From positions 62,001 through 126,000 of the forward strand of contig JAQTLV010000003.1 of NCBI GenBank assembly GCA_028714675.1: a stretch of DNA of 64,000 nucleotides, given 5' to 3'. Origin of the DNA: Sulfurovaceae bacterium. Lineage in GTDB: Bacteria > Campylobacterota > Campylobacteria > Campylobacterales > Sulfurovaceae. The position numbers were made by a program, and so were the translations under genes. The notes under the pieces are model-generated. The model was not told the DNA's origin and did not search any database. It saw nothing but the letters and a program-made list of their open reading frames with translations. Positions 1 to 64,000 of this stretch are shown here, one piece after another; the first letter of the stretch is position 1, and the number at the start of each line of letters is the position of its first letter.

Positions 1-645
1 GATGTTTTCTATCTACACTCAAGATTGCTTGAGCGTGCTGCAAAACTTAGTGATGCGAGAGGCGCTGGTTCTATTACAGCATTTCCTATCATTGAAACAC
101 AAGCGGGAGATGTATCAGCATATATTCCAACAAATGTAATTTCTATTACAGATGGACAAATATTCCTTGAAACAGATCTATTCAACTCAGGTATCAGACC
201 AGCTATTAATGTAGGACTTTCAGTTTCTCGTGTTGGTGGGGCTGCTCAAATTAAAGCAACAAAACAAGTTGCAGGAACACTTAGACTTGACCTTGCAAGT
301 TATAGAGAGTTGCAAGCATTTGCTCAATTTGCTAGTGATCTTGATGAGCACAGTAGAAAACAACTTGAGCGTGGTCAAAGAATGGTTGAGATTCTTAAAC
401 AGCCTCCATATGCTCCAGTTCCAATTGAAAAACAAGTTGTTGCAATATTTGCAGGAGCAAAAGGATATCTTGATAGTATACCAGCATCAAAAGTTACAAA
501 ATTTGAAAGCGAACTATTAACTTTTATTGAGTCTAAATATTCTTCAGTTTTGGATAGTATTAGAACAAATAAACAAATTGATGCAGATACAGAAACAGAA
601 CTCAAAAAAGCGATAGAAGATTTCAAAGTATCTTTTGAAGCGTAA
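1..645 (+). CDS. atpA: ATP synthase F1 subunit alpha, C-terminal part
   Basis: This is the C-terminal 214 residues of the alpha subunit of the F1 ATPase, which carries the non-catalytic nucleotide sites of the alpha3-beta3 ring. The frame is open from base 1, so the gene starts before the window; the internal TTG at 25 is not the start. Seen: the conserved stretch [19 protein letters not shown], then SDGQIFL-like text ([16 protein letters not shown]) and [17 protein letters not shown], all typical of alpha. The C-terminal helical domain follows. It is followed after 11 bases by atpG, so it belongs to the atp operon. Identity is secure. Confidence 0.97.
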
Positions 646-656
646 AAGGTAAAAAA

Positions 657-1544
657 ATGGCAAGTTTAAAAGATATTCAGCGTAAGATTAAAAGTGTTAA
701 AAACACACAAAAAACTACGCGTGCCATGAAGCTTGTCTCTTCTGCAAAACTAAAAAGAACAGAAGAATTAGCTAAAAAATCTAAAGTCTATGCACATAAA
801 TTGACTGAACTATTAAATGAGATTGCTCAAAAAATGGTTAGTACAAATATTGAAGGTTTGGATATGCCTTATTTTAAAGATATAGCTAATCCAAAAGTAG
901 TAGATTTGATTTTTATTACAGCAGATAAGGGTCTTTGTGGTGGATTCAATGCTCAAACTATCAAAAGAGTAAATGCTTTAAGAAAAGAGTATCAAGCCAA
1001 TGGCGTTGAACTTAGACTTAGAGCTATTGGTAGAAAAGGTGTTGATTATTTTAAGTTTAATCGTGTTGATATGATAGATCAAGTTGCAGGTTTAAGTTCT
1101 GCGCCTGATTTTGAAAAATCATCAGCATTGATTGGTCAAGTTGTTGAAGATTATCTAAATGGCAAAACTGATAAAATAGTTTTAGTACACAATGGATATG
1201 TAAATATGATTACACAAGAGATAAGACAAGCACAGGTTTTACCAGTTGATCATACGTCTTTAACTCTTAATAATGCTTCAACTTCTGAGTTAGAGGTTGA
1301 ACCAGATAATGATAATACTTTGCTTGAGGCCTTGGTCAAAAAATATATAGAATATACAATTTATTATTCTTTGATAGATTCACTAGCAGCAGAACATAGT
1401 GCAAGAATGCAAGCAATGGATTCGGCGACAAATAATGCGAAAGATATGGTTAAGTCTCTATCGATTAAATACAACAAAGCAAGACAAGAAGCTATTACTA
1501 CTGAACTTATTGAGATAATCAGTGGTATGGAATCTATGAAATAA
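657..1544 (+). CDS. atpG: ATP synthase F1 subunit gamma
   Basis: Gamma is the central rotor shaft that couples proton flow through Fo to catalysis in the alpha3-beta3 head. The 295-residue product has the expected length. The N-terminal helix KDIQRKIKSVKNTQKTTRAM and the C-terminal helix with ARMQAMDSATNNAKDM are the paired coiled-coil shaft of the family, and DKGLCGGFNAQ is the conserved central motif. An AAAAGG ribosome site lies 6 bases ahead of the ATG. It sits between atpA and atpD in the standard order. Confidence 0.98.
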   Translation: MASLKDIQRKIKSVKNTQKTTRAMKLVSSAKLKRTEELAKKSKVYAHKLTELLNEIAQKMVSTNIEGLDMPYFKDIANPKVVDLIFITADKGLCGGFNAQTIKRVNALRKEYQANGVELRLRAIGRKGVDYFKFNRVDMIDQVAGLSSAPDFEKSSALIGQVVEDYLNGKTDKIVLVHNGYVNMITQEIRQAQVLPVDHTSLTLNNASTSELEVEPDNDNTLLEALVKKYIEYTIYYSLIDSLAAEHSARMQAMDSATNNAKDMVKSLSIKYNKARQEAITTELIEIISGMESMK

Positions 1545-1564
1545 CTTTAGGAGAGGGAAAATAA

Positions 1565-2968
<1,404 letters not shown>

Positions 2969-2985
2969 TCCATTAAAGGAAAAAT

Positions 2986-3372
2986 ATGGAACTTTTAAAA
3001 CTTGAAATTGTTACACCAGATGGTGTAATATTTGACAATGAAGTCAAACAAGTTACTTTGCCAGGTAGTGAAGGCGAGTTTGGAGTACTTCCTAAACATG
3101 CTACTTTGGTTTCTTTACTTAATGCTGGTGTTGTAGAAATTGAAACACAAGAAAGTAAGAAAATTGCAATCGCAATAAATTCTGGCTATGTTAAAGTTGA
3201 TGAAACTAAAACAACTTGTATAGTTGATGGGGCCGTTGCAATTTCTGGCGAAGGTAACGAGTTGGCAAATGCTCTAGAAGAGGCTAAAAAGCTTCTAAAA
3301 AGCACAGAATCTTCAAATATTGCAATCGCAAATGCCGTTGCTAAAGTTGAGCAAATGGCGAAAATGCTATAA
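2986..3372 (+). CDS. atpC: ATP synthase F1 subunit epsilon
   Basis: Epsilon is the small stalk subunit that binds gamma and the c-ring and can inhibit ATP hydrolysis. The 128-residue product starts with the family pattern LEIVTPDGVIFDNEV and has the beta-sandwich signature GSEGEFGVLPKHA at about 28-40. The C-terminal helices are rich in Ala and Lys. TAAAGGAAAA precedes the ATG. It closes the atp operon; its stop codon overlaps a TATAAT element that probably drives tolQ. Confidence 0.96.
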   Translation: MELLKLEIVTPDGVIFDNEVKQVTLPGSEGEFGVLPKHATLVSLLNAGVVEIETQESKKIAIAINSGYVKVDETKTTCIVDGAVAISGEGNELANALEEAKKLLKSTESSNIAIANAVAKVEQMAKML

Positions 3373-3373
3373 T
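3368..3373 (+). promoter_or_regulatory. -10 element (TATAAT) inside the atpC stop, ahead of tolQ
   Basis: A perfect TATAAT overlaps the last codon and stop of atpC. Only 5 bases separate it from the tolQ ATG at 3379, and no ribosome site is visible there. If used, it would give a leaderless or near-leaderless tolQ message. No clear -35 was found, which is common in this group. Confidence 0.4.
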
Positions 3374-3378
3374 TACAT

Positions 3379-3951
3379 ATGATACATTTTCTCTCCGAAT
3401 TAAGTATTATCACAATTTTTGTTTTGATAGTACTTTCTTTGTATTTTATAATTACTTTTTGGGTTTTTATAGACAGATTTAAATTATTAAATAGTCGTAT
3501 AAAAATAGAAGCTGAATCACTAAAAAGTATGTATGCATTTAACTCAAATACAGTAAGCCAATTTTCTATTCTATATTCTTATCTTGAAAAAGTAAAAAAT
3601 CCAAATTCAACAATTTTAGAAGCAGCTTTTAGTGATGCACTTAGAGTTTCTACAAGAAATCTTACTTTGTTGTCTATTATAGCTTCAACGGCACCATTTA
3701 TTGGTCTTTTTGGTACTGTTGTAGGAATTTTGGAAACTTTTGGAAAGCTTGGAGGGCAATCTAGTGCAGCACTTAATGTTGTTGCTCCAGCTATATCAGA
3801 AGCTCTCGTTGCAACTGCTGCTGGGATATTAGTAGCAATCTTTGCCTATACATTTCATTTGATATTAAAAAGAAAAGCTTATGAACTTAGTTCGCTTTTA
3901 AACTCAGAATCAAAAATGGTACTGGCAAAAAGCTATAATGAAGAGTTTTAA
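3379..3951 (+). CDS. tolQ: TolQ/ExbB-type proton channel subunit
   Basis: Inner-membrane proton-channel protein of the TolQ/ExbB family, which with TolR uses the proton motive force to energise TolA. The 190-residue product has a membrane segment near residues 9-31 and two more near 105-130 and 138-165. The second helix carries STAPFIGLFGTVVGILETF, the family core. Context (tolR, TolA-like, tolB, pal, cpoB follow) favours TolQ over ExbB. No ribosome site precedes the ATG, but a TATAAT ends 5 bases upstream. Translation could be leaderless or coupled to atpC. Confidence 0.9.
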   Translation: MIHFLSELSIITIFVLIVLSLYFIITFWVFIDRFKLLNSRIKIEAESLKSMYAFNSNTVSQFSILYSYLEKVKNPNSTILEAAFSDALRVSTRNLTLLSIIASTAPFIGLFGTVVGILETFGKLGGQSSAALNVVAPAISEALVATAAGILVAIFAYTFHLILKRKAYELSSLLNSESKMVLAKSYNEEF

Positions 3952-4331
3952 TGTTTAACTGGGATGATGATCCAGATTTAAACATTACCCCTCTTATGGA
4001 TGTAATGCTTGTTCTCATGGCAGTTCTTATGATTGCCGCACCAACTATCACATATCAAGAACAGATAAAACTTCCAGATGGTTCGAAAACTACAAAGTCT
4101 CAAAAATTAGATTCCATTACGATTAGAATGGATAAAAATAGAAAAATATATATAGATAATAATGTTTATGAAATGGACTCATTTTCAAATTATTTTTCAA
4201 GTAAAGATATTGATCAAAATAGCAGCGTGTATATAAGAGCAGATGAATCTTTGGCGTATAAGGACATTATGGATGTTTTAAAAGATGTCAAAAAAGCCGG
4301 ATTCTTAAATGTTTCATTGATAACAGAGTAG
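3951..4331 (+). CDS. tolR: TolR/ExbD-type energy-transducing protein
   Basis: Single-pass partner of TolQ. The 126-residue product has a short acidic cytoplasmic N terminus, then one membrane helix at about 15-32. That helix contains LNITPLMDVMLVLM, whose Asp17 matches the essential proton-carrying Asp of TolR/ExbD. The periplasmic part ends with the usual domain containing SLAYKDIMDVLKDVKKAGF. It overlaps tolQ by one base, so translation is coupled. Confidence 0.92.
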   Translation: MFNWDDDPDLNITPLMDVMLVLMAVLMIAAPTITYQEQIKLPDGSKTTKSQKLDSITIRMDKNRKIYIDNNVYEMDSFSNYFSSKDIDQNSSVYIRADESLAYKDIMDVLKDVKKAGFLNVSLITE

Positions 4332-4333
4332 AA

Positions 4334-5158
4334 ATGAGAAAAGCATACACAATCCAAAGTGGTCTTGTTGCTATTTTGATTTATATTTTGATAGTTTTGA
4401 TTGCTGTATGGGCTTTTGTTGAAAATGATAAAGAAACACAATCTTCAGGAAGTAATGAGCAGAGTATAAAGGTTGATATGTCCACTGTTGATGTATCAAC
4501 TAATTCGCATACATCTAAAGCAAATACTAAAAATCAGGAAATTACAAAACAAGAAGATATAAAAAAGAAAACCGAAGAAACATCAAAAGTATCTCCACAA
4601 GTAGTTGAAAAAGAAATCATAAAATCAAAAGACAATACACCAAAAGAAAAACTTGTTGCAAAGACACAAGATAAAGAAATTATAAAAACTGTTACAAATG
4701 CCCCAAAAGTAAAAAAAGATGCTACTTCTTTGTTTGATGCTATTGATGCAAAAATACCATCTCAAACTATAAAAAAAAGTGATACTTTGACACAAAAACA
4801 AACAACATCAAATTTGTCATTAAATTCCAATACGCAAGTTTCAAAAAAAGCATCAGATTTGATAAATGGCACATCATTAGAAAAAAACAATGGCGTAGAA
4901 GAAGGATATAAATCAAAAGTAAAATCTATACTAAATGGCTGGCCAGCACAAAGTGATTTTGCTGGAAATAAAGCTAAAATAAAATTCATAATTGAATCAA
5001 GCGGTAGATTTGAATTTGATGTAATAAGTCAGTCTTCTAATGAAGAGTTCAACAAAGGATTGATACAATATCTTAAGCAACTTCAAAAAGTTGGCTTTGG
5101 AGCACATGGTGGCAATAGAGATTATGTGTTTAATGTTGATTTTATCGCGGAGAAATAA
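4334..5158 (+). CDS. tolA: TolA/TonB-like energy transducer
   Basis: A 274-residue envelope-spanning protein with one N-terminal membrane helix (about 9-28) and a long lysine-, threonine- and glutamate-rich periplasmic spacer to about 190. The C-terminal domain (about 190-274, from YKSKVKSILNGWPAQ) looks like the TolA/TonB C-terminal fold. In the Tol system TolA reaches across the periplasm to TolB and Pal. The spacer is low in conservation, so identity rests on the architecture and on the tolQ-tolR-tolB-pal context. TonB is the alternative, but tolB and pal directly downstream make TolA more likely. Confidence 0.85.
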   Translation: MRKAYTIQSGLVAILIYILIVLIAVWAFVENDKETQSSGSNEQSIKVDMSTVDVSTNSHTSKANTKNQEITKQEDIKKKTEETSKVSPQVVEKEIIKSKDNTPKEKLVAKTQDKEIIKTVTNAPKVKKDATSLFDAIDAKIPSQTIKKSDTLTQKQTTSNLSLNSNTQVSKKASDLINGTSLEKNNGVEEGYKSKVKSILNGWPAQSDFAGNKAKIKFIIESSGRFEFDVISQSSNEEFNKGLIQYLKQLQKVGFGAHGGNRDYVFNVDFIAEK

Positions 5159-6376
5159 ATGCGTTTTATATATATTTTAATTTTTATATTTACAATAATT
5201 AGAGGTGAGGGCGATGTTAGTTTGACAATCAAAAAAAATGTCGGCTCTAAAACCAATATAACAATAGAAAATACAAGCAGTGGCTTAACTTCTGCTTTAG
5301 TGCAAAAAAGCTTTGTACTTTTTAAAGATGATTTGACACTTAGTGGAAATTTTGATGTTAATGATAATATGAGTCAAAATAACAGTTTAGATAAATATAT
5401 ACTAAAATACAATCTTTCAAATTCAAATGGCGCAAGTTTGGTAGTTAGTTTGTTTAATAATGACAGTAATTCTTTGTTATTTCAAAAGAATTACAACATC
5501 TCATCTTTTGACAAATATCCATTTTTAATACATAAATCTATAAGCGATATAAATAAATTTTTAGGCTATGGAAGTATGGATTGGATAAATCGTTTGGTTT
5601 TAATGTCTAGATATACAGGATCAGGGAAAAGTGAAATAGTTTTAAGTGATTATACCTTTACATACAAAAAGGCAATTGTTACTGGCGGGTTAAATCTTTT
5701 TCCGAAATGGGCAAATAATAGTCAAACAAGTTTTTACTATACATCCATGAGTTCAGGATTACCTACTATTTATGAATATAGTTTAAGCAGTGGCACAAAA
5801 AACTATATTACATCAGGCGAAGGAATGCTTGTTTGTTCGGATGTTGACATGGATAATAACAAGCTACTTCTTACAATGTCTCCAAATGGGCAACCAGATA
5901 TTTATGAATTTGACAAAATAACAAAGACTGCCAAAAGATTGACAGACTTTGGCGGCATAGATGTAAGTGGTCAGTATTTATCTAATGGAAGAGAGATGGT
6001 TTTTGTTTCAAATAGACTAGGTTATCCAAATATTTTCAAAAAATATATAGATTCCCCATCTGTGTCGCAAGTGGTATTCAAAGGCAGAGAAAATAATAGC
6101 TGTGATGCTCAAGGAAATAAAATTGTATACTCTTCTAGAGAAAGTAAAAATATTTTTGGAAGCAACACATTTAATATATATATGATTTCAAATTCCAATA
6201 CATTTCCACTTACTTCAAGTGGTGAAAATCAATTTCCTAGATTTTCAAATGACGGAGAAGTTGTTATGTATATAAGGCAAGAAAAAGGCAACAGCTATGC
6301 AGGTTTTGTAAATCCAAAAACAAATCAAAACAAGCTTTTTGTTATCAATAGTAAAGTTCAATCTATTGATTGGTAA
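5159..6376 (+). CDS. tolB: Tol-Pal system beta-propeller protein TolB
   Basis: Periplasmic TolB, which switches between TolA and Pal during outer-membrane constriction. The 405-residue product begins with a hydrophobic signal peptide (to about 16). It then has an N-terminal domain and, from about 180, WD40-like PD40 repeats such as LFPKWANNSQTSFYYTS and FPRFSNDGEVVMYI. Length is slightly short of the E. coli protein (430). The ATG follows the tolA stop directly, with GCGGAGAAA as ribosome site. Confidence 0.93.
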   Translation: MRFIYILIFIFTIIRGEGDVSLTIKKNVGSKTNITIENTSSGLTSALVQKSFVLFKDDLTLSGNFDVNDNMSQNNSLDKYILKYNLSNSNGASLVVSLFNNDSNSLLFQKNYNISSFDKYPFLIHKSISDINKFLGYGSMDWINRLVLMSRYTGSGKSEIVLSDYTFTYKKAIVTGGLNLFPKWANNSQTSFYYTSMSSGLPTIYEYSLSSGTKNYITSGEGMLVCSDVDMDNNKLLLTMSPNGQPDIYEFDKITKTAKRLTDFGGIDVSGQYLSNGREMVFVSNRLGYPNIFKKYIDSPSVSQVVFKGRENNSCDAQGNKIVYSSRESKNIFGSNTFNIYMISNSNTFPLTSSGENQFPRFSNDGEVVMYIRQEKGNSYAGFVNPKTNQNKLFVINSKVQSIDW

Positions 6377-6421
6377 TTTTATGGTAACATAACATATATC
6401 GTATTTTAAAGGATTATTTTT

Positions 6422-6997
6422 ATGAAAAAAGTAACACTATTATCAGCATTTTTGGCATTTTTATTTTTTGCTGGATGTTCACAGACTGCACCAACAATCC
6501 CATCTGATAAAGATGGAGTATCCTCTGGGGATATATCAAATAACCCATCAGTTAACACAGACAATGGCATAAATATTGGCGAAGGAAATGCCACGACAAA
6601 TCCTAATGATATCAAATCAAGAATGAGTGCAAGTGGTGGACTTCCAAATGATGGAACATTTAATAATAGCTCATCTGGTTTACAAAGTGTATATTTTGGT
6701 TTTGGAGATTATAGTATAGTAAACGACATGTATAAAGCTGTAGATAAAAATGTTAATGCTTTGAAAAATTATAATGGCAAGATAAAAATAGAAGGCAATT
6801 GTGATGAATTTGGAACAGATGAATTCAATTACGCACTTGGATTAAAAAGAGCCAAAGCAGTTAAAGATGCTCTTGTGGCAAAAGGAGTTCCAGAAAGTAT
6901 GTTTAGTCTCATTTCTTTGGGGGAAAGTACACCAATTTGTACTGATGCAACAGATGAGTGCTATGCAAGAAATAGAAGAGTTGATTTGAAAAAATAA
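6422..6997 (+). CDS. pal: Peptidoglycan-associated lipoprotein Pal
   Basis: Outer-membrane lipoprotein that binds peptidoglycan and TolB. The signal peptide ends in the lipobox FFAGC, giving a lipidated Cys at about residue 19. A Ser/Asn/Gly-rich linker follows to about 80. The OmpA-like domain (about 85-191) has IEGNCDEFGTDEFNYALG and ARNRRVDL, the peptidoglycan-binding signature. AAAGGA precedes the ATG. A 45-base gap separates it from tolB, the longest inside the tol operon. Confidence 0.96.
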   Translation: MKKVTLLSAFLAFLFFAGCSQTAPTIPSDKDGVSSGDISNNPSVNTDNGINIGEGNATTNPNDIKSRMSASGGLPNDGTFNNSSSGLQSVYFGFGDYSIVNDMYKAVDKNVNALKNYNGKIKIEGNCDEFGTDEFNYALGLKRAKAVKDALVAKGVPESMFSLISLGESTPICTDATDECYARNRRVDLKK

Positions 6998-7716
6998 TGA
7001 AAAAAGCATTATTTATATCATCCCTTGTGTATTGTTTTGTGATTAATTTTGCTTATGCGAATGAAGCTGAGTTGCAACAAAAAATAAATGAACAGAATGA
7101 AAAAATAGATGGTTTAACAAGTGTTGTTGAAGGTTTAAATGACAAAATTCAAGCACTTGAAGAAATAGTAAAAAATAAAGATGCTCAAAGCGAAGAAGAT
7201 ACTAGAAACGAAAAGCTTATAAAAGATTTGGCTAAAATGATAGATGACTTGGATAATAAATGTGTTAAAAAAGACGAGCTTAAAGCTATGCTTGAATCGC
7301 AAAAATACTCAAATGAAGAAACTAAAACAGTTGCGAATATTCCAAGTGATGAAAACAAAATATTTGAAGATGCAAAAGCACTTTTTAGAAATAAAAACTA
7401 TCAAAAATCAAAAGAGTATTTTTTAGAACTTGATAAGAAAAATTATAAAACTGCTATTGTAGATTATTATTTAGGCGAAATAGCATATTATGATAAAAAT
7501 CATAAGGATGCTTTGTACTACTATAAAAAAAGTGCAAAACTAGACAGTAATGCATCTTATGTAGATACGCTACTTTTACATAGTGGGATATCTTTAGAAA
7601 GTACCAAAGATAATGTTGGAGCAAAGAAATTTTATGAACTTATCATAGAAAAATATCCAGAGAGAATAACTGCAAAAATAGCCAAGCAGCATTTGGATGA
7701 TTTGAGTAGCAAGTAA
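6997..7716 (+). CDS. cpoB: CpoB/YbgF-like tol-pal associated TPR protein
   Basis: Periplasmic coordinator of the Tol system with cell-wall synthesis. The 239-residue product has a signal peptide (to about 21), then a coiled coil rich in Gln, Glu and Lys (about 24-100) that forms the trimerisation region in the family. The C-terminal TPR-like repeats (about 123-239) include ALFRNKNYQKSKEYF and DALYYYKKSAKLD. It overlaps the pal stop by one base, as in many tol operons. It is the last gene of the operon; no strong terminator hairpin follows. Confidence 0.88.
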   Translation: MKKALFISSLVYCFVINFAYANEAELQQKINEQNEKIDGLTSVVEGLNDKIQALEEIVKNKDAQSEEDTRNEKLIKDLAKMIDDLDNKCVKKDELKAMLESQKYSNEETKTVANIPSDENKIFEDAKALFRNKNYQKSKEYFLELDKKNYKTAIVDYYLGEIAYYDKNHKDALYYYKKSAKLDSNASYVDTLLLHSGISLESTKDNVGAKKFYELIIEKYPERITAKIAKQHLDDLSSK

Positions 7717-7790
7717 ATAATCTATTTATTTGCTATAAAAAATGTAACTAATATTTTTTATCGTCTAAGAATTTATAAAGCTACTTTGGC

Positions 7791-7796
7791 TACAAT
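7791..7796 (+). promoter_or_regulatory. Likely -10 element (TACAAT) for slyD
   Basis: TACAAT lies 31 bases before the slyD ATG in the 111-base gap after cpoB, preceded by TTGGC. The gap and this element suggest slyD starts its own transcript. Confidence 0.4.
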
Positions 7797-7827
7797 CATG
7801 GGAAATCAATAATTATTTGGAGAAAAT

Positions 7828-8388
7828 ATGACAATAACAAAAGAAAATAGTGTTGTATCTTTGGGATACACATTGACAGAAGCTGGACAAAGTGAAGTAA
7901 TCGACAGTAATGTAGGTGGAACTCCACTCGAATTTATAACAGGCAAAAGCCACATAATTCCAGGACTTGAAAAAGCTTTAGTAGATATGAAAATAGGCGA
8001 TAAAAAAGATGTACTAGTGGCAGCAGTAGAAGCTTATGGTGAGATTAATCCAGAAGCAGTACAAGTTGTTCCAAGAGATCAATTTGAAGGAATTGATCTT
8101 AAAGAGGGTATGGTTCTATATGGTCAAGGAGAACATGGGCAAACAGTACAAGTTATCGTAAAAGCATTTAATGATGCTGAAGTTAGAATTGACTTTAATC
8201 ACCCTTTGGCTGGAAAAGATTTGATGTTTGCAGTTGAAATCATTGGCGTTAGAGAAGCTACTGCTGATGAAGCTATGACTGGTAGTCTTGCTTGTGATGA
8301 TGAAGGTGGATGTTGTGGTGGTCACGACCATAGTCATGACCACAGTCATGGTGAAGGCGGATGTTGTGGCGGCGGACATTGCCATTAA
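7828..8388 (+). CDS. slyD: FKBP-type peptidyl-prolyl isomerase SlyD
   Basis: SlyD-type prolyl isomerase and chaperone. The 186-residue product has the FKBP core (residues 1-75 and 130-150) with the insert-in-flap domain between them (YGEINPEAVQVVPRDQF and following). The C-terminal tail from about 156 is very rich in His, Cys and Gly (GGCCGGHDHSHDHSHGEGG), like the metal-binding tail of E. coli SlyD that supplies nickel to hydrogenase maturation. TTGGAGAAAA is the ribosome site. A stem-loop follows the stop. Confidence 0.93.
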   Translation: MTITKENSVVSLGYTLTEAGQSEVIDSNVGGTPLEFITGKSHIIPGLEKALVDMKIGDKKDVLVAAVEAYGEINPEAVQVVPRDQFEGIDLKEGMVLYGQGEHGQTVQVIVKAFNDAEVRIDFNHPLAGKDLMFAVEIIGVREATADEAMTGSLACDDEGGCCGGHDHSHDHSHGEGGCCGGGHCH

Positions 8389-8396
8389 TTTTTTTT

Positions 8397-8422
8397 GTTA
8401 CTCTAAAAATATTTAGAGTAAC
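8397..8422 (+). terminator. Stem-loop after slyD
   Basis: A perfect 11-base-pair stem (GTTACTCTAAA with TTTAGAGTAAC) and a 4-base loop lie just after slyD. The T run lies before the hairpin rather than after it, so intrinsic termination is plausible but not textbook; it may instead protect the mRNA end. Confidence 0.5.
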
Positions 8423-8473
8423 ATTTGCACTCTAAATCACTCTTAAACTCATAAAATTCTCAAAAAATTTCAC

Positions 8474-8479
8474 TATAAT
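8474..8479 (+). promoter_or_regulatory. -10 element (TATAAT) for the FTR-rhodanese gene
   Basis: A perfect TATAAT in an A/T-rich stretch, 29 bases ahead of the ATG at 8509 and downstream of the slyD stem-loop, marks a new transcription unit. Confidence 0.55.
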
Positions 8480-8508
8480 TTCAAAAATAAACATCAGGAA
8501 ATTTAATA

Positions 8509-9249
8509 ATGGTCATCAAAATAGATACTAATAGTAAAGAATTTAAAGAAGAGCATGCAAAAACAGTTGCATTTACGCAAAAGGTATGCAAACAATTTGG
8601 GTTTGTTTACAATCCAGAAGATGAGATAAATGAATCAGTTACAATGGGATTAACTAGAAACAAGATGATATACAACAAGAGATATTGTCCTTGTTTCATG
8701 GTTGAGGGTGAGAGCGAAGAAGAGAGAAAATCTGCAAACAATAGAATTTGTCCATGTAAGCCTGCTATGGAAGTTGAAATTCCAAATGATGGGCATTGTC
8801 ACTGTGGAATATTTTGCACTCTAGAATATGCTAAAAATCATGCCGCCGAAAATGAAGCAGTACTTATTTCTCATACACATTCAAGAGGGTTAACAAAAGA
8901 AGAATGTCAAGCTCTTTTAGGTGCACAAAGTATCGATTCAGATGAGCTTGTAAGCCTTCTTGAAGCTAGAGAACTTGGAATGGTTGATTTTATACTTGTA
9001 GATGTTAGAGAGTGGATGGAGTATAAAGATAAAAGAATACAAGGTACTGATTTCTTGGTACCTACCACATCATTTTATCAGGCATTATCGCAAATTGATG
9101 ATAAAAAAGAACATAATATAGTAGTGTATTGCTTTAGTGGAAGCAGAAGTGCGTATTGTCAACAAATGATGTCAAGCATGGGATACAAGCATGTAACAAA
9201 TCTAGGATATGGCATCGTTTCATATAACGGAGAAGTCGAACAAGGCTAA
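8509..9249 (+). CDS. Ferredoxin-thioredoxin reductase catalytic domain fused to rhodanese
   Basis: Two redox domains in one 246-residue protein. The N-terminal half (about 15-125) has the cysteine pattern of the ferredoxin-thioredoxin reductase catalytic chain: CPC at 60-62, CPC at 81-83 and CHC at 97-99, plus Cys103. In that family these ligate a 4Fe-4S cluster and form the active disulfide; the spacings here (18 and 13 residues) are longer than in plants. The C-terminal half (about 140-246) is a rhodanese with DVREWMEY and the active loop CFSGSRS at Cys208. No signal peptide, so cytosolic. Likely role: disulfide or persulfide handling. The fusion is inferred to link thiol reduction with sulfane-sulfur transfer. 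Confidence 0.85.
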   Translation: MVIKIDTNSKEFKEEHAKTVAFTQKVCKQFGFVYNPEDEINESVTMGLTRNKMIYNKRYCPCFMVEGESEEERKSANNRICPCKPAMEVEIPNDGHCHCGIFCTLEYAKNHAAENEAVLISHTHSRGLTKEECQALLGAQSIDSDELVSLLEARELGMVDFILVDVREWMEYKDKRIQGTDFLVPTTSFYQALSQIDDKKEHNIVVYCFSGSRSAYCQQMMSSMGYKHVTNLGYGIVSYNGEVEQG

Positions 9250-9274
9250 CATCAATTCCTAACCCTTTAAATGT

Positions 9275-9280
9275 TATAAT
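9275..9280 (+). promoter_or_regulatory. -10 element (TATAAT) for fabD
   Basis: A perfect TATAAT (context GTTATAATAT) lies 32 bases before the fabD ATG in the 63-base gap after the FTR-rhodanese gene. Confidence 0.5.
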
Positions 9281-9312
9281 ATAAATACTATTTATAAATT
9301 AAGGAAGAAAAT

Positions 9313-10251
9313 ATGTCTCTAAAATGTGCATTTGTATTTCCAGGTCAAGGCTCACAGGCTTTGAATATGGGGAAAGATTTTTTTGAAAATTCAAGTGAAG
9401 CAAAAGAGATGTTTGCTGCTGCAAAAGAGAGAACTAGTATAGACTTCGAAACTCTTTTATTTACTGAAAATGAAAATTTATCTCAAACAGAATTTACACA
9501 ACCTGCAATTCTTTTAATTAGTACTATTGCAAATAGGCTTTTTACGCAAAAAACAGGCATTGTCCCTACACTTACTATGGGGCACTCATTGGGAGAATTT
9601 AGTGCCCTCGTGGCAAGTGGAGCTATTGATGCTATTGATGCAGTTGAGCTTGTTAATCTTCGTGGCAAGTTAATGAGCGATGCTTGTTCAAAACAAGAGG
9701 TTGGGATGTTGGTCTCTCTCGCTTTAGATGATACAACAGTAGAGAAAATCTGCTCTGAAGCTAGAGAGAATGGCAAGCAAGTTTGGGCAGTTAATTATAA
9801 CAGTGATGGTCAGATTGTCATAGCAGGCATCAAAAAAGACCTCGAAGAGTTAGTTGATGTACTTAAAAATGCAGGAGCAAAAAGGGCAATGCTTCTTAAT
9901 ATGTCTGTTGCTTCACATTGTCCACTTTTGGATAGTGCCATAGAGCCTCTTGAAGCAAAACTATCCCAAATGCTAAAAGATAGTTTCATAGCTCCTGTTG
10001 TCTCAAATGTTACTGCAAGACCTTACAATACAAAAGCTGAGGCGCTTGAGCTTTTAACAAAACAACTTGTAATGCCAGTACTGTACAAACAGTCTGTAAA
10101 AAATATAGATGATATGATTGATTGTTATATAGAATTTGGGCATGGAAATGTTCTTAAAGGTTTAAATAAAAGCTCAACATCAAAACCACATTTTAATGTT
10201 AGCGATATGGCAAGTTTGCAAGCAACAATAGAAGCAATAAAAGAGCTATGA
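9313..10251 (+). CDS. fabD: Malonyl-CoA:ACP transacylase FabD
   Basis: Transfers malonyl from CoA to acyl carrier protein to feed fatty-acid elongation. The 312-residue product has the oxyanion motif FPGQGSQ near the N terminus, the nucleophile motif GHSLG at 90-94 (Ser92), Arg117 in LRGKLM, and the catalytic His202 in VASHCPLL. Length matches the family. AAGGAAG lies ahead of the ATG, and a TATAAT 32 bases upstream makes it the first gene of a run that continues into mtnN. Confidence 0.97.
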   Translation: MSLKCAFVFPGQGSQALNMGKDFFENSSEAKEMFAAAKERTSIDFETLLFTENENLSQTEFTQPAILLISTIANRLFTQKTGIVPTLTMGHSLGEFSALVASGAIDAIDAVELVNLRGKLMSDACSKQEVGMLVSLALDDTTVEKICSEARENGKQVWAVNYNSDGQIVIAGIKKDLEELVDVLKNAGAKRAMLLNMSVASHCPLLDSAIEPLEAKLSQMLKDSFIAPVVSNVTARPYNTKAEALELLTKQLVMPVLYKQSVKNIDDMIDCYIEFGHGNVLKGLNKSSTSKPHFNVSDMASLQATIEAIKEL

Positions 10252-10940
10252 TGAGGAAAATTGCAATTCTTGGAGCAATGAGAGAAGAGATAGATCCACT
10301 TCTATCTCATATGGATAATATCAAAGAGATTAATTATGCAAACAATACTTTTTATGAAGCTTCATACAAAGGAAAAGATGTTGTAGTTGCATATAGTAAA
10401 ATAGGAAAAGTTTTTTCGTCTCTTACAGCTGCCTTGCTTATAGAAAAATTTGGATGCGATATGTTATTGTTTAGTGGTGTTGCTGGAGCTATAAGTAGTG
10501 ATTTGAAAATCGGAGATTTGATAATAGCAGATGGGCTTTGTCAACATGATCTTGATATTACTGCTTTTGGACATCCACATGGGTATGTTCCAGAGGGAGA
10601 AGTTTGTATAATAGCAGATGTAAAACTAAGAGAAATAGCAAAATTGGTAGCCAAAGATAAAGGTATTGTTCTAAAAGAAGGAGTGATAGCAACAGGAGAT
10701 CAGTTTATATCCTGTAGTGACAAAAAAAACTGGATATATTCTACTTTTAAAGCCGATGCTTTAGAGATGGAGGGAGGAAGTGTGGCTGTTGTTTGTAATG
10801 CTCTAGATGTGCCATTTTTTATTCTCCGTGCCATTAGTGATAATGCAGATGGTAGTGCAGATATAGATTTTGATACATTTTTGGCTAGTAGTGCAAAGAT
10901 AAGTGCTGAATTTATACTGGATATGGTTGAGAGAATATGA
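10248..10940 (+). CDS. mtnN: 5'-methylthioadenosine/S-adenosylhomocysteine nucleosidase
   Basis: Cleaves adenine from methylthioadenosine and S-adenosylhomocysteine (in Campylobacterota also from 6-amino-6-deoxyfutalosine in menaquinone synthesis). The 230-residue product starts MMRKIAILGAMREEID, with the MtnN substrate-site Glu in the MREE segment. It has LLFSGVAGAI, the ribose-binding ALEMEGGSVAVV and ISDNADG with the catalytic Asp. The start overlaps the fabD stop by 4 bases; a second ATG follows at 10251. Translational coupling with fabD is likely. Confidence 0.95.
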   Translation: MMRKIAILGAMREEIDPLLSHMDNIKEINYANNTFYEASYKGKDVVVAYSKIGKVFSSLTAALLIEKFGCDMLLFSGVAGAISSDLKIGDLIIADGLCQHDLDITAFGHPHGYVPEGEVCIIADVKLREIAKLVAKDKGIVLKEGVIATGDQFISCSDKKNWIYSTFKADALEMEGGSVAVVCNALDVPFFILRAISDNADGSADIDFDTFLASSAKISAEFILDMVERI

Positions 10941-12040
10941 AAACAATATACACATATCTTATTTTGTCTTTAGCATTTTTAAATGCAAACAATGTCATTG
11001 AGGCATACGGGATAATAGATGATATAAAAATTCATATCAAGATCGAAAATTATGATAATGAATGCTCGGCACGATATTATTATGATTCTAAACTGCTTGA
11101 TATCCAATCAACAGAGTGTAAAATATATAAAAATAGATATGATGTTTATGTAAATCATGATATGAATGATAAGACAAAAAAAGCAGCCGATGGAGAGCAT
11201 TTTATTTTAAATATCAAAAATGGCTCAATAGATGGAAGTTGGCAAAATAACTCTTCAAAACCAAAAGTTGTGAGTCTAAAAATATCAAAAAAAAGCTATG
11301 ATAAATTTAGAAATGACAATCTAAGTTTTGGTAGAGATAAAATTCAAAATGTAAGTCAAAATAGAGAAATCGTTTGGATAAAAGAAAATCATAGTGACAT
11401 ATTATATCCTAGACTTGGCAATGGTTTTGGCAAGCAAGAGATTGTTGCAACAAATAATATACTTGAGAATATTCAAAAAGATATGATTATAGGGTATCTA
11501 ACGTGTGTAAGTCGATTTGATTATGGAAGTGGAATGGAAACAAACAATAAGTTAGAATTTGTAGGAAAAAATTTTATATCTATCGGCACATCTGATAACT
11601 ATTATTGTGGTGGTGCACATCCTGATTTTGGTTCATATGGCAATCTAGTTGAACTTAAAAGTGGCAAGAGTTATACAATAGATGAAATTTTAGCATTTGA
11701 TAAGGTTGTGCCTAAGTATAAAAGAGGTGACAATGATGAAAAATTTACTAAATATGCAGAGTATAGAGAGAAAAAGTTTGCTCCAACGATAAAGCGTTTG
11801 ATATTTGAAGAGCAAGGGTGGTCATTGGGTCAAAAGTTCAATGAAGATGAGTGTGACTATGGTGATGATGATGTGTGGGACTTTATATCATGGTATGCTA
11901 CCAAAGATGGACTTGCAATTATTCCTATTTTTGCACGAGTCAATCGAGCTTGTGAAGAGCCATTTGTGATTCCGTATAACAAACTTAGTAAATATAAAAA
12001 TCAAAATTTCCATTATAGGTTAGAAGATATTGCCAAATAA
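10937..12040 (+). CDS. Secreted protein with DUF3298/RsiV-like region
   Basis: A 367-residue exported protein of unknown function. A short signal peptide (about 1-17, ending in LNANN) is followed by an N-terminal beta-rich part. From about 175 the text resembles the DUF4163/DUF3298 pair found in RsiV-type proteins: ISIGTSDNYYCGGAHPDFG followed by LVELKSGKSYTIDEIL. Five cysteines are scattered in the mature part. It overlaps mtnN by 4 bases and ttcA by 11. No transmembrane helix follows the signal, so it is periplasmic or outer-membrane associated. The family call is by eye only. Confidence 0.65.
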   Translation: MKTIYTYLILSLAFLNANNVIEAYGIIDDIKIHIKIENYDNECSARYYYDSKLLDIQSTECKIYKNRYDVYVNHDMNDKTKKAADGEHFILNIKNGSIDGSWQNNSSKPKVVSLKISKKSYDKFRNDNLSFGRDKIQNVSQNREIVWIKENHSDILYPRLGNGFGKQEIVATNNILENIQKDMIIGYLTCVSRFDYGSGMETNNKLEFVGKNFISIGTSDNYYCGGAHPDFGSYGNLVELKSGKSYTIDEILAFDKVVPKYKRGDNDEKFTKYAEYREKKFAPTIKRLIFEEQGWSLGQKFNEDECDYGDDDVWDFISWYATKDGLAIIPIFARVNRACEEPFVIPYNKLSKYKNQNFHYRLEDIAK

Positions 12041-12827
12041 TATAAATATAAGTAAAAAATTACTGCAAGTTGCAGGTAAAACTAATGCAACATTTAAGCT
12101 AATAAAAGAGGGCGATAAAGTATTAGTTGGTCTTAGCGGAGGCAAGGACTCTTTGGCGCTCGTTCATATACTAAAATATATGCAAAGACATGCACCATTT
12201 AAATTTGAATTTGAAGCATGTACGGTGAGTTATGGGATGCCTGGTGAATCTTATGATTATCTTCATAATCATTGTTTAGAGCATGACATAAAACATACCA
12301 TTTATGATACAAATATTTTCGAGATATCAAATGATACGATTAGAGAAAATAGTTCATTTTGTAGCTATTTCTCTCGTATGCGAAGGGGCGCACTTTATAC
12401 TTTTGCCGAGCAAGGTGGATTTACGAAAATTGCTTTAGGGCATCATTTTGATGATGCAGTAGAGAGTTTTTTTATGAATATGTTTTATAACGGTTCTATG
12501 CGGAGTTTGGCTCCAATATATAAAACAAGCAGAGGATTTCATCTCATCCGACCTCTTATACAAGCGAGAGAATCACAGCTTCGTGCATTTGCCGATGAAA
12601 ATAATTTAAATACAATCGGAGATGAAGCATGTCCTGCAATGATGAAAAATGTTAAAATGCCTCATGCAAGAGAGGCTACAAAAGAGTGGCTAAAAGAGAT
12701 GGAGAGCAAACAAAAAAATCTCTTTAAAATGCTAAAAGCATCTTTTGAGCATATACATGATGATACTTTCTTTGATCCAACAAGATGGGTTAGAGATGAT
12801 ATTGATATAGAAAGTAGTGATAAGTGA
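12030..12827 (+). CDS. TtcA-family tRNA-thiolation-like ATPase
   Basis: An adenylating PP-loop protein of the TtcA/TilS class: SGGKDS at 36-41, GHHFDDAVESFFMNMF near 137-152 and RPLIQARE near 174-181. TtcA thiolates cytidine 32 of tRNA using a 4Fe-4S cluster held by three cysteines. Here the first is Cys111 in CSYFSRMRRG, but the usual second cysteine is Phe114; the later Cys201 (EACPAMM) is present. So the classic CxxC is CxxF. The best start is TTG at 12030, overlapping the previous gene by 11 bases; no ATG is available nearby. It overlaps the next gene by 4 bases. Substrate uncertain. Confidence 0.8.
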   Translation: MPNNINISKKLLQVAGKTNATFKLIKEGDKVLVGLSGGKDSLALVHILKYMQRHAPFKFEFEACTVSYGMPGESYDYLHNHCLEHDIKHTIYDTNIFEISNDTIRENSSFCSYFSRMRRGALYTFAEQGGFTKIALGHHFDDAVESFFMNMFYNGSMRSLAPIYKTSRGFHLIRPLIQARESQLRAFADENNLNTIGDEACPAMMKNVKMPHAREATKEWLKEMESKQKNLFKMLKASFEHIHDDTFFDPTRWVRDDIDIESSDK

Positions 12828-13777
12828 GTAGTGATAGATTTGTAGTTGATTGTGATAATCGTATTGATAAGATATTAGCAACTCATCTAAATGTTAGTCG
12901 CAATCAAGTAGAAAAACTTATAGAAAAAGGTTTTGTAAATATCAATGATAAGTTAGTGACAAAAACTAGTCAAAAAGTTCATACAGACGATGTAGTTTCT
13001 TATATTTTACCTGAGGCTAAACAGAAAGAAGCAATTAGTATAGATTTTGATATAGAGATTCTTTATGAAGATGAGTATCTTTTGGTGGTAAATAAACCAA
13101 GTGGTCTTGTAGTGCATCCAGCACCAAGTGTTAAAGAGCCGACATTGGTTGATTGGCTAGTGCAAAGAGGGATATCGCTATCTACGATATCAGGTGAGGA
13201 GAGGCATGGAATAGTCCATAGAATTGACAAAGATACAACAGGAGCCTTGGTAATAGCCAAAACTAATGAAGCTCACGAAGCACTTAGTCGTCAGTTAGAA
13301 GATAAGACAATGGGAAGGTACTATTTGGCAATCATTGATTATCCTTTAAAAGAAAATATTATAGTTGAAGCAAATATTGCAAGAAATAGCACAAATAGAC
13401 TAAAAATGGCAATAGCAGAAAGTGGTAGATTCGCAAAAAGTGCTTTTGCTAAACTTTGTCTTGGCAAAAATTCTATCGAACTTATAGCAGCTAAACTTTA
13501 TACAGGAAGAACACATCAAATAAGAGTTCATTTGGCACACTTGGGACGACATATACTTGGTGATACTCTTTATGGGTATAAAGGAAAAGAGATATCAAGA
13601 GTTTTTTTGCATGCAAGATTACTCTATTTTAAACACCCAAAAACCGGAGATATAATGGAATTTGAAGCTCCGCTTTTTGATGATATGAAAGAGTTTTTAG
13701 ACAATAATTTTGAAGCAGAATATAATGATTTAATAATACCAAATAATTTAAAAGGAGTATTTGATGCCTCATATTAA
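12824..13777 (+). CDS. RluD/RluA-family 23S rRNA pseudouridine synthase
   Basis: Isomerises uridine in structured RNA. The 317-residue product has an S4 RNA-binding domain (about 11-60, IDKILATHLNVSRNQVEKLI) and a catalytic domain with HRIDKDTTG at 132-140, whose Asp135 is the catalytic aspartate. ARLYTGRTHQIRVHLAHLGRHI-type text (here LYTGRTHQIRVHLAHLG) is also conserved. The combination fits RluD (helix 69 of 23S rRNA), but RluC-like specificity is not excluded. Start is GTG, overlapping the previous stop by 4 bases. Confidence 0.9.
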   Translation: MSSDRFVVDCDNRIDKILATHLNVSRNQVEKLIEKGFVNINDKLVTKTSQKVHTDDVVSYILPEAKQKEAISIDFDIEILYEDEYLLVVNKPSGLVVHPAPSVKEPTLVDWLVQRGISLSTISGEERHGIVHRIDKDTTGALVIAKTNEAHEALSRQLEDKTMGRYYLAIIDYPLKENIIVEANIARNSTNRLKMAIAESGRFAKSAFAKLCLGKNSIELIAAKLYTGRTHQIRVHLAHLGRHILGDTLYGYKGKEISRVFLHARLLYFKHPKTGDIMEFEAPLFDDMKEFLDNNFEAEYNDLIIPNNLKGVFDASY

Positions 13778-14942
13778 AACTAAGCCAATTTCCAATAATG
13801 AGCTTAAAAATAGAGCAATTAAATATCCAGATATTATAGAATTTGTAGCTAATTCTATAAATTATAATGAATCACTTATATCCATAAATTATGAAAACGA
13901 AAAGTTTTTTCTAGTATATAAATATGACGACAAGGAAGGTTTATTGAAATTTGAAAAAATTACAAGACCTTTAAAGTTAGCTACACTAAAAGAAGCAATT
14001 GGTAAAGTAGCAAAACTTCTTGAGCTTGAAATAGTAAGTTCAAATATAGAAAACTTAAATAAAAAGCCACCACTTTTTGCTTCAAGGTATTATAAAAAAA
14101 TAGAAGATTTTAAAGATATAGAATTTGATTTTGACAAAGTTGCAATTGAAGTTGGGTTTGGAAGTGGACGACATATACTTTATCAAGCCAATGCAAATCC
14201 AGATACACTTTACATAGGCATAGAAATTCATACTCCATCCGCACAACAATTACTTAAACAGATAGAGATTCAAAATCTAAACAATATCTGGGTAGTCAAT
14301 TATGATGCTAGGCTATTTTTGGAAATGTTGCCATCAAATATAGCAAAGCAAATATTTGTTCACTTTCCTATTCCATGGGATAAAAAGCCAAATAGAAGAG
14401 TAATAAGTGTTGATTTTGTTAGTGAGGCAATAAGAGTCTTGGATGTTGATGGTACATTAGAGCTTAGAACAGATAGTGATTTGTATTATAAATATTCTGT
14501 TGATATTTTTAGTTCATTTGAGAAAATAAAAATGCAGATACAAAAAAATTTTTCATTACCAATAATCAGTAAATATGAAGCTAGATGGAATAGACAAGAA
14601 AAAGATATTTATGATGTTATTATGGTTTGTAATGAAAAATCACAAGAGTTAAATAACAATTTCTTTTTTTCTTTTAATAAAATGAGTTATAATATAGATA
14701 TTGTAAATAACTTACCACATGAAAGCAATATTTATAAAAATTTTTTTATTCATTTTGAAAGATTTTATATGATAGGCAATGAATCAATATTGATTAAATG
14801 TGCTTTTGGTGATTTTGCAAAACCTGAACATAAATATATTATTTTAAATAAAAAAGATTGTTTTTATTATCACTCTATGCCAATTAGCTCTAGAGCTAAT
14901 TTCGATGCACACAATAAGATTAAGGAGCTGCTGGATGCCTAA
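13764..14942 (+). CDS. trmB: tRNA (guanine-N7)-methyltransferase TrmB, extended form
   Basis: Methylates G46 of tRNA using SAM. The 392-residue product is much longer than the 239-residue E. coli enzyme: an N-terminal domain of about 120 residues precedes the SAM motif EVGFGSGRH (129-137), and about 110 residues follow the core. The family motif FPDPW reads FPIPW (about 201-205), so the usual aspartate is Ile. RRVISVDFV follows, as in TrmB. The ATG at 13764 is chosen over TTG 13761 because AAAGGAG lies 6 bases before it. It overlaps the end of the pseudouridine synthase gene and the start of ftsE. Confidence 0.88.
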   Translation: MPHIKTKPISNNELKNRAIKYPDIIEFVANSINYNESLISINYENEKFFLVYKYDDKEGLLKFEKITRPLKLATLKEAIGKVAKLLELEIVSSNIENLNKKPPLFASRYYKKIEDFKDIEFDFDKVAIEVGFGSGRHILYQANANPDTLYIGIEIHTPSAQQLLKQIEIQNLNNIWVVNYDARLFLEMLPSNIAKQIFVHFPIPWDKKPNRRVISVDFVSEAIRVLDVDGTLELRTDSDLYYKYSVDIFSSFEKIKMQIQKNFSLPIISKYEARWNRQEKDIYDVIMVCNEKSQELNNNFFFSFNKMSYNIDIVNNLPHESNIYKNFFIHFERFYMIGNESILIKCAFGDFAKPEHKYIILNKKDCFYYHSMPISSRANFDAHNKIKELLDA

Positions 14943-15606
14943 TGTAGTCGAAGCAAAAGATTTATCTCTTTCATACGAAAAGGGACATACTGTTATTGAA
15001 AAAGCAAATTTTAATATAAGAAAAGGTGAGTTTGTTTTTATTACTGGACCAAGTGGTAGTGGAAAATCAACACTTCTTAAATCTATGTATGGAAGCATAA
15101 AACCAGATTCTGGACTACTTAAAGTTGGAGAATTGGATCTTAATAGTGTTACAACTTCAAAACTTCAAGAATTAAGAACGCATTTGGGTATTGTATTTCA
15201 AGATTATAAATTGGTAAACGAATGGACTGTTGCCAAAAATGTGGCACTTCCACTAATGATTGCTGGCTATTCGATGGATTTGCAGCAAACACAAGTTCAA
15301 AGACTATTAAAACATGTTAAGCTTAGTGATTATGCCAATAGATATCCTTTTGAGCTAAGTGGCGGAGAACAACAAAGAGTTGGAGTTGCAAGAGCATTGG
15401 CAAAAAATCCAATGATGATATTAGCAGACGAACCAACAGGAAATCTTGATGATTATTCTTCAAATGTAATTTGGGATTTATTGGAAAATGCTTGTGTGCA
15501 ACTTCAAACTACAGTAGTAGTTGTTACACATAAAATTCCTATGGTATTTTCATTGTCATATAGACATTTAATCTTAGAGAATAAGGGTGTTTATGAAGTC
15601 CATTAA
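14935..15606 (+). CDS. ftsE: Cell-division ABC transporter ATPase FtsE
   Basis: ATPase of the FtsEX complex, which drives septal peptidoglycan splitting through periplasmic activators. The 223-residue product has Walker [10 protein letters not shown] (38-46), the Q-loop in FQDYKLV, the signature LSGGEQQRV and Walker B MMILADEP, followed by TGNLD and the switch histidine VVVTHK. ATG 14935 is preferred over an upstream ATG at 14905 because AAGGAG lies 8 bases ahead and the protein then starts like other FtsE. It overlaps trmB by 8 bases and ftsX by 14. Confidence 0.94.
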
Positions 15607-16408
15607 AAATCATCTAATGTTTATTTTGCCACTAGTTGCAATACTTCTAGGAATACAGTTTTTTTTGATATTTGAAAGATTGACAAATGCATATGAAGAG
15701 AAACTAAAAAATAGTTATACAATTTTAGCTGTTAGTGAAAAAGAACTTGCAACAAAAGATTTTCAAGCTATAAATTCAAATATTGCAAGTAGTATTAAAG
15801 TAGATAGAAAAGAAATTTTAAAAGAGATATCAGCTGGACAAAAACCAGAAGATGTAGAAGAGATTTTAAATTCATTACCAAATTTTTATAATATAAAATT
15901 GGCAAAATATTTAGATGCAACAGATATAAATAAACTTAAAAAACAGTTTATTGCTTCAGGCAAAGTTAAAAAAGTTGAAACTTTTGAGGGTAGCTACACA
16001 TCAAATTATAAACTTTTTAAATTCATTAAATTTATTTTGAATTTATTTATAGCATTTATGAGTATAGTAAGCTTATTTTTGGTTATTAAGCAGATGGAAG
16101 TTTGGGGGTATATCCATAGAGAAAGGATGCAAGTTATGGAGATATTTGGAGCACCACTTATGCTTAGAAGCGGAATACTATTTAGAGTGGCTTTTTTGGA
16201 TGCAATAATATCAACTTTAATAATTGTTGGTGTATTTTCATTTTTTAGTTACTATGGCATAGATGTTGGTGGTATAGATATAGTGGAGCAAAATAGTAAT
16301 TTATTGTTTTTGCCTCTTGATGGTGCCATACTGTTTTTGAGTGCTCTGCTTATGGTTGTCATATCTGTTTATAGTGTAGTAACATCATCCAAGGAAAAAG
16401 ATATATGA
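15593..16408 (+). CDS. ftsX: Cell-division membrane protein FtsX
   Basis: Membrane partner of FtsE. The roughly 271-residue product shows the FtsX layout: one N-terminal membrane helix (about 9-29), a periplasmic loop of about 115 residues, then three helices in the second half (near 145-168, 195-222 and 243-264). YIHRERMQVMEIFGAP lies in the coupling region between helices two and three. ATG 15593 was chosen; a GTG at 15587 would add two residues but has no better ribosome site. It overlaps ftsE by 14 bases and the EnvC-like gene by 4, so the three are coupled. Confidence 0.9.
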   Translation: MKSIKNHLMFILPLVAILLGIQFFLIFERLTNAYEEKLKNSYTILAVSEKELATKDFQAINSNIASSIKVDRKEILKEISAGQKPEDVEEILNSLPNFYNIKLAKYLDATDINKLKKQFIASGKVKKVETFEGSYTSNYKLFKFIKFILNLFIAFMSIVSLFLVIKQMEVWGYIHRERMQVMEIFGAPLMLRSGILFRVAFLDAIISTLIIVGVFSFFSYYGIDVGGIDIVEQNSNLLFLPLDGAILFLSALLMVVISVYSVVTSSKEKDI

Positions 16409-17751
16409 TTAGGATTTTACTTATCCTTGTTATAGTCTCTTTCGCTAATTGCAAAACGACAAACAATAAAAAACAATATACAAAAACATCATCTACTACG
16501 CTTAAGAAAATTAAGCAATCAACTTTAGCAATCAAACAAACCAATAATAATGCCTTGGTTATTAAGCGTAAATTAGAAAGTACAAAACAAGATATAAACA
16601 AGGCAAAAAACGAAATCAAGTTAATAGATGGAAAATTAACAAAATTATCTAAAGACTATGTTTTTACAGAAGAGGAATATAAGCAAATCAGCAAAGAGGT
16701 TGAAATGTATGAAATTGCTCTTAGAAAAGTAAGCGAAGATCTCGAAAAAAAACATAATGCCTTGATTATTTTATCCGCCGAACAATTATCTTTAAGTGTT
16801 GCTATAAAACAAGTTGGTGATGCAACAAAAGGCTCAATTATTTCTGGTGAATTTTATGAAAAGCAAAAATTGTTTAATCAAAAAAAGATTGCCAATCTAG
16901 AAAATGAAATATTGAAATTAGACAAGATAAAGAAACAAAGACTAACAAATGCACGAAATGCGCAAAATACATTAATTTTTATAAAAAAACAAAGACAAAC
17001 ATTTACTATACAAAAAACAAATCAAGAAAAAGAGATAATAGCATTAAATAGACAGGAAGAAAAATATAAAAAAGATTTAGATTCTATTACAAAAAGACAA
17101 GATGAGCTTCGCTCGACTTTGGTAAAATTAAACATATTAAGAGCTAATGAAGTTGCCCAAGCAGAAAAAAGAGCAAAAGAGCAAAGAGAAGCAATTGCTC
17201 TAGAAGTTGCAAGAAAGAAGAAACTTAGAGATGAAATAGCCAAAGCAAAAGAGATTGAAAAGAAAACTGGTAAAAAAGTAGACATTTCAAAACTGGCATC
17301 AAGTAAACAAAGTGATAGCGTAAAAAATATAAATTCATCATATCAAGCTATAACAACATCAAATTATAGTGGCGGGAAAACTATTTCTCCTATTGCTGGA
17401 GCTAGTGTTATAAAAAGATTTGGAACCTATGAAGATCCAGTTTATAAGATTAAAATATTTAATGAGTCAATCACACTCCAAGCACCTTCTGCTGATTCGC
17501 CTGTAGTTAGTGTAATGGATGGAAAAGTAGTTTATGCTGGCAATAGTAGTATGCTAGGAAAAGTTGTTGTAATAGCTCATGCTGGTAATTTACATACAGT
17601 TTATGCTGGATTATCTAAAATTCCTTCTACAATTACTGTTGGAAGAGCAGTTTCAAAGGGATATACAATAGGAAAAGTGTCCAGAAGATTAATCTTTGAA
17701 GCAACAAAAAATTCAAGACAAATAGATCCATTGCAATTGATTAAAATTTAG
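16405..17751 (+). CDS. EnvC-like murein hydrolase activator (degenerate LytM domain)
   Basis: A periplasmic coiled-coil protein with a C-terminal LytM/M23 domain. Signal peptide about 1-18; long Lys/Gln/Glu coiled coil about 25-310; LytM region about 325-448. In active M23 peptidases the domain carries HxGxD and HxH zinc ligands. Here the first site reads KIKIFNESITLQAP and the second HTVYAGLS, so both sets are lost. That matches EnvC, which is inactive itself and activates amidases under FtsEX control. It directly follows ftsX with a 4-base overlap. The likely client in the window is the amidase at 23225-24442. Confidence 0.87.
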   Translation: MIRILLILVIVSFANCKTTNNKKQYTKTSSTTLKKIKQSTLAIKQTNNNALVIKRKLESTKQDINKAKNEIKLIDGKLTKLSKDYVFTEEEYKQISKEVEMYEIALRKVSEDLEKKHNALIILSAEQLSLSVAIKQVGDATKGSIISGEFYEKQKLFNQKKIANLENEILKLDKIKKQRLTNARNAQNTLIFIKKQRQTFTIQKTNQEKEIIALNRQEEKYKKDLDSITKRQDELRSTLVKLNILRANEVAQAEKRAKEQREAIALEVARKKKLRDEIAKAKEIEKKTGKKVDISKLASSKQSDSVKNINSSYQAITTSNYSGGKTISPIAGASVIKRFGTYEDPVYKIKIFNESITLQAPSADSPVVSVMDGKVVYAGNSSMLGKVVVIAHAGNLHTVYAGLSKIPSTITVGRAVSKGYTIGKVSRRLIFEATKNSRQIDPLQLIKI

Positions 17752-17756
17752 TTTAA

Positions 17757-18518
<762 letters not shown>

Positions 18519-18534
18519 AGTAAAAGGAAAGAAA

Positions 18535-18744
18535 ATGATAAGATTAGAACAAGTTGCTGCAAAAGCTTTAGAAAAAGTTGGATTTGATAGATATCTTTTG
18601 GCATGTTCTGTTAGCAAAAGAGCAGCAGAATTAAGTGCTGGAGCACAACCATTGATTGATATGAATGTTAAAAAAATGAAAAATACAGATATTGCTCTTT
18701 TGGAAATAGCTGAAGGAAAAATTACAGTAACTATGGAAAGTTAA
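18535..18744 (+). CDS. rpoZ: RNA polymerase omega subunit
   Basis: The small omega subunit, which helps fold and hold beta-prime and forms part of a ppGpp site. The 69-residue product starts [22 protein letters not shown] and contains [17 protein letters not shown], the conserved helix. AAAGGAAAG precedes the ATG. spoT begins 5 bases after its stop, the common rpoZ-spoT arrangement. Confidence 0.95.
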
Positions 18745-18749
18745 TTTTT

Positions 18750-20906
18750 GTGGATGCGTTTTTAGAAAATATTCAAAAATGTAGTTCTATCGAAGAATCT
18801 AAAAATATACTTTTTGCACAATTAAACAATAAGCCTTCAAAAGATACATTAAAAGCACTTGATACAGCTATGACTGCACACGATGGACAATTTCGCAAGA
18901 GCGGTGAAGCATACGTTGTCCATCCTATCTTGGTGGCATCAATTACAGCTTTTATAAGTGGTGATGAAACTATGGTACAAGCTGCATTACTGCATGATGT
19001 CGTAGAAGATACATTTTTTTCAATTAGTGACATACAAAAAGAGTTTTCAAGTGATGTTGCAACTTTAGTTGAAGGTCTCACAAAGATAGTTGCTATAAGG
19101 GGGGCAGAGCTTGCATCTTCTAAATCAAATGAAAAGATTATAGGCTCTGCAATGTCTTTTAGGAAAATGTTAATAGCATCCATAGGAGATGTGAGAGTTC
19201 TTATAATCAAATTGTGCGATAGATTACATAATATGATGACATTGTTTGCTCTAAGTCGAGCAAAACAAGAGAGAATAGCTCAAGAGACTTTAGTGGTATA
19301 TGCACCAATAGCACATAGGCTTGGAATTTCAAAAATAAAAAATTTATTGGAAGATTTGAGTTTTCGTGTAATATATCCTAAAGATTATAAAAAAATAAAT
19401 GCATACTTGGTAGCCAACAATCAAAATCTTCAACTTGGTTTAAATTCATTTATAGATAAAACAAAAAATATATTACTTAAACATGGTCTTTTAAAAGATA
19501 GTTTTGAAGTTATTGGCAGGGTAAAACACAACTATTCAATCTATATTAAAATGCATAGAAAAGGTATAGATATAGATGAAATTTTAGATCTTATTGCCAT
19601 TAGAATAATAGTGAATAATCCAATAGAATGCTATGAAGTATTAGGTGCTGTGCATATTAATTTTACACCACTTATCTCTAGATTTAAAGATTATATAGCT
19701 TTGCCCAAAGAAAATGGATACCAGACAATTCATACTTCAATATTTGAAGACAAAAATATAGTTGAAATTCAAATTAGAACAAAAGACATGCATAAACTTG
19801 CAGAGTTTGGGGTAGCTGCCCACTGGAAATATAAAAGTGAAGATTCTCCAATTAAACTTGATTGGCTTGAAGGGTTGCAATATCAGAATGAATCAATAGA
19901 AGAATTTTATGAGTTAGCAAAGGGAGATCTTTTTAGTGAGGATATATCAGTATTTTCACCAAAAGGAGATCAATTTACATTGCCAAAAGGCTCTGTGGCA
20001 CTTGACTTTGCTTATGCTATTCATTCTGAAGTTGGAGCAAAAGCCATAAGAGCAAATATAAATAAACAAAAATCATCATTATTGTCACCATTAAGAAATG
20101 GAGATATAATTAGAGTTATTACAAGTGATGAAAATAATTACCATTGTTCATGGTTGGATAGTGTTAAAACTTCAAAAGCCAAAGAAGGAATAAAAAATTT
20201 ATGTAAAGCTAGAATAAAAGAGTGTGATCTTTTTAGCTCTTATAATATCCTCTCAAATATATTTGATTTACCTGCTTATGAGATAAAAACTATCATAAAC
20301 AATTTATCAAGAAATAACAATTTATATCGGCTAGCAACCAAACTTGATTTTTTAAAAGATAAAATTGGTAAAATATCACAATCTTTGGGTCTCAAAGAAG
20401 TTAGAGCATGGGAGTTATTTAAAAAAGGATATAAAAAGCCATTTTTAAAAACAATAGAACTTTTTGAATTTTTTGGCAATAAAAATATAGATAACGTTGA
20501 GTTTGATTATTGTTGCCACCCAAAAATAAATGATGAGATAGTGGCTTTTTATGAAAATGGTAAAGCTATTATTCACCATAAATTATGCAATAAAGCATAT
20601 CAAATGATGGCAGAAGAAAAGCCAATGGTTTTTGTAAAGTGGAAAAATTCAAAACTTTCAAAATATAGACTTATCATAAGTCTTCAAAATCAAAAGGGAA
20701 TGCTTGCTGGTTTGCTGGCATTTTTGTCTAAAATGGACTTAAATGTTACAAGCATTGATCTTGGTATCAAAGTAAGTGACAAAGCTGATTTTTGTAAAAT
20801 AGAAGTTGAGAGTTTTGAAAATAAAAAATCAAACGTTGAGGCAAAGATTTCAAAAGAGTATAAACTTATTGAAATTATTAGCCTAGATGATGCATATAAT
20901 AATTAA
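18750..20906 (+). CDS. spoT: Bifunctional (p)ppGpp synthetase/hydrolase
   Basis: RelA/SpoT homologue controlling the stringent response. The 718-residue product has the HD hydrolase domain (about 25-200) with HDVVEDT at 82-88 intact, so hydrolysis is expected. The synthetase domain (about 225-350) has the conserved GYQTIHTSIF. A TGS domain (about 395-455, ISVFSPKGDQFTLPKGSVA) and a C-terminal ACT domain (about 645-718) follow. Both activities are inferred, as is usual where a genome carries a single long RSH protein. GTG start, 5 bases after rpoZ. Confidence 0.95.
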   Translation: MDAFLENIQKCSSIEESKNILFAQLNNKPSKDTLKALDTAMTAHDGQFRKSGEAYVVHPILVASITAFISGDETMVQAALLHDVVEDTFFSISDIQKEFSSDVATLVEGLTKIVAIRGAELASSKSNEKIIGSAMSFRKMLIASIGDVRVLIIKLCDRLHNMMTLFALSRAKQERIAQETLVVYAPIAHRLGISKIKNLLEDLSFRVIYPKDYKKINAYLVANNQNLQLGLNSFIDKTKNILLKHGLLKDSFEVIGRVKHNYSIYIKMHRKGIDIDEILDLIAIRIIVNNPIECYEVLGAVHINFTPLISRFKDYIALPKENGYQTIHTSIFEDKNIVEIQIRTKDMHKLAEFGVAAHWKYKSEDSPIKLDWLEGLQYQNESIEEFYELAKGDLFSEDISVFSPKGDQFTLPKGSVALDFAYAIHSEVGAKAIRANINKQKSSLLSPLRNGDIIRVITSDENNYHCSWLDSVKTSKAKEGIKNLCKARIKECDLFSSYNILSNIFDLPAYEIKTIINNLSRNNNLYRLATKLDFLKDKIGKISQSLGLKEVRAWELFKKGYKKPFLKTIELFEFFGNKNIDNVEFDYCCHPKINDEIVAFYENGKAIIHHKLCNKAYQMMAEEKPMVFVKWKNSKLSKYRLIISLQNQKGMLAGLLAFLSKMDLNVTSIDLGIKVSDKADFCKIEVESFENKKSNVEAKISKEYKLIEIISLDDAYNN

Positions 20907-20920
20907 GTTAAGAGGGGAAT

Positions 20921-22120
20921 ATGGTACAAAAAGCACTTAAAGAGATAAAAAGAGGAGTTAGCGAAATCATAGATTTCGAATATATTGAAAAACTCATTAC
21001 TAGATATTATAAAAACGGAACTCCTTATACAATAAAAGTAGGTTTTGATCCTACGGGAGCAGATTTACATTTGGGACATACTGTTCTTTTAAATAAATTG
21101 AGAACTTTCCAAAAACATGGAGCAATAGTTCAGCTTGTTATAGGAGATTTTACTGCAACAATAGGAGATCCGACTGGTAAAAGTGAAACAAGAAAAGTCA
21201 TGGATAGAGATACAATTGTAAAAAATGCAAAAACATACCAAGATCAAGCATTTTTGGTTTTAGATAAAGATAAAACTGAGTCTTTATATAATTCTACATG
21301 GTTTGAAAAATTAGGTGCTTCTGGTATGGTTGCATTGACAACGCAGTTTAATGTAGCAAGAATGTTAGAGCGTGATGATTTTGAAAAAAGATTTAAATCG
21401 AATCAAAGTATATCTATCTCTGAATTTTTGTATCCATTACTACAAGGTTATGATAGTGTTGAACTCAAAAGTGATATAGAGCTTGGTGGAACAGATCAAA
21501 AATTTAATCTTCTTATGGGCAGGCATCTACAACGCTCTTATAATGTAGGAAAAGAACAAGCAGTAATTACCATGCCTATACTTGAAGGCTTAGACGGTGT
21601 TGCCAAAATGAGTAAGTCACTCGATAACTATATAGGTATAACAGAAGAGCCAAATACTATTTATGCTAAAGTATTGTCTGTATCAGATGAACTTATGTGG
21701 AGATATTATGAACTTCTTAGTTCTCTTGAAATAGAAGAAGTCAATGAATTAAAGATAAGTGTAGAAAATGGTAAGGTTCATCCAAAAAAGGCTAAAGAAA
21801 ATCTTGCAATAGAGCTTGTTACAAGATTTTATAATCAAGAGTTGGCTAATATAGCAAAAGAGGAATTTGATAAGGTATTTAAATCCAATGAGGTTCCTTC
21901 TAATATTGATGAGTTTGAAGTGGATGAGCCTTCTTGGATATGTAAAATTTTAGTGGACATAAAATTGGAGCCTTCTACTTCTCAAGCAAGAAGGGATATA
22001 AAACAAGGTGCGATCAGACTAAATCAGGAAAAAATAACTGATGAACAGATGATACTAGAAAGTGGAGAGTATATAGCTCAAGTTGGAAAAAGAAAATTTG
22101 CAAAAATAAAGGTAAAGTAA
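20921..22120 (+). CDS. tyrS: Tyrosyl-tRNA synthetase
   Basis: Class I synthetase charging tRNA-Tyr. The 399-residue product has HLGH at 50-53 (HIGH motif), GDFTATIGDPTGKSETR, the tyrosine-site GGTDQKFNLLMGR and KMSKS at 229-233. A C-terminal S4 domain (about 335-399) is present, the long TyrRS form found in this group. GAGGGGAA precedes the ATG. The next gene starts directly at the stop. Confidence 0.97.
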   Translation: MVQKALKEIKRGVSEIIDFEYIEKLITRYYKNGTPYTIKVGFDPTGADLHLGHTVLLNKLRTFQKHGAIVQLVIGDFTATIGDPTGKSETRKVMDRDTIVKNAKTYQDQAFLVLDKDKTESLYNSTWFEKLGASGMVALTTQFNVARMLERDDFEKRFKSNQSISISEFLYPLLQGYDSVELKSDIELGGTDQKFNLLMGRHLQRSYNVGKEQAVITMPILEGLDGVAKMSKSLDNYIGITEEPNTIYAKVLSVSDELMWRYYELLSSLEIEEVNELKISVENGKVHPKKAKENLAIELVTRFYNQELANIAKEEFDKVFKSNEVPSNIDEFEVDEPSWICKILVDIKLEPSTSQARRDIKQGAIRLNQEKITDEQMILESGEYIAQVGKRKFAKIKVK

Positions 22121-23215
22121 GTGTCATTTGCACCATTAAAAATAGGAAAACATATCATAGATAAGCCAATAATCCAAGGTGGTATGGGAGTAGGAATTAG
22201 TTGGGATAAGTTAGCTGGAACTGTATCAAGAGAAGGTGGACTTGGTGTAGTTAGTTCAGTTGGAACTGGTATTTATGAAAACAGAAAGTATTCTCATAAA
22301 TTAGCAGGCGATAATCGTCCAGTAGATGCAATTAATTTTTATTCAAAAGAAGCATTGCATGAAATTATGGCTAGGGCTAGAAAAATATGTGGCAGTAAAC
22401 CTCTTGCTGTTAATGTATTGTATGCAATAAATGATTACAATAGAGTTGTTTTAGATTCTTGTGAGGCAGGGGCTAATATAATTATTACTGGTGCAGGGCT
22501 TCCTTTGACTATGCCAGATGCTGTTAAAGGTTTTCCAGATGTTGCGCTAGTTCCTATAGTTTCTACTGCTAAAGCACTTAAAATTTTATGTCGCAGATGG
22601 GAAAAAACACATGGCAGAATGCCAGATGCTGTTATTGTAGAAGGACCACTCAGTGGTGGGCACCAAGGTTTTAAATATGATGAGTGTCTTTTGCCAGAGA
22701 ACCAACTTGAAGCAATCTTGCCACCAGTTATAGAAGAGGCAAAAGAGTGGGGCAATATGCCTGTAATTGCAGCCGGTGGAGTTTGGGATAATAATGATAT
22801 TAAAAAAATGTTTTCATTAGGTGCAAGTGGTGTACAAATAGGGACAAGATTTATAGGAACACATGAGTGTGATGCGAGCGATAACTTTAAAAAAGTTATA
22901 CTTGATGCAAAAGAAGATGATATTAAACTTTTAAAATCACCTGTTGGTTATCCGGCAAGAGGAGTTAAAACAAATCTTCAATATTCAATAGAGCAAGGTA
23001 CTGCTCCAAAAATTGCTTGTATTTCAAATTGTGTAGCTCCTTGTCACCGCGGTGAAGAGGCGAAAGTTGTGGGCTATTGTATAGCAGATAGATTGAGTGA
23101 TGCTTATGATGGAGATTTATCTAGAGGTCTTTTCTTTTCTGGTTCAAATGGATATAAACTTAATGAGATAATTTCAGTAAAAGAGCTTTTAGATAAATTA
23201 ATAAATGGAGAGTGA
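22121..23215 (+). CDS. Nitronate monooxygenase/FabK-like flavin enzyme
   Basis: A 364-residue FMN TIM-barrel of the 2-nitropropane dioxygenase family. Seen: PIIQGGMGVGISWDKLAGTV at the N terminus, ITGAGLPLTMP, VEGPLSGGHQG and VIAAGGVWDNNDIKKMFSLGASGVQIGTRF, the FMN phosphate loop. Members oxidise alkyl nitronates or act as enoyl-ACP reductase (FabK). Two Cys pairs near 295-305 (CISNCVAPC) are noteworthy and could bind metal. GTG start right at the tyrS stop. The substrate cannot be told from sequence. Confidence 0.85.
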   Translation: MSFAPLKIGKHIIDKPIIQGGMGVGISWDKLAGTVSREGGLGVVSSVGTGIYENRKYSHKLAGDNRPVDAINFYSKEALHEIMARARKICGSKPLAVNVLYAINDYNRVVLDSCEAGANIIITGAGLPLTMPDAVKGFPDVALVPIVSTAKALKILCRRWEKTHGRMPDAVIVEGPLSGGHQGFKYDECLLPENQLEAILPPVIEEAKEWGNMPVIAAGGVWDNNDIKKMFSLGASGVQIGTRFIGTHECDASDNFKKVILDAKEDDIKLLKSPVGYPARGVKTNLQYSIEQGTAPKIACISNCVAPCHRGEEAKVVGYCIADRLSDAYDGDLSRGLFFSGSNGYKLNEIISVKELLDKLINGE

Positions 23216-23224
23216 TTATAAAAT

Positions 23225-24442
23225 ATGATTTTTAGATTATTATTTGTATTAAGTCTCATTTTTTTAAATTTTTCGAATGCCATAAATGTTTTAGAAAAAG
23301 TATCTCTAAATAAAAGCACACTTGAGTTAAGATTTAAAAATAATTTAAAGTCAAAAGATATTAAATATCTAACATTGGAAAATCCAAAAAGAGAAATTTT
23401 TGATTTTGAAAATGTGCAAATGGGCAATGATATAGGCTCTATAGACACAAATGGAATGGTTAAAATCGCACAAAATACGCCAAATAGAGTTAGGGTTGTT
23501 ATAACTGGCAATATAGATAATAAGTCAAAATTAATAGACAATATATATAAAATACCTTTAAAAATTGAAAATCAATCATCTGTTAATGAAGATAAACAAG
23601 AAGACAAATCACAGCATAATGATTTTTTGAGTATATTTTCAAATATACATAAAGCCCCAGAAATAAAAGATGAAGAAAATGCATCATCAGATGAAAAAGA
23701 AGAAGAAAGCAAAAGCAATTATAAGAAAAATGATAAAGACATAGGTGAATTAAGCTTAAAAGGCGAAGTCGTAGTTATAGATGCTGGGCATGGTGGAAAA
23801 GATCCAGGAGCGGTAAATGGATCAAAGCAAGAAAAACATATAACACTCTTGGTAGCGAAAAAACTTGCTAAAATATTGCAAAAAAAAGGCTTCAAAGTAT
23901 ATCTTACAAGAGATGAGGATAAATTTATAACATTAGAGCAAAGAACTAAAATTGCTGATAGAAAAAATGCAAAGATATTTATATCACTTCATTGCAATGC
24001 CGCACCAAATGATAGATTAGCAAACAATATGCATGGGATTGAGACATTTTTTCTTCAAAGAAGTAAAGATGCAAGAAGCCAAGCAATTGCAGCTAGAGAA
24101 AATGCATCTGTACTTCAAGGAACAGACAATAAAAGCAAGCAAGTTATTGTGAATGCCGTACTCAACGGTCCTAAAATAGTTCTTTCAAATAAACTTGCTA
24201 TTGACATACAAAATAATTTGCTAAAAAATATAGCCACAAAAAATGGAGGAGTTAGAAGTGCTCCATTCTGGGTGTTGGTGGGAGCTAGCAGACCATCTGT
24301 ATTGGTTGAAATGGGGTATATAACCCATCCAGAAGAAAAAGATAGTTTATTTAATGACAGATATCAAGATAAACTTGCCGATGGAATAGCTGATGGAATT
24401 ATTAGATATCTTGCAAATCGAAAAGAAGAGGTAGGGTATTAG
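23225..24442 (+). CDS. N-acetylmuramoyl-L-alanine amidase (Amidase_3)
   Basis: Zinc amidase that cuts the stem peptide from muramic acid, used in daughter-cell separation. Signal peptide about 1-19; an AMIN-like beta domain to about 115; an acidic linker about 118-175; catalytic domain about 180-405. Ligands seen: His189 in VVIDAGHGGKDPG, Glu203 (KQEKHI), His256 (SLHCNA), and the catalytic Glu in VEMGYITHPEE. It is a good candidate partner for the EnvC-like activator at 16405-17751. The gene is convergent with ppa and ends at a strong stem-loop. Confidence 0.93.
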   Translation: MIFRLLFVLSLIFLNFSNAINVLEKVSLNKSTLELRFKNNLKSKDIKYLTLENPKREIFDFENVQMGNDIGSIDTNGMVKIAQNTPNRVRVVITGNIDNKSKLIDNIYKIPLKIENQSSVNEDKQEDKSQHNDFLSIFSNIHKAPEIKDEENASSDEKEEESKSNYKKNDKDIGELSLKGEVVVIDAGHGGKDPGAVNGSKQEKHITLLVAKKLAKILQKKGFKVYLTRDEDKFITLEQRTKIADRKNAKIFISLHCNAAPNDRLANNMHGIETFFLQRSKDARSQAIAARENASVLQGTDNKSKQVIVNAVLNGPKIVLSNKLAIDIQNNLLKNIATKNGGVRSAPFWVLVGASRPSVLVEMGYITHPEEKDSLFNDRYQDKLADGIADGIIRYLANRKEEVGY

Positions 24443-24450
24443 AAATTGCA

Positions 24451-24475
24451 TGTTTCCATGATTTTCATGGAAACA
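24451..24475. terminator. Bidirectional terminator stem-loop between amidase gene and ppa
   Basis: A perfect 11-base-pair stem (TGTTTCCATGA with TCATGGAAACA) and a 3-base loop fill the 45-base gap between two converging genes. It can serve both strands. No long T run follows on either side. Confidence 0.75.
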
Positions 24476-24487
24476 CATTGTAAGAAA

Positions 24488-25006
24488 TTATTTGTAGTTC
24501 TTGATAGCTTTGTCTAAAATAGCAGTTGCTTCTGCTTTACCCTTAAAACCTGTTACTTTTACCCATTTGTTTGGCTCAAGTGCTTTGTATGTTTCAAAGA
24601 AGTTTTTGATACGATTTTGTGTGTGTACAGGGATATCATTCAAATCTTGAATATTGTCATAAGTTGGGTCAATTTTAGATGATGGAACAGCAATAAGTTT
24701 TTCATCTCCACCTTTTTCATCTTCTGTAAGAAGTACCCCAACAAGTCTACATTTGATAACGCTTCCAGCTTGAAGCACATAATCGCAAAGAACCAATATA
24801 TCAGCTGGGTCTTCATCATCTGAAAGTGTATTTGGTACAAATCCATAGTTTGCTGGGTAATGCATAGCAGAGTACAAAACTCTATCAACCATTACAGCAC
24901 CACTTTCTTTATCTAGCTCATATTTAATATTTGAATTTAGTGGAACTTCTATAACTACCTTAACCTCATCTGGGTTTTTACCGTAACCTATTTTGTCTAT
25001 ATTCAT
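24488..25006 (-). CDS. ppa: Inorganic pyrophosphatase
   Basis: Hydrolyses pyrophosphate, driving biosynthetic reactions. The 172-residue product is a family I enzyme: Asp-rich motif DEDPADILVL and the NYGFVPNTL segment carry the metal and phosphate ligands, with EVPLNSNIKYELDKESG at the N terminus. Minus strand, AAGGAG ribosome site. It follows the MoCF-domain gene after 55 bases, which contain A/T-rich text with GATAAT-like elements, so it may have its own promoter. Confidence 0.96.
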   Translation of the reverse strand: MNIDKIGYGKNPDEVKVVIEVPLNSNIKYELDKESGAVMVDRVLYSAMHYPANYGFVPNTLSDDEDPADILVLCDYVLQAGSVIKCRLVGVLLTEDEKGGDEKLIAVPSSKIDPTYDNIQDLNDIPVHTQNRIKNFFETYKALEPNKWVKVTGFKGKAEATAILDKAIKNYK

Positions 25007-25061
25007 AATTTCTCCTTGGTATAAATTGTTGCAATATTATCATAAAAATATTGATGTTAAA

Positions 25062-25802
25062 CTAATATTCATCCTCTAGTGCATATTTAATATCATTGTT
25101 TTCTAAATATTCTATAAATTTATTAAAATAAAAGTCAGCATCTTCTTTGTTTTCTGATGCTACAGAAAGAGCAACTCTTGGACCATCGCTAAAAATTTTT
25201 GGCAATGATGAGAGTTCTATATTTTGTGGCATAGTTTTCATAACTTCTATCAATTCACTCTCTTTACATAAAGCAGTTAATGTATGCCTATATATCTTTC
25301 TTTTGGTAATATCTAGTTTTGGTAGTATATCAAGAATCATTTGATGACTCATTTCTGGAAAACCAGGCATAAAAAAGAATCTTTCATCGATACTGAATGC
25401 AGGCATTTTATTGAATTTGTTTTCTATAATTTCAGAGTCTTTAGGCAAATTTGCCATATTAATAGCATGAGGATAGGCCCTTTCTCCAAGTGCCTCTGTT
25501 ATTATTTTTTTTGCTTCTTTGTGAACATATAGATTGCCATCCCTAAGAGCAGCTGCAGCTGCTTGTCTTGTGTAATCATCTGGCGTTGAGCCAATACCGC
25601 CAAAACAAAAAACTTTTGCTTTAGGAAATGAATTTAGCCATTTGAGCGTTGAAACGATTAGAGTAGGGTCATCATATATAACCAGAGAAGCTTTTAGGGT
25701 ATGACCATATTTTTCAAGTTCAGATGAGAGAAATTCAAAATGCTTATCCTCTCTTCGTTTGTTTAAAATTTCAGTCCCTATTATAAGAGCATAAAAATCC
25801 AT
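25062..25802 (-). CDS. CinA-like molybdopterin-binding (MoCF) domain protein
   Basis: A 246-residue protein with the MoCF_biosynth fold of MogA/CinA. The N terminus reads FYALIIGTEILNKRREDKH and the loop GGIGSTPDDYTRQAAA (about 68-83) is the family signature that binds the pterin-like ligand. The CinA C-terminal amidase domain is absent. It is 5 bases after rpoD on the same strand, so probably cotranscribed. Function in this form is not established; a nucleotide or cofactor hydrolase role is possible. Confidence 0.8.
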   Translation of the reverse strand: MDFYALIIGTEILNKRREDKHFEFLSSELEKYGHTLKASLVIYDDPTLIVSTLKWLNSFPKAKVFCFGGIGSTPDDYTRQAAAAALRDGNLYVHKEAKKIITEALGERAYPHAINMANLPKDSEIIENKFNKMPAFSIDERFFFMPGFPEMSHQMILDILPKLDITKRKIYRHTLTALCKESELIEVMKTMPQNIELSSLPKIFSDGPRVALSVASENKEDADFYFNKFIEYLENNDIKYALEDEY

Positions 25803-25807
25803 ATTTA

Positions 25808-27700
25808 TTAGTCTTCTATATAATTTTTTAGCTTTCTGCCAACTTTTGGATGTTTTAATTTTTTAATTGCAGATGATTCTATCTGTCTCACTCTTTCTCT
25901 AGTAACACTAAGCTCTTTGCCTATTTCCTCAAGTGTCCTATCACTCTCATCATCAAGTAGTCCAAATCTCATTCTTATAACAGCTCTTTCTCTTTCATTT
26001 AGTTGTTCTAGGACTTCATCTATTTGATTGTTTAAATCATCTCTAAGTACTTCTTCAGTTGGACTTAATGTACTTTTGTCTTCTATAAAGTCACCAAATC
26101 TTCCATCATCCTCATCACCTACGGGAGATTCTAAACTTACCGGCTCTTTTGTTATTTTAATAACATTTCTAACTTTATCTGTAGATAACCCAATCTCTTT
26201 GGCAATAGTTTCAATATCTGGTTCCATGCCATTTTCTTGCAAATGTTTTCTTGTTATTTTATTGATTCTGTTTATCGTTTCTATCATATGTATAGGTATT
26301 CTGATGGTTCTTGCCTGATCCGCAATTGCACGACTAATAGCTTGTCTAATCCACCAAGTTGCATATGTTGAAAATTTATAACCTTTTTCATATTCAAATT
26401 TATCAACAGCCTTCATTAGTCCGATATTGCCTTCTTGAATTAAATCCAAAAATGGTAACCCACGGTTTGTATATCTTTTTGCAATAGAAACAACAAGTCT
26501 TAGATTACTTTTTGCCATTCTTGTTTTTGCTTTTTCACTTTTGGCTTTACCAAGTCTTATTTGATTTAAAATCTCTTCAAGTTTTTCTGGACTTAAATCA
26601 AATCCACCTTTACTAGCTTCTTTTGTTTCAAAAAGTTTTTTAATCTCAACGTAAGTACTTACCATTGTTGCTTCAGGAACAGCGATGGCAATATCTTCTT
26701 TTGACATATTGATAATATTTTTAAGTATTTTTTCATGGTTTTTTATAAGTATTTCATTAAAAAGTGGTAATTTATACTCAAGGCGTTTTAATTCTTTTTC
26801 AAAACTATCATCACTTTTTAACGCAGTTTCCATTGCTTTTACCAATTCATTTATCAGTTTACTTGTTGGTCCAAGGTCTAACAAAGAATGTTTTAATAAC
26901 TCTTTTTTATAGGCTACTTTTAATCTTTCTGTAAATACATCTTCAGTATCAATATCGCCATTGTCATCTATAAATTTTATAAGTTCGCCTCTAGATTTCA
27001 TCCACTCTTTTTTTGCTTTTTCTAAAGCTTTGAAGCTTTCAAGAACTTGTCCTACTCTTTTGTCGTCTTTTGCTGGTTTTACTTTTTCTTCTGAGCTTTC
27101 TTCTGTATTTTCTTCTGAGCTTTCTTCTGTATTTTCATTTTCATCAACTTCTTCATCAGCATCTTCTACATCTTCAAAGCTTTTAAATAGTTCTTTTACT
27201 CTTCTTTCACGATTTAACAAAGGTTCTTTGTATCTTATAATATAATCAACCAAATAAGGAACAGAACATATAGCATCGATTATGATATCCTCACCCTCTT
27301 TGATTTGTATGCTTAAATCTACCTCTTCATCTTTTGTAAGAAGTGGAATTTTCCCCATTTCTCTTAAATACATCCTAACAGGGCTATCGCTTCTGCTCCA
27401 TTCTAAAAGTTCTTTTTCTTTTGCAAAATCGAACTCTTCTTCTAAATTGCCATCACTATTTTTTTTACGTATAACTTCACTATTTGCTATTTGTCTTCTG
27501 ATAGTTAAATTTTTCGCTGCCTCTGATGCACTTATGACATTTATATTTTTGTCTTTTGTTATTTTATATATTTTTTTTGCTTGGGTATTTGTGATAGGTT
27601 TTGAAAACTCTTTTGCTATGTTTTCATATGTTATAAAATCATTGTTATTTTTTTGATTTAATATATCTTCGATTGCTTTTAAACTATCTTTTTCTGCCAT
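25808..27700 (-). CDS. rpoD: RNA polymerase primary sigma factor RpoD
   Basis: Housekeeping sigma-70. The 630-residue product has a region 1.1-like N terminus (1-80), region 1.2 (about 95-130, [19 protein letters not shown]), an acidic non-conserved region (about 165-385), region 2 (about 395-470, with [17 protein letters not shown] and [13 protein letters not shown]), region 3, and region 4 (about 555-620, with [15 protein letters not shown]). Within the acidic region an 8-residue unit ENTEESSE is repeated twice, encoded by a perfect 24-base tandem repeat. It is followed by the MoCF gene and ppa on the same strand. Confidence 0.98.
27084..27131 (-). repeat. 24-base tandem repeat, two copies, inside rpoD
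   Basis: Two perfect adjacent 24-base copies (unit on the + strand begins TTTTCTTCTGAGC and ends TTCTGTA). The unit keeps frame and encodes eight acidic residues (ENTEESSE) in the non-conserved region of sigma-70. Confidence 0.9.
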
Positions 27701-27794
27701 TTTTTTTGCTGTCCTTTGATTTTATTATCGCTTTTACTTATAATTTATGTAGATAAACTTTTACTGTTCTTATTATTTTTATATTATGTCATAT

Positions 27795-27800
27795 ATTATA
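27795..27800 (-). promoter_or_regulatory. Likely -10 element (TATAAT, minus strand) for rpoD
   Basis: TATAAT on the minus strand, about 95 bases before the rpoD ATG, within the 201-base region shared with the divergent leuD promoter. The rest of that region is A/T-rich without other recognised features. Confidence 0.45.
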
Positions 27801-27865
27801 CCGAAATTTTTTTAATTCAAGAACTATTTTATGCCTATTTCTTTGGTTTTTATGCTACTTTTGGG

Positions 27866-27871
27866 TATAAT
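27866..27871 (+). promoter_or_regulatory. -10 element (TATAAT) for leuD
   Basis: TATAAT in the context TTTTGGGTATAAT, 30 bases before the leuD TTG. It is divergent from the rpoD promoter. Confidence 0.55.
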
Positions 27872-27901
27872 CGCCCAAAATAAAGGACAAAAGGACAATC
27901 A

Positions 27902-28396
27902 TTGCAAGGTAAAGTTTGGAAATTTGGAGAGAACGTCGATACCGATTTGATAATAGCTGCAAGATACCTAAATACAAGTGATCCTAAAGAGCTAGCAAAA
28001 CATGTTATGGAAGATAGTGACCCTAGTTTTGTTTCAAAAATGAACAAAGGTGACATTATAGTTGCTGGTGAAAATTTTGGATGTGGAAGTAGCCGTGAAC
28101 ACGCACCAATTGCTATAAAAGCGTCTGGCATAAGTGCTGTCATTGCACCTACATTTGCTAGGATTTTTTATAGAAATGCTTTTAATATGGGACTGCCTAT
28201 TTTTGAACTTAAAGAAGCAGATGAAATAAATGAAAACGATACCATAAAGATAGATATGGATAAGGGTGAGATTATTAATATAACTCAGGCTAAAACATAC
28301 AAGTTTGTTCCAATCCCTCCATTTATGCAACAACTTGTTGATGCGGGTGGACTTATAGAGTTTGCAAAAAAAGAGTTAAAAGGCGATAGTAAATAA
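27902..28396 (+). CDS. leuD: 3-isopropylmalate dehydratase small subunit
   Basis: Small subunit of isopropylmalate isomerase in leucine synthesis; needs LeuC, which is not in the window. The 164-residue product has the swivel-domain text [20 protein letters not shown] and [14 protein letters not shown], the substrate-recognition loop. The start is TTG with AAGGA 6 bases before it; no in-frame ATG lies upstream. Its stop overlaps the leuB ATG by one base. Confidence 0.95.
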
Positions 28397-29463
28397 TGTC
28401 AAAGAAATATAAAATTGGTGTAATAAGAGGCGATGGCATAGGTCCAGAAATCGTAACAGAAGCATTAAAAGTGCTTGACAAAGTAGGGTCTATTTGCAAT
28501 ATTGATTTTGAGTATAAAGAGATGTTACTTGGTGGTGCAGCAATCGATGCTACGGGTGTTCCATTTCCTCCTGAAACAAAAGATGGTGTAGAGAGTTGTG
28601 ATGCTGTACTTTTCGGTGCTATTGGTGGAGCTAAATGGGATAATCTAGATAGACATCTAAGACCAGAAAGTGGACTACTTGCCATAAGAGCCCATATGGG
28701 AACATTTGCAAATCTTCGTCCAGCTGTTGTTTATGATGAGTTGGTAAATGCCTCTACATTAAAACCAGAAGTGGTTAGCGGTGTTGATATTATGGTGGTT
28801 CGTGAACTTACAGGCGGAATTTATTTTGGACAACCAAGAGAATATTTAGCTGATCATGCTTACAACACTATGATATATACACGAAATGAAGTTGAGAGAA
28901 TCGCAAAAGTTGCTTTTGAGATTGCACAAAAAAGAGATAAAAGAGTATGTTCTGTTGATAAAGCAAATGTTCTTGAAGTTAGCCAATTTTGGAGAGATAT
29001 TGTTACAGAAGTTGCAAAAGAGTATCCAGAAGTTGAACTTAGCCATATGTATGTAGATAATGCAGCTATGCAGCTTATTAGAAATCCAAAACAATTTGAT
29101 GTTATATTGACTAGTAATTTATTTGGAGATATTTTATCAGATGCTGCTAGTATGTTAAGTGGATCAATCGGACTTCTTCCAAGTGCAAGTACAGGGAAAG
29201 GCGTTGGTTTATTTGAGCCTATTCACGGCTCAGCACCAGATATAGCAGGTCTTGGAATCGCAAATCCATTGGCTACCATATCAAGTGCTGCAATGATGTT
29301 AAAATATGCATTAAATGAGATAAAAGCATCTGAGAAAATAGATAATGCTATAAAAGAAGCATTGAAAGATGGTTATAGAACAGGAGATATTGGCGCATAT
29401 GATGCAAAAACAATATGTAACTGTTCACAAATTGGAGATGTAATAGTCTCGTATATTAAATAA
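28396..29463 (+). CDS. leuB: 3-isopropylmalate dehydrogenase
   Basis: Oxidises and decarboxylates 3-isopropylmalate with NAD in leucine synthesis. The 355-residue product has [13 protein letters not shown] at the N terminus, the substrate arginines in [27 protein letters not shown], and the metal and NAD segments [16 protein letters not shown] and [12 protein letters not shown]. Coupled to leuD by a one-base overlap. Confidence 0.97.
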
Positions 29464-29477
29464 CGAATGGATAAATC

Positions 29478-30314
29478 ATGAGTATAAAAGCTAGAGTTTT
29501 AATTGATTGTGATGATGAAAAAGGTTTAGTGTATAAAATCTCAAAAGTCTTTTTTGATAAAAATTTAAATATAGAAAGCAATCAAGAATTTGTTGATAGT
29601 CAAACTAATAGATTTTTCATGAGAACAGTTGTAACTGGAGAATTTGATCCATCATCACTGCAAAAAGAACTTATAGCTTTATTATCAAACAATTCAAACA
29701 TAAAAGTTATTATGCCTCAAAAAAAGAAAATAGTAATCATGGCAACCAAAGAGTCACATGCTCTAGGTGATATACTCATAAGACATCAAGATGATGAACT
29801 TGATGCTGAGATAGTTGCAGTTATTGCAAATCACGACACTTTACAACAGTTAGTAAGAAGATTTGATATTCCATTTTTTCATGTTGGTGCAGAAGGCATG
29901 AGTAGAGAAGAACATGAAGAGGTTATTGTAAATCTATTGAAAGGATTCGAGTTTGATTATATAGTATTGGCTAAATATATGAGAATCTTGACTTCAGATT
30001 TTGTATCACATTTTACGGGCAAAATCATCAATATCCACCACTCATTCTTGCCAGCCTTTATAGGAGCAAATCCATACAAACAAGCTTTTGAGCGAGGTGT
30101 AAAAATCATAGGAGCAACAGCTCATTTTGTAACAAATGATCTTGATGAAGGACCAATTATTTCACAAGATGTAATACCAGTAAATCATAGATTTGATTGG
30201 ATGGATATGCAGCGTGCAGGAAGAGATGTAGAAAAAATTGTTTTATCTCGTGCATTAAATCTTGTTCTTTCTGATAGAATTTTTCTAAATGGAAACAAAA
30301 CGATAGTTTTTTAA
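29478..30314 (+). CDS. purU: Formyltetrahydrofolate deformylase
   Basis: Hydrolyses 10-formyl-THF to formate and THF, balancing one-carbon pools and feeding formate to PurT. The 278-residue product has an N-terminal ACT domain (about 1-80) and a formyltransferase-fold domain with KYMRILTSDFV, NIHHSFLPAFIGANPY and ATAHFVTNDLDEGPII, carrying the catalytic His and Asp. It lies 14 bases after leuB and directly before trmL. Confidence 0.95.
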   Translation: MSIKARVLIDCDDEKGLVYKISKVFFDKNLNIESNQEFVDSQTNRFFMRTVVTGEFDPSSLQKELIALLSNNSNIKVIMPQKKKIVIMATKESHALGDILIRHQDDELDAEIVAVIANHDTLQQLVRRFDIPFFHVGAEGMSREEHEEVIVNLLKGFEFDYIVLAKYMRILTSDFVSHFTGKIINIHHSFLPAFIGANPYKQAFERGVKIIGATAHFVTNDLDEGPIISQDVIPVNHRFDWMDMQRAGRDVEKIVLSRALNLVLSDRIFLNGNKTIVF

Positions 30315-30788
30315 ATGTTCAATATTGTTTTAATCAATCCCCAAATTCCACCAAATACAGGAACAATTGGAAGGCTTTGCGTAAATTTGGGCGCAACATT
30401 GCATTTAGTTAAACCGCTAGGATTTTCCATAGATGATAAAGAGGTAAAAAGAGCAGGACTTGATTATTGGGAAAAGTTGGATTTAAAAGTATGGGAAAGC
30501 ATAGATGAATTTTTAGAAAACAATACGATAGATGATAGATTTCATTTTGCTACAACAAAGACTAAAAATTTATATTTCAAAAGCAGTTATAAGGCAGGAG
30601 ATTATCTTGTTTTTGGCTCAGAGACCAAAGGCATACCAAGCGAGATTTTAGAGGCAAATCCTCAAAAATGCATAACAATACCTATGAGTAGTGAAAATGG
30701 GAGAAGTTTAAATCTAGCCCTTAGTGTAGGCATCGTAACTTATGAGGCAGTTAGACAAAATTTCGAAACAATAAAGGATGATTTATAA
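30315..30788 (+). CDS. trmL: tRNA (cytidine34/uridine34-2'-O)-methyltransferase TrmL
   Basis: SPOUT-class methyltransferase acting on the wobble base of tRNA-Leu in E. coli. The 157-residue length fits. Seen: NIVLINPQIPPNTGTIGRLC at the N terminus, then the SAM knot motifs LVFGSETKGIP and ITIPMSSENGRSLNLALSV. The ATG follows the purU stop directly. Assignment at family level is firm; the exact tRNA target is by homology. Confidence 0.92.
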   Translation: MFNIVLINPQIPPNTGTIGRLCVNLGATLHLVKPLGFSIDDKEVKRAGLDYWEKLDLKVWESIDEFLENNTIDDRFHFATTKTKNLYFKSSYKAGDYLVFGSETKGIPSEILEANPQKCITIPMSSENGRSLNLALSVGIVTYEAVRQNFETIKDDL

Positions 30789-30929
30789 ATGGAGACAAAA
30801 GAGATAATTTACTATGTGGCACTAACTTTATTTATAGCTATTACAGTACTAAATATTAGAAGTTATTATAGAGGCAAATTTGACGAAGAGTGGAAGAGAA
30901 AAGATACAGAAGAAGAGAATAACTCTTAA
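30789..30929 (+). CDS. Small single-pass membrane protein (46 aa), unknown
   Basis: A short gene starting with ATG immediately at the trmL stop. The product has a membrane helix at about residues 7-23 (EIIYYVALTLFIAITVL) followed by a highly charged tail rich in Arg, Lys, Glu and Asp. AAAGGATG just upstream can serve as ribosome site. CcoQ-like or other small respiratory subunits share this shape, but nothing else supports that. Coding is supported by its tight junction, by codon use like its neighbours and by the clean helix. Confidence 0.65.
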   Translation: METKEIIYYVALTLFIAITVLNIRSYYRGKFDEEWKRKDTEEENNS

Positions 30930-30936
30930 CCACCTC

Positions 30937-30956
30937 TTTACCTAATGTAAGGTAAA
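30937..30956 (+). terminator. Weak stem-loop before glyS
   Basis: A 7-base-pair stem (TTTACCT with AGGTAAA) and 6-base loop follow the small membrane-protein gene. There is no T run after it. It may end the leuD-trmL transcript. Confidence 0.35.
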
Positions 30957-30990
30957 ATATATAACTTTATTTTATAGGAAATTTAATCTT

Positions 30991-32994
30991 ATGTACGCAA
31001 AATTATTGGTAGAAGTTGGAGTTGAAGAGCTTCCAGCAATCCCACTTTTAAAAATCATAGACAATATAAAATCATCTTGGAAAGATATTTTGGATAAATA
31101 TATGCTTTCAAGTGAATTTGAATTTTATTATACTCCGAGACGATTGGTTTTGATTCACGATGCCATGCCACTTAAACAAGCAGATTCGGACATCGAGCTT
31201 TTTGGACCTCCAACAGCAATAGCCATAAAAGATGGCACTCCAACACCAGCAGGGACAAGTTTCGCCAATAAATGTGGCGTTGATTTTGGTAAGCTTTCCA
31301 CAACTCTCGATAGAGGCAAAGAGGTGCTTTACTATAAGAGTAAAAAAGAGGGAGTTGATACTGTTTTATTGCTAGAGGATATGATAAAAGAGTGGGTAAG
31401 CTCTATGGCATTTGGGAAAATGATGAGATGGGGCGAAAGAAGCGACGAATTTATAAGACCGATTAGATGGCTTCAAGTTAGACTTAACGATGAAATTGTA
31501 GATGCTGAACTTTTTGGTGTTAAAAGTAGCAACTTTACATATGTTCATAGAATGAAAAGCTTTGAAAAACAAGAAGTTGTAAAAGTGAGCGATTTTGAGA
31601 ATATCCTCAAAAATGGAAATGTATTGCTTGATCCAAATAGTAGAAGAGAGTTAATCCTCCAAGAGTTTGATGTACTTCAAAAAAACAACGATATAACTAT
31701 AGAGATAGATGAAGAGCTGCTTGATGAGGTTGTGGCAATTACTGAAAATCCAAAGGCACTTTTAGGTAGTTTTGATCAATCTTTTCTTGAGCTTCCACCT
31801 GAAGTTATCATAACTTCGATGAAAGAAAATCAAAGATATTTTCCTGTGTTTCAAGGAGATAAGTTATCAAATCATTTCGTAGTAGTAAGCAATGCTTTGA
31901 CAAATGATTATAGCAAGGTTATATCAGGTAATGAGAGGGTTTTAAAGCCTCGCCTTAGTGATGCTATGTTCTTCTATAAAAATGACCTAAAAAGAGGACT
32001 TAAAACAGATGGGCTTGAGCTTGTGCAGTTTATGGATGGACTTGGAACGGTAGCTGACAAGATAGAGCGAGAAGAGAAAATCGCACTCAATTTGGCAAAC
32101 AAATTCGGTGTTGACGGTAAAAAGATAAGCCAAGCTATCAGACTCGCCAAAGCGGACCTTACAAGCGAAATGGTCTATGAATTTACAGAACTTCAGGGAC
32201 TTATGGGGTACTACTATGCAAAAGCATTAAATCTTGATAGCGATGTATGTTTGGCGATCAAAGAGCAGTATATGCCGGTAGGCGAGGGGGGCGATCTTCC
32301 AAGCACGCTTTTTAGTGCTATCGTTGCTCTGTCTATAAAACTTGATACGCTCATTGGTCTCTTTAGTGTCGGCAAGATTCCAACCGGCTCCAAAGATCCT
32401 TTTGCACTGAGACGAGCCGTGAATGGGATCGTGCGTGTCGTTTTAGAATTTGACCTGCCTTTTGATATAGATGCGATGCTACAAGAGCTCTCAGCAGGAT
32501 ATCAAGAGTTTGATTTAGAGAAATTGAAAGCTTTTATGATGGAGAGAATCTCAAAAAGCTTGGATATGAATCCCTCTATCGTCAATGCAGTATTGGGTTC
32601 AGGCGAAAGCGATATAGTCAAGATATTTAAAAAATGCGCAGCATTAGATAGCATCGTTAGCGGAGCTGACTTTAAAGATATATCTATCACATTTAAAAGG
32701 GTGGCAAATATATCAAAAGATGTAGAGAGTCTTGATGTTGATGAGGGGAGATTTGAACTTGATGAAGAGAAGCGTTTATATAGAGAGTTCAAAGAGATAA
32801 CCTCAAAGAGTTATGACAGTTACGAGGACAATCTAAAAGCTCTCTTTTCTCTAAAAGATTCTCTTGATAATTACTTTGACAAAGTTATGGTAAACAGTGA
32901 TGATATATCTTTGAAAAATAATCGCTTGGCTACAATCGGACAAATTTATAATAGTTTCAAAGACATCGCCGATATAAAAGAGATAACTATCTAA
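30991..32994 (+). CDS. glyS: Glycyl-tRNA synthetase beta subunit
   Basis: Beta chain of the alpha2-beta2 bacterial glycyl-tRNA synthetase; glyQ is not in the window. The 667-residue product has LLVEVGVEELPA at the N terminus, FGPPTAIA, FIRPIRWLQ, MKENQRYFPVF and NERVLKPRLSDAMFFY, and the HD-like region KIPTGSKDPFALRRAVNGIVR. By my counts the stretch at about 32280-32460 is near 50% GC, while other parts of the gene run at 30-35%. The stop overlaps the next ATG by one base. Confidence 0.97.
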   Translation: MYAKLLVEVGVEELPAIPLLKIIDNIKSSWKDILDKYMLSSEFEFYYTPRRLVLIHDAMPLKQADSDIELFGPPTAIAIKDGTPTPAGTSFANKCGVDFGKLSTTLDRGKEVLYYKSKKEGVDTVLLLEDMIKEWVSSMAFGKMMRWGERSDEFIRPIRWLQVRLNDEIVDAELFGVKSSNFTYVHRMKSFEKQEVVKVSDFENILKNGNVLLDPNSRRELILQEFDVLQKNNDITIEIDEELLDEVVAITENPKALLGSFDQSFLELPPEVIITSMKENQRYFPVFQGDKLSNHFVVVSNALTNDYSKVISGNERVLKPRLSDAMFFYKNDLKRGLKTDGLELVQFMDGLGTVADKIEREEKIALNLANKFGVDGKKISQAIRLAKADLTSEMVYEFTELQGLMGYYYAKALNLDSDVCLAIKEQYMPVGEGGDLPSTLFSAIVALSIKLDTLIGLFSVGKIPTGSKDPFALRRAVNGIVRVVLEFDLPFDIDAMLQELSAGYQEFDLEKLKAFMMERISKSLDMNPSIVNAVLGSGESDIVKIFKKCAALDSIVSGADFKDISITFKRVANISKDVESLDVDEGRFELDEEKRLYREFKEITSKSYDSYEDNLKALFSLKDSLDNYFDKVMVNSDDISLKNNRLATIGQIYNSFKDIADIKEITI

Positions 32995-34091
32995 TGCTTT
33001 ACGATACTATAGTCGTTGGAGCAGGGATTGCTGGCTGTAGTGTTGCTTATTTTTTAAAACAAAAAGACCAAAAAGTTTTACTTATAGACAAAGCAGAAAT
33101 TGCAAGTGGCGGAAGTGGGGCTGCTGGAGCATTTTTATCGCCAAAGATAGGAGTGAGTTCGCCGCTTAAAGATTTAACAGATGAAGCATTTGCTTTTACC
33201 ATAGATTTTTATGAAAAGAATTTTCCTCATTATTATCACAAAACAGGTGTGATACGAGTTCCAAAAGATGAAATTGATGCTTCAAAAACTTCAAAATATT
33301 CAAAATTTCACAATGCAAAATATGAAGAACTTACCCCAAGTAAAATAAGTCAATATGGTTTTAATGTCAGATATAACTCAACTCTGTTTTTTGACGGTGG
33401 CACATGTGATGCAAAAGAGATTTGTACACAATTAACAAAAGACATCGACTTTCTTTGTTTGAATGTGGGAAATATAACTAAAATAGACGATATATGGATA
33501 GTTGGAGATGTAAGAGCAAAAAATATCATTCTCTCAACAGGTTTTGAAAATAATCTTTTTGATATGAGATATATGGGCATCAAAGGTACTTGGGGAAATA
33601 GGGGAGATTTTAGCTCACAGCTTAGTCTGGATGTGAGTATGCATGAATCACTTTCCATCTCAGCCAATATGGGTGGAGTTATCAAACTTGGTGCTACTCA
33701 TGAGTTAGAAGTTATGGACAAAAAGCCATGTGATGATAGCAAATCTTATGAGCTTTTAGAAAAAGCATCAAATATCATCGATACAAGCGATTTTAAGCTC
33801 ATAAAAACATATTGTGGGATGAGAAGTGGCAGTAGGGACTTTGCGCCTGTTGTAGGCAAAGTAATAGATGTTAAGAGGATGTTTGAGTATCCATATATAC
33901 TTGATGGCAGAAAATACCCGATTCTTTATCATGAAAATCTATTTATCTTAAATGGACTTGGCGCTAGAGGATTTGTACTCGCACCGTATCTTGGCAATGA
34001 GTTGGCAAATCTGATAGTCGAGAAAAAGCCTATGGATAAAAGAGCAGATAGTGATAGGCTTTTTTGGAATTGGGTTAGGAAAGTGAAGTAA
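32994..34091 (+). CDS. FAD oxidoreductase resembling the MnmC oxidase domain
   Basis: A 365-residue DAO-fold flavoprotein. The FAD motif VVGAGIAGCSVAYFL is at the N terminus. The following SGGSGAAGAFLSPKIG and the C-terminal GLGARGFVLAPYLGNELAN resemble the oxidase half of MnmC, which removes carboxymethyl from cmnm5s2U34 of tRNA. The MnmD methyltransferase half is absent here. Alternatively it is another amino-acid oxidase of the family. It overlaps glyS by one base, so it is probably cotranscribed with a tRNA-related gene, which mildly favours the MnmC reading. Confidence 0.65.
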   Translation: MLYDTIVVGAGIAGCSVAYFLKQKDQKVLLIDKAEIASGGSGAAGAFLSPKIGVSSPLKDLTDEAFAFTIDFYEKNFPHYYHKTGVIRVPKDEIDASKTSKYSKFHNAKYEELTPSKISQYGFNVRYNSTLFFDGGTCDAKEICTQLTKDIDFLCLNVGNITKIDDIWIVGDVRAKNIILSTGFENNLFDMRYMGIKGTWGNRGDFSSQLSLDVSMHESLSISANMGGVIKLGATHELEVMDKKPCDDSKSYELLEKASNIIDTSDFKLIKTYCGMRSGSRDFAPVVGKVIDVKRMFEYPYILDGRKYPILYHENLFILNGLGARGFVLAPYLGNELANLIVEKKPMDKRADSDRLFWNWVRKVK

Positions 34092-34107
34092 TAACTTTTA
34101 AGCATAG

Positions 34108-34119
34108 GGGATATAAAGG
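34108..34119 (+). repeat. Imperfect direct repeat, left of orphan nuclease
   Basis: GGGATATAAAGG here resembles GGGTATAAAGG at 35119-35129 on the other side of the nuclease gene, differing by one base gap. The pair could be a relic of insertion boundaries, but a chance match in A/T-rich DNA is possible. Confidence 0.25.
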
Positions 34120-34212
34120 TCGAGGAAAAGTTTGTGATATGATTATCTATAAAGAAAAAAGAGGAGAATGTTGTGCTATCACTATCAACTAACCCATTGA
34201 TTCTTAATTGTC

Positions 34213-35109
34213 TTGATTGTAGAAAAAAATGACAAAGAAATTAGATTGAAGAAATTATTTGAAGCTACTAATCCTAGCTATCATCCTGCCTACAATACTA
34301 TTGTTAGTGGAAAGTTAGCAAAAAAATCTAAAGATTTTTATCAAAAACTATATGCATTATATCAAAAAAATGAGTGTGAAGAAAAAAATTTTTTAGATGG
34401 TGTTAAAAAACAGTGGTATCCAAGAATCTGGGAAATGTATTTTACTTGCCAATTAGCCGAACTTGGATTTGATATCAGTTGTCCCAAAGGCAATGCACCT
34501 GACATAAAACTAAAAATAGGCGACCAAGTTATTTGGATTGAATGCACGGTTATTTCCAAAGGTAAAGATGCTGTAATCGAACATGAAGATGGCGAGGTTC
34601 ATGAATTAAACGATGAAGATTATATTCTAAGAATAACATCAGCATTGAACTCGAAATATAATCAAATCCAGACCCATAAGAAATCCAGGATAATAGGTAA
34701 AAACGATATTGTCTTAATTGCAATAAATACAGGGGAATTACAGCTTGCAGAAATAGCCCAGACAGATTATCCTCTAATACATAAAGCTCTTTATGGTATT
34801 GGAAATATGGAATGGAATGTTTCAAAAGACGAAGTTAAAAATACACAAAGACAAAAAATAACAAAAAAAACAACAGAAATCAAGACCAACTTATTTACAA
34901 CAAAAGAATATAAAAATATAAGCGGAGTTATCTTTTCAGATTGGAAAACTATTCAAATTGAAAAAAAATTAAAAGATGATTTTGAACTGACTCATAACCT
35001 TTTTGCAAAAAACAAATTGACTAAAGGCACTTTTAAAATTGGTATAGAGTATTTGCCATATGAAAGTAATGGCGTAGGTGGTTTTGAAAAAGTTGAATAC
35101 AACACCTAA
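34213..35109 (+). CDS. Orphan PD-(D/E)XK-like nuclease, unknown role
   Basis: A 298-residue cytosolic protein outside the housekeeping set. The core looks like a PD-(D/E)XK nuclease: helix YPRIWEMYFTCQLAELGF (with Glu74), then Pro96-Asp97, and WIECT at 108-112, where Glu110 fits the acidic site and Thr112 stands where Lys is usual; nearby Lys116 could substitute. A second region, ILRITSALNSKYNQI, is helical. No methyltransferase or other defence gene is adjacent. The TTG at 34213 has no ribosome site. A good site (GAGGAG) with GTG 34173 sits in another frame and would join this frame if one A were lost from the A7 tract near 34223-34229. Confidence 0.65.
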   Translation: MIVEKNDKEIRLKKLFEATNPSYHPAYNTIVSGKLAKKSKDFYQKLYALYQKNECEEKNFLDGVKKQWYPRIWEMYFTCQLAELGFDISCPKGNAPDIKLKIGDQVIWIECTVISKGKDAVIEHEDGEVHELNDEDYILRITSALNSKYNQIQTHKKSRIIGKNDIVLIAINTGELQLAEIAQTDYPLIHKALYGIGNMEWNVSKDEVKNTQRQKITKKTTEIKTNLFTTKEYKNISGVIFSDWKTIQIEKKLKDDFELTHNLFAKNKLTKGTFKIGIEYLPYESNGVGGFEKVEYNT

Positions 35110-35168
35110 CAAATCAGTGGGTATAAAGGCATAAAGGGGTCAGTCGCCACCTCAAAAATTCTCTCTCG

Positions 35169-35190
35169 TTCCACCTCTCCGTAGGTGGAA
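35169..35190. terminator. Stem-loop between orphan nuclease gene and bpt
   Basis: A perfect 8-base-pair stem (TTCCACCT with AGGTGGAA) and loop CTCCGT. It lies between two converging genes, so it may be a bidirectional terminator; it could also be a mobile-element hairpin. No T run on either side. Confidence 0.45.
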
Positions 35191-35198
35191 TGCATACT

Positions 35199-35212
35199 TA
35201 ACTTTAAAGTTA
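35199..35212. repeat. 14-base perfect palindrome
   Basis: TAACTTTAAAGTTA is a perfect inverted repeat without a spacer, 9 bases after the hairpin. It may be part of the same relic or a protein-binding site; neither can be shown here. Confidence 0.4.
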
Positions 35213-35263
35213 TAGACTTTTACATCAAGTGCGAAGTGATGGATATTTTTACTATATTTCTAT

Positions 35264-36007
35264 CTAAAATTCTACCCAGTTTGGTTCTTGGTCAATTGGC
35301 GGGAAGCCATCAAGAATCTCTTGTGGTTGAAAGTTAGTTTTGTATTTGAACGCTTCGCATCCATCTACCCAATATCCTAGATATATCCATGGCAGAGCCA
35401 TACTTTTTGCCAATGCAACTTGATAAATAAGTGAAAAAGTTCCGATTGATAGGTGTGAATATTCTGGATCATAATAGCAGTATATTGAGCTGATACCATC
35501 ATCTAATATATCTAGCAGATCAACACCAACTAGTTTTTCATCTTTAAAATACAAAACTTCCCTAGCAAAATTACTCGCTCCATCAACAAAGTTTTCAAAA
35601 TACTCTTTGCCGCTGATTTTTTTATATCTCCAGCCATCTTTTTCTTGTTTGTGAAAATGGTATTTATTGTAAAGGTCCAAGTGATGACTTGTGACGGTAG
35701 GTGCTTGTATGATTACTTTTGTATCTTCATTTCTTTTTATTGCTTTTTTTTGGCTTTTGCTCGGTACAAAATTTTTTACATCAATTCTAAGACTTTTACA
35801 CTCATTGCATCCTTGGCAAACAGGATAAAAATAATATCTACCAAATCTTCTCCAGCCTCTTTGTATAACTGCTGTTGCAAATGTTTGATTTGGTTGTGTT
35901 ACATATTTATAATGCATTCTTACTAATTTATTTGGTATGTAAGAGCATTCATAGTCCAACATTGAAAAATCAGTTGATGGCGGATTTAGCAAATCATTTT
36001 TATTCAT
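35264..36007 (-). CDS. bpt: Aspartate/glutamate leucyltransferase (Bpt)
   Basis: Adds Leu to proteins with N-terminal Asp or Glu, marking them for ClpS-ClpAP degradation. The 247-residue product has the ATE fold: the N-terminal cysteine cluster CSYIP and CQGCNECKSLR, then HLSIGTFSLIYQVALAKSM and YLGYWVDGCEAFKYKTNFQP. The Bpt form is favoured over eukaryotic-type Ate by length and bacterial context. Minus strand. A TATAAT ends only 7 bases before the ATG and no ribosome site is seen, so the mRNA may be leaderless. Confidence 0.92.
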   Translation of the reverse strand: MNKNDLLNPPSTDFSMLDYECSYIPNKLVRMHYKYVTQPNQTFATAVIQRGWRRFGRYYFYPVCQGCNECKSLRIDVKNFVPSKSQKKAIKRNEDTKVIIQAPTVTSHHLDLYNKYHFHKQEKDGWRYKKISGKEYFENFVDGASNFAREVLYFKDEKLVGVDLLDILDDGISSIYCYYDPEYSHLSIGTFSLIYQVALAKSMALPWIYLGYWVDGCEAFKYKTNFQPQEILDGFPPIDQEPNWVEF

Positions 36008-36014
36008 AACCGTG

Positions 36015-36020
36015 ATTATA
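36015..36020 (-). promoter_or_regulatory. -10 element (TATAAT, minus strand) next to the bpt start
   Basis: A perfect TATAAT on the minus strand with 7 bases between it and the bpt ATG. Transcription would begin at or next to the start codon. Confidence 0.5.
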
Positions 36021-36060
36021 CTAATTTTGTAGTAAAATTACACCAAAAAAAGATTTAATT

Positions 36061-36762
36061 ATGCTTCTTTATCAATCACCAAATGGTTATTGTTACAATA
36101 GTGATTCTATTTTCTTAGCACATTTTATAGCTTCTTTTTCTCCCAAAGGGAAAATGCTTGATGTTGGTTGTGGGATAGGTGTATTGTCGCTTATATTGGC
36201 AAGAGAATTTGATATAAAAGCAAACATTATAGATAAACAATCACATATGATAAATTTTGCAAAACATAATTTTGCTATCAATGAGATCGATGTTGAGTTT
36301 TTCAATGAAGATTTTATGGATTTTGAGCCTGAAGCAAAATTTGATGTTATCATCTCAAATCCACCTTTTTATAATCCAAGCGTATTGCAAAGTAACGAAA
36401 CAATCATAAATACTGCTAGATACGCTCATCATTTGCCGCTCGATGATTTTTTTAAAAAAGTACATAAAAATTTAACTCCTAGTGGCAAGTTTTTTTTCTG
36501 TTATGATGCTAAACAGATTGTAGATATTATCATTGCTCTTAAAAAATATCATTTAACACCAGAGGTTATAAGATTTGTTCATTCTAAAAAAGATAAAGAT
36601 TCAAAGTTGGTTATGATAGCTTGCAGACACAATTCAAAATCAGTTGCAAAAATAGTTAAACCATTGGTGGTTTTTGATGATGAAAATAATTATATGCAAG
36701 AAGCAAGTGAGGCGTTTAAGTTTGCTAATCTACATAGCATAAAAGGAGAAATGAATGAGTGA
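36061..36762 (+). CDS. TrmN6-like SAM-dependent methyltransferase
   Basis: A 233-residue methyltransferase of the TrmN6 (tRNA1-Val A37 N6) type. Seen: YNSDSIFLAHFI, SAM motif I LDVGCGIGVLSLILA (about 34-48), and the N6-adenine motif NPPFYNP (about 100-106). Target by family resemblance only. It is divergent from bpt, with TAAAAT at 36033-36038 as a possible -10, and has no clear ribosome site. It overlaps the next gene by 8 bases. Confidence 0.8.
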   Translation: MLLYQSPNGYCYNSDSIFLAHFIASFSPKGKMLDVGCGIGVLSLILAREFDIKANIIDKQSHMINFAKHNFAINEIDVEFFNEDFMDFEPEAKFDVIISNPPFYNPSVLQSNETIINTARYAHHLPLDDFFKKVHKNLTPSGKFFFCYDAKQIVDIIIALKKYHLTPEVIRFVHSKKDKDSKLVMIACRHNSKSVAKIVKPLVVFDDENNYMQEASEAFKFANLHSIKGEMNE

Positions 36763-37138
36763 TGATGTTATCATGACAAAAGATGGCTATGGCTATTGTT
36801 TCGATTCTTCAAAATGTGCTACTTGTGGTGGTAAATGTTGCAGAGGAGAAAGCGGATATATTTGGGTAAAGGAAGATGATATTGAGGCAATATCTAAATT
36901 TTTAGGTATGGAAGTAGAGGATTTTGCTATAATATATATTAGAAAAGTAGGTCACAGGTATTCTTTGAATGAAAAGAAACTTGGAGATGATGATTATGCC
37001 TGTGTATTTTTTGATGAAGAAAAAGAGCAGTGCGGTGTATATGATGTAAGACCAATACAGTGCAGAACATTTCCTTTTTGGGAACAATTTAAAAAAAATG
37101 AAAAAGAGGTAAGAGACGAGTGTCCAGGAATCGTTTAG
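36755..37138 (+). CDS. YkgJ-family cysteine-cluster protein
   Basis: A 127-residue protein with the Cys-rich YkgJ pattern: CATCGGKCCRGESGYIW near 20-36, then CGVYDVRPIQCRTFPFW near 103-119 and a last Cys in RDECPG. The family is thought to bind zinc or an Fe-S cluster; its function is not known. Ribosome site AAAGGAGAAATG-like (AAAAGGAGAA). It overlaps genes on both sides, suggesting coexpression with the methyltransferase and the TPR protein. Confidence 0.88.
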   Translation: MSDDVIMTKDGYGYCFDSSKCATCGGKCCRGESGYIWVKEDDIEAISKFLGMEVEDFAIIYIRKVGHRYSLNEKKLGDDDYACVFFDEEKEQCGVYDVRPIQCRTFPFWEQFKKNEKEVRDECPGIV

Positions 37139-37839
37139 TTACAATAGTTTTATCCTTTATATTTGTAGTGACATTATTTTTTATAAGCACTAGGATAGCA
37201 CACAAGTTTTTAGATATCGGTCAAGAAGATATGTTTAGTAGACCTATGAATCTTGATATTACGACAGAAGATGACAAAATAATGCAAGGTTTATGGTATG
37301 AAGAAAATGGAGATTTAGCTAATAGCTATAAAGTTTTTTCTGAACTTTACAAAAATACAAAAGCAAAGGCATATCAGTTAAAAAAAATACATCTTTCTCT
37401 TATGCTAAATAAAGATTTAAATGTATCAGCAAGTGAGTTAAATACTCTTTATGCCCAAAATCCAAACGATAAAGAAGTATTAAAACTTATATTAACATTG
37501 CACTTGATGCAAAACAAGTTTGATTTAGCAAACAATGAAGCTGAAAAATTAACACAAATTTCAAATGAATATACAGATTTGGAAGTTGCAAGTGATGCTT
37601 TTTTGTATTCAAATGAACCAAATAAAGCTATAGAAATACTTAAAAAAATATATGATGAAACAGGCAGAGAAGATGTGGCTCTTAGAATAGCTATAATACT
37701 TTCAGATATGTATGGCGAACACGAACAAGCAATAGAATTTTTAAAATCATATGTACAAAAATATGGAAGTAATCAAGCAATTGAAAAAAAATTATATGAA
37801 ATTGAAAATTTAAAAAATGGAACAAAGGGTAAAATATAG
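37120..37839 (+). CDS. Membrane-anchored TPR-like protein, unknown
   Basis: A 239-residue protein with an N-terminal membrane helix (about 6-24) and a periplasmic all-helical body. Repeats such as GLWYEENGDLANSYKVFSE and FLYSNEPNKAIEILKKIYD look like degenerate TPRs, so a scaffold role is likely. GTG start overlapping the YkgJ-type gene by 19 bases. trpC starts directly after the stop. No specific function recognised. Confidence 0.75.
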   Translation: MSRNRLVTIVLSFIFVVTLFFISTRIAHKFLDIGQEDMFSRPMNLDITTEDDKIMQGLWYEENGDLANSYKVFSELYKNTKAKAYQLKKIHLSLMLNKDLNVSASELNTLYAQNPNDKEVLKLILTLHLMQNKFDLANNEAEKLTQISNEYTDLEVASDAFLYSNEPNKAIEILKKIYDETGREDVALRIAIILSDMYGEHEQAIEFLKSYVQKYGSNQAIEKKLYEIENLKNGTKGKI

Positions 37840-38634
37840 ATGTCAAAAATCTTACAAGAAATTATTAGAGTTACTAAAGACGACTTAGAAAAAAGAAAAG
37901 TTGAATTTCCTATCGATTGGCTTGGAAGATCTTTAGCATACAATCCTTTTATACCAAAAGATGTAAAATCAGCCCTTAGATCCACACCAGAAAATCCATA
38001 TAGAATAATAGCTGAGATAAAAAAAGCAAGTCCAAGTAAAGGAATCATAAGAGAAGACTTTGATCCTATAACCATAGCACAAGCTTATGAAAAAGGTGGT
38101 GCAGACGCACTCTCTATCTTAACAGAGCCACATTATTTTAAAGGAGACAAAGAGTATTTGGGTATGGTTCGCAGATACTCATCTCTTCCATTGCTTAGAA
38201 AAGATTTTATAGTGGATAAATATCAATTAGTAGAAGCACTTGTTTATGGGGCTGATTTTGTACTTTTGATTGCTGCAGCACTTGGCAAAAAAGAGTTAAA
38301 AGAGTTATATGAATATGCATTGCATTTGGGGCTGGATGTGCTAGTAGAAGTTCATGACAAAAATGATCTCATAAAAGCTATGTTTGCTGGTGCTGATATC
38401 ATAGGCATTAACCATAGAAATTTAGAAACATTTGAGATGGATATGAGTTTGAGTGAAAAACTCATTCCTCTCATCCCAAATGGTAAAATTATAGTAGCAG
38501 AGAGTGGCATAGATAATCACGAAACTGTTATAGAACTTGCCAAAGTTGGTGCAGATGCATTTTTGGTTGGCGAACATTTTATGCGTCAAAACGACATTAC
38601 TAAAGCTATTTCTGATTTGAAGTATGGTTACTAA
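37840..38634 (+). CDS. trpC: Indole-3-glycerol phosphate synthase
   Basis: Closes the indole ring in tryptophan synthesis. The 264-residue TIM barrel has [21 protein letters not shown] (catalytic Lys region), [27 protein letters not shown], and [13 protein letters not shown] near the C-terminal strands, plus VAESGI. It is the only trp gene here, so the pathway is dispersed. It abuts the TPR gene and is followed after 5 bases by the phosphoesterase. Confidence 0.96.
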
Positions 38635-38639
38635 ATTGG

Positions 38640-39758
38640 ATGTTGTTATTTATATCAATATTTTTAATAACAATAGCTATTTTTCATTTTTACATATATA
38701 AAAGATTCGTTCAAAAAGTAAATTTTTCCAAAAACACAAAAAGATTTTTTACTATATTTTTAGTATTGAATTTTTTTGGTGTTATCGGCTATATGTTTTT
38801 TAGATATATGCACAATGCCCCCAGTTGGCTGTATTTTATATTTTCACTTCCACTCGGCATAATATTTATATTTTTTTGTTTAGCTCTTATATACGATATG
38901 TCCAATCTTTTTTTTGATATTTTACCAATGCACGAAAGCAGAAGAGATTTCTTTAAAAAATCACTTGATATTCTTTCTGTTGGTGCGGGTTTGATATTGA
39001 CCAGTGAGTCGATTTATGAGGCTAGGCATATAGCCATAGAAAATGTTGATATCAAGATAAAAAATCTAAAAAGACCATATAAAATTGCGCAGATAAGCGA
39101 TATACATATAGGTGGATTGATAGGCATTGAATTTATGAAAGAGCTTGTGGTTAAAGTAAATCAAATAGAACCAGACCTTATAGTTATAACAGGTGATTTA
39201 GTAGATATAGATATAAAATATGCTACAAAAGCATTAGGCGAACTTCAAAAATTAAAATCAAAATACGGAACATATTTTATATTAGGCAATCATGAATATT
39301 TTTTTAATATAAAAGGTGTGCTTGATGCTGTAAAATCACTTGGTATCAAAACACTCGAAAATCAATCTGTATACATAGGGGATGAGTCAAACGGTTTTTA
39401 TCTTTTGGGGGTTAATGATATGTTCGGATATCGTTTGGGAAGATATGAACCTGATTTAGCTAAAGCGTTAAAGATGACGAAAGAAAATTTTCCCAAGATA
39501 CTTCTTGCTCATCAGCCTTTATTTGTAGAAGAAGCTCAAAACTTTGATATAGACTTAATGCTTAGCGGCCATACGCATGGTGGACAGATATATCCTTTTA
39601 AATTACTTGTAGCAATGCAACAGCCATATATATCTGGACTTCATCAGCACAATGATAAACTTCAAGTATATGTCAACAGAGGCACGGGGTACTGGGGTCC
39701 TCCAATGAGACTTGGAGTTAGTAGCGAAATAACACTACTAAATGTAATTCCATCTTAG
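38640..39758 (+). CDS. Membrane-anchored metallophosphoesterase (YkuE/YaeI-like)
   Basis: A 372-residue protein with four hydrophobic segments in the first 120 residues and a calcineurin-like phosphoesterase domain after about 145. Metal motifs in order: SDIHIGG (about 153), TGDLVD, LGNHEY and GHTHGGQIYP. The YaeI/YkuE branch includes lipid and UDP-diacylglucosamine-type hydrolases, but the substrate here is unknown. Same strand as trpC, 5 bases on. Confidence 0.88.
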   Translation: MLLFISIFLITIAIFHFYIYKRFVQKVNFSKNTKRFFTIFLVLNFFGVIGYMFFRYMHNAPSWLYFIFSLPLGIIFIFFCLALIYDMSNLFFDILPMHESRRDFFKKSLDILSVGAGLILTSESIYEARHIAIENVDIKIKNLKRPYKIAQISDIHIGGLIGIEFMKELVVKVNQIEPDLIVITGDLVDIDIKYATKALGELQKLKSKYGTYFILGNHEYFFNIKGVLDAVKSLGIKTLENQSVYIGDESNGFYLLGVNDMFGYRLGRYEPDLAKALKMTKENFPKILLAHQPLFVEEAQNFDIDLMLSGHTHGGQIYPFKLLVAMQQPYISGLHQHNDKLQVYVNRGTGYWGPPMRLGVSSEITLLNVIPS

Positions 39759-39854
39759 GTTTTTGATTGCTAGATTTTATTTCAATATTTTGATATACTC
39801 ATCAAACCTTAAAAATAAATGTAGGTTTATTACTTTTTCCATAAAGGAGATTTT

Positions 39855-40214
39855 ATGCGTATTTTATTTAGTTCAATCATAATTATTTTCTTATCGTCTA
39901 TATATGTTTTTGCTGAAAGTACGGTCGTGGCAACATTTGAGCCAGAAACACAAACTATAACAAAAGTAAACAAGACAAAAAATTATGATGGGTCTCATTT
40001 TGAAAATGCTATTGTTATAGAAGCAAAGAATGAAATGGAAGGTGTTCGAGCAGAGTATGTATGGCTAGCTAAACATTATCCAGGGTATAAAACAAATAAA
40101 CAATCTTTATTGCAAAATAACGGCAAGTATTATGATTTGCTCAATATCACTACTGCTGACGGTAAACAAAAAGATTTTTATTTTGATATAAATAGCTTTT
40201 TTGGGAAATTTTAA
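39855..40214 (+). CDS. Small secreted protein, unknown
   Basis: A 119-residue protein with a signal peptide (about 1-20, ending VFAES) and a compact mature domain. KGAG-like ATAAAGGAGA precedes the ATG. No domain recognised. The motif VRAEYVWLAKHYPGYKTNKQ is the most distinctive part. The 96-base gap upstream suggests its own promoter, and a terminator hairpin follows. Confidence 0.7.
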   Translation: MRILFSSIIIIFLSSIYVFAESTVVATFEPETQTITKVNKTKNYDGSHFENAIVIEAKNEMEGVRAEYVWLAKHYPGYKTNKQSLLQNNGKYYDLLNITTADGKQKDFYFDINSFFGKF

Positions 40215-40226
40215 ATAGTATAAATC

Positions 40227-40251
40227 TTACTGGGTAAATTTATCCCAGTAA
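40227..40251 (+). terminator. Terminator overlapping the 3' end of yqeY
   Basis: An 8-base-pair stem (TTACTGGG with CCCAGTAA) followed by ATTTTT, a proper intrinsic terminator for the secreted-protein gene. Its right arm lies inside the last codons and stop of the converging yqeY-like gene. Confidence 0.7.
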
Positions 40252-40683
40252 ATTTTTAACTATCGCATTTATTCTAGAGCCATCAGCACTTGAGCCAATT
40301 TTTTCTTTTGCTAATCCCATAACTTTACCCATATCTTTCATTGAAGTTGCACCGCACTCGGTGATTATATCTTTTAATGTACTTTCAAGTTCGCTATCGC
40401 TTAATTGTTTTGGCAAATAAGGTTCTATGATAGCAAGTTCAGCATCTTCTTTTGCTACTAAATCCATTCTTCCACCACTTGCAAATTGTGCTTTTGCATC
40501 TTCTCTTTGTTTCGCATATTTTACTATTAGTTTTACAACATCATCATCGCTTAGCTCGACTCTTTCATCAACTTCAATTTGTTTTATCATAGTTTGTATA
40601 TTTCTAAGTGTGTCTCTTTTTGCATTATCCTTAGCTCTCATGGCTTCTTTGATAACTTCTTTTATTTGTTCTTTTAAATTCAT
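40240..40683 (-). CDS. yqeY: GatB/YqeY-domain protein
   Basis: A 147-residue helical protein of the YqeY family, related to the C-terminal tRNA-binding domain of GatB. Seen: AMRAKDNAKRDTLRNIQTMI, EDAELAIIEPYLPKQLS, MGKVMGLAKEKIGSSADGS. Function is unproven; a tRNA-amidotransferase-linked role is often suggested. Minus strand with AGAGAGAG ahead of the ATG and a TATAAT 23 bases upstream. Confidence 0.9.
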   Translation of the reverse strand: MNLKEQIKEVIKEAMRAKDNAKRDTLRNIQTMIKQIEVDERVELSDDDVVKLIVKYAKQREDAKAQFASGGRMDLVAKEDAELAIIEPYLPKQLSDSELESTLKDIITECGATSMKDMGKVMGLAKEKIGSSADGSRINAIVKNLLG

Positions 40684-40706
40684 TTAATCTCTCTCTTTTT
40701 AAAGTG

Positions 40707-40712
40707 ATTATA
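40707..40712 (-). promoter_or_regulatory. -10 element (TATAAT, minus strand) for yqeY
   Basis: TATAAT on the minus strand, one base away from an opposite-facing TATAAT (40714-40719). Gives a normal leader of about 16 bases for yqeY. Confidence 0.55.
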
Positions 40713-40713
40713 C

Positions 40714-40719
40714 TATAAT
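40714..40719 (+). promoter_or_regulatory. -10 element (TATAAT) next to the start of the 40727 gene
   Basis: A perfect TATAAT ends 7 bases before the ATG at 40727, so the transcript should begin at or beside the start codon. Confidence 0.5.
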
Positions 40720-40726
40720 CTGTTTT

Positions 40727-40996
40727 ATGATTATCAGCATTCAAGACATAAAAATAAACACAAATGATATAAAAAAACTCTATCCAGTAGCAATTGTCAG
40801 TACTGGATATGAGGACGAAACAACACATATAAGTTTAGAGTGGCTAGACAATGAAGGTGTTGGCAAAGTAGAGGTTATCGGATATGCTATAATCTTTCAG
40901 TTAGTTAGTGATGAAAAAAAAGAATTTTTTTATAAAAATAGAGATGATTTTGATGAAGCGATAGTTGAATTGCAAAATCAGTTAAATTCAAAATAG
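40727..40996 (+). CDS. Conserved-looking small protein, unknown
   Basis: An 89-residue soluble, acidic protein. Beta-rich first half (VAIVSTGYEDETTHISLEWL) and a helical C terminus (DDFDEAIVELQNQLN). No signal peptide and no domain recognised. It is divergent from yqeY. There is no ribosome site; the -10 element is so close that a leaderless mRNA is expected. Confidence 0.65.
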   Translation: MIISIQDIKINTNDIKKLYPVAIVSTGYEDETTHISLEWLDNEGVGKVEVIGYAIIFQLVSDEKKEFFYKNRDDFDEAIVELQNQLNSK

Positions 40997-41062
40997 TTTT
41001 TCCATTTTTCTTTAGTTTTAAGTTAAATTTTTCTATTATATTACAAATACATTGGAGATATT

Positions 41063-41488
41063 ATGTCGCTTTTTCAAATCGCTCTATTATTATTGGCAGG
41101 TTTTATATTTTATATTTTTTTTAAAAAACTTTATAGTGGAAATTATCCAAAAAGAGGTATAGACTATGAGCCAAAATTACCAAATGAGCAGATAGGAAAT
41201 ATCAGTAATCCTGGTAAAATATTTTCTAAAGAGAAGCCAATTTTGACAAGAATGGATGAGCTTTTATCTGGTGCAAACACATCAATTTCAAACAAAGATT
41301 ATGATGAAGCCATGAAAGCTTTGAGAAGTGCTTATATAATCGACAGTAAAAATGTAGATGTTATTTGTGGATTTGGTATTGTATATTTTGAAACTGGAAA
41401 ACTTGAAGATGCAAAAAATTATTTTCAAAAAGCTATTGCTCTTGATGAAAATTGTGAAATTGCAAAAGATATGCTAAAAAAATTATAA
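41063..41488 (+). CDS. Membrane-anchored TPR protein, unknown
   Basis: A 141-residue protein with one N-terminal membrane helix (about 3-20) followed by a Pro/Lys linker and two to three TPR-like repeats (ANTSISNKDYDEAMKALRSA and GIVYFETGKLEDAKNYF). TTGGAGA is the ribosome site. The cytoplasmic or periplasmic side of the TPRs cannot be told. It lies 17 bases before a small Cys-rich protein. Confidence 0.75.
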   Translation: MSLFQIALLLLAGFIFYIFFKKLYSGNYPKRGIDYEPKLPNEQIGNISNPGKIFSKEKPILTRMDELLSGANTSISNKDYDEAMKALRSAYIIDSKNVDVICGFGIVYFETGKLEDAKNYFQKAIALDENCEIAKDMLKKL

Positions 41489-41505
41489 TAAAAGGAAAAG
41501 ATGCA

Positions 41506-41724
41506 ATGAATACACAATGTTTTGTAGAACAGAGCGCAACAAGCAATATACTGCTAAGGGTTACAAATGTATGTGGATTGTGCTACAAGACTTTTGAGGA
41601 GGAAGAGATCATATATTATGATATGCATTCATACAGATATTTATGCCGTGATTGTATGGAAAAACTTGCTTCAAATATGAATGAAGATTGCATCATAGAA
41701 GATAGCGAAGCAAGTTTATTTTAG
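41506..41724 (+). CDS. Small zinc-ribbon-like protein, unknown
   Basis: A 72-residue protein with two CxxC pairs, CGLC (about 23-26) and CRDC (about 47-50), which could bind one zinc ion. The tail is acidic. AAAGGAA lies 8 bases before the ATG; a nearer ATG at 41501 stops after two codons. Its stop overlaps the converging pdxA stop by 4 bases. No family recognised. Confidence 0.65.
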   Translation: MNTQCFVEQSATSNILLRVTNVCGLCYKTFEEEEIIYYDMHSYRYLCRDCMEKLASNMNEDCIIEDSEASLF

Positions 41725-42635
41725 ATTGTTATGTATTTTATAGCATTAATATAACTTTGGGAGCTTATATCCACTTTTTTATATGCTTTATCAAATGCCG
41801 TTCCATGATCTACTGATGTTCTTAAAAATGGAAGATTTAAAGATACATTTATACTTTCATCAAAGTATAATGCCTTTAATGGTGCTAGACCTTGGTCATG
41901 ATACATCGCAACAAGATACTTATACTCTTTTCTTACATTTGGAGAAAATGCGATATCTGGCACTAGTGGCGTGGAATTATAAATATTTTTACCAATCGTA
42001 TTATTTGCAGAATCTATAGCACTTTTGATAATCTCTTCTTCATTTCCTAAAACTCCGCCATCTCCTGCATGTGGATTAAGTCCAATAACACCAACTATGC
42101 TATTTGGCTTTGCTGAACTGTAAAAATCTAACAAAAATTTATTTAGTCTGTCAAAAGTTAAATAACTTGGAACATCTTTTAATGGTATATGTTCAGTGAA
42201 TAGAGCCACATATAGTTTTGGACACCCGAGCATCATAATGGCATCCATTTGGCAAAAATCTCTTAGTGCATCGGTATGCCCTTTGTATGGTATTCCTGCT
42301 AATTCCCATGCTTTTTTGTGAATAGGAAGTGTACAGATAGCATCTATTTCACTATTTTTTGCTAATTCAACAGCTTTTTTAAATGAAGAAAAACTATATG
42401 CTCCGCTTTCTTTGGTTATTTCACCAGCTTTTATATTGAATGAATTTGAGTTTGGAGATATGGTATTGAAATTTGATGGAATATCCATATCGAGCAGTTT
42501 TGATGCTTGAAGAAGCATATCATTATCTATGATATAAATGGGATGAACAATTTTTGATATCGTATCATGATTTCGTAGTATCAACTCAATACCGATACCG
42601 TTTAAATCACCGACACTTATAGCAACATTTTTCAT
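41721..42635 (-). CDS. pdxA: 4-hydroxythreonine-4-phosphate dehydrogenase
   Basis: Oxidises 4-phosphohydroxy-threonine in the DXP-dependent route to pyridoxal phosphate. The 304-residue product has ISVGDLNGIGIELIL at the N terminus, GHTDALRDF, GLNPHAGDGGVLGNEE and the metal/substrate segment MYHDQGLAPLKAL near the C terminus. It overlaps pdxJ by 4 bases, so the two are cotranscribed and translationally coupled. Confidence 0.95.
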   Translation of the reverse strand: MKNVAISVGDLNGIGIELILRNHDTISKIVHPIYIIDNDMLLQASKLLDMDIPSNFNTISPNSNSFNIKAGEITKESGAYSFSSFKKAVELAKNSEIDAICTLPIHKKAWELAGIPYKGHTDALRDFCQMDAIMMLGCPKLYVALFTEHIPLKDVPSYLTFDRLNKFLLDFYSSAKPNSIVGVIGLNPHAGDGGVLGNEEEIIKSAIDSANNTIGKNIYNSTPLVPDIAFSPNVRKEYKYLVAMYHDQGLAPLKALYFDESINVSLNLPFLRTSVDHGTAFDKAYKKVDISSQSYINAIKYITI

Positions 42636-43420
42636 ATATTATCTTTTACACATACTATCATATCTTTGATAGCTTGCTCTAGTCCTGTAAATACAGATCT
42701 TGCTATGATGCTTTGACCTATATTCAACTCTTCTATCTGAGGTATTTTTGCTATTTCTGTTACATTTTGATAGTTTAGTCCATGACCAGCAGCAACTTTT
42801 AAATCTATCGATGAAGCAAGTTTTGCAACCGTTTTAATATTTTCAAGCTCATCTGATAACATTGTCTCAAGTTCACTTTTTGGCAAATCAAGCTCTTTTA
42901 TGCAGTGGTTAGAATTTGCCAAACCGCCATATAGCATGGCATAGATATTTGCATACTTACCTGTATGAAATTCTACCCATTGTACCCCTAAGTCTTTAGA
43001 TAATTCAACACTTTTGATGCTTGGGTCTATAAAAAGAGAAACTTCAATGTCGTTTTCTTGAAGTTTTAAGATAGCCTCTTTTAGAGCATTAAAATTTTCT
43101 TCGAGTGCTAATCCGCCTTCTGTAGTAACTTCTTCTCTTTTTTCTGGAACAATCGTCGCACGATGAGGATTAAGAGAACAGACTATATCTATGATTTCTG
43201 GTGCTATGGCACACTCTAAATTTACTGGTAATAAAGAAAGCCTTATGATATCAGAAGCATCTCTATCTTGGATATGTCTTCTATCTTCCCTTAAATGTAT
43301 AGTTATCTGGTCAGCACCAGAGAGTTTGCATATAGGTAGTGCATCAATAGGGCTTGGGTCATTTATCTTCCTAGCTTCCCTTAAAACTGCTATATGATCT
43401 ATATTTACACCTAATTTCAT
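42632..43420 (-). CDS. pdxJ: Pyridoxine 5'-phosphate synthase
   Basis: Condenses the PdxA product with deoxyxylulose phosphate to make pyridoxine phosphate. The 262-residue product starts MKLGVNIDHIAVLREARK and has ITIHLREDRRHIQDRD, VPEKREEVTTEGGL, VEFHTGKYA and AAGHGLNYQNV, all PdxJ signatures. First gene of the pdxJ-pdxA pair, divergent from argG across a 183-base region. Confidence 0.96.
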   Translation of the reverse strand: MKLGVNIDHIAVLREARKINDPSPIDALPICKLSGADQITIHLREDRRHIQDRDASDIIRLSLLPVNLECAIAPEIIDIVCSLNPHRATIVPEKREEVTTEGGLALEENFNALKEAILKLQENDIEVSLFIDPSIKSVELSKDLGVQWVEFHTGKYANIYAMLYGGLANSNHCIKELDLPKSELETMLSDELENIKTVAKLASSIDLKVAAGHGLNYQNVTEIAKIPQIEELNIGQSIIARSVFTGLEQAIKDMIVCVKDNI

Positions 43421-43603
43421 ATTTCATATTTTCCTAAATCATTTTTAAAATTATAGCTTATAAAAATATTGAATATGTTGATTTGCTACCTTCGAATACA
43501 AGATACTTTCTTAATCTATGCTGATTTATAACATTGTATTGTAAACACTCTATTACCAATCTTTTGATAAAATCACGAATAATATTTACAAAAAGGTTTT
43601 GAG
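43421..43603. promoter_or_regulatory. Divergent promoter region pdxJ/argG
   Basis: No gene is seen in this 183-base stretch. TAAAAT at 43568-43573, in the context TTTTGATAAAAT, is 30 bases ahead of argG and is a likely -10. A pair of TGAATAT- and TGATT-like half sites near 43473-43486 was noted but does not make a convincing arginine box. Confidence 0.4.
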
Positions 43604-44863
43604 ATGGCAAAAAAATCTATCAAAAAAGCAGTATTGGCTTATAGCGGTGGACTTGATACAAGTATAATTCTAAAATGGCTTCAAGATGAATACAACTGTG
43701 AAGTTGTTACATTTACAGCCGATTTAGGACAAGGCGAAGAAGTTGAGCCTGCAAGACAAAAAGCGTTGAAGCTTGGGATTAAGCCAGAGAATATTTTTAT
43801 ACTTGACTTAAAAGAAGAATTTGTAAAAGATTTTGTTTTTCCTATGTTTAGAGCTAATGCTATTTATGAAGGCGAGTATCTACTTGGAACTTCTATAGCT
43901 AGACCGCTTATCGCAAAAAAACAGATTGAAATTGCTAAACAAACAGGTGCTGATGCTGTTAGTCATGGTGCAACAGGGAAGGGGAATGATCAGGTTAGAT
44001 TTGAGCTTGGTTATTTGGCACTTAACCCTGATATAACAGTAATTGCTCCATGGAGAGAGTGGGATTTAAATTCAAGAGAAAAATTGATTGCTTATGCGAA
44101 AAAGAATGGCATTGAGATATCACAAAAACATCTTGATGAAAATGGAAATCCAGCAGTTAGTCCATACTCAATGGATGCAAATTTACTCCATATATCATAC
44201 GAAGGGCTTCATCTAGAAAATCCAAACAATGAACCTGAAGAGAGTATGTGGCTATGGACAAATTCACCAGAGAATGCTCCAGATGAGGCAGAGTATATTA
44301 CTATAGAGTACAAAAACGGAGATCCAGTAGCTATAAATGGCAAAGAGATGAGCCCAGCAACATTGCTTAAAACTTTAAATGATTATGGCAATAAGCATGG
44401 TATAGGGAGACTTGATATCGTAGAAAATAGATATGTAGGTATGAAAGCTAGAGGATGTTATGAAACACCAGGAGGCACTATAATGCTAAAAGCTCATAGA
44501 GCAATCGAGTCGATAACATTAGACAGGGAAGAAGCTCACCTGAAAGATGAATTGATGCCAAGATATGCAAAACTCATCTATACAGGATATTGGTGGTCTC
44601 CTGAGAGAAAAGCTCTTCAAGCGGCTATTGATGCAACACAAGAGCATGTAAATGGAGAGGTAAGAGTTAAGTTATACAAAGGTAGCGTGATGGTCGTAGG
44701 AAGAAAATCAGACAATTCACTTTATAGTGAAGCACACTCTACTTTTGAAGAGGATAATGTATATAATCAAGCTGATGCAGAAGGATTCATAAGACTAAAT
44801 GCTCTTAGATTTATAATAGAGGGCAAAAAACAACCTCAAAGAATAAAAAATTTAATCAAATAA
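43604..44863 (+). CDS. argG: Argininosuccinate synthase
   Basis: Joins citrulline and aspartate in arginine synthesis. The 419-residue product has the PP-loop [12 protein letters not shown] (about 10-21), [14 protein letters not shown], and [16 protein letters not shown]. Length near 400-420 fits the family. AAAAGGTTTTGAG precedes the ATG. It stands alone and ends at a stem-loop. Confidence 0.97.
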
Positions 44864-44868
44864 TATTA

Positions 44869-44896
44869 TTTGGCAAGTTTTAAATGACTTGTCAAA
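44869..44896. terminator. Stem-loop between argG and the 44905 gene
   Basis: A 10-base-pair stem with one G-T pair (TTTGGCAAGT with ACTTGTCAAA) and an 8-base loop lies in the gap between two converging genes, so it may act on both. Confidence 0.6.
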
Positions 44897-44904
44897 TACT
44901 AAAG

Positions 44905-45423
44905 TTACTTTTCTAAAAAATCATTCATTTTTTTTAATATTTCAGACGGTCTAAAAATAGCTAGTTTATCTTTATAAATTATACTAGGAATTATTTCAAG
45001 CAAAATATAAAAAACCCAAAGCAGAGGATAAAACCATATATATTCACGTTTAAAACTCTTTTTAGTGTATCTGGTTCCAAACCAATCTTTAGCGCCTTTC
45101 ACATTTTGACTAAATAGTAGAGTTTGAATAGCAAACATCATACCCCAAATAGTATAAGTAAGAATGGCAGCCAAAAAAGCACCTTTGATGCCACCGAGAA
45201 AGATAATCAGTGAAAAAACTATTGCTAAAAAGATAGAAAAGTATTTAAACCCAAAATATGCTACAACTATAAGCAAACTTACAATAAAAAGTATATTTCC
45301 ATACAGTATAAAAAGTTCTAAGTATGTAGCTTTTTGCGTAAAAGTGTTACCAAATATTATTCCAAAAAATATTATTAGAAATATTGACAATGCAGTTATT
45401 ACTAAGTATATAAAGTCTTTCAT
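44905..45423 (-). CDS. Four-helix membrane protein, unknown
   Basis: A 172-residue integral membrane protein with hydrophobic segments near 4-26, 33-54, 61-80 and 86-108, and a fifth near 130-150. A charged loop with WFGTRYTKKSFKREY sits between the last two. No family recognised. It starts 3 bases after the M3 peptidase stop, on the same strand, so the two are probably cotranscribed. Confidence 0.7.
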   Translation of the reverse strand: MKDFIYLVITALSIFLIIFFGIIFGNTFTQKATYLELFILYGNILFIVSLLIVVAYFGFKYFSIFLAIVFSLIIFLGGIKGAFLAAILTYTIWGMMFAIQTLLFSQNVKGAKDWFGTRYTKKSFKREYIWFYPLLWVFYILLEIIPSIIYKDKLAIFRPSEILKKMNDFLEK

Positions 45424-45426
45424 TTT

Positions 45427-47382
45427 TTATGCACTTTCCAAACCATATAGTTTGAATAAATTATTTAAATTTGGAGTTTTCCCAAGCCATTTTTCATATA
45501 ATACTCTCATATTATTTAGATTTCCTTTTGCAAGAATGTTTTCTTTGTAACCTACAGCTTTAGATTTGTTAAAATTACCATTATCATCCAAGCACTCGAA
45601 AAACGCATCAGCACTTAAAACCTCCGCCCATTTATAGCTATAGTATCCAGCTGCATAACCACCAGAGAAAATGTGGCTAAAACCATTTTGAAATTTATTA
45701 TATTTTGGTGGAGTAATTAAAGATGTTATTTTTCTAATTTCATCAAGTAGTATTTGTGCTTCATCGGAATTATAAAGTTTTAGATGAAGTTTTATATCAA
45801 ATAGTGCAAATTCAATTTGTCTTAGTATGCCAAGGCTTGCTTGAAAGTTTTTACTACTCTCTATTTTTTCTAGTAAATCTTCAGGTATATTTTTATTTGT
45901 TTTATAATGTTTGGCAAAAGTTTTTAATATCTCTTTTTTATATGCAAAATTTTCTAAGAATTGCGACGGAAATTCAACAACATCCCATGCTACTCCATTT
46001 ATCCCAGAGATAGATCTTTCTTCGTTATTGCTAAATATATGATGCAAGGCATGTCCCATTTCATGAAATAAAGTTACAACATCATCATGTCTAAGCAAGG
46101 ATGGTGTTTTATTATTTGGAGACATAAAGTTGCACACTATAAATGCAGAAGATAAATGTATATTTCCTTTGCTATCTATAAAATGAGTTTCAAAATCATG
46201 CATCCATGCTCCACCTCTTTTTTCTTTTCTTACTTCAAGATCAAAGTAGAGTCTAGATTTTAATTTGCCATTTTCATACATATCATATGTTTTTACACAC
46301 TCATGCCAAAGATTTAAGTCCATTTTTTTAAATTCAACATCAAAAAGATTTGATACTATGTCTAAAAGCCCATTTAGTACTTTATCTTGTTCAAAATATT
46401 CTTGAACTTCTGTTTCGTCAAAATCAAATAATTCTTTTTTAAATTTTTCACTATAATAACCAACATCATAACTTTCTAATTTTTGAATTCCATCATATTT
46501 AAATGCAAAACTATTCAATTCATCAAGTTCTTTTTTAGCGTAATTTTTAGCAATATTTGCTATTTTTTCTAAAAACTCTATAACATCATAGGCACTATTA
46601 GCATCTCTTTTTTCTAAAGCAAGCGAAGCATAGTTATTAAAACCAAGAAGCATTGCTTCCTCATCTCTTAAAGAAAGTATTTCATCTATAACTTTTGAAT
46701 TTTCAGGAGCCCTTGTAGTATATGCGTGATATAGTTTTTCTCTTAAGCTTCTATTTGGACCATATGTCATATAGCCTATATAGCTAGGCATTTGAAGTGT
46801 AAATTCATAACACATTTTTCCATCTTTTTCTATTTTTGCGGACTCTAAAATATTTTCTGGTATATTTTCTACATCTTTGTCATTTTCAATAATTAAGCTA
46901 AAAGAATTTGTTGCATTTAATAGATTTTGAGAAAATTGATTTGAGAGTAAACTTAGTTTGCTATCAATCTCTTCTAGTCTTTCTTTTGTTTTTTGAGGTA
47001 AATCTATGCCTGATAATTTAAAATCTTTTATATTTTCATCTATAACTCTTTTTTGTTCATCCGAGTTTGCTAATATTCTTTTTAATTTTTCATACAAAGC
47101 ATTATTATGAGATAATTTAGTCTGAAAAGCCGATAGTATCGGCAGAGCTTCTTCATAAATTTTTTGATTCTCATCGTTATTCATTACACTATTTAGATGA
47201 CTTAGTGGTGTGAAAAATATATTTAATTCTTCATCTATATCTTCGAGTATTTTTATAGTTTTCGTAAATTCATTTTCTTTGATGGATGATATTCTTTCAA
47301 CTTCTTTATTATATTTATTTATAATATTTTCCAGACTAGATATAAAAATAGAATAGTTTGGCTCTTTAAATTCACAAAACAT
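45427..47382 (-). CDS. M3-family zinc oligopeptidase (oligopeptidase A-like)
   Basis: Cytosolic thimet-type peptidase that degrades short peptides. The roughly 651-residue product contains the zinc motif HEMGHALHH preceded by VVTLF, and the downstream Glu in ISGINGVAWDVVEFPSQ; YGPNRSLREKLYHAYTTRAP and GGYAAGYYSYKWAEVLSAD are also typical. ATG 47382 is chosen over 47406 because AAAAGG lies 9 bases before it and no ribosome site precedes the first ATG. Confidence 0.92.
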   Translation of the reverse strand: MFCEFKEPNYSIFISSLENIINKYNKEVERISSIKENEFTKTIKILEDIDEELNIFFTPLSHLNSVMNNDENQKIYEEALPILSAFQTKLSHNNALYEKLKRILANSDEQKRVIDENIKDFKLSGIDLPQKTKERLEEIDSKLSLLSNQFSQNLLNATNSFSLIIENDKDVENIPENILESAKIEKDGKMCYEFTLQMPSYIGYMTYGPNRSLREKLYHAYTTRAPENSKVIDEILSLRDEEAMLLGFNNYASLALEKRDANSAYDVIEFLEKIANIAKNYAKKELDELNSFAFKYDGIQKLESYDVGYYSEKFKKELFDFDETEVQEYFEQDKVLNGLLDIVSNLFDVEFKKMDLNLWHECVKTYDMYENGKLKSRLYFDLEVRKEKRGGAWMHDFETHFIDSKGNIHLSSAFIVCNFMSPNNKTPSLLRHDDVVTLFHEMGHALHHIFSNNEERSISGINGVAWDVVEFPSQFLENFAYKKEILKTFAKHYKTNKNIPEDLLEKIESSKNFQASLGILRQIEFALFDIKLHLKLYNSDEAQILLDEIRKITSLITPPKYNKFQNGFSHIFSGGYAAGYYSYKWAEVLSADAFFECLDDNGNFNKSKAVGYKENILAKGNLNNMRVLYEKWLGKTPNLNNLFKLYGLESA

Positions 47383-47445
47383 AAAAAATTGCCTTTTTGG
47401 TTTCATTATATCATAAAATTAAATCAAATTTTCGCTGCTTATGGG

Positions 47446-47451
47446 TACAAT
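47446..47451 (+). promoter_or_regulatory. Extended -10 (TGGGTACAAT) for kdsB
   Basis: TACAAT with an upstream TGG lies 25 bases before the kdsB ATG in the divergent gap with the M3 peptidase gene. Confidence 0.45.
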
Positions 47452-47476
47452 TTAGAAAAGTTTTTAAAGGTTTAAA

Positions 47477-48196
47477 ATGATTATTATACCAGCTAGAATA
47501 GGTTCAACACGTTTTCCTAATAAAATTTTAGCAGATATTGATGGAATACCAATGGTTATAAGAACAGCAAAAGCAGTAGATGGCATCGATGATGTTTTAA
47601 TTGCAACGGATAGCCAAGAAGTTGTGGATATAGCTAAACAATTTGGCTATAAAGCAACATTAACAGACAAAAATCATCAGAGTGGTACAGATAGGATTTT
47701 TGAAGCAGCAAAAAAGTTTGGACTTAAAGATAATGATATAGTTATAAATGTACAAGCAGATGAACCTTTTATAGAAGAGAGTGTTGTAAAAGCTGTTTAT
47801 GATTTGACAAAAAGAAATTTAGGCAATGAAAAAATTTTAATGAATTCTTGCTATAAAATATTGAATTCAAGTCAAGCTGATGATCCAAATTTGGTAAAAG
47901 TAGTTACTTCTTTGAGCGGTAATGCACTGTATTTTTCAAGGTCAAAAATACCATATCCAAGAGATCACCATTTTGATGAATTTAGAGGGCATATAGGCAT
48001 ATATGGTTTTAGTATGAAAAGTTTGGAAGTATTTTGTTCTTTAGAGACATCTTCAATAGAGCATATTGAAAAACTAGAACAACTTAGGGCTTTGCATAAT
48101 GATTATGATATATCAATGGTAGAAGTTGAAACAAATAGTTTTGGAATAGACACCCAAGAAGATTTGGAGAGAGCATTGAAATTTCATATACTTTAA
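47477..48196 (+). CDS. kdsB: CMP-KDO synthetase
   Basis: Activates KDO with CTP for lipopolysaccharide inner-core assembly. The 239-residue product has the nucleotidyltransferase loop PARIGSTRFPNKILADIDG, DEPFIEESVV, YFSRSKIPYPRD, and the C-terminal GIDTQEDLERA. Start ATG has AAAGGTTTAAA ahead. It converges with the MSHA-type operon at a shared stem-loop. Confidence 0.96.
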   Translation: MIIIPARIGSTRFPNKILADIDGIPMVIRTAKAVDGIDDVLIATDSQEVVDIAKQFGYKATLTDKNHQSGTDRIFEAAKKFGLKDNDIVINVQADEPFIEESVVKAVYDLTKRNLGNEKILMNSCYKILNSSQADDPNLVKVVTSLSGNALYFSRSKIPYPRDHHFDEFRGHIGIYGFSMKSLEVFCSLETSSIEHIEKLEQLRALHNDYDISMVEVETNSFGIDTQEDLERALKFHIL

Positions 48197-48219
48197 ATAT
48201 CTAAAATATACTAGTAGGT

Positions 48220-48242
48220 ATGATGAGAAAAATTCTCATCAT
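48220..48242. terminator. Terminator between kdsB and the MSHA-type operon
   Basis: A perfect 10-base-pair stem (ATGATGAGAA with TTCTCATCAT) and a 3-base A loop. Its right end overlaps the stop codon of the MshG-like gene. It probably ends both the kdsB transcript and the eight-gene operon. Confidence 0.7.
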
Positions 48243-49489
48243 CCTCCTTTTGCAGCTTTTCCAAGATCCCACATAGGCATAAATATACCAAGTGCCATAA
48301 GTAATACTAGGCCTGCTATGAAGAACATCATTATAGGTTCAATATAAGAGCTTAAATTATCTATAATTGATTGAAATTGCATATCATAGTATTGTGTAAC
48401 TTTTTCTAGCATACCGTCTAGTTGACCACTTGCTTCTCCTGCTCTTATCATTTGAAGTAGCATATTTTCAAATAGTCCGGTTAGTTCAAATGATTCTGAC
48501 AAAGTAAGACCCCTGCCTATGTTTGCATTAACACCTTCCAGTTTTTGTCTAATTGCAAGATTATCAACCATACCTACAGCAGTATTTAGTGCTTCAGAAA
48601 CAGGAATTCCCGATCTTATAAGTTCACCCAAAACAAGAGTATATCTATGCATTGTTGATAAAAATATAACTTTATTGATTAAATAAAATCTTTTATTTAT
48701 CAAAATAGTATCTACTTTTAATTGAAAGTCTCTATTATTTTTATAATAGTATATTGTACCATATATTAATCCTATTAATCCAATCAAAACAAAAAAACCA
48801 TAATTGCTTAAGATATTCTCTAGCCCTAAAAGTATTTTTGTAGGGATGGGTAATTCTGTTTTAAATTGTGCAAAAATTTCTTTAAATTTTGGAACTACTA
48901 CTACTATTAAAATTGTAAATGCAATTGCCATGGCAGTAAGTGTAATCATTGGATATCTGATAGCTTTTTTGAATTTGGCACTATTGTCTCTAATATTTTC
49001 CAATATACTAGATAGTTTCATAAAAGAAGCCGCAAGACTACCAGTTCTCTCACCCAATTTTGCCATTGCAAGAGTTATATGTCCAAATTCATTTCTGTAG
49101 TTCTCCATACTTTCGGATAAACTTTTACCAGCATCTATATCGCTACTTATATTGTAATATATATCACTCAATTGTTTATTTTGAGTATTTACCGAAACAT
49201 CTGCTAGTGTATCATGTATTGGAAGTCCTGCATCTGTCATGACAGCAATTTGCCTAATTGTTGCAATTTTATCATTAATATTTATACTTTTTTTAAATTG
49301 CTTTTGCAATTGTTGCATAAAGTTTACAGCTATTACATCTAGTGGCGCAGATGTCGACTCTACTTTTGTTATTATTGCGGCATTGTATTTATGCTTGATT
49401 TTATCTTTTGCATCATTTTTATTTATTGCTTCTATGATGTGAGCTTGTCTTTTGCCTTTGTGAATTAAAGAAACTTTAAAATATCCCAT
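48239..49489 (-). CDS. mshG: Type II secretion/MSHA inner-membrane platform protein (MshG/GspF-like)
   Basis: Polytopic platform protein that couples the assembly ATPase to pilus or pseudopilus growth. The 416-residue product has two GspF repeats (about 70-190 and 270-400), e.g. IRQIAVMTDAGLPIHDTL and STMHRYTLVLGELIRSGIPVSEAL. Three membrane segments: about 180-205, 228-250 and 385-408. AMALGIFMPMWDL-like ending (MALGIFMPMWDLGKA) is typical. It directly follows the MshE-like gene. In Campylobacter the counterpart would be CtsF, a DNA-uptake protein. Confidence 0.88.
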   Translation of the reverse strand: MGYFKVSLIHKGKRQAHIIEAINKNDAKDKIKHKYNAAIITKVESTSAPLDVIAVNFMQQLQKQFKKSININDKIATIRQIAVMTDAGLPIHDTLADVSVNTQNKQLSDIYYNISSDIDAGKSLSESMENYRNEFGHITLAMAKLGERTGSLAASFMKLSSILENIRDNSAKFKKAIRYPMITLTAMAIAFTILIVVVVPKFKEIFAQFKTELPIPTKILLGLENILSNYGFFVLIGLIGLIYGTIYYYKNNRDFQLKVDTILINKRFYLINKVIFLSTMHRYTLVLGELIRSGIPVSEALNTAVGMVDNLAIRQKLEGVNANIGRGLTLSESFELTGLFENMLLQMIRAGEASGQLDGMLEKVTQYYDMQFQSIIDNLSSYIEPIMMFFIAGLVLLMALGIFMPMWDLGKAAKGG

Positions 49490-51226
49490 TTATAACCTCG
49501 CTACTCTATATACTTCTTCTACTGTTGTTTTACCTTCTAGCGCTTTTTTTATTCCATCTTCAAACATATTCATAAAACCATCTTCCATAGCTTGCTTTGT
49601 TATATCTTCTTTTGATGCGCTCGCAGCTATCATACGAGATAATTTTTCTGTAATTACCAAAACCTCAGATATCATTTCTCTTCCTGCATATCCAGAATGA
49701 CTACACTCTTTACATCCAGCTCCTTTGTAAAACATAGGATTTTCTGGAAGATATTCTTTGATATCTTCTAATAAATGTTCTGGCAGTTCAACTATTGTTT
49801 TGCAATGAGAGCATACTTTTCTAACAAGTCTTTGTGCTTGAATTGCTATAAGAGCACCACTAACAAGATAGCTTTCTATTCCCATATCTAAAATTCTAGT
49901 AACCGCACTAATTGCATCATTGGTATGAAGAGTTGAAAGAACTAAGTGACCAGTAAGGGCTGCTTGAATAGCAATTCTTAGTGTCTCGTGGTCCCTTATT
50001 TCACCTATCATTATTTTGTCAGGATCTTGTCTTAGGATAGATCTTAGTGCAGTTGCGAATGTAAGATTAGCATTATTGTTAACTTGAACTTGTTGAATTC
50101 CATTTAATTGGTACTCAACGGGGTCTTCCACTGTGATTATTTTGTCTTTAACATCCCTGATTGCATTTATAGCACCATAAAGAGTAGTGGTTTTACCACT
50201 ACCTGTTGGTCCAGTTACTAATACTATTCCGTATGGTACTTTTATAGCTTCTGAGAACTTTTCAAATGAAGTTTTATTCATTCCCCCATCTTCAAGTTTT
50301 ATCATTACTTTGGATTTATCTAATATCCTCAAAACTATAGATTCTCCAAGTAGTGTAGGAAGTGTAGATACCCTAAAATCGTATTCTTTATCATTCACCA
50401 ATTTTGTAAATCTTCCATCTTGTGGCTTTCTTTTTTCAGCAATATCCAAATTTGATAAAAGCTTCATTCTAGAATCCAATGGAGGAAAAATATCTTTATC
50501 AAAACTATATAACTCTCTTAATAATCCATCAACTCTGATTCTAACTATACAGCTTTTTTCTAAAGCCTCAATATGTATATCACTAGCTCCTGCATATATA
50601 GAAGCTTTGATGATGATATCTATGAGTTTAACTATAGCGGAATCTTCTTCATTATCAAAATCATTTCCTTTTTGTGTCAAATCTTTTCTTATTTCAGATA
50701 TGATATTTTTGATACTCTCACTAGTTTCAAGTCTATGGAGATTTTGAGCAATTAGCTTTGGTTGAGCAAAAGCAACAATTATGGGTTTTTTAGGAAACAG
50801 CCTTTGCAATGCTTGTTGTGCTTCAATATCAAAAGGGTCTGCAAATGCTACTGTAATACTTAAATCACTTTCTTCTATTGGGATAGCACTATATCTCATT
50901 AATTGTGAAAATGGAAACTTTAAAAAAAGTTTCATGTCAATTTCAAAACCATCCAAATTAATATATTTAATATTAAGCTCTTGGGCTAATTTTTCAAGAA
51001 GACTGCCTATTTCAAAACCATCCATATGATCTAATTGCTCAATTGCAATTTCACCTTGTCTCACTTTTTTGACTAGAAAATTTTCTAAAACATCTTGTTT
51101 AAGAAAATTTTCTGAGATAAGATTTGCAAAAGTTATTTTTTTGGGTGGTCTCATTCGCACAAGTTTTTCAATATCTGATTTTGTGATAATATTTTCATTT
51201 ATCATCATTTGAATAACTTTTACCAT
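49490..51226 (-). CDS. mshE: Type II secretion/MSHA assembly ATPase (MshE/GspE-like)
   Basis: Cytosolic hexameric ATPase. The 578-residue product has an N-terminal MshEN-type domain (about 1-170), Walker A VTGPTGSGKTTTLY (about 334-347), Asp box and Walker B IMIGEIRDHET, His box GHLVLSTLHTNDA, and a zinc Cys4 set (CSHC and CKEC). AGGGGG precedes the ATG. GspE, PilB and CtsE are the alternatives; the gene order favours MshE. Abuts mshG. Confidence 0.9.
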   Translation of the reverse strand: MVKVIQMMINENIITKSDIEKLVRMRPPKKITFANLISENFLKQDVLENFLVKKVRQGEIAIEQLDHMDGFEIGSLLEKLAQELNIKYINLDGFEIDMKLFLKFPFSQLMRYSAIPIEESDLSITVAFADPFDIEAQQALQRLFPKKPIIVAFAQPKLIAQNLHRLETSESIKNIISEIRKDLTQKGNDFDNEEDSAIVKLIDIIIKASIYAGASDIHIEALEKSCIVRIRVDGLLRELYSFDKDIFPPLDSRMKLLSNLDIAEKRKPQDGRFTKLVNDKEYDFRVSTLPTLLGESIVLRILDKSKVMIKLEDGGMNKTSFEKFSEAIKVPYGIVLVTGPTGSGKTTTLYGAINAIRDVKDKIITVEDPVEYQLNGIQQVQVNNNANLTFATALRSILRQDPDKIMIGEIRDHETLRIAIQAALTGHLVLSTLHTNDAISAVTRILDMGIESYLVSGALIAIQAQRLVRKVCSHCKTIVELPEHLLEDIKEYLPENPMFYKGAGCKECSHSGYAGREMISEVLVITEKLSRMIAASASKEDITKQAMEDGFMNMFEDGIKKALEGKTTVEEVYRVARL

Positions 51227-51253
51227 TTTTAAAACCCCCTAATATAATTTATT

Positions 51254-51985
51254 TTATTTATTTTCATTTTCAAATTCATTAATGATATTTAATGCCTCTT
51301 TTGAACCCGTTTTTGAAGCATAGGCTTTTAGAATTCTAGTAGCTTCATTTTTGTCGCCTAAATAAAATTTTGATTTTGCCATTATAATCCAACTATCTTC
51401 AATTTCCTCTGTTATTTTGTTAGTTTCAATTGCCCAAAATAATGCTTTATTATACTCTTTTTTTTCATAATAACTAATAGCTAGAAACAGAGAATCATTT
51501 GGATCGTGAGATTCATTAAATCTTTTCATTATATCAATAAGAGTAGCAACATTTGATTCTTGTGTTAATTTAACTTTTTTCTTAATTCGTTCCGGTTGTT
51601 CATAAGTTTCACTATTTTGTTGCACGATTTTATTATTTGAGTTTTGAACATTTGAAAAGGATGAATCTTTAGATGACAAATTTTCAATTTGAGTCACAAT
51701 TTGCTCACCTTGTTGTTTCACATTAGAGGTTAGTAAATTCTTTTGTGCAGACTGTCTCGTTTTGATTATTGTTAAATTTGGCTCAAGTATATTTAAATTT
51801 GCATTTATAACAAGTTTTAGTTTTTTTTCATTACTTGAGATTTGGTTATCTTTTCTTATTTTATTGAGATAAAATTTTGAAACAAAAAATAGTCCCAAAA
51901 AACAAATTAAAATAAAAGCATATATGCCATATTTTTTTGTTTTATATTTAACTAGTTTTTGTTCTAAAATATTTATACTATGCAT
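51254..51985 (-). CDS. MshN-like membrane-anchored TPR protein
   Basis: A 243-residue protein with a membrane helix (about 19-40), a Gln/Asn/Ser-rich spacer (about 50-150) and a C-terminal TPR-like region (about 158-240, DSLFLAISYYEKKEYNKALF and KFYLGDKNEATRILKAYASK). This layout and its place between the ATPase MshM-like and MshE-like genes match MshN of the MSHA operon. In Campylobacter the equivalent slot is filled by CtsX, a membrane DNA-binding protein. It overlaps the upstream gene by 8 bases. Confidence 0.65.
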   Translation of the reverse strand: MHSINILEQKLVKYKTKKYGIYAFILICFLGLFFVSKFYLNKIRKDNQISSNEKKLKLVINANLNILEPNLTIIKTRQSAQKNLLTSNVKQQGEQIVTQIENLSSKDSSFSNVQNSNNKIVQQNSETYEQPERIKKKVKLTQESNVATLIDIMKRFNESHDPNDSLFLAISYYEKKEYNKALFWAIETNKITEEIEDSWIIMAKSKFYLGDKNEATRILKAYASKTGSKEALNIINEFENENK

Positions 51986-52793
51986 TTATATATCCAAGTT
52001 TTAGTCCAGCTAATTGTAAAAATTCATAAAAATTCTTATCTAAATGGGATATCTTTGAAGGTTGTGTATCAGCATAAAACTCACATATTTCAAAAACAGT
52101 ATACATTAGTTTATTGCATTCTCTGAAATTTCCATCTGTTAGTTTAAAAATTAATTTAAAATCCCTATCTTTTATATTATTCAAAATATCAAATAAATTT
52201 TTCTTTAAAAGTTTTTTATTTATATATGTTGTTTGTTCTTCCTTGTCTACATTTTTTAATTCAATCATTTCCCATATTCTAGAACTAAAATGTGTGCGAG
52301 CTAATAATTCCTCTTTGTTATTTTGATGAAGAGCCATTATGAATTTAATAGAACCAGTATCAGAGAGTAATCTAATTTTTTCTAAAATGCTAATATCATA
52401 CATTTGTGCTTCATCTAACAAAAAAATAAATTCTTTCTTCTTAAAAATACTTTTTGCATATTTTACTAAACCCAAAAAATTTACTTCTGAATTATCAGGG
52501 ACATTTTCTCCAGTAAATGCATAAAATATCTGTTCTAGAAATTCTTTTTCACTGTTGGATGGAGTATCCATATAAAAAAGCTCTTTTTGGTATTTTTTTT
52601 TCTCAAAAAGATTTTTCATTAGTATGGATTTTCCAGTACCCGGCCTCCCATATAAAATAATCATTTTAAATGGTTTATCAATAGCATCAACCAACTGCTT
52701 AAAGGCAATCATTGATGACTCTAATTCAATATAGTCCTTAGTGATTATATTATCTAAAAAAGCATTTTTTGCTATTTTAAATCTATTTTTCAT
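51978..52793 (-). CDS. mshM: ExeA/MshM-like AAA ATPase
   Basis: An AAA ATPase of the ExeA/MshM type, 271 residues. Walker A GRPGTGKS (about 50-57), Walker B FIFLLDEAQM (about 124-133) and sensor IKFIMALHQNN follow in order. In MSHA and T2SS systems it may position the secretin or platform; in Campylobacter the equivalent CtsP is needed for natural transformation. It overlaps the secretin gene by 11 bases. No membrane segment. Confidence 0.82.
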   Translation of the reverse strand: MKNRFKIAKNAFLDNIITKDYIELESSMIAFKQLVDAIDKPFKMIILYGRPGTGKSILMKNLFEKKKYQKELFYMDTPSNSEKEFLEQIFYAFTGENVPDNSEVNFLGLVKYAKSIFKKKEFIFLLDEAQMYDISILEKIRLLSDTGSIKFIMALHQNNKEELLARTHFSSRIWEMIELKNVDKEEQTTYINKKLLKKNLFDILNNIKDRDFKLIFKLTDGNFRECNKLMYTVFEICEFYADTQPSKISHLDKNFYEFLQLAGLKLGYINA

Positions 52794-54381
52794 TAAGTAT
52801 ATCGTATCCTAAATCTTTCATAAGAGCATCTTTTGGTGTTTCAACAATATGCGGAGTTATTATAAGCACCAATTCTTCAGTTGTTTTTATATTTTTTTCT
52901 CTTTTAAACGCATAGCCAAGAATTGGAATATCTCCCAATAATGGAACTTTATTTGACTCAATACCTTCTTTTGTGGAAATTAGCCCACCTAGTATTGCGT
53001 GTTCACCATCTTTTACTTTTATAACAGAAGCCATTTGTCTTCTTACTAAATCTGGTGGCATAGTTCTTTTCCCATCACTAGAAGTGGTTGTATTTATTGT
53101 ATCAGAGATTGAAGGATTTATTTTAAGCGTTATCATACCATTGTCATCAATTTCTGGAGTAATATCAAGAAGTATTCCAGCAAATACAGAATCTATCGTT
53201 TCACCTTGTGCAGATGTTGATCCGCCACCACTAGCTGTTGTGCTAGCAGTAGTTATTTTATAAAATAACTCTTTGCCTACACTTATAAGTGCTGGTTGAT
53301 TGTTTAGTGTCATTACTCTTGGACTTGATATATTTTTGACATTGCCTTGTGTTCCAAGAAATTTTATTATATCGGCTACGTCTACACTACCAAAAGCAAA
53401 TATCTCAGCTCCTTGCATATTAAATGCTGGATCTAAAGTCCACTCTGTCGGTACTCCGCTTTCTAATTTACTCGCATAGATATTTTGCCCTGCTTCAAGT
53501 GTTGTTGCAACTTTTAAGTTACCCAAACTATATATTTGACTCCAATCTATGCCAGTTGTTCTACTGTCATCAAAATTTACAGACATTATTCTAACATCTA
53601 TTAGAACCTGTTTTTTTATTTGTGTTGAAAGAGTATCAATATATTTTGTAACTTTATCTATTTGTGATGGTGTTCCAGTTACTGTTATCATTCCAGCCTC
53701 TGCATTAACTATTGGAGCAACAGGATTATATTCCCATATTTGACCATCTGGACCAACCCAAGATTTATCTGAAGTTTTTGAATAATGGGTACTTCCATCT
53801 CCAGCACTTACTAAGACTCTTTGGATTTCAGCGCCTATGCTTGACCAAAATAAAAACTCATCATTACTTTCTATGCTTATACCAGTTCTTGATTCTGCTC
53901 CACCGCTACTTGATGCACTCGCAGAACCATTACTGCCACCTGTTGTAGTTGCAGAAGTTCCTGAATTTGAGTTAGCTATTGTAACGTGGGCATTACTTTT
54001 TCCAATACGATTGCCAGCTATATAATGAACTCTAAATGTTTTAGTTATTAGATATGAAATGGTAAGTTTATTTCCCTCTATTGAATAATATAAATCATTG
54101 TCTTTTAGTACTGTATTTAAGAAACTCCTCATTGTAGCATTTTTTAATTTTACATAATAGAGCTTTTTATTCATTCTTAATTTTGCAGCCTCATCTTTTA
54201 CAATTACGCTAAGCCCACAAGTATCTGCTAGGTTGTCAACCATATCCCCAATTGTTAAACTGCTATCAGCTGTTACGCTAAAAAGTCTTGTATCACATTG
54301 CCCAGCATTTGCCAAATTGCTCATTAATGCAAAAAACACAAAACCTTTTAAGATTTGTTTGCTAATACTAATTAATTTCAT
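52783..54381 (-). CDS. mshL: Secretin (MshL/GspD/CtsD-like)
   Basis: Outer-membrane channel of a pilus, T2SS or DNA-uptake machine. The 532-residue product has a signal peptide (about 1-26), an STN-like domain (about 33-110), a Gly/Ser/Ala-rich stretch near 135-165, an N1-type domain to about 265 and a secretin domain (about 330-520). That domain holds HAILGGLISTKEGIESNKVP and the C-terminal ELVLIITPHIVETP. The shorter N-terminal part and the order of neighbours point to MshL rather than GspD. GGAAGG precedes the ATG. Confidence 0.9.
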   Translation of the reverse strand: MKLISISKQILKGFVFFALMSNLANAGQCDTRLFSVTADSSLTIGDMVDNLADTCGLSVIVKDEAAKLRMNKKLYYVKLKNATMRSFLNTVLKDNDLYYSIEGNKLTISYLITKTFRVHYIAGNRIGKSNAHVTIANSNSGTSATTTGGSNGSASASSSGGAESRTGISIESNDEFLFWSSIGAEIQRVLVSAGDGSTHYSKTSDKSWVGPDGQIWEYNPVAPIVNAEAGMITVTGTPSQIDKVTKYIDTLSTQIKKQVLIDVRIMSVNFDDSRTTGIDWSQIYSLGNLKVATTLEAGQNIYASKLESGVPTEWTLDPAFNMQGAEIFAFGSVDVADIIKFLGTQGNVKNISSPRVMTLNNQPALISVGKELFYKITTASTTASGGGSTSAQGETIDSVFAGILLDITPEIDDNGMITLKINPSISDTINTTTSSDGKRTMPPDLVRRQMASVIKVKDGEHAILGGLISTKEGIESNKVPLLGDIPILGYAFKREKNIKTTEELVLIITPHIVETPKDALMKDLGYDILNEK

Positions 54382-54386
54382 AATTA

Positions 54387-54809
54387 CTACCTTCCTTGAA
54401 TTTTAATCAAATTTTTTTCTTTTGAACTGTTGTTTAAAAAAACCTTTTTGGTATTTTTACCATTATTTAAATAAACACAATTCGAATTAATTCCAGTTAT
54501 CTTATAACTTCCAGTTGTATCCCCAACTTTTTTCCATCCTCCGCCAATAAATGCTTTTCCATTCATAATAGCACTTACTCTAGTAGCATTTGATTCCTCA
54601 CTATCTCCTTTTGGCATAATAATTGCACCAGTAGTTTTATTTCTATCATAATAAACAAAAGGATCAGATACCTTATTGAAAAGGGATCCATCTAGCCCAC
54701 CTCTTGGAGATTGTATTTGAGATACCTTTTGGTCTATATCTTTTATACTAAGTGTTGTCGCAAGTAGTATAGTAGAAAAAATTGCCCATAAAAATATTGC
54801 ATGTTTCAT
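54387..54809 (-). CDS. MshK-like periplasmic protein
   Basis: A 140-residue exported protein with a signal peptide (about 1-17, ending LLATT). The C-terminal half has a GspC-like beta pattern: FIGGGWKKVGDTTGSYKIT then CVYLNNGKNTKKVFLNN, as in MshK and PilP-type pilotins. In C. jejuni the matching position is ctsR. No lipobox is seen. It overlaps the MshJ-like gene by 4 bases. Confidence 0.65.
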   Translation of the reverse strand: MKHAIFLWAIFSTILLATTLSIKDIDQKVSQIQSPRGGLDGSLFNKVSDPFVYYDRNKTTGAIIMPKGDSEESNATRVSAIMNGKAFIGGGWKKVGDTTGSYKITGINSNCVYLNNGKNTKKVFLNNSSKEKNLIKIQGR

Positions 54810-55465
54810 TTGTTATTTATCCCCCATACCGAGATGTTTAAATCAGCTAAAATAGCAGATCTTTTTTTGTTAACTTTTAGTTTACTGCCATAAATATCAG
54901 TTACCAGTCTATTTTGTTCTATATCATTCATAAATTTCAATATATCTTTGTATTCACCTTGACATTTAATTTTTATTTCCAATACATGACCAAAAGTAGT
55001 TTGGTTTGATTCGGTAAAATTATTATCCAATTTTAATATGCTAATATTATGATTATAGGCTGTTTCAGTAATGGAATCTAAAAAAGTAGACCAACTTTTT
55101 TTATCAAAAATCATATCTTCTAGTTTGCGCATACTACTGTTAATTAAATTTGTTTTATTTTCTAAATCCAATATAGTTTGTTTCTTTTGCGCAACCTCAC
55201 TTGATAATTGCTTGACCTTAAAGTCCTTGTCTCCATTTACGGTAATTGAAGACATGTAATTTTCTTGTTCATCTAGAATTTTTTGTGTCTTTTCTTTTTC
55301 TGTAGTTGTAAAATTATACCTATCTTCAGCTATTGGTAAAAGAATATAATATGCCAAGAAGGCTATTAATAGACCAGCACCATAAATCATGATATTTTTT
55401 TCATTTTCCTGTTTAGCATCTAGATAGATATCTAACTTTTCGAGTATATTTTCTAAAAAAATCAT
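54806..55465 (-). CDS. MshJ/PilO-like inner-membrane protein
   Basis: A 219-residue protein with a single membrane helix (about 25-43), a coiled-coil periplasmic stretch (about 55-115) and a small C-terminal alpha/beta domain (from about 135) with LEIKIKCQGEYKDILKFMND. This is the PilO/GspM-type shape, and its position between MshI-like and MshK-like genes matches MshJ. 4-base overlaps on both sides. Confidence 0.68.
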   Translation of the reverse strand: MIFLENILEKLDIYLDAKQENEKNIMIYGAGLLIAFLAYYILLPIAEDRYNFTTTEKEKTQKILDEQENYMSSITVNGDKDFKVKQLSSEVAQKKQTILDLENKTNLINSSMRKLEDMIFDKKSWSTFLDSITETAYNHNISILKLDNNFTESNQTTFGHVLEIKIKCQGEYKDILKFMNDIEQNRLVTDIYGSKLKVNKKRSAILADLNISVWGINNK

Positions 55466-56997
55466 TTTAACTCCATTGTAAGCACACCTTGATAGAATGA
55501 GCCATTTTGATCTTTTTCCAATAGTTTCATATTGATGTTTTGTATATTTATATTTTTCTCAGAGATAAACTTGATAAATTCTGTTATTTTTTTATCATTA
55601 TCACCAACTAATCCAATAGAGAAATTATTATCTTTATTTTGGAATTTTTCTATTGTTACACCAAATTTTTTCAAATCATTTGATAAATCATAAAATATTT
55701 TCGACTTCATTGTATAATTCACTTTTTTATTAAATATGCTATCTAATGTTTGCGCTTTTGAATTATAAGCTTCTCTTTTTGCATTTTCCTCTACACCAAG
55801 TATTTTCAATTCATTCTCTTTCTCAGAAATGGCTTTTTTATAATTTTCAACTTGTGGTGCTAACTCTTCTGATGTTCTAGTATTTGAATACGATTGTATA
55901 TCATTTATGTAAGAGTATAATAAATAATAAAGAGGCATAGAAAGACCAATAACACTTGCCACGCCAGCTGCTATTAAAAATTTTCCACCAGTTCTTTGAG
56001 CAAAAGATGGAGGTCTTTGAAATTGAGTGAGGTTTACCATTGAATTTTTATCATCGACGTAGTCAATGGATGTTTTTGCTAGCATTAATTCAAGAGGAGT
56101 TGATTTGGTATTGTTATTATATGTAAAACCTAAACCAAAATCCCAAATTTCTGAATTAGTTCCAATATAGTTCAAAATATATTTATGACAAAGAGGAATA
56201 TCGCCTATATCACTACCTATGAATATTTTATCTATTACTTCAATTTTTAATGCTCTTTTGGAATACACTATTACATCATTAACTGACAGGAAAAAACTTC
56301 CAAATATTTTGGCTAATGATTGTGATACATTCGTATCTATCCCATATAGATTGTCTTTTAAAAGCAACTCTAAAAATGAGCCTCTCTCTATGTGATTTCC
56401 AATCGCCTCGCAATATTTATCGTGTAATTTATCTATAGAATAGTCTAAATTTTTACTATACATAAAATTACCATCTTTATAAATGGCTATAAATGCATCT
56501 TTGTGCATTAAATATATGAAAATATGTACTTCATTTGAACTCAGTGCATTATTTGTATATAGAGTTTTGCACAATAAAGGAGCAGGTGCAATAAGATCTA
56601 TGTACTTTATATTTTTTTTGTGATTCTCAAATAAGGTATAATTTTCTTCAGATTTTGTAGTAAAAACATGGAATAATCTTTCGTCAGTTGCACTTTCTGA
56701 TTCAATATAACCTATTAAGTTTTCACTCTCTTCCTCGCTTATTCCAAGTTCTTCTTGTATTTTTATTTCTATGGCACTTGCCATATCTTCATCTGGAATT
56801 CTACGACTCATATTGATTGAAGCAATCAAAAGATCTTTATTTGAGATGAATGATGAAACAAATTGATTGTCGGAATAAGATGGTTTAGGTATCAATTCTA
56901 TTGAATTGTTTTTAACGATAGAATACCTGTTTTCATAAGGGTCTATCATAAGAATGCTACTAAAAGGCGATTTAGATGATTGTATCTTTTTAAACAT
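55462..56997 (-). CDS. MshI-like protein with PilM/PilN-type parts
   Basis: A roughly 511-residue protein starting the operon. The first 340 residues look like an actin-like cytosolic PilM/GspL domain, with the stretch EDMASAIEIKIQEELGIS. A membrane helix at about 345-368 is followed by a coiled coil (about 375-425) and a PilN-type periplasmic end. This fused architecture and its first position fit MshI. ATG 56997 is preferred because AAAGG lies 5 bases before it, while the GTG at 57003 overlaps that site. Confidence 0.68.
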   Translation of the reverse strand: MFKKIQSSKSPFSSILMIDPYENRYSIVKNNSIELIPKPSYSDNQFVSSFISNKDLLIASINMSRRIPDEDMASAIEIKIQEELGISEEESENLIGYIESESATDERLFHVFTTKSEENYTLFENHKKNIKYIDLIAPAPLLCKTLYTNNALSSNEVHIFIYLMHKDAFIAIYKDGNFMYSKNLDYSIDKLHDKYCEAIGNHIERGSFLELLLKDNLYGIDTNVSQSLAKIFGSFFLSVNDVIVYSKRALKIEVIDKIFIGSDIGDIPLCHKYILNYIGTNSEIWDFGLGFTYNNNTKSTPLELMLAKTSIDYVDDKNSMVNLTQFQRPPSFAQRTGGKFLIAAGVASVIGLSMPLYYLLYSYINDIQSYSNTRTSEELAPQVENYKKAISEKENELKILGVEENAKREAYNSKAQTLDSIFNKKVNYTMKSKIFYDLSNDLKKFGVTIEKFQNKDNNFSIGLVGDNDKKITEFIKFISEKNINIQNINMKLLEKDQNGSFYQGVLTMELK

Positions 56998-57061
56998 GGA
57001 CACCTTTCTTGATAAAGATTAACCTAATTCTACAATTTAAATATTTAAATAAATCTTAATA

Positions 57062-57949
57062 TTAAAATATATAACCAAAATTTTCTAATTCCTCTTTATT
57101 TTTACTCCATCCGCTTTTTACGGACACAAAAAGCTCTAGATGGATTTTTTTACCAGAAAATTTTTCTATATTTTTACGGGCATGTATTCCAATTCTTTTT
57201 ACACCTTCTCCATTTTTGCCAATAATCATTTTTTTTTGTATGTCTTTTTCTACAATTATGGTTGCCAAAATTTTATCTAAGTGTATGTTTTCCTCTATCT
57301 TTTCTATTATAACATCGCTTTCATATGGTATTTCATCACTCATATTCTCAAAAATAGATTCTCTTATAAATTCTTTATAAATAGAGCGAATATGCTCTGT
57401 AGTTAAAATTTCATCATCGAATAGCCAAGGATGTTCTGGCATATATCTAGATACAAGTTCTATTAATTCATTTTTGCCGACACTTTTATTTACAGAAAAA
57501 GGTATGATTGCTTCAAAATGTTCTTGAAATTTTTGGTATTCTCCAAGTTTTTGTAATAGTTTGGCTTGCGGAATTTGATCTATTTTATTTAATACTATTA
57601 TATGTTTTGTTTTCTTTCTTTCATTTAGGTGTAAAAATTTTTCATATTCATCTATTTTGTCCGTTGCTGGAGCTACAAATAAAATAAGATCACAATCACC
57701 TATAGCTTTCAATGCTTCTTCGAGCATAAATTTATTTAATAACTTTTCTTTTTTATGAATACCAGGAGTATCTATGAAAATTAATTGCGTATTTCCATGC
57801 ATAACTATTATCTGCATCCTTTTTCTAGTAGCTTGTGCCTTTTTTGATACCATGGCTACTCTTTCGCCAACAAGCAAGTTTAAGATAGAACTTTTTCCTG
57901 CATTTGGTCTTCCAACTACAGCTATAAAGCCAGCTTTTTTATTTTCCAT
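57062..57949 (-). CDS. era: Ribosome-assembly GTPase Era
   Basis: Binds 16S rRNA and helps mature the 30S subunit. The 295-residue product has GTPase motifs VGRPNAGKSS (about 12-21), DTPGIHK and NKID, and a C-terminal KH domain (about 200-295) with IGKNGEGVKRIGIHARKNIE. AGGAA precedes the ATG. It lies 39 bases after rplI on the same strand. Confidence 0.96.
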   Translation of the reverse strand: MENKKAGFIAVVGRPNAGKSSILNLLVGERVAMVSKKAQATRKRMQIIVMHGNTQLIFIDTPGIHKKEKLLNKFMLEEALKAIGDCDLILFVAPATDKIDEYEKFLHLNERKKTKHIIVLNKIDQIPQAKLLQKLGEYQKFQEHFEAIIPFSVNKSVGKNELIELVSRYMPEHPWLFDDEILTTEHIRSIYKEFIRESIFENMSDEIPYESDVIIEKIEENIHLDKILATIIVEKDIQKKMIIGKNGEGVKRIGIHARKNIEKFSGKKIHLELFVSVKSGWSKNKEELENFGYIF

Positions 57950-57988
57950 TTAATTCCTATAAAATATAATTTTTGTGTTTAAGGTATA

Positions 57989-58435
57989 TTAATCTATACC
58001 AACAACTTCTACTTTTAATTTCGCATGTATGCCATGACCTAGTTTTAAATCGACCTCATGAACACCTGTTGATTTTATAGGTTTTTCTAAATGAATACTT
58101 TTTTTATCAATATCAAACCCAAAAAGCTCTTTAATAACAGTTGCTATATCTCCATTGCCAACAGAGCCTTGTATTCCAATTGGTGCATTATGTTTTTTGA
58201 TTATTATATTTTTAGTTTCTAATTCATTTTTTTCTTTATTTAATCTTTCAATTTCTTCTTTATCAAGTTTTTCTTTGAGTGCAAGTTCGGCTTTGTAATT
58301 TTCTACAACCTCTGGTGTAGCAAGTTTAGCTAAACCCTTTCCAATAAGAAAATTTTGTCCATATCCATCTTTTACATCTTTTATTTCACCGGCACTACCC
58401 AGCGTTTTTACATCTTTTATTAGTAATACTTTCAC
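57989..58435 (-). CDS. rplI: Ribosomal protein bL9
   Basis: Large-subunit protein L9. The 148-residue product starts [30 protein letters not shown], has the central helix [20 protein letters not shown] and the C-terminal [25 protein letters not shown]- and TACAAT-like elements lie 30-45 bases upstream on the minus strand. Probably cotranscribed with era. Confidence 0.97.
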
Positions 58436-58459
58436 TAATATTCCTTTTATTTTTTATAT

Positions 58460-58465
58460 ATTGTA
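58460..58465 (-). promoter_or_regulatory. Likely -10 (TACAAT, minus strand) for rplI
   Basis: TACAAT in the context TTGGTACAAT lies 24 bases before the rplI ATG. A second candidate, TATAAT, lies at 58475-58480. Confidence 0.4.
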
Positions 58466-58568
58466 CCAAAAAATATTATAATGTATGAATTTATGTTTTA
58501 TTTTGATATGTATGAAGTTTTTGATTGAATATATTTTGCCCCATTAATTAATGAGGCAGTAGTAAGAA

Positions 58569-58594
58569 TTTACACCCCAGTTTTGGAGTGTAAA
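58569..58594 (-). terminator. Terminator after the PII gene
   Basis: An 11-position stem with one mismatch (TTTACACCCCA with TGGAGTGTAAA) and a GTTT loop, 6 bases beyond the stop of the PII gene. A perfect 12-base palindrome CATTAATTAATG follows at 58542-58553. Confidence 0.6.
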
Positions 58595-58600
58595 CATTTA

Positions 58601-58969
<369 letters not shown>

Positions 58970-58986
58970 TTATATGTAATAACCTA

Positions 58987-60318
58987 TTAAAGATTCATTA
59001 CTTTTTCACCGTGAACAGCTTCATCTAATCCAACTTCTTCTGTTTGTGCATCTACTCTGCCGCCACCTGTTAGAAGTGAAGATATAAAATATACAACTAT
59101 AGTTCCTATAAGCGTATAAAGACCAACAACTAAAACCGACTCAGCTTGAACCATAATTTGTCCAAATCTATCGTTAGCATCTTTCAATGGTCCTGACCAT
59201 AGAAGCGCTTGATCATTTAGAGCTAGAACACCAGTAGCAATCGCACCAAATAGTCCCGCTAAAAAGTGTACACCAAATGCATCTAAACTATCATCATAAC
59301 CAAGTTTTTTCTTCAATACTGCTACTCCAAAGAATGCAATTAAGCTTCCCAATATACCTATGATAAAAGCACCACCTACGCCAACAAATCCAGCTGCAGG
59401 AGTAATAGCTACTAGACCAGCAACCGCACCTGAAGCAGCTCCCAAAAGAGTTGGTTTTTTGAAAACCATTTGTTCTATTAATACCCAAGTTAATGTTGCA
59501 ACAGCAGTAGCTATAGTAGTAGTAAGCATTGCAACACCAGCTATCATATTTGCACCAAATGCAGATCCAGCATTAAATCCATACCAACCAAACCATAATA
59601 ATCCAGCACCAAGTGCAGTAAGCATTACGCTCATAGGTTTCATAGCAACTTTACCATATCCAGCTCTTTTGCCTACTAAAACAGCTATAACAAGACCAGC
59701 AAGACCACCATTCATATGCACAACTGTTCCACCAGCAAAATCTAATGCACCAGCATTAAATAGGTATCCGCCACCCCAAACCATATGTGCTATTGGACCA
59801 TAAACTATAACTGTCCAAAGAGCAACAAAAATCATCCAGGTGGAAAATTTCATTCTTTCAATCGCAGAACCAGAAGCAATAGCAACAGTAATAGCCGCAA
59901 AAGTACCTTGGAATACTACAAAAACATATTTTGGGTAAAGCTGACCAAGTTCTACACTTGCAAATTCATCCCATTTAATACCATTTAGCATAACATTTCC
60001 AAAGCCACCCATAAAGTTGTTTAGGCTGCCATCCATTGTTCCAAAAGCAACTGAGAATCCAGCTACCACCCAAGCTATCATAGCTATTGCAAAAGCCATG
60101 AATACCATAGCATAAGTATTTAGCAAGTTTTTACTTCTTGTCATACCACCATAAAAAAGTGCTAAACCTATTGGGGTCATAAGCATAACCAAAGCCGTTG
60201 ATATTAACATCCAAGATGTATCCCCGCTGTTTATTACAGGTGCAGATGTAGCATTTTCATCTGCAAGTGCAAACATAGAAAACAGAATACTCAAAACTGA
60301 TATCCATTTTAATTTCAT
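58987..60318 (-). CDS. amtB: Ammonium transporter AmtB
   Basis: Ammonium channel of the Amt/Rh family. The 443-residue product begins with a signal peptide (about 1-20) and has about 11 membrane helices. Seen: DTSWMLISTALVMLMTPIGLALFYGG, and DFAGGTVVHMNGGLAGLV carrying the conserved Asp and pore segment, and FGVHFLAGLFGAIATGVL with the pore histidine. The tail ends HGEKVMNL, near the PII-contact site. A TATAAT 34 bases upstream and GAAGGAG give it its own promoter. Confidence 0.95.
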   Translation of the reverse strand: MKLKWISVLSILFSMFALADENATSAPVINSGDTSWMLISTALVMLMTPIGLALFYGGMTRSKNLLNTYAMVFMAFAIAMIAWVVAGFSVAFGTMDGSLNNFMGGFGNVMLNGIKWDEFASVELGQLYPKYVFVVFQGTFAAITVAIASGSAIERMKFSTWMIFVALWTVIVYGPIAHMVWGGGYLFNAGALDFAGGTVVHMNGGLAGLVIAVLVGKRAGYGKVAMKPMSVMLTALGAGLLWFGWYGFNAGSAFGANMIAGVAMLTTTIATAVATLTWVLIEQMVFKKPTLLGAASGAVAGLVAITPAAGFVGVGGAFIIGILGSLIAFFGVAVLKKKLGYDDSLDAFGVHFLAGLFGAIATGVLALNDQALLWSGPLKDANDRFGQIMVQAESVLVVGLYTLIGTIVVYFISSLLTGGGRVDAQTEEVGLDEAVHGEKVMNL

Positions 60319-60351
60319 TGTATCTCCTTCGTATAATTAAATTACAGACAA

Positions 60352-60357
60352 ATTATA
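60352..60357 (-). promoter_or_regulatory. -10 element (TATAAT, minus strand) for amtB
   Basis: TATAAT on the minus strand, 33 bases before the amtB ATG. No sigma-54 GG/GC pair was found in the 89-base gap, so sigma-70 transcription is inferred. Confidence 0.5.
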
Positions 60358-60407
60358 ACAACAACTTGAACGTAAAATAAACTTAAGATTGATTAAAAAA
60401 TAGGCAA

Positions 60408-61109
60408 TCATAATATTATTGGCAATTGAAGCTTGAAAACATCTTTTTTTGTTTGGCAACTAAAGCATGTTTGTTGAACCATTTGCATAATTTCATCATC
60501 ATTGCTTGTATCTCGTTTTTGAGATTTTAAAATCAACTCTAATATTTGATATTTTGTTTCACCCAACACCAAGTATTCACCAAAAAGCAGTTTTAAGTCA
60601 ATACTTAAGGACTGAGATCCAATAAAAGATGTTAACATTTTTCTTATAATTTTTGAAAAACTATTTTGATCTATTTTAAACATTGGCAGGTCTTGATCAA
60701 CAAATAGTGATAGTTTTGTATCACTTTGCATTTCAAATAAAGTTATATTAGCTTCAAGCAAACTATTTACATCAGTTGCAATCAACATCTCTTTCGATAC
60801 ATTTTTTTCTTGTTTTATTAATGGTTTATTATAGAGTCTTATATAAATATTCTCATCATCTTCGTAACCTACCATTATAGAAAAAAAGGAGAAGGTGTCA
60901 AATTCTAAATTGCTTAATATATTTTTGTGCCCATAGCTTTTTGGGGCATATTCTAGTGCCAAATCATAAAGAACTTTTGGATTTATATACCCAAGTAAAA
61001 TTTCTGCAGAGTTATTTAGATACTTTATATGTCCTCCAAAATCAAAAAGTACGAATGGATTGCTGTCATTTTCTATAAAATTTCTAAAATCAATTGATTC
61101 CATTTTCAT
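60408..61109 (-). CDS. PAS-domain sensor-like protein, reduced NtrB-like
   Basis: A 233-residue soluble protein. The N-terminal part (about 12-100) resembles a PAS domain: NPFVLFDFGGHIKYLNNSAE. The C-terminal part (about 125-233) has text such as FSKIIRKMLTSFIG that resembles the N-box helix of histidine-kinase ATPase domains, but the phosphoacceptor H box and the G1/G2 boxes are not seen. It overlaps the NtrC-like gene by 20 bases and lies just upstream of amtB. A degenerate NtrB-like partner is inferred; no catalytic activity is expected. Confidence 0.6.
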   Translation of the reverse strand: MKMESIDFRNFIENDSNPFVLFDFGGHIKYLNNSAEILLGYINPKVLYDLALEYAPKSYGHKNILSNLEFDTFSFFSIMVGYEDDENIYIRLYNKPLIKQEKNVSKEMLIATDVNSLLEANITLFEMQSDTKLSLFVDQDLPMFKIDQNSFSKIIRKMLTSFIGSQSLSIDLKLLFGEYLVLGETKYQILELILKSQKRDTSNDDEIMQMVQQTCFSCQTKKDVFKLQLPIIL

Positions 61110-61815
61110 TTACCTTTTTCCTAAGAGTATTTCTATTTATTCCAAGTATCTGAGATAGTTTTAATTGCGAACCATATTTTTCTAGCCCAGCAACAATAAG
61201 CGGGTATTCAAAAAGATTTAAAAATTTCACATAATCATTATTGCCTTGAAGATTTTTTTTGAAATAATCATATAGGATATCTTGGATTTCATTTTTTTCT
61301 AAATTATTAAATGCAACTTTTTTATAAACATCTATTTTGAGTGATTTTATATTATCATTTAAATTTATTTTTTCTATATCAAAATTTAAAATTTCTTTTT
61401 TTGATAAGTTTTCATTAGCCTCTTTTGTATACTTATCTATAAAAAATTTTAAATCTTCCAGCCTTTCTCTTAAAGGTGGCATTTTATATATAAAGCCAAA
61501 CAATGAATCTATATAGTCTGGTATTGTTATTTCATTGGCAATAGCAATTATTTTTTTATTATTAAAATCCTCTGAGTCATAATTTCTATGTATATCAAAA
61601 TTATAAATCACAATCTCACTATTTTCCTGCAACACATTTTTTATTTTTGAAAAATCTCCGCCATCTATCCATGTGGCATTATTGTATATTGATTTTACCA
61701 ATGTTTTTTTGCCTATATTTGATTCCCCATATAGCAAAGTTGATATTTGCATATTTCTTGTAAGTTCAAATCCTTTTTTGATTTGTTTTATTTTTTCACA
61801 ATCACTAAAAAACAT
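61090..61815 (-). CDS. Reduced NtrC-like regulator with Fis-type DNA-binding domain
   Basis: A 241-residue protein related to sigma-54 activators but smaller. Walker A is LLYGESNIGKKT (about 28-39). The conserved PPLRERLEDL (about 114-123) of AAA sigma-54 activators is clear. The C-terminal Fis-type helix-turn-helix (about 205-238) reads EKYGSQLKLSQILGINRNTL. Missing are a receiver domain, the GAFTGA loop and a clear Walker B, so it probably cannot activate sigma-54 in the usual way. It may be a DNA-binding regulator of amtB-glnK. It is divergent from the DUF234-type gene. Confidence 0.68.
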   Translation of the reverse strand: MFFSDCEKIKQIKKGFELTRNMQISTLLYGESNIGKKTLVKSIYNNATWIDGGDFSKIKNVLQENSEIVIYNFDIHRNYDSEDFNNKKIIAIANEITIPDYIDSLFGFIYKMPPLRERLEDLKFFIDKYTKEANENLSKKEILNFDIEKINLNDNIKSLKIDVYKKVAFNNLEKNEIQDILYDYFKKNLQGNNDYVKFLNLFEYPLIVAGLEKYGSQLKLSQILGINRNTLRKKVNENGIN

Positions 61816-61938
61816 ATATTCTCCATTAGTAAATATGAGTCATATTCTTGATTAAAAAATAATCATACTTTTAATAAAATATTGTAGCTTAAATATGTTA
61901 AAATATAAAATTAATACATTCGATGACAAAGGTTTATA
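61816..61938. promoter_or_regulatory. Divergent region between NtrC-like and DUF234-type genes
   Basis: This A/T-rich stretch of 123 bases holds the promoters of two diverging genes. TAAAAT-like text near 61899-61907 could serve the plus-strand gene. AATGGAGAATAT is the ribosome site of the NtrC-like gene. Nothing else recognisable. Confidence 0.35.
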
Positions 61939-62802
61939 ATTAAAAAATTATTTCAAAGTTTTTCTTTAAAGCATCCATACCTAGATTTTGAACAATTAAT
62001 CGATTATTTTTCTATATTTGGTGGAACGGATGAATTGGAGCTTGATTATTTCGCTACTCTCTTTGAGTTTATTGAAAACAAATTTATTCGTAACCTTGAA
62101 ATTATATCTTTACAAATAGAGCCAACATATATATTGGAAAGCCCATATAGAGAAGTTCTTATGGCAATAGCAAAGGGGGATGGAAAGATATATTCATCTA
62201 TAAAAAAAGCTAAGCTAAATGAACATTTGGGCGAAAACATAATAAAAGATTTAACAAAATTAGGAATTATTAGGCTAGAAGAATCAAAAGAATTAGAATC
62301 AAATTCTTTCAAAAGATACAGAATACAATCAAAGCTTAGGTTTAAAAAACCATTTTTGAGATTTTGGTTTGGTTTTGTTGAGCCTTTCAGAAAAGAGTTG
62401 GAAGCTGGTGTTTACGAAAATTTTATAGCAAATTTTAAAGCACATTATGAAAGACTAAGAAGTCTTGTTTTTGAGCATCTATCAGAAGAGTTTTTATTAG
62501 ATTACTATAACAATAAAGGTATTAATATTATTTTTTCTGGTAGTTATTGGGACAAGGATAATGAATTTGATATAGTTGCTATTACAGAATCAAAAGAGAT
62601 TATTTTGGCTGAATGTAAATACAAAGATAGAAAAGTATGCAAAAATGAATTAACAAAATTAAAATTAAAAGCAACACAATCTAACTTAACAGCAAAACAT
62701 TGGGTACTCTTTTCTAAACAAGGATTTTCAATTGAGTTGAAAAATTCTAAAGATAAAAATTTACTGCTTTTTGATTTACAAGATTTATCACAATGGAATT
62801 AG
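61939..62802 (+). CDS. Stand-alone DUF234-type protein, no ATG start
   Basis: A 287-residue protein resembling the C-terminal part of archaeal-type ATPases (DUF234) without the ATPase. The middle has RFKKPFLRFWFGFVEPFRKE, and the C-terminal part has FDIVAI and ILAECKYKDRKV, a PD-(D/E)XK-like pattern (Asp, Glu-x-Lys). The frame is open from 61927. AAAGG at 61928-61932 lies 6 bases before ATT 61939 (ATA 61936 next to it), so an ATT or ATA start is proposed; the first common alternative is TTG 62035, which would lose 32 residues. Convergent with mltG. Confidence 0.62.
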   Translation: MKKLFQSFSLKHPYLDFEQLIDYFSIFGGTDELELDYFATLFEFIENKFIRNLEIISLQIEPTYILESPYREVLMAIAKGDGKIYSSIKKAKLNEHLGENIIKDLTKLGIIRLEESKELESNSFKRYRIQSKLRFKKPFLRFWFGFVEPFRKELEAGVYENFIANFKAHYERLRSLVFEHLSEEFLLDYYNNKGINIIFSGSYWDKDNEFDIVAITESKEIILAECKYKDRKVCKNELTKLKLKATQSNLTAKHWVLFSKQGFSIELKNSKDKNLLLFDLQDLSQWN

Positions 62803-62805
62803 TTA

Positions 62806-63897
62806 TTATTTATTTTCTTCTATAGCATTTCTGTGCGATTTAAAATCTTTTGAAAAAGTGTGAACGCCAGTTTTATTTTTCACAAAATATAGATAATTTG
62901 TTTTGCTTGGTTTTATGGCTGCTTCTATTGCCTCTTGAGATACCGAGCCAACAGGAGATTCTGGTAAGCCGTAGTTTTTGTAGGTATTGAATGTAGTATT
63001 GTCAGTTTTTATTCTCTCGGCTGTTACCGCTATATGTGAATATTTGCCATAGTTTAAGGCACCATCCATTTGCAACTTCATTTTTTTTGCTATTCTATTG
63101 TCTATGACAGATGAAACTATTGGCATTTCTTCCTTGTTTGCTGCTTCTTTTTGTATAATAGAGGCTTTTATTAGGATTTTATTCCATTCTTCTTTGTTGT
63201 ATGTTCCAAAGTATTTTGTTGCTAATTTATCATATTTTTGTTCTGATGGTTTTAAAAGAAATTCTATAAGTTTTTTTTCATTCATGTTGGTATTTGTGAA
63301 ATAGGTATCAGGACTAATACCAGCTTCTTTGTAGAATGATTGTTTTTCATATTCATCCATAAGGATTGTTTTATTCAAATTCATCTGCTTTGCAACTTTT
63401 TCAAAAAAAACTTCCAATGTTTCGCCTGGTATTAAAGTAATATGATTATCTACTCCACTTGCTTTAGTATTTGCAATTTTATACAAAAAGTTAATTCTAG
63501 ACAGTGTTTCATTTTTATCAAAATAAATTATTCCTGCCCTAGGAGTACCAAGAATAGTTAGAAGATATTTGTCTATAATATTAACACTATAGCCTTGTTT
63601 TTTTAAGCCATTAACTACTTGGGAGATTCCTCCATATTTTATTTCAACTTTTTCTTTTGGTTGTATTGACTCAAAGATATACAATACAAATATAATAGAT
63701 ACAATAGATATAACTGCTTTTAAAATAACAATTAATTTATCTATTTTTATATGTTTTTTTGGTTTTGTAGTTTTGTTTGAAACGGTATTTTTTATTTTTT
63801 TGGGAGTGGTTCTTGTTTTTTTAGGCGTGCTTTTTCTTTTGTTTTCCGTATCTTTTTTTTTGCTTTGATTATTATTGTTTTTTCTTTCCTTTGCCAA
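62806..63897 (-). CDS. mltG: Endolytic murein transglycosylase MltG (YceG)
   Basis: Membrane transglycosylase that cuts nascent glycan strands. The 363-residue product has a very basic Lys/Thr/Asn-rich cytosolic tail (about 1-52), one membrane helix (about 55-75) and a YceG domain (about 85-363). That domain includes IPGETLEVFFEKV-like text and the catalytic region LIKASIIQKEAANKEEMP followed by NRIAKKMKLQMDGALNYG. TTG start with AAGGA 6 bases before it, which overlaps the stop of the upstream permease gene. The long tail is unusual compared with E. coli. Confidence 0.9.
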   Translation of the reverse strand: MAKERKNNNNQSKKKDTENKRKSTPKKTRTTPKKIKNTVSNKTTKPKKHIKIDKLIVILKAVISIVSIIFVLYIFESIQPKEKVEIKYGGISQVVNGLKKQGYSVNIIDKYLLTILGTPRAGIIYFDKNETLSRINFLYKIANTKASGVDNHITLIPGETLEVFFEKVAKQMNLNKTILMDEYEKQSFYKEAGISPDTYFTNTNMNEKKLIEFLLKPSEQKYDKLATKYFGTYNKEEWNKILIKASIIQKEAANKEEMPIVSSVIDNRIAKKMKLQMDGALNYGKYSHIAVTAERIKTDNTTFNTYKNYGLPESPVGSVSQEAIEAAIKPSKTNYLYFVKNKTGVHTFSKDFKSHRNAIEENK

Positions 63898-63906
63898 AAA
63901 ATATCC

Positions 63907-64000
63907 TTATTCGTTTCTAAGTGCAATTATTGGGTCTATTTGTGATGCTTTTCTGGCTGGATATAGTGACGATATTATAATAATAAAAGTTGTTCCAAGT
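63907..64000 (-). CDS. ABC transporter permease C terminus (MacB/LolE-type), partial
   Basis: The last 30 residues of a minus-strand gene that enters from the right edge. They show a membrane strand and the typical ending YPARKASQIDPIIALRNE of FtsX-like permeases such as MacB and LolC/E. Its stop lies 9 bases before the mltG start, so the two are likely cotranscribed. Which transporter cannot be told. Confidence 0.85.
   Translation of the reverse strand, partial: LGTTFIIIISSLYPARKASQIDPIIALRNE

Follow-up and report, generated by a model that had tools for sequence, protein, structure and literature searches.

What does an operon with the gene order of the MSHA pilus locus, and with no pilin gene beside it, build in a bacterium of the Campylobacterota? 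The operon lies in a 64,000-nucleotide stretch of DNA (the window, meaning the whole stretch that was analysed) from an assembly of 1.75 Mb in 18 contigs (genome G000). The closest named loci are those of Sulfurovum sp., with secretin identities of 80–83%, and the source organism is, judging from these matches, a Sulfurovum-like member of the Campylobacterota.

Reading the ORFs of the window showed that positions 48239–56997 are filled by eight intact minus-strand ORFs, here called I, J, K, L, M, N, E and G (Table 1). By their coordinates, four of the seven junctions are overlaps (4, 4, 11 and 8 nt), two are gaps (5 and 27 nt), and at one the genes abut directly. An earlier note on this DNA had described eight tightly packed genes in MSHA order with no pilins after them, and this description holds: among the window ORFs no pilin gene follows G, and the convergent kdsB comes next. 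The note also had the operon end at a stem-loop. The hairpin exists, but it extends into the final codon of G and has a terminator score on the kdsB strand only, and terminator-like stem-loops were not above chance (2 found versus 3.1 expected in shuffled sequence); it is therefore weak evidence. A promoter scan was uninformative, with matches only moderately above those in shuffled sequence. When the window genes were compared with those of two Sulfurovum relatives, dN/dS was ∼0.02–0.21 (dN 0.03–0.24; dS at least 0.68), indicating purifying selection on all eight genes.

Table 1. Location of the operon genes, their neighbours and the prepilin genes; entries with a contig label (C1, C8) are positions in the G000 assembly, all others are positions in the window
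Feature	Location	Strand	Remarks
I	55462..56997	-	ORF; ATG start, GTG 6 nt upstream possible
J	54806..55465	-	ORF
K	54387..54809	-	ORF
L	52783..54381	-	ORF
M	51978..52793	-	ORF
N	51254..51985	-	ORF
E	49490..51226	-	ORF
G	48239..49489	-	ORF
era	57062..57949	-	∼65 nt upstream of I; conserved neighbour across the order; outside the machine
kdsB	47477..48196	+	Convergent downstream neighbour of G; outside the machine
Stem-loop, weak candidate terminator	48220..48242		10-bp stem, 3-nt loop; at the point where G and kdsB converge
Three class III prepilins (MshA-like candidates)	G000:C1:367.5-369.1 kb		Between uvrB and priA
D-, O- and P-like prepilin set	C1:442-449 kb		Preceded by a 1460-aa secreted protein
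C-like prepilin	C8:42 kb		Near contig end

The arrangement era-I-J-K-L-M-N-E-G, often followed by kdsB, was found at ∼100 Campylobacterota loci among the genomes and loci fetched for comparison; contig ends interrupt some of these loci. This recurrence of the I-J-K-L-M-N-E-G order is far beyond chance. Nearly all of 30 genomes of the taxonomic order have the operon. Of the others, two (G023 and G024) have distant secretins only, one (G008) is an incomplete genome, and another (G029) has a reduced version elsewhere in the genome, beside three pilin-like genes. Absence of the machine was rejected for G027 and G014, whose contigs show it split over contigs. The classical MSHA locus of Aeromonas is likewise arranged I-J-K-L-M-N-E-G, and a stand-alone PilN-type gene separates its mshI from mshJ. 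The K-L-M-N-E-G part is also the published order of the Campylobacter jejuni operon ctsRDPXEF, in which loss-of-function mutations produce a nonfunctional DNA uptake system (PMC10893306).

The products of L, M and K can be assigned by sequence. L scored 267.6 bits against the NCBI curated model TIGR02519 (pilus_MshL), passing the cut-off of 250.2, and failed the GspD model (172.9 bits, cut-off 351); the PilQ cut-off was also not reached. It is the predicted MshL-type outer-membrane secretin, in the CtsD position. The M profile matched MshM of Legionella (hhalign 98.5%, E = 2e-15) and of Aeromonas (97.8%, E = 1e-12), compared with only 38% for Escherichia coli GspA, and its P-loop and DEA(Q/N) motif are conserved; M is the predicted MshM-type AAA ATPase, in the CtsP position. 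For K, the profile matched a Legionella MshK-like protein (hhalign 96%, E = 1.6e-9) and Aeromonas MshK (93%, E = 2.8e-7), with no hhalign match to PilP, GspC or HofP. K is the MshK homologue, in the CtsR position.

E has the Pfam domains T2SSE (1e-133) and MshEN (1e-16) and matches the MshE N-domain structure 5htl (E = 7e-5), and is the predicted extension ATPase with an MshEN domain, in the CtsE position. G matches T2SSF (Pfam, E = 8e-50) with all subfamily cut-offs missed; it is by family the inner-membrane platform protein, in the CtsF position. The best-scoring subfamily models for E and G were GspE and GspF, both below cut-off.

The earlier note had also called the I, J and N products MSHA-like, and here the assignments are of a different kind: the I, J and N profiles gave no significant hhalign match to MshI, MshJ and MshN. 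J is above the cut-off for Pfam PilO (E = 1.7e-6), the family that Aeromonas MshJ also matches, and is the predicted PilO-family periplasmic alignment protein, in the MshJ position. N is above the cut-off for the TPR-type ANAPC3 family (E = 5e-7), and Aeromonas MshN likewise has TPRs; it is the putative membrane-anchored TPR protein, in the MshN/CtsX position. A Pfam-type domain search recognised no sequence family in I. Its AlphaFold model (mean pLDDT 86, from 57 sequences) has a PilM-fold (actin-like) domain at ∼14–315, a long transmembrane/coiled helix at ∼336–426 and a small C-terminal alpha-beta domain. The top Foldseek matches were PilM structures, including the PilM:PilN complexes 5eou (E = 2e-13) and 2ych. 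We read I as a predicted PilM-PilN (GspL-like) fusion in the MshI position, with the PilN half assigned from topology only. Placement of the small genes in unrelated families, which the note had held would speak against its reading, was thus not found (PilM fold in I, PilO in J, TPRs in N).

The note had likewise set its reading against trees that put the secretin and the ATPase firmly with classical T2SS. In the secretin tree, a branch supported at 100/98 sets Campylobacterota and MSHA (Aeromonas, Legionella) together, and AU tests rejected grouping of the Campylobacterota with T2SS (p = 0.003) or with T4aP (p = 0.003), so that the secretin falls in neither the GspD nor the PilQ clade. The ATPase tree tends towards the same result, grouping with MSHA (support 86/87), and is not decisive (AU p = 0.09 versus T2SS and 0.24 versus T4aP). 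The MSHA-type core that the note had proposed is therefore supported by the L, K and M sequences, the secretin tree and the MshEN domain of E.

Where, then, are the pilins? That they lie elsewhere in the genome, as the note had supposed, was borne out by prepilins at three sites (Table 1). The first is in the gene row uvrB-3 pilins-priA-ispG-dnaB-comEC, the pilin trio being ∼5 kb from comEC; by N-terminus and context only, these three are major-pilin candidates of the MshA-like kind. Pilins are upstream of priA in 17 of the 20 relatives examined, the exceptions being G023, G027 and G029. At the second site, the secreted protein that stands in the Q position has a weak Calx-beta match and is a large candidate tip protein. 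The minor pilins O, P, C and D match those of the complete MSHA loci of two relatives (L033 and L035, where pilins are contiguous with the machine) with E-values of 6e-20, 1e-13, 7e-10 and 1e-8, respectively; against Aeromonas pilins the matches are mostly N-terminal. Two genomes with both kinds of machine (G016 and G020) have two MshO genes each, of which one lies at the complete locus and the other apart from it; this supports the view that the scattered pilin set belongs to the era-linked machine.

A single GspE/PilB-type ATPase and a single PilT were found in G000, from which the operon would be the only filament machine of its type in this genome; ComEC and DprA are both present. The pseudopilus of the earlier note is too narrow a description: PilT, three MshA-like major-pilin candidates and a large candidate tip protein make a retractable pilus the likelier structure. 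The prepilin peptidase is a different matter from the prepilins, since a profile search of the G000 assembly found no Peptidase_A24. In relatives the peptidase gene lies between uppS and a permease-like gene, and uppS, which is essential, is also missing from the assembly. We therefore rejected true absence of the peptidase; an assembly gap is likely.

The motor differs from that of classical MSHA pili in one motif. In Vibrio cholerae MshE, Arg9 of RLGDLLV is needed for c-di-GMP binding (PMC4624772). RLGDLLV, a trait of V. cholerae-type MshE that is outside the 2019 MSH model, is present in Aeromonas, in Legionella and in all three second-copy MSHA motors (L029, L033 and L035). Two divergent era-type motors (L024 and L025) have the form RIGDRL. 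In the window E and the remaining era-type motors of the 83-sequence set, of which a few may be start-truncated, the motif is absent, and the era-linked motor has thus probably lost c-di-GMP control.

A link to Campylobacter competence is suggested by position. Cj0683 of C. jejuni is a pilin-like competence protein, described as unique to Campylobacter, that lies just before priA (PMC10046745). The same site in G000 holds MshA-like pilins. Presumably uvrB is also near Cj0683 in C. jejuni. The protein sizes of the reduced locus L030, which at a guess is a Campylobacter locus, resemble published C. jejuni Cts sizes (PMC8308473), and its secretin nests with one era-linked secretin (98/99). The Cts link is thus a positional argument, from the published gene order and the Cj0683 site, to which the cts-like L030 lends support. 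On this analysis the era-linked MSHA-type machine looks like an ancestral form of the C. jejuni DNA-uptake apparatus. A wider proposal, which we make tentatively as one with a little less than an even chance of being right, is that DNA uptake in ancestral Campylobacterota relied on the era-linked pilus and that Cts is a stripped-down descendant of this pilus; attachment would have given way to competence with loss of c-di-GMP control, and some lineages would have kept a second MSHA pilus of the c-di-GMP type.

The explanation that we favour, and think reasonably probable, is that the genes of the operon supply the envelope-spanning motor and the pore for a retractable MSHA-type pilus used mainly for DNA uptake; its retraction, DNA uptake and regulation are parts that we infer. 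E would drive assembly of the MshA-like pilins from the uvrB/priA genes on the platform G, with the filament started by a tip complex of the D-, O-, P- and C-like minor pilins and perhaps the 1460-aa Q-position protein. I, J and K would align the motor with the secretin L, M and N would serve pore assembly, and the filament would leave through L. PilT, encoded elsewhere, would retract it, and V. cholerae MSHA pili likewise use a shared PilT (PMC9815625). The pilus would serve mainly to capture extracellular DNA and draw it through L to the periplasm, from where ComEC would import it, as with the Cts proteins in Campylobacter. A motor without the c-di-GMP switch should escape c-di-GMP control, and the pilus may in addition serve in surface attachment. 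Several points count against this explanation: the MSHA pilus of V. cholerae serves attachment, not DNA uptake; MshL of Sulfurovum indicum rises on elemental sulfur, as an attachment role would predict; the assembly has no prepilin peptidase; the ATPase tree does not decide; and the Cts link draws on published gene order and a relative (G029).

Alternatively, the pilus could be an MSHA-like attachment organelle holding cells to elemental sulfur or minerals, with DNA uptake minor or absent. The MSHA-type core, PilT and the large Calx-beta candidate tip protein beside D-O-P would fit this, as would the reported upregulation of MshL on elemental sulfur in S. indicum (PMC10045233). However, the c-di-GMP motif of attachment-type motors, which the second MSHA loci of relatives (those linked to pilins) retain, is lost here, the order-wide operon matches the C. 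jejuni cts order and comEC is near the pilin locus, and we consider a mainly adhesive role unlikely. A T2SS-like pseudopilus machine for protein secretion is very improbable: such genes are commonly annotated as T2SS and E and G score highest against the GspE and GspF models, but below cut-off, whereas the AU tests exclude the secretin from T2SS, K and M are MshK and MshM by profile, and relatives that have a T2SS-type system carry it at a separate locus (L128 and L163). A reading of the operon as an incomplete machine or as a relic without function, which its unlinked pilins and unlinked, unfound Peptidase_A24 might suggest, is hardly credible for intact genes with low dN/dS, pilins elsewhere in the genome and an assembly from which essential uppS is missing too.

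Compared with the Vibrio/Aeromonas MSHA type IVa pilus, the system shares the gene order, K, L and M homology, secretin branch, MshEN domain, minor pilins C, D, O and P, and reliance on a peptidase and a PilT that other loci supply. It differs in its scattered pilins, the fusion of PilM and PilN in I, a shorter N, the lost RLGDLLV, no mshF being seen, and a candidate tip protein before D, where MSHA has Q after P. With C. jejuni Cts (ctsRDPXEF plus ctsG, T, W and Cj0683), compared by published description, it shares gene order (PMC10893306), pilin genes at scattered sites, a pilin-like gene immediately ahead of priA (PMC10046745) and ComEC, which is required in C. jejuni and present here; in contrast, its proteins are longer, PilM-PilN and PilO subunits are in the same operon, and there are several MshA-like pilins and PilT. 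Classical T2SS (Gsp/Xcp) has in common a secretin, GspE/GspF-like parts and a GspL-like PilM-PilN fusion architecture, but there is no GspC/G-K set at this locus and the secretin tree rejects T2SS. Unlike in the classical type IVa pilus (PilMNOPQ/PilBCD), the secretin is outside the PilQ clade and K is not PilP.

The core itself is not new. MSH systems in Epsilonproteobacteria were already reported in 2019 by Denise et al., whose MSH model allows the MshA pilin to be a loner (PMC6668835), and MshL/MshM annotations exist for Campylobacter ureolyticus (PMC3758288) and S. indicum (PMC10045233). These reports deal with the same phylum and with loci that are probably identical or sister to those described here, and in their accessible parts they give no account of pilin location, the fusion, motif loss or a Cts link. 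What this analysis adds is that the pilins are scattered, that PilM and PilN are predicted to be fused, that the motor has lost its c-di-GMP motif and, as a proposal, that Cts descends from such a machine; in the literature searched, with partial coverage, we did not find descent of Cts from an MSHA-type pilus stated. Descriptions of the C. jejuni DNA-uptake machine call it type II secretion-like, and its parts are partly known. If Cts does descend from an MSHA-type pilus, its missing parts would become predictable, namely PilM-PilN-like and PilO-like proteins and D-O-P minor pilins, and the major pilin would be predicted at the priA site of Cj0683. The phylum would also offer a natural comparison in which a c-di-GMP-controlled attachment pilus loses that control.

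A block of coaBC, uppS, a prepilin peptidase gene and a permease gene, which is present in relatives (for comparison, loci L123, L124 and L126), was sought in the assembly of the window's own genome, G000, and was not found there. As uppS is essential, its absence together with the rest of the block probably reflects an assembly gap.

Between N and E, seven of the homologous loci (L019, L020, L022, L027, L029, L034 and L159) carry a gene for a secreted-looking protein of ∼180 residues that matched no Pfam family. This gene occurs in era-linked and second-copy loci alike, and is absent from the window operon and from those of its closest relatives.

Three other records call for comment. The secretin gene of L021 (G012:C1:589-591 kb) consists of two overlapping ORFs, the result of a frameshift or assembly error. 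A contig labelled Heimdallarchaeota (L051, WAPZ01000846.1) encodes a Sulfurovum-type secretin with 61% identity and is probably misbinned. Record NZ_AP026896.1 (L036), which contains a classical MSHA locus, bears the label of a plasmid of Aeromonas caviae, but at 4.9 Mb it appears to be a chromosome under the wrong label.

Some relatives have a second MSHA system (L033 in G016:C17, L035 in G020 and L029 in G025), and in all three the ATPase retains an intact RLGDLL motif, the c-di-GMP motif of MSHA motors. In L033 and L035, genes for a large protein (LamG-type in L033) and for the minor prepilins D, O, P and C are followed by I-J-K-L-M-N-E-G.
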